From Verrucomicrobiaceae bacterium (lineage in GTDB: Bacteria; Verrucomicrobiota; Verrucomicrobiae; Verrucomicrobiales; Akkermansiaceae): a stretch of DNA of 10,797 nucleotides. The notes under the pieces are model-generated. The model was not told the origin of the DNA. It worked only from the letters and a program-made list of their open reading frames with translations, and did not search any database. Position numbers and translations under genes: made by a program. The stretch lies in the NCBI GenBank assembly GCA_003820635.1, contig RPOS01000107.1:1-10797 (forward strand). Reading direction: 5' to 3'. Positions 1-10,797 of this stretch are shown one piece after another. Position 1 is the first letter of the stretch; each line of letters begins with the position of its first letter.

Positions 1-338
1 ACGTTCAACGGTTCAACACCCTGGGTTGGATCGCAGGCAGTGACCCCGGTTCCGATGGGCTGCACCGTCACCGTGGTGTTGTTTTCTGTGATGGTGATCG
101 TTCCCGGAGGCGTGATGATGGCGAGGTCCGACACCCTGCTGGGATACACAATGCTCCAGGTGAGGGTGGGTTTGGTTCCCGTCTGGACGACACTGGGAAA
201 CGCCGACAAAACCCCGATCGGTTCCAAGGGAATGGTGGAAGTTTTGCCGGAATTGCCTTGGGCGAGGCAAACGGAGGCCGCACAGGCATACGCGGCAAGG
301 ATGGCTGCCGGCAGGGCAGCACGTTGGCTGGTTTTCAT
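1..338 (-). CDS. N-terminal part of a secreted protein, runs off the left edge
   Basis: The frame is open from an ATG at 336-338 to the window edge (about 112 residues), so only the N-terminal part is seen. It begins MKTSQRAALPAAILAAYACA and continues to an AQG cleavage-like site near residue 26: a short positive start, a hydrophobic stretch and an Ala-rich end, which is a typical Sec signal peptide. The mature part is rich in Thr, Val, Ile and Pro (TPPGTITITENNTTVTVQP), resembling beta-sandwich or Ig-like extracellular proteins. The family is not recognised. The frame also stays open upstream to a second in-frame ATG at 474-476, which would add a Pro-rich stretch; the 338 start was preferred because it places the signal peptide at the N-terminus. 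No clear Shine-Dalgarno sequence precedes it. Confidence 0.6.
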   Translation of the reverse strand, partial: MKTSQRAALPAAILAAYACAASVCLAQGNSGKTSTIPLEPIGVLSAFPSVVQTGTKPTLTWSIVYPSRVSDLAIITPPGTITITENNTTVTVQPIGTGVTACDPTQGVEPLN

Positions 339-628
339 GGCTGGTTGTAAGGGTGGGTGTTTTTGAGAATCACCATTTCCGTCGGATTCCTCGTGAGCGG
401 GACTTCTCTTGAGGGACGGGCGGCCCGGTTCGGGCAAGGGCACGGGTTGCGGCGGGGGTGAGTCGCCTTGGACCATGCCGATTCGGGACAGAACCCCGAT
501 CCGGGCCGCCTGAGCAGCAACTGGGACTTGTTACCGTTCAGGAAAGGTGGGTGTTTGATTCAGTCAGTCTGGGTGTGTGGAATCAGGTGTTGGGTGTGGA
601 GCAGCAGTTGTCAGTCAGGTGAAATCTT
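339..628. other. Intergenic stretch between two minus-strand genes
   Basis: No convincing gene. The minus strand holds an in-frame Pro-rich extension of the downstream secreted-protein gene (from about position 520), which could be an untranslated leader or a longer N-terminus. A small GCCCG/CGGGC dyad lies near 423-435, and an 11-base motif (GGTGGGTGTTT on the plus strand) occurs at 352-362 and 546-556. Neither is strong enough to call a terminator or promoter. Confidence 0.4.
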
Positions 629-1423
629 TCAATAGCGCGGCAGGGTGAGGCCGCCGGTCCAGTCGTGCCAGGGGCCGCGTGGCACATCGCGCTCGTCGAG
701 GAAGCGCCATTCGACCTTCGCACCGCTGCGCAGTTTGAGGAAATCGCGCACGGCCGGGCTGAGGTCGATGCCGGCAGCCTTGTTGCGGTTGGCGCGCGGC
801 GGCTCGTTGCCGAACACATATTGCCAGTGATCCACTTCAAAGGGGCCGACGTCTTCCCACTGGGCGTAGCAGACTTTTCCTTCGTGATGAATGGCGACCC
901 AGCGGCCCTTGCAGACGGAAATGCCATCGCCGCGATAGGCTTCCCAGAACCACGGGATCACCTCGGAGGCCTCGGGCCGGTGAACGCCGCCTTTGGCGAC
1001 GTCATTGTAAGGCAGCGCGATGTAAAACGGGTTGAGCTGCGGGGTGAAATCCGCCGGAAGCAAGCCATTGCGGCGCTCGGGATGATCGTAGCCGCCGAAG
1101 TTTTGTTCCCAGTTCTGATCCCAGGCGCTCTTGTTGTTGGGCGTCGGGTTGTTCTCGGCCGGCTCTTCACCCACCCAGAACACGGTGGCCACCACGTTGC
1201 GCTTCCAAGGCAGGGTATCGCGCAGCGCATCGCGGGAATTCTCCACCACCACGCGCGCCGCGGCGGGGACGCCGAATGGATCACTCAGCGATGGCAGGGC
1301 CTCGCGCCGCTCATTCAGGAAGCTCTCATGCACTCCCGCCAAGCGGTCCGACAACCGGGCCGCGGCGGCCGTGCTCAGCAAGGCGGCGCTGACGATTCCG
1401 GTGGTGAGCCAAGTGATTTTCAT
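629..1423 (-). CDS. Secreted protein with probable RlpA-like double-psi beta-barrel
   Basis: This encodes 264 residues. It starts with a signal peptide (MKITWLTTGIVSAALLSTAA, cleavage after AAA near residue 22), so the protein is exported. The C-terminal half carries AQWEDVGPF (about 187-195) followed by AGIDLSPAVRDFLKL (about 217-231) and a valine-rich strand. This order (G-P-F, then a G-I-D-L-S helix) is the hallmark of the double-psi beta-barrel of RlpA/expansin-like proteins, which bind or cut cell-wall glycans. Two cysteines (about 171 and 185) could form a disulphide. The central region (about 75-165, Trp- and Asn-rich) has no family I recognise. It has its own promoter and faces the same way as the secreted protein gene downstream. 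The domain call rests on motif memory only; whether it is lytic or merely binding cannot be told. Confidence 0.75.
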   Translation of the reverse strand: MKITWLTTGIVSAALLSTAAAARLSDRLAGVHESFLNERREALPSLSDPFGVPAAARVVVENSRDALRDTLPWKRNVVATVFWVGEEPAENNPTPNNKSAWDQNWEQNFGGYDHPERRNGLLPADFTPQLNPFYIALPYNDVAKGGVHRPEASEVIPWFWEAYRGDGISVCKGRWVAIHHEGKVCYAQWEDVGPFEVDHWQYVFGNEPPRANRNKAAGIDLSPAVRDFLKLRSGAKVEWRFLDERDVPRGPWHDWTGGLTLPRY

Positions 1424-1765
1424 GCCTTCCGTGGTGCAAATCGGAGCGCTTCTGGCTCCAACATGGCCGGCATCATAAAATTTTAATGAACCTTAACAAG
1501 AAAAATCTTCATTAATTTTGAACGATCTGAAGATTCGGCTGTCCTGATTGTTTTTTACTCATTTCCAATGAGTTACCGGATCGATTTCTTTCGAGATCCA
1601 CCCGAATCCACTCCGGGACCCGGGAATAATTTGAGATTTTTTTCGCTCGAACGGCTTCTTTTAACCGAAATCAGGGCCCCAACCAATCATTTTTTTGGAA
1701 ATATTGAACGGTTTGAAAGATTAATTTTCAACGTGATCACGTAGGACCGCTGAACGCCGGTGGTT
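1424..1765. other. AT-rich intergenic region between mutL and the secreted barrel protein gene
   Basis: About 340 bases without a gene. It contains the promoter described at 1472-1499, a GGATC...GATCC dyad around 1578-1600, a TTGAAA/TTTCAA dyad around 1712-1731 and a perfect 12-base palindrome ACGTGATCACGT at 1731-1742, about 24 bases beyond the mutL stop codon. The last two could form hairpins after mutL but lack a clean GC stem plus T-run, so no terminator is called. The composition is distinctly AT-richer than the flanking genes. Confidence 0.45.
1472..1499 (-). promoter_or_regulatory. Sigma70-like promoter for the secreted barrel protein gene
   Basis: On the minus strand TTGTTA (1494-1499) and TATGAT (1472-1477) are separated by 16 bases, close to the TTGACA/TATAAT consensus, in a locally AT-rich stretch about 50 bases upstream of the ATG at 1423. 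A GGAAGG element lies only about 2 bases before the start codon, unusually close for a Shine-Dalgarno sequence. Confidence 0.5.
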
Positions 1766-3499
1766 TCAGGCTTTGCCGAGACCAAAACGGCGCTCGAGCT
1801 CGCGCATGCCGAACTCGGTGAGCGTCGGGCGTCCGTCGGCGGTGCAGTAGGGCAAATCGCAGGCGAAAAGCTCGACGAGCAAGGGCTGGGCCTCCGCAAG
1901 CCTGGGCACCACCAGCGCCGCAGCGCGCTTGGCAAGCACACGCGCGAGGCGATCAAAGGCGAAACGCGCACCCGATAGTGGATCGTGGAGCATTTCATCC
2001 AGCAACTCCCCTAGAAAGGGACGGGGCTCCTCGATGCCGAGGCAGGCAGGCAGGCTGCGGATCTGAATGGTATTGCCGCCGAAGGATTCCACCTCGATGC
2101 CGGCATCCGCCAAGGCATGGCGCTCGCGCAGCAAAAGGTCCATATCCCGGGGATCCAGCTCCAACAAAACCGGCACCAGCAAGCCTTGGGTGGCCACGCT
2201 GCCCTCGCGTTGGCGCAGCAGCGTTTCGTAAAAAATCCGCTCCTTCGCCGCCTTGGGATCGAAAAGCACGAGGCCGTCAGTGCTTTCCATCACGACGAAA
2301 CGCTGGCGCAACATGCCGAGAAAGCGGAAATCCGGGGCAGATCCCCCGCCCTGCGGTGCCTCGTGCACCGGTGGCGCGGGTTCGGACGCGGTGGGATTCA
2401 CCCAGCTTTCCAGCAGTGGCTGGGGCGCATGGAAAACCGGAGTGACCGGGCGCGGCGGCGCTTCCATGGGGGCAGGCGGAGTTTCCACACGCCGGACTGG
2501 CGGTGGCGCAGGTGGGCGCAGCCCCTCGGAAACGGCTTCCAGAATCGCATCTCGCACATCGATGGGCCGGTGAAAACGCACCTCGCGCTTGGCCGGGTGG
2601 ACATTCACATCCACCAGCGTCGGCTCCAAATCGAGCCACAGCCATGCAGCCGGGTGCAGCCCGTCCGCCAGCGCGCCGCGAAAACCCTCGGCCAGCGCGC
2701 GTGAAATCACCGCATCCTCGACCGGACGGCCGTTGAGAAAGACGAATTGGTGCCTGCGCCCCTTGCGCGCATGGCTGGCGGGCAGCACGAACCCCTCCAC
2801 CGAGACGCCATTTCCATGGGTGAGCGGCAGCGCGATCAATTCCCGCGCCATTTCCGGCCCGAGCAACTGGCGCACCCGGTCCAGCGCTTTTGCGGCGGGC
2901 GGCAGGTCGAACACCTCGCGGTCATCGCGCCGCAGCCGGAAGCGCACCCACGGCGCGGCCAGCGCGTGCAGGCGCAGTTGGTGCTCCACATGCGCCGCCT
3001 CCGTGGTCTCGGCGCGCAGGAATTTCCGGCGCGCCGGCATGTTGAAAAACAAGGCCTTCGCCTCGATCACCGTGCCGGGCGCACAACCGGCGTCGCGCAC
3101 ATCGCGGATTTTTCCGCCATCCACCAGAATCTCAGTGCCGGCCACCGCATCCGCCTCCCGCGTGACCATCCGGAAACGCGAGACGCTGGCAATGCTCGGC
3201 ACCGCCTCACCGCGGAAACCCAGCGTCCGGATCGCCGCCAAGTCGCCCGCGACGCGCAGCTTGCTCGTGGCATGCCGTTCCAGCGACATCAACGCATCCT
3301 CGCGCGACATGCCGCAGCCGTCGTCGCTCACGCGGATCAACGCCGCGCCGCCCCGGTCCATGTCCACGCGGACCTCGCGGGCCCCGGCGTCGATGCTGTT
3401 TTCCACCAGTTCCTTCACCACCGAAGCCGGGCGCTCGACCACCTCCCCCGCCGCCACCTGGCTGGCGAGGATATCGGGGAGGACGCGGATTTTGGACAT
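1766..3499 (-). CDS. mutL: DNA mismatch repair protein MutL
   Basis: MutL links mismatch recognition by MutS to strand removal; it is a cytoplasmic GHKL-ATPase dimer. The 577-residue protein has the full N-terminal ATPase set: ELVENSIDAGA (30-40), SDDGCGM (58-64), RHATSKL (75-81), TLGFRGEAVPSI (92-103) and the VDVNVHPAKREVRF motif (about 297-309). A Pro-rich linker follows (about 328-390), then the C-terminal dimerisation domain. The start at 3499 (MSKIRVLPD) fits the family; an open GTG at 3619 would add a 40-residue tail that merely translates a palindromic repeat. In the C-terminal domain the endonuclease motif DQHA(x)2E(x)4E reads DPKAAKERIFYE (414-425), and the CPHGRP-type motif reads CTADGRP (552-558), so the usual metal-binding residues are partly missing. 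It is divergent from ftsY. Confidence 0.95.
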   Translation of the reverse strand: MSKIRVLPDILASQVAAGEVVERPASVVKELVENSIDAGAREVRVDMDRGGAALIRVSDDGCGMSREDALMSLERHATSKLRVAGDLAAIRTLGFRGEAVPSIASVSRFRMVTREADAVAGTEILVDGGKIRDVRDAGCAPGTVIEAKALFFNMPARRKFLRAETTEAAHVEHQLRLHALAAPWVRFRLRRDDREVFDLPPAAKALDRVRQLLGPEMARELIALPLTHGNGVSVEGFVLPASHARKGRRHQFVFLNGRPVEDAVISRALAEGFRGALADGLHPAAWLWLDLEPTLVDVNVHPAKREVRFHRPIDVRDAILEAVSEGLRPPAPPPVRRVETPPAPMEAPPRPVTPVFHAPQPLLESWVNPTASEPAPPVHEAPQGGGSAPDFRFLGMLRQRFVVMESTDGLVLFDPKAAKERIFYETLLRQREGSVATQGLLVPVLLELDPRDMDLLLRERHALADAGIEVESFGGNTIQIRSLPACLGIEEPRPFLGELLDEMLHDPLSGARFAFDRLARVLAKRAAALVVPRLAEAQPLLVELFACDLPYCTADGRPTLTEFGMRELERRFGLGKA

Positions 3500-3513
3500 G
3501 CCGGAAGAGGAAT

Positions 3514-3602
3514 AGACACAAGACTTCAAGACACAAGACGCAAGAGAAGAGTGCTTCGCTCGATTCTTCCTCTTGCGTCTTGCAGTCTTGCCTCTTGTGT
3601 CT
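3514..3602. repeat. Long imperfect palindrome of CAAGAC-type heptads between mutL and ftsY
   Basis: The divergent gap is filled by iterated 7-8-base units: CAAGAC/CAAGAG starting at 3519, 3527, 3534 and 3541 on the left, and CTTG-containing complements on the right. The two arms pair: 3514-3523 with 3593-3602 (10 bp), 3527-3531 with 3586-3590 (5 bp), 3534-3546 with 3570-3582 (13 bp, perfect) and 3547-3550 with 3565-3568 (4 bp). That is about 32 pairs around a loop of about 14 bases. It would form a cruciform in DNA or a hairpin in either leader transcript. Because mutL and ftsY start on either side, their promoters must lie within or beside it. Confidence 0.8.
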
Positions 3603-3621
3603 TGTCTTCCCCCCCGCACCC

Positions 3622-4473
3622 ATGGCCGGTTTTTTCAAATCACTCTTCAACAAAGTCACCAACCGCGCGGAGATCGATTGGGACGACCTTGAAGCGGACC
3701 TCATTGCCTCCGATCTCGGCATCCGCATGACCACTGCCATCATCGACGAACTCCGCGGTCTCGGCCGCGAGGTTTCCGCCGAGGACGTGGTGGAAACCAC
3801 CCGCAAGCACCTGGCACAGCGCCTCCCGGTGGACTCGCCACCGCCCCTGCCCCGCCCGAATGGGAAACCGTTCGTCATCCTCGTGGTCGGCGTGAATGGC
3901 ACCGGCAAAACCACTTCCACCGCCAAGCTCGGCCTGTGGCTCAAAAACCGCGGCTTTTCCGTGATCCTCGCCGCAGCCGACACCTTCCGCGCCGCCGCCG
4001 TGGAACAACTCCAGCGCTGGGGCGACCGCCTCGGCCTCAGCGTCGTCAAAGGAAACCCCAACGCCGACCCCTCGTCGGTCTGCTTCAACGCCCACCAAAA
4101 AGCCATCGCCGAGGGCGCGAAATTCCTCATCTGTGACACCGCCGGGCGCATCCACACCCGCCACAACCTGATGGAGGAACTCGGAAAAATCCGCCGCACG
4201 CTCGCCAAGCAGGATGAAACCGCGCCGCATCTCACGCTGCTCGTCGTCGATGCCACCACCGGCACCAACGCGCTCAATCAAGCGAAGGAATTCCACAAGG
4301 CCAGCCCGCTCGACGGCCTCATCGTCACCAAGCTCGACGGCTCCGGCAAGGGCGGCATCGCCGTGACCATCCACGACCAACTCGGCATCCCGCCGCGTTT
4401 CCTCGGCACCGGCGAGGAGCCCGAGGCCTTCTCGATGTTCCAGCGCGCTTCGTTTGTGGAAGAGATCCTGTGA
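3622..4473 (+). CDS. ftsY: Signal recognition particle receptor FtsY
   Basis: FtsY is the membrane-associated SRP receptor GTPase; with Ffh it delivers ribosomes making membrane proteins to the Sec translocon. The 283-residue protein has a short N domain (1-70) and a complete G domain: GVNGTGKTT P-loop (90-98), DTFRAAAVEQL (120-130), DTAGR (172-176), TKLDG guanine-specificity motif (236-240), SGKGG (241-245) and the closing GTGEEPEAF (262-270). It lacks the long acidic A domain of the E. coli protein, as many bacterial FtsY proteins do. The ATG at 3622 was chosen because the open frame upstream only translates the palindromic repeat. No Shine-Dalgarno sequence is visible; the bases before the start are a C-rich run. 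It converges on the rhomboid-like gene. Confidence 0.96.
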   Translation: MAGFFKSLFNKVTNRAEIDWDDLEADLIASDLGIRMTTAIIDELRGLGREVSAEDVVETTRKHLAQRLPVDSPPPLPRPNGKPFVILVVGVNGTGKTTSTAKLGLWLKNRGFSVILAAADTFRAAAVEQLQRWGDRLGLSVVKGNPNADPSSVCFNAHQKAIAEGAKFLICDTAGRIHTRHNLMEELGKIRRTLAKQDETAPHLTLLVVDATTGTNALNQAKEFHKASPLDGLIVTKLDGSGKGGIAVTIHDQLGIPPRFLGTGEEPEAFSMFQRASFVEEIL

Positions 4474-4475
4474 AC

Positions 4476-4637
4476 CGTGGAGTGCGGTGGCATGACACCG
4501 CTTTGGCTCCATCCCGGCCCTCCCGAAGTCCATTTCTGTTACAGTCCCTATCCGGCAATCCTCCTTGATGTGGCGTATCCCGGCCTTCGAAAGTCCTGCG
4601 ATTGATTGAAAGCGGTGTCATGCCACCGCACTCCACG
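4476..4637. repeat. REPIN-like element: perfect 29-bp inverted repeats around a 104-bp core
   Basis: The left arm 4476-4504 and right arm 4609-4637 are exact reverse complements over 29 bases. Each arm contains its own hairpin, GCGGTG (4484-4489) pairing with CACCGC (4496-4501), and begins CGTGGAGT, so each arm has the layout of a REP sequence (short 5' tag plus palindrome), here as an inverted doublet. The core holds a degenerate direct repeat (4511-4531 and 4577-4596, both starting ATCCCGGCC). The element begins 2 bases after the ftsY stop codon and ends 1 base before the stop codon of the convergent gene. Because each hairpin is followed by TTT on its own strand, it could also act as a weak bidirectional terminator. 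No obvious target-site duplication was seen. Confidence 0.8.
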
Positions 4638-4638
4638 C

Positions 4639-5442
4639 TCACTCCGGCAAATGCTCCACACAATATTCCCGCCCGTCCTTGCCCACTCGGAATTCAAGCT
4701 GCGGATCAGTCACGTCCGTGCGGTCGCATGAGGCGCAGGTGTGAAAGGCCGGCTCATCCGGCTCCTTCGCGGCACGGAACCGCTTGCGCCGCTGGGCGCT
4801 CTCCAACACCTGCGCCGTTCCGCGCAGCGCCGGAATGCCGGCGAAGAGCAGGTAGTTCGCGCAACCTAACACAAAAAACGGCAGCAACAGCCAGTTGCCG
4901 AAAACCCCCAGCAGCATCACCCCCGCCTGGATCATCGCCAGAAAACGCACCTGCACCGGCAGGATGAAGAACATCAAAAACTCCACCCGCGGAAACAACG
5001 TGGCAAAGGCCAGAAACGAAGTTCCGTAGATCAGGAAACCCGATCCGGCCATCGCGTTGGGAAAAAAGAAATTCGCCACGATCAGCCCGAAGATCCCGCA
5101 ATAATAAAACAGGCTCGTCTTGAAAACACCCCACGCACCCTCCAGCGCATCGCTCATCATGAAGGCGATCATCACCATGAAGAAAATGAACAGCATTCCC
5201 ATCACGCCAACCCCCGCGAAACCCGAGGAGGAAAACAGGAAAGTCACCACCCGCCAGATTTCCCCGGAAAGAATCCGCCCGCGGTCAAACTCCAGCACGG
5301 CACCGATGTCCGGCCGGAACATCTGCAGCACATACACCAGCGCGTGCATCAGCGCGTAATACCGCAAAAAACCCGGGAACGAGACCCATCCCCAGCGCCG
5401 TTCCAGTGATCCAAGTGAAATCATCGCGGGAAAGATTCCCAT
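4639..5442 (-). CDS. Rhomboid-like integral membrane protein with C-terminal zinc-ribbon-like tail
   Basis: The 267-residue protein has about six hydrophobic segments between residues 25 and 205. GEIWRVVTFLF (60-70) and AGSGFLIYG followed by LFPRVEFLMFFILPVQ (132-164) resemble the rhomboid fold, where the loop after the catalytic helix usually reads G-x-S-G and the next helix is followed by a P-x-K/R stretch. The serine is kept in AGSG (S134), but no histidine is found in the last membrane segment (about 182-203), where rhomboid proteases carry the second catalytic residue; it is therefore probably not a protease. The cytosolic tail has CASC (236-239) and CVEH (261-264), a possible zinc site. 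The start at 5442 is uncertain; the Met at residue 7 is an alternative. It converges on ftsY. Confidence 0.8.
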   Translation of the reverse strand: MGIFPAMISLGSLERRWGWVSFPGFLRYYALMHALVYVLQMFRPDIGAVLEFDRGRILSGEIWRVVTFLFSSSGFAGVGVMGMLFIFFMVMIAFMMSDALEGAWGVFKTSLFYYCGIFGLIVANFFFPNAMAGSGFLIYGTSFLAFATLFPRVEFLMFFILPVQVRFLAMIQAGVMLLGVFGNWLLLPFFVLGCANYLLFAGIPALRGTAQVLESAQRRKRFRAAKEPDEPAFHTCASCDRTDVTDPQLEFRVGKDGREYCVEHLPE

Positions 5443-5520
5443 TTCCCACGGATTGACAAGCCCACTTCAGAGGCAGGGCCGCAGCGCTTCATTTTCCTCT
5501 TCAAAACCAGCCCGCACGCC

Positions 5521-5860
5521 ATGCAGGGGGCCCGGAAATCCATGCCCCCAGACGAGGATCCGGGTTTTCACTGCCATTTCACGAGAATCCTCCTCCCGTT
5601 CATCATGCACAAGCGCCAGAAATTCGGTCCCTCAGCCGAGGGCTTCGGTTTTCACTGCCTTTGCACGTGGTAAATCCTGCTGTGACATCGTGCACAAGCA
5701 CCCGGAATTCGGTCCCTCAGCCGAGGGCTTCGGTTTTCACTGCTTGTGCGCGTGGTAAATCCTGCTGTGACATCATGCACAAGCCCCCGAAACTCGGTCC
5801 CTCAGCCGAGGGCCCGGATTTCTCTCCCAATTCATGATGAAATCCCGATGTTACGCGGCG
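5521..5860. repeat. About four tandem copies of an 85-bp repeat with a conserved hairpin
   Basis: Two good copies (5606-5690 and 5691-5775) differ at about 7 of 85 positions. A third (from 5776) is well kept for its first 43 or so bases and then decays, and a degenerate copy precedes them (5521-5605). Every good copy has the hairpin CCCTC-AGCC-GAGGG (5629-5642 in copy 1). A second stem joins the end of one copy to the start of the next (GCTTGTGC with GCACAAGC across copies 2 and 3). The 85-base period is not a multiple of three and the frames shift between copies, so it is not coding. Role unknown. Confidence 0.85.
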
Positions 5861-6007
5861 TCACAGACGCGCCGCACCGCGCACCCGAGCCCCCGCTAGT
5901 GGGGTTGCGTGCTCTTTGACGTTCGACAGGGAAACCGGAGGCGGGCACTGCGGGCACCCTGCCCGCCATCAGGCGCGTGATGGCTGGGAAATGAAGCCCT
6001 GCGCCTG
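5855..6007 (+). promoter_or_regulatory. GC-rich structured leader upstream of gcvT
   Basis: This stretch contains GCGGCGT (5855-5861) pairing with ACGCGCCGC (5867-5875, 2-base bulge), GGCGGGCA (5940-5947) with TGCCCGCC (5960-5967), and GCCATCA (5965-5971) with TGATGGC (5978-5984). A competing stem, CAGGCGC (5970-5976) with GCGCCTG (6001-6007), would exclude the previous one. Glycine-riboswitch core motifs as I know them were looked for and not found. A TTGACA box lies at 6028-6033, but the matching -10 region (CAGAGT) is poor. The role is inferred only from position and structure. Confidence 0.3.
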
Positions 6008-6063
6008 TTGCCCGGTTTTCCCGCTGGTTGACAAGGCGGGGCCGGATTCGCAGAGTCCGCGGG

Positions 6064-7143
6064 GTGACGCCTGATCTGAAACACTCGCCGCTCGAAGCCG
6101 CCCATCAGGCGCTCGGCGCACGCCTCGTCCCCTTCGCCGGTTGGAACATGCCTGTGCAATACGCGTCCATCATCGACGAGCACCACGCCGTGCGCTCCAA
6201 GGTCGGGATTTTCGACATCTCGCACATGGGCCAGTTCCTCGTCAGCGGCCCCGGAGCCGAAGCCTGGCTCAACCGGCTGCTGACCAACAACATTTCCAAG
6301 CTCGCCCCCGGCCAGGGCCAATACACGATCCTGCTCAACGACAGCGGCGGCGTGATCGACGACCTGATCGCCTACCGCACCGGGGAATCCGAATACTTCC
6401 TCGTGGTGAACGCCTCAATGATCGAGGAGGACTTTTTCTGGATGGCGGGCCGCCAACCCGAAGACGCCACCCTGCGCAATGAGAGCGACCTGTGGGCCGG
6501 CATGGCCATCCAGGGCCCGCTCGCCGCGGAAATTTTTTCGAAAGTCTGCCCGGACGAAACCCTGCCTGCCAGAAACGGCATCGCCACCACCGCCGCCGGA
6601 GCCATCGTCTGCCGCACCGGCTACACCGGCGAGGACGGCTTCGAGTTCTTCTGCCCGGCCGCCGAGGGCATCGCCTGGTGGGAAAAATTCCTCGCCGCCG
6701 GTGCCGCGCCCTGCGGCCTCGGCGCGCGCGACACGCTGCGCTTGGAAATGGGCTACCCGCTCAACGGCAACGACCTCTCGCCCGAACGCACGCCCATCGA
6801 GGCCGGTCTCGGGTTTTTCTGCGATCTGGAAAAAGGCGACTTCATCGGCCGCGAAACCCTCGCCCGCCAGAAAGCCGAAGGCCCGCCGCTCAAACTCACC
6901 GCCCTCCAATACACCGACAAAGGCCCGCCGCCCCGCGCCCACTACCCGGTTCTTTCCGCAGACGGCCAGGTCATCGGGGAACTCGCCAGCGGCGCGCTCT
7001 CGCCATCGCTCATGACCGGCATCGGCATGGCCTATCTTCCCGCCGGGTTTTCCAAACCCGGCGCCGCCCTCCAAATCGACGTCCGCGGCAGGCTGTTCCC
7101 GGCGGCAGTCGTGAAGAAACCGTTTTACAAACCCGCCAAGTAA
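6064..7143 (+). CDS. gcvT: Aminomethyltransferase (glycine cleavage system T protein)
   Basis: GcvT takes the aminomethyl group carried by lipoylated GcvH and, with tetrahydrofolate, releases ammonia and forms methylene-tetrahydrofolate. With the GTG start at 6064 it is 359 residues, a normal family length; the open frame upstream from 6028 (TTG) has an Arg-rich start unlike the family. Recognisable pieces are FAGWNMPVQY (24-33), VGIFDISHMGQF (47-58), GGVIDDLIAYR (95-105, containing the conserved Asp pair at the folate site), the RTGYTGEDGFE motif in the middle, and LGARDTLRLEMGYPLNGND, typical of GcvT. No Shine-Dalgarno sequence is visible. Two small genes and then gcvH follow on the same strand with 15-16-base gaps, so they are probably co-transcribed. 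gcvP is not in the window. Confidence 0.95.
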   Translation: MTPDLKHSPLEAAHQALGARLVPFAGWNMPVQYASIIDEHHAVRSKVGIFDISHMGQFLVSGPGAEAWLNRLLTNNISKLAPGQGQYTILLNDSGGVIDDLIAYRTGESEYFLVVNASMIEEDFFWMAGRQPEDATLRNESDLWAGMAIQGPLAAEIFSKVCPDETLPARNGIATTAAGAIVCRTGYTGEDGFEFFCPAAEGIAWWEKFLAAGAAPCGLGARDTLRLEMGYPLNGNDLSPERTPIEAGLGFFCDLEKGDFIGRETLARQKAEGPPLKLTALQYTDKGPPPRAHYPVLSADGQVIGELASGALSPSLMTGIGMAYLPAGFSKPGAALQIDVRGRLFPAAVVKKPFYKPAK

Positions 7144-7158
7144 ACCGATCCACTGATC

Positions 7159-7332
7159 ATGGATACCCGTGGAATGCCAAACTGGAGGCGCAAGATGCTG
7201 GCGCTCCCAATCGGCGAGAAGGTCGAACTCATCGGCAGGTTCATTCTTGAAACCCGCCAACTCGAACAGGTGAAAAAATCATGCAAGCCGTCTGCGATGT
7301 CTTGGAACAACTCGCCTGCGAAGGTGCGCTGA
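7159..7332 (+). CDS. Small protein gene overlapping the nucleotidyltransferase gene
   Basis: An ATG 15 bases after the gcvT stop codon opens a 57-residue frame: MDTRGMPNWRRKMLALPIGE, then KVELIGRFILETRQLEQVKK. The first 40 residues look like a basic helical protein of the type often found just before minimal nucleotidyltransferase genes (this is from memory of such gene pairs). The last 17 residues overlap the next gene's coding region in another frame, and there the sequence looks unnatural. The junction contains six A's (7273-7278); a minus-one shift there would fuse this protein to the next one. It could be a partner or antitoxin-like subunit, or the 5' part of a fusion; both are inference. 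Confidence 0.45.
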   Translation: MDTRGMPNWRRKMLALPIGEKVELIGRFILETRQLEQVKKSCKPSAMSWNNSPAKVR

Positions 7333-7802
7333 AGCGCTACGCCATCGGCGGTGCCACCGCGGCCGGCTTCCACGGCGAACCGCTCGCAACACGGGACATT
7401 GATGTGTTCGTGTTCATCGATCCGCCGGCGGGCTCCCTTCTGGTCTCGCTCGAACCGCTTTTTTCCCGTTTGGCGGAGCTCGGATTCGACGAATTCGATG
7501 AGGAAGGACTTCTGATTCACGGTTTTCCGGTGCAATTTCTCAGCGCATCACCGGGATTGGAAACCGAGGCGGTCGAATCCGCTCTCGAACTGGAGTGGGA
7601 CGATCACCGTCTCCGCGTCATGCGCCCGGAACACCTTGCCGCCATCGCACTCACCGTCGGCCGCCCGAAAGACCGGGCCAGGCTGGTCTATCTTGCGGAA
7701 CTTCCAAACTTCGATCGCAGGCTCTTCGCTGACATTTTGTCTCGCCATGCATTGCAAGCCCGCTGGAATGAGTGGGCCACCGCACTGGGTCTCGATCCAT
7801 AG
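7281..7802 (+). CDS. Minimal nucleotidyltransferase-fold protein (AbiEii/DUF6036-like)
   Basis: The 173-residue protein contains YAIGGATAAGFHGE (20-33) followed by LATRDIDVFVF (35-45): the G-G motif and D-x-D pair of the DNA polymerase beta-like nucleotidyltransferase fold, which transfers a nucleotide to RNA or protein. The C-terminal half has MRPEHLAAIALTVGRPKDRA (114-133), a motif typical of the AbiEii and DUF6036 group, where such proteins act as toxins or abortive-infection effectors. The start ATG at 7281 is preceded by AGGTG (7268-7272) at 8-base spacing, one of the few Shine-Dalgarno-like signals in the window. It lies between gcvT and gcvH and shares no obvious function with them. 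Activity as a toxin is inference; the fold call is fairly firm. Confidence 0.8.
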   Translation: MQAVCDVLEQLACEGALKRYAIGGATAAGFHGEPLATRDIDVFVFIDPPAGSLLVSLEPLFSRLAELGFDEFDEEGLLIHGFPVQFLSASPGLETEAVESALELEWDDHRLRVMRPEHLAAIALTVGRPKDRARLVYLAELPNFDRRLFADILSRHALQARWNEWATALGLDP

Positions 7803-7818
7803 CTTCACCACCTACCCA

Positions 7819-8196
7819 ATGAACATCCCATCCGACCTCCGCTACTGCCCGTCCCATGAATGGCTGCGCCTTGAGGGCGATACCGCCACCGTGGGCATCT
7901 CCGACCACGCCCAGGAAGAACTCACCGACGTGGTGTTTGTCGAACTCCCCGCCCACGGCCGCACGGTCGATGCCGGAGATCCGACCGCCGTGGTCGAATC
8001 CGTCAAGGCCGCCAGCGACATTTACGCCCCCGTCGGCGGCGAAGTGATCGAGGTGAACCCGGAGGTCGAGGCCGACCCCTCGCTGGTGAACACCGATCCC
8101 TACGGCAAGGGCTGGATTTTCAAACTGCGCGTCAAGAACGCGGCGGACGTTTCCACGCTGATGGACGCCGCAGCCTATCAGGCGCACATTTCATAA
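7819..8196 (+). CDS. gcvH: Glycine cleavage system H protein
   Basis: GcvH is the small lipoylated shuttle that carries the aminomethyl intermediate from GcvP to GcvT and then to the lipoamide dehydrogenase. The 125-residue protein has the family's normal length. MNIPSDLRYCPSHEWLRLEG fits the canonical N-terminus, followed by GISDHAQEELTDVVFVELP, and the lipoyl site is in VESVKAASDIYAP with Lys63. The ATG at 7819 was chosen because the open frame upstream translates the nucleotidyltransferase gene in another frame. It follows that gene by 16 bases. The last 29 bases of the gene, plus one base, are duplicated exactly 860 bases downstream, beyond a toxin-antitoxin pair. Confidence 0.96.
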   Translation: MNIPSDLRYCPSHEWLRLEGDTATVGISDHAQEELTDVVFVELPAHGRTVDAGDPTAVVESVKAASDIYAPVGGEVIEVNPEVEADPSLVNTDPYGKGWIFKLRVKNAADVSTLMDAAAYQAHIS

Positions 8197-8197
8197 G
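8168..8197 (+). repeat. Direct repeat, left copy: 3' end of gcvH
   Basis: Thirty bases (from CCGCAGCC to TCATAAG) are identical to 9028-9057. The copy covers the last codons and stop of gcvH plus one base. It contains a short dyad, GCCT-ATC-AGGC (8173-8183). The identity breaks on the left (G versus A); on the right the next bases are only loosely similar. Confidence 0.95.
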
Positions 8198-8284
8198 GCA
8201 ACGAGACTCTTATCGTGCTGCCTTTGAAGTGAGATGGCTCAGTGCGGGAGTGAGGAACGGTTTCCGCTCATGAATCCAGTGGGC

Positions 8285-8312
8285 TTGTCAAATCGGGTTA
8301 TTCCGGTATCTT
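8285..8312 (+). promoter_or_regulatory. Sigma70-like promoter for the toxin-antitoxin pair
   Basis: TTGTCA (8285-8290) and TATCTT (8307-8312) are 16 bases apart, and the ATG of the first gene lies about 24 bases after the -10 box. This gives the cassette its own expression independent of the gcv operon. No operator palindrome could be identified with confidence. Confidence 0.45.
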
Positions 8313-8335
8313 TAACCTGTCATCACGTTTCAACC

Positions 8336-8590
8336 ATGCCCACTGTCACCAAATCCGCGACCCTCGATACGCTCGGCCTTCCAGCAGGCGATCATCTGGT
8401 GCGCTTCCACGTGGAGGCGGAGGTCATTTCGTTTGAAGTCGCCGCTTCCCAGCCACCTGCCGCCACAATTGAGCCCGACGGCGCGCGAAAACCTACGGGA
8501 TTCGTCAAAAAGTGGGGCGGCACGGCAGAAAAATTCGAGGATCCCGAGGATGTGTGGCTCAGGCACATCAATGACAAACATCTCCGTTAA
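8336..8590 (+). CDS. Small antitoxin-like protein upstream of a PIN toxin
   Basis: The 84-residue protein begins MPTVTKSATLDTLGLPAGDH and ends in a charged stretch (FVKKWGGTAEKFEDPEDVWL, then RHINDKHLR). Its N-terminal half looks like alternating beta strands with a DTLGLPAGD turn; the C-terminal tail, rich in Lys, Asp and Trp, is of the kind that threads into the toxin's active site in VapB-type antitoxins. The family is not recognised. The ATG at 8336 was preferred over an upstream in-frame start at 8234, because that start lies upstream of the likely promoter. The toxin gene begins 2 bases after the stop codon, as is usual for such pairs. Role as antitoxin is inferred from position and size. 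Confidence 0.75.
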   Translation: MPTVTKSATLDTLGLPAGDHLVRFHVEAEVISFEVAASQPPAATIEPDGARKPTGFVKKWGGTAEKFEDPEDVWLRHINDKHLR

Positions 8591-8592
8591 CC

Positions 8593-9021
8593 ATGCGGCT
8601 GCTGATTGATGCCAACATCATCCTCGATTGTCTGGTTCTGGAAAAAACCGGGCTGCCGCGCGCGGGAAGAACCGGAAGCGGATTCATCATCGATCTCTGC
8701 GACCGGAAGGTGCACGACGGGCTTGTCGCGTGGCACACGCTACCGATTATCAGCTACTACCACCGCCGCCAGAACACTGAGCCCGATACCGCCTCCATGA
8801 TGGACGAACTGCTGGCTACCCTGGAGGTGCCGAGGGTCGGACACGCTGATGCCGAGAAATGGCGCACATATGGTGTCCCGGACTTTGAGGATGCCTTGCA
8901 GGTCGCCGCTGCTCTCGCGGGCAATGCCGACTGCATCATCACCAGGAATGTCGCGGACTTCGCTGGAGCATCGATGGATGCCATGACACCGGAGGACTTC
9001 CTGCTGAAATTTCCTCCGTGA
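8593..9021 (+). CDS. PIN-domain ribonuclease toxin (VapC type, PIN_3-like)
   Basis: PIN-domain toxins are Mg-dependent RNases that cut tRNA or rRNA and stop translation until bound by the antitoxin. The 142-residue protein starts MRLLIDANIILDCL with the first acidic residues (D6, D12). It continues with VPDFEDALQVAAALAG (95-110; D97, E99, D100) and DCIITRNVADF (113-123; D113, N119, D122), which completes the usual acidic cluster. The spacing and the DFEDALQ motif resemble the PIN_3 branch. It is 2 bases downstream of the antitoxin-like gene and ends 6 bases before the second direct repeat. The fold and enzyme class are firm; the RNA target cannot be told. Confidence 0.88.
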   Translation: MRLLIDANIILDCLVLEKTGLPRAGRTGSGFIIDLCDRKVHDGLVAWHTLPIISYYHRRQNTEPDTASMMDELLATLEVPRVGHADAEKWRTYGVPDFEDALQVAAALAGNADCIITRNVADFAGASMDAMTPEDFLLKFPP

Positions 9022-9027
9022 GGAATA

Positions 9028-9057
9028 CCGCAGCCTATCAGGCGCACATTTCATAAG
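9028..9057 (+). repeat. Direct repeat, right copy: pseudo 3' end of gcvH
   Basis: This is identical to 8168-8197 over 30 bases. Read in the matching frame it still encodes the C-terminal residues AAYQAHIS and the stop codon of GcvH, but with no gene body in front: a stranded gene fragment. It ends 9 bases before the end of the convergent transporter gene. Confidence 0.95.
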
Positions 9058-9066
9058 AATGAGTTT

Positions 9067-10647
9067 CTAACGGCCTTCCTCCTTCACCCGGATGAAGCGC
9101 CGCAGAGTGAACAGGCCCACCGGCGCGACGGCCACCAGCAGCCCGATGATGAGCCACATCGTCGCAGGGTCGCGCGGTCCTTCCGCCGGACAGTATCTCG
9201 CGAGCAGTCCGCCGAAGGCCGCGCCGGTGACGAGTTTCCCGATCAACAGCGGCACATAGGAAAGCGAGGCGTAGGACGCCTCCTGGCCCTTAGGCGCGAT
9301 GGAGGCCGCGTATTCATAGACGCGCGGCGAGTAGAACGCCTCGCCCACGGAAAAGACGACCTGCCAGAAGAAGATCATCACATAATACGGGTGCACCGCG
9401 CCGACGATTTCCAGGTAGCCGTTGCCCACCGCCTTGCCGAGCCAGCCGTCGGCCGCGTTTTGAAACATGGAGGTCGGCAGGGCCATGAACACAAACGACG
9501 CGGCCGTGATGAAGCCGCCGAGGATGACCATCGAGTAGGACGCGTATTTACGGGTCATCATGCCCACCGCCGGAGCGAGCACGAGGATGAGGATGCCGTT
9601 GATTGCGTTGAGCCGGCCGACGCGCGCGCCCTCGCCGAGTTCGCGGATCGCGAAGGGCGGCAGCACGTAGTCCATCGCGTTGAAGACCACTTTCAGCAAG
9701 CCGATCATCAGCAGGAAAATGATCAGGCGGTGGAAGCCCTCGGATTTCACCAAGCCGGAAAAGGTCCGCAGCGTGTCGCGCCAGGCATCGGCGGCGGTGA
9801 GGCGGATTTTCTCCCAGAAACCCGCGCCCGAATACTGGTGCGCCTCCGGCACGGTGACGAGGCCGTCCCTGGTCATTTCCACACCGGGGCGCAGCAGCAG
9901 GATGAGCGGCAGCATCAACAGCTCGATGCCCATGCTCACAAACAGCAAGCTGCGGTAGGCGCTCAAACCTTCGCCGGCAACCTTTCCGACCATCGCCTCG
10001 CGCACGCCATCGAAGATGAAGTAGCCGAACATGAAGCCGAAGTTCATCAGCGCATAAAACAGCGAGAACGCCACCGAGCGTTGCTCCGGCGTGGAGTAGC
10101 GCCGCAGCGCCGCCACCAGCACCGGCGTGCACAGCGCCTCACCCACCGCCAAAGGGAACAAACCACACGCGAGCGCCAGCAGTTTATCCGTGGAGAACAC
10201 CATCACCAGCCGTGTCAACACGCACAACGACATGCCGATGAGCAAGGTCCGCCGCAGCCCGAGCGCGTCGGTGATGCTACCCGCGAGGATCGTCGTCAGC
10301 GTCATGAAGAACGACCAGCCGACGATCAGGCTCAGCGCGCCCTGTTCGGAAAACCCGAGGTCATGCGAGAGCCAGAGGACCAGCGTGACATTGAGGATCT
10401 TGTAGGCCGTGACGCTGAGAAACTTCAGCCCGAAGGTGAATCCCATCTCGCGGGGCGCGCCTCGCAGTTTCAACATCGCGAAGAAACCCACGCCGAAAAC
10501 CGAGGCGCCGATCATGGTGGCCGGCACCAGGCCGAGGTTGAGTTTCCAATCCACCACCAGCCCGACGCCCGCGCTGACCAGCAGCAGGCCGAGGGATTTC
10601 AGCATCAAGGCCAAGGGCTTGGCGGGACTCTGTGGGCTCACTTCCAT
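9067..10647 (-). CDS. Major facilitator superfamily transporter, POT-like
   Basis: The 526-residue protein has at least twelve hydrophobic segments. It carries the MFS signature loop GSITDALGLRR (123-133) between the second and third helices, and later GEAFYSPRVYEYAASIAPKG, QEASYASLSYVPLLIGK and an ARYCPAEGPRDPATMWLIIG stretch. The SVGEAFYSPRVYEY and APKGQEASYASLSY segments resemble proton-coupled peptide transporter (POT/PTR2) relatives, so a peptide or small-solute substrate is possible but not shown. The ATG at 10647 was chosen because the open frame extends only 27 more codons to a TTG at 10728, with a basic, non-hydrophobic sequence. No strong Shine-Dalgarno sequence is visible. It is convergent with the toxin-antitoxin cassette. 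Confidence 0.85.
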   Translation of the reverse strand: MEVSPQSPAKPLALMLKSLGLLLVSAGVGLVVDWKLNLGLVPATMIGASVFGVGFFAMLKLRGAPREMGFTFGLKFLSVTAYKILNVTLVLWLSHDLGFSEQGALSLIVGWSFFMTLTTILAGSITDALGLRRTLLIGMSLCVLTRLVMVFSTDKLLALACGLFPLAVGEALCTPVLVAALRRYSTPEQRSVAFSLFYALMNFGFMFGYFIFDGVREAMVGKVAGEGLSAYRSLLFVSMGIELLMLPLILLLRPGVEMTRDGLVTVPEAHQYSGAGFWEKIRLTAADAWRDTLRTFSGLVKSEGFHRLIIFLLMIGLLKVVFNAMDYVLPPFAIRELGEGARVGRLNAINGILILVLAPAVGMMTRKYASYSMVILGGFITAASFVFMALPTSMFQNAADGWLGKAVGNGYLEIVGAVHPYYVMIFFWQVVFSVGEAFYSPRVYEYAASIAPKGQEASYASLSYVPLLIGKLVTGAAFGGLLARYCPAEGPRDPATMWLIIGLLVAVAPVGLFTLRRFIRVKEEGR

Positions 10648-10797
10648 CTTGCGCTTGGTTTTCCGAGAAGATGCCTCAATCCCAGTTGAACGGTTGCATG
10701 TCAGGGAAAATCCCCGGGGAGGCCACAAGTTGCATGGCGCGGAGGATGGCGCGGCACCAGCACGACGGCAAGCTTGGGTTCAGCCCCGGGCTGCCGG
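10648..10797. other. Unresolved right edge
   Basis: Upstream of the transporter. A minus-strand frame is open from the window edge to a stop at 10676-10678 (ending MQPFNWD) and would lie 28 bases before the transporter start, as in an operon. A plus-strand frame starting at 10671 is also open to the edge. Both have high GC in third positions, so composition does not decide, and neither resembles a family I recognise. Confidence 0.3.

Follow-up and report, generated by a model that had tools for sequence, protein, structure and literature searches.

Direct copies of the gcvH 3' end around a toxin-antitoxin-like gene pair point to a probable insertion with target duplication

The window analyzed here (the whole stretch of 10,797 nucleotides on contig RPOS01000107.1) contains a toxin-antitoxin (TA)-like gene pair located between two exact copies of the 3' end of gcvH. 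Taken with a survey of TA loci in other genomes, this locus suggests that type II TA-like pairs follow a pattern similar to insertion with long target duplication (ILTD). We consider it fairly probable that the pair was inserted with duplication of its target through host recombination or repair, and that addiction may guard the insert against repeat-mediated loss. The features of the locus are as follows:

7819..8196, + strand: gcvH, the intact target gene, 125 aa (GCV_H, E 3.8e-44; PRK01202/TIGR00527), with the C-terminus that is native in homologues
8168..8197, + strand: repeat copy 1, an exact match comprising the final 29 nt of gcvH including the stop codon, plus 1 base
8198..8336, + strand: leader of the insert, G+C 0.50, with a single promoter-like site at 8285-8312
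8337..8590, + strand: antitoxin-like open reading frame (ORF), 84 aa, so called by position only; a longer frame runs from 8234
8593..9021, + strand: PIN toxin-like gene, 142 aa, VapC/FitB-type fold (PF13470, PIN_3, E 1.6e-14)
9028..9057, + strand: repeat copy 2, an exact match to the gcvH end, starting 6 bases past the PIN stop codon
9067..10650, - strand: MFS transporter gene (stretch as scanned), convergent (MFS_1, E 6.4e-23)

The two copies of the 30-mer are spaced 860 bp apart from start to start, exactly as the first-pass annotation of this DNA had described. Its statement that thirty identical bases are far beyond chance was also borne out, in that 40 dinucleotide shuffles of the window gave exact repeats of at most 17 bases (mean of the longest, 13.25). 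The longest exact repeat of the window itself is not the gcvH 30-mer; it is a 38-mer within four 85-bp tandem copies upstream of gcvT (5517-5855; 61-92% to the reference). Copy 1 is the genuine gcvH end, since homologues agree with it in both length and C-terminus: among the 120 homologues listed, 118 have a length of 125 aa, and their C-terminal end is like LMDAAAYQAHIS, with Y in 118 of 118 and a final S in 95. A homologue at 90% among these 120 belongs to an Akkermansiaceae bacterium, and by its sequence GcvH is probably of the Akkermansiaceae type.

Outside the 30-mer, the looser similarity that had been noticed for about 12 bases past the repeat proved to be at chance level, as 20% of random 30x30 pairs align equally well. 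Upstream of the repeat, an in-register similarity of 16/27 bases, chosen after being seen, was matched by 48 of about 148,000 random pairs (430 by extension score), and with gaps allowed it was equalled by 8% of random pairs. The in-register similarity is suggestive, but not when gaps are allowed. Copy 2 lies 9 bases from the stop codon of the MFS gene, which is presumed to be the original right neighbour of gcvH. The G+C content of the insert is 0.50-0.59, compared with 0.63-0.67 in gcvT, gcvH, MFS, ftsY and mutL (gcvT, gcvH and MFS were named via Pfam, ftsY via tblastn to annotated ftsY genes and mutL by eye). In agreement with the first-pass annotation, which had seen no recombinase in the cassette, none was found among the eight window proteins scanned with Pfam, the remaining ORFs being read by eye. 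Rfam and tRNA searches gave no match.

Several other features of the window deserve mention. A lower-G+C stretch between gcvT and gcvH (7159-7802) holds a 57-aa ORF and a 173-aa protein that is weakly nucleotidyltransferase-like, with DUF2204 below the cut-off and a plasmid relative at 38%; the plasmid search with this protein gave one match, which was not from Verrucomicrobiota. With this stretch on its left, gcvH may be flanked on either side by TA-like genes. No exact repeat longer than 11 bp was seen at the left border of the stretch, and an 11-bp repeat of the gcvT end (7129/7250) was dropped as a candidate because about one such repeat per 2.4 kb is estimated by chance. Just past ftsY (4476-4637), there is a 56-nt inverted repeat (80%) with a 50-nt centre, REP/MITE-like by eye.

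The 142-aa protein has the PIN fold and the conserved acidic residues of a type II TA toxin. It is full length for its family, with D6, D97 and D122 among the invariant residues (27 aligned sequences), and has 286 homologues at E <= 0.001, the closest at 77%. Its structure model has a pLDDT of 96.8, and of its nine PDB matches at E <= 0.001, eight are to VapBC, FitAB or TA complexes and one is to a Cas9-PcrIIC1 complex. The 84-aa ORF ends two bases upstream of the PIN gene. It had no family in Pfam, NCBIfam, PADLOC or PHROG and no homologue or solved relative, and is called antitoxin-like by its position only. Together, the two genes form a putative working TA system. The previous description of the insert as promoter, antitoxin-like gene and PIN toxin thus held for the PIN gene, whereas the promoter amounts to one promoter-like site against 0.5 expected over the stretch scanned, and the antitoxin is positional.

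Plasmids and phages contained no match to the PIN protein, and viral contigs contained no close PIN relative, with one at 32% when searched with an alignment. For GcvH, viral contigs had no relative when a single protein was used and 11 at 44-54% with an alignment. No Verrucomicrobiota record was present among the best 20 of 161 plasmid matches for GcvH or among the best 10 of 74 for FtsY.

To place the locus in a wider context, PIN (PF01850) and ParE (PF05016) loci were sampled in the phylum of G001, and direct repeats of at least 24 bp and at least 80% identity were sought between their 1.5-kb flanks. Best-scoring matches were taken, many of the genomes are in small contigs, and core positions in some loci are approximate. 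Of 140 sampled loci, 133 were testable; the other seven (L045, L056, L067, L085, L144, L163 and L186) were excluded for having less than 400 bp on a side. Three ParE places within 5 kb of another chosen one were left out, and L017, the first lead, is outside the 133 counted loci. Bracketing repeats were found in 17 of the 133 loci, which were classed as TA by toxin family with partners checked in some loci only, and which include overlapping L052 and L078 and near-identical L179 and L185. The controls had such repeats in 0/29 acetyltransferase (GNAT) loci (30 sampled, L121 dropped) and in 1/125 matched positions at a distance of 3.4 kb on the same contigs (Fisher p 2e-5 for TA loci versus controls).

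The sole control hit, L185, is at the gene of a nucleotidyltransferase-substrate-binding protein, a TA-type gene, and is itself at a gene 3' end. This family forms half of a HEPN/MNT TA pair. In two genomes (L185 7838-8950 and L179 7273-8385), the 3' end of the substrate-binding gene is repeated 1044 bp upstream, the two loci being 96.7% alike. When only gene ends were counted, the comparison was 6/133 versus 1/154 (p 0.052), a weak contrast in which L185 counts for the controls; removal of the six least convincing loci gave 11/127 versus 1/154 (p 0.0015). The frequency of brackets in the sampled TA loci is about 5% for gene ends only and 13% for every bracket. In 80 larger regions, the TA core was bracketed by 7 of 19 repeat pairs with a spacing of 600-1100, where 1.5 were expected (p 0.0003); these seven pairs come from six loci, including integron-type L197 and REP-like L137 and L152. 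A cruder first count had given 10/60 bracketed loci, including L085 (61-bp repeat), which was dropped later.

The brackets are of different kinds. L042, L152, L197 and L204 each contain the repeat at least three times, and their repeats are dispersed, simple or integron-type. In L197 (2857-5522), a ParE gene lies in an integron-type array with four attC-like repeats of ~70 bp (by eye), spaced 787-984 bp apart. The brackets of L137 and L178 are REP-like and chance-like in look, and L064, L081, L089, L093 and L194 make up the rest beside the gene-end cases; of these, L093 has a bracketed TA pair whose homologues match only within the repeats. In a second phylum, 4/28 PIN loci were bracketed (30 sampled, without a control set; the core of L276 was misplaced), including L270, where 68 bp of a gene 3' end, stop codon included, are copied exactly, and L253, which has a 175-bp repeat at a gene 5' end. 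Overall, the survey suggests a wider pattern in which long direct repeats bracket TA loci more often than controls.

Recognisable gene-end repeats were present in 6 of the 17 bracketed loci, as judged by reading and Pfam, with tatD called by eye:

L039: ffh 3' end, then rpsP (Pfam)
L086: hda 3' end, reaching two bases into the stop codon; 29 bp, copies identical (Pfam)
L150: 3' end of a ycjX-family gene overlapping the start of a DUF697 gene (Pfam)
L073: 5' end of a radical-SAM gene (Pfam)
L052: dnaG, starting 12 bases within its 5' end (Pfam)
L169: tatD; the repeat ends 110 nt short of the stop codon of copy 1, and copy 2 continues to a different tatD-like end (by eye)

The repeat at gcvH is 30 bp, compared with 65-152 bp in five of these six cases; across the clearer loci, the length varies from 29 to 175 bp. 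Differences between the copies are unevenly distributed over codon positions: in L039 and L169, 17 of 21 are at third positions (binomial 1e-5), and both ffh copies of L039 still encode the proper C-terminus. The proportion is 30/46 for L039, L169, L052, L073, L150 and L017 together, and 13/25 (p 0.04) for the last four alone. Such a bias is unexpected from simple duplication, in which the copies start identical and the idle copy drifts evenly over codon positions. Thus the third-position excess in L039 and L169 fits alleles of two lineages rather than one duplicated target. Judging from these sequences, it would fit the meeting of two alleles, one of them a donor gene end already linked to the incoming TA pair, and a gene end borne by an element would give the same signature. 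The gcvH copies are identical, and the two-allele signature is absent from the window; with identical copies, simple duplication is indistinguishable from import from a near-identical donor.

A different arrangement was observed in L036 (3942-7246), where the 157-nt 3' end of a phage capsid gene, including its stop codon and a hairpin (by eye), is present three times. One of the two gaps between the copies holds a PIN/HTH pair and the other an RHH_6 gene (L017/L036), an arrangement that resembles a series of insertions at a single gene end.

Comparison with relatives revealed empty sites for one of the gene-end cases. The gap between ffh and rpsP is 878 bp in L039; among 19 relatives' loci fetched, 15 had both genes (no ffh was found in the other four), and the gap is 60-187 bp in 14 of these and 323 bp in one. 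Subtracting the 793-bp unit from the L039 gap leaves 85 bp. The empty ffh site is therefore present in relatives of L039. For hda, 7 of 19 fetched loci had both genes, which are adjacent (10 bp) in only two and separated by 1251-1393 bp in five, a distribution that weighs against the insertion reading. The ffh, hda and other gene-end cases, together with the empty ffh sites, support insertion at a gene end. In a genome of the same family as that of L039, other genes and a PIN gene come after the ffh end (L060 3082-3366), with rpsP on another contig, and insertions may thus have occurred repeatedly at the ffh end.

The ccdAB genes between folA and apaH of Escherichia coli were also considered as a named example and were dropped, as there is no duplication at the insert. 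The folA-apaH query had a match in 5375/5426 E. coli genomes, and among the matches listed many had ccdAB between two pieces that jointly cover about 86% of the query. In an E. coli Nissle derivative (L248 1205-1840), ccdAB lies between folA and apaH, about 14% of the K-12 query is unmatched and no bracketing repeat is longer than 14 bp, and the absence of a long bracketing repeat resembles replacement rather than duplication.

In the reading that we favour for gcvH, an 830-bp stretch with the PIN gene and its antitoxin-like partner would have been inserted one base past the gcvH stop codon, at a tight convergent gcvH/MFS junction that was originally empty. Both genes would have been left whole, with the final 29 bases of gcvH plus one on both sides of the insert. 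The joining would have been carried out by host recombination or repair and not by an insert-borne recombinase. Donor DNA in which a gcvH end was joined to the TA pair may have paired with gcvH, with a low-homology join on the other side; alternatively, a fragment may have been captured at a staggered break. Recombination between the copies would restore gcvH cleanly, and the scar would survive because lingering toxin would kill or arrest any cell that loses the antitoxin.

That a staggered double-strand break simply captured a TA fragment, with fill-in giving an initially identical duplication without homology, is the least unlikely of the alternatives when taken as a full explanation, although we still regard it as improbable. 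It would account for the identical copies at gcvH, L086 (29 bp) and L270 (68 bp) and for the lack of reliable similarity outside the gcvH repeat, yet the mostly third-position differences of L039 and L169 fit two alleles better than one target, and the end point one base past the stop codon would be a mere coincidence. That end point is what would be expected if an integrase acting in trans had integrated the unit site-specifically at the gcvH 3' end, with the copies as attL and attR sites flanking a minimal, non-autonomous cassette, since gene-end attachment sites also stop there and leave the gene whole; the three capsid gene ends of L036 with TA-like genes between them likewise resemble serial integration. 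However, no recombinase was found among the eight window proteins scanned or the other ORFs read by eye, and the 30-mer, which the first-pass annotation had proposed as a probe for further cassettes, did not turn up in the other sequence searched: IMG/VR contained no 28-base core of it and 1.47 Mb of fetched sequence no copy, and in genome contigs a degenerate form of the 24-base gcvH coding end hit three unrelated loci, none with the 30-mer. Moreover, TA inserts elsewhere are found at 5' as well as 3' ends of different genes, with repeats of 29-175 bp, which speaks against the proposed class of TA cassettes mobilised in trans. We consider this explanation unlikely as well. Because repeats also occur at 5' ends and at varied genes, integrases are disfavoured as the general answer, though not for every locus. 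From the original proposal of gene-end integration, insertion with gcvH kept whole fits the anatomy, and its integrase-like, trans-mobilised part found no support.

Two further explanations concern the age and the reality of the repeat. If the TA pair were old at this site and the gcvH end had been copied behind it later by gene conversion or partial duplication, a 30-bp ectopic copy would have had to land exactly between the PIN and MFS stop codons, and the low G+C of the insert also argues against such a history, which we find very improbable. Least credible of all is misassembly of a metagenome contig at the 30-bp repeat. Three contigs carry the PIN protein, the longest of which equals the window in size, as might occur in that case, but a false join would still need the 30-mer adjoining the TA pair in the reads, and matched positions in the surveyed contigs are almost free of such repeats.

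It has long been asked how chromosomal TA pairs come into genomes when no mobile element is visible, and what keeps them there. If insertion with target duplication brings them in, insertion events can be counted from the scars and empty sites predicted. The excess of brackets at TA loci might arise because excision is penalised for addictive cargo, while for most cargo the scar would soon be lost. Retention by addiction would explain the excess without TA-specific mobility, although a TA-specific insertion activity is possible. If addiction indeed acts as such a filter, a repeat-bracketed insert would be lost quickly unless its toxin works, other cargo would be erased by recombination between the copies, and the scar would mark selfishly retained genes. 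We propose only tentatively, and with more doubt than for gcvH itself, that type II TA pairs spread in general as recombinase-free insertions together with a core-gene end, with the duplications as a general countable scar and addiction as the retention filter.

With regard to known systems, integrative elements such as phages, ICE and IME insert at gene 3' ends, leaving a direct repeat with the gene end and the gene whole. The gcvH repeat likewise covers the end of a gene that is still intact; unlike these elements, the insert is shorter than 1 kb and has no site-specific recombinase by Pfam and reading of ORFs, and similar cases also occur at 5' ends. Integron gene cassettes can carry TA pairs as sub-kilobase units between direct repeats, as is the case here, but the gcvH repeat is a coding end in two copies, without an attC-like array and with no inverted pair of at least 11 bases in it. 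IS elements and transposons have terminal inverted repeats and a short target duplication (2-14 bp), whereas the repeat here is 30 bp and no inverted pair of at least 11 bases is present at the insert ends. Homology-facilitated illegitimate recombination is a further concept in this context. As for the cargo, the 142-aa protein shares the fold and acidic residues of VapBC/FitAB PIN toxins, but belongs to the PIN_3 branch and has a partner ORF without a known antitoxin domain.

ILTD of restriction-modification genes is said to have been described by Nobusato et al. in 2000 and Furuta et al. in 2010. Two articles describe such insertions for these genes, with target duplications 'in the order of 100 bp' (PMC3031569, PMC3874152). 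Long target duplications at TA pairs were unreported in the titles and abstracts among the matches listed from openly licensed PMC literature. The gcvH insert differs from these insertions in its cargo, a type II TA-like pair, and in its 30-bp repeat, and the ffh and tatD copies resemble two alleles and not one duplicated target. Nevertheless, an addiction-type unit without its own recombinase (both genes examined by Pfam, other ORFs by eye) lies between direct copies of target DNA (8168-8197 and 9028-9057), and in the ffh case of the survey an empty site is found in relatives. ILTD of restriction-modification genes is thus the closest precedent for the insert at gcvH.
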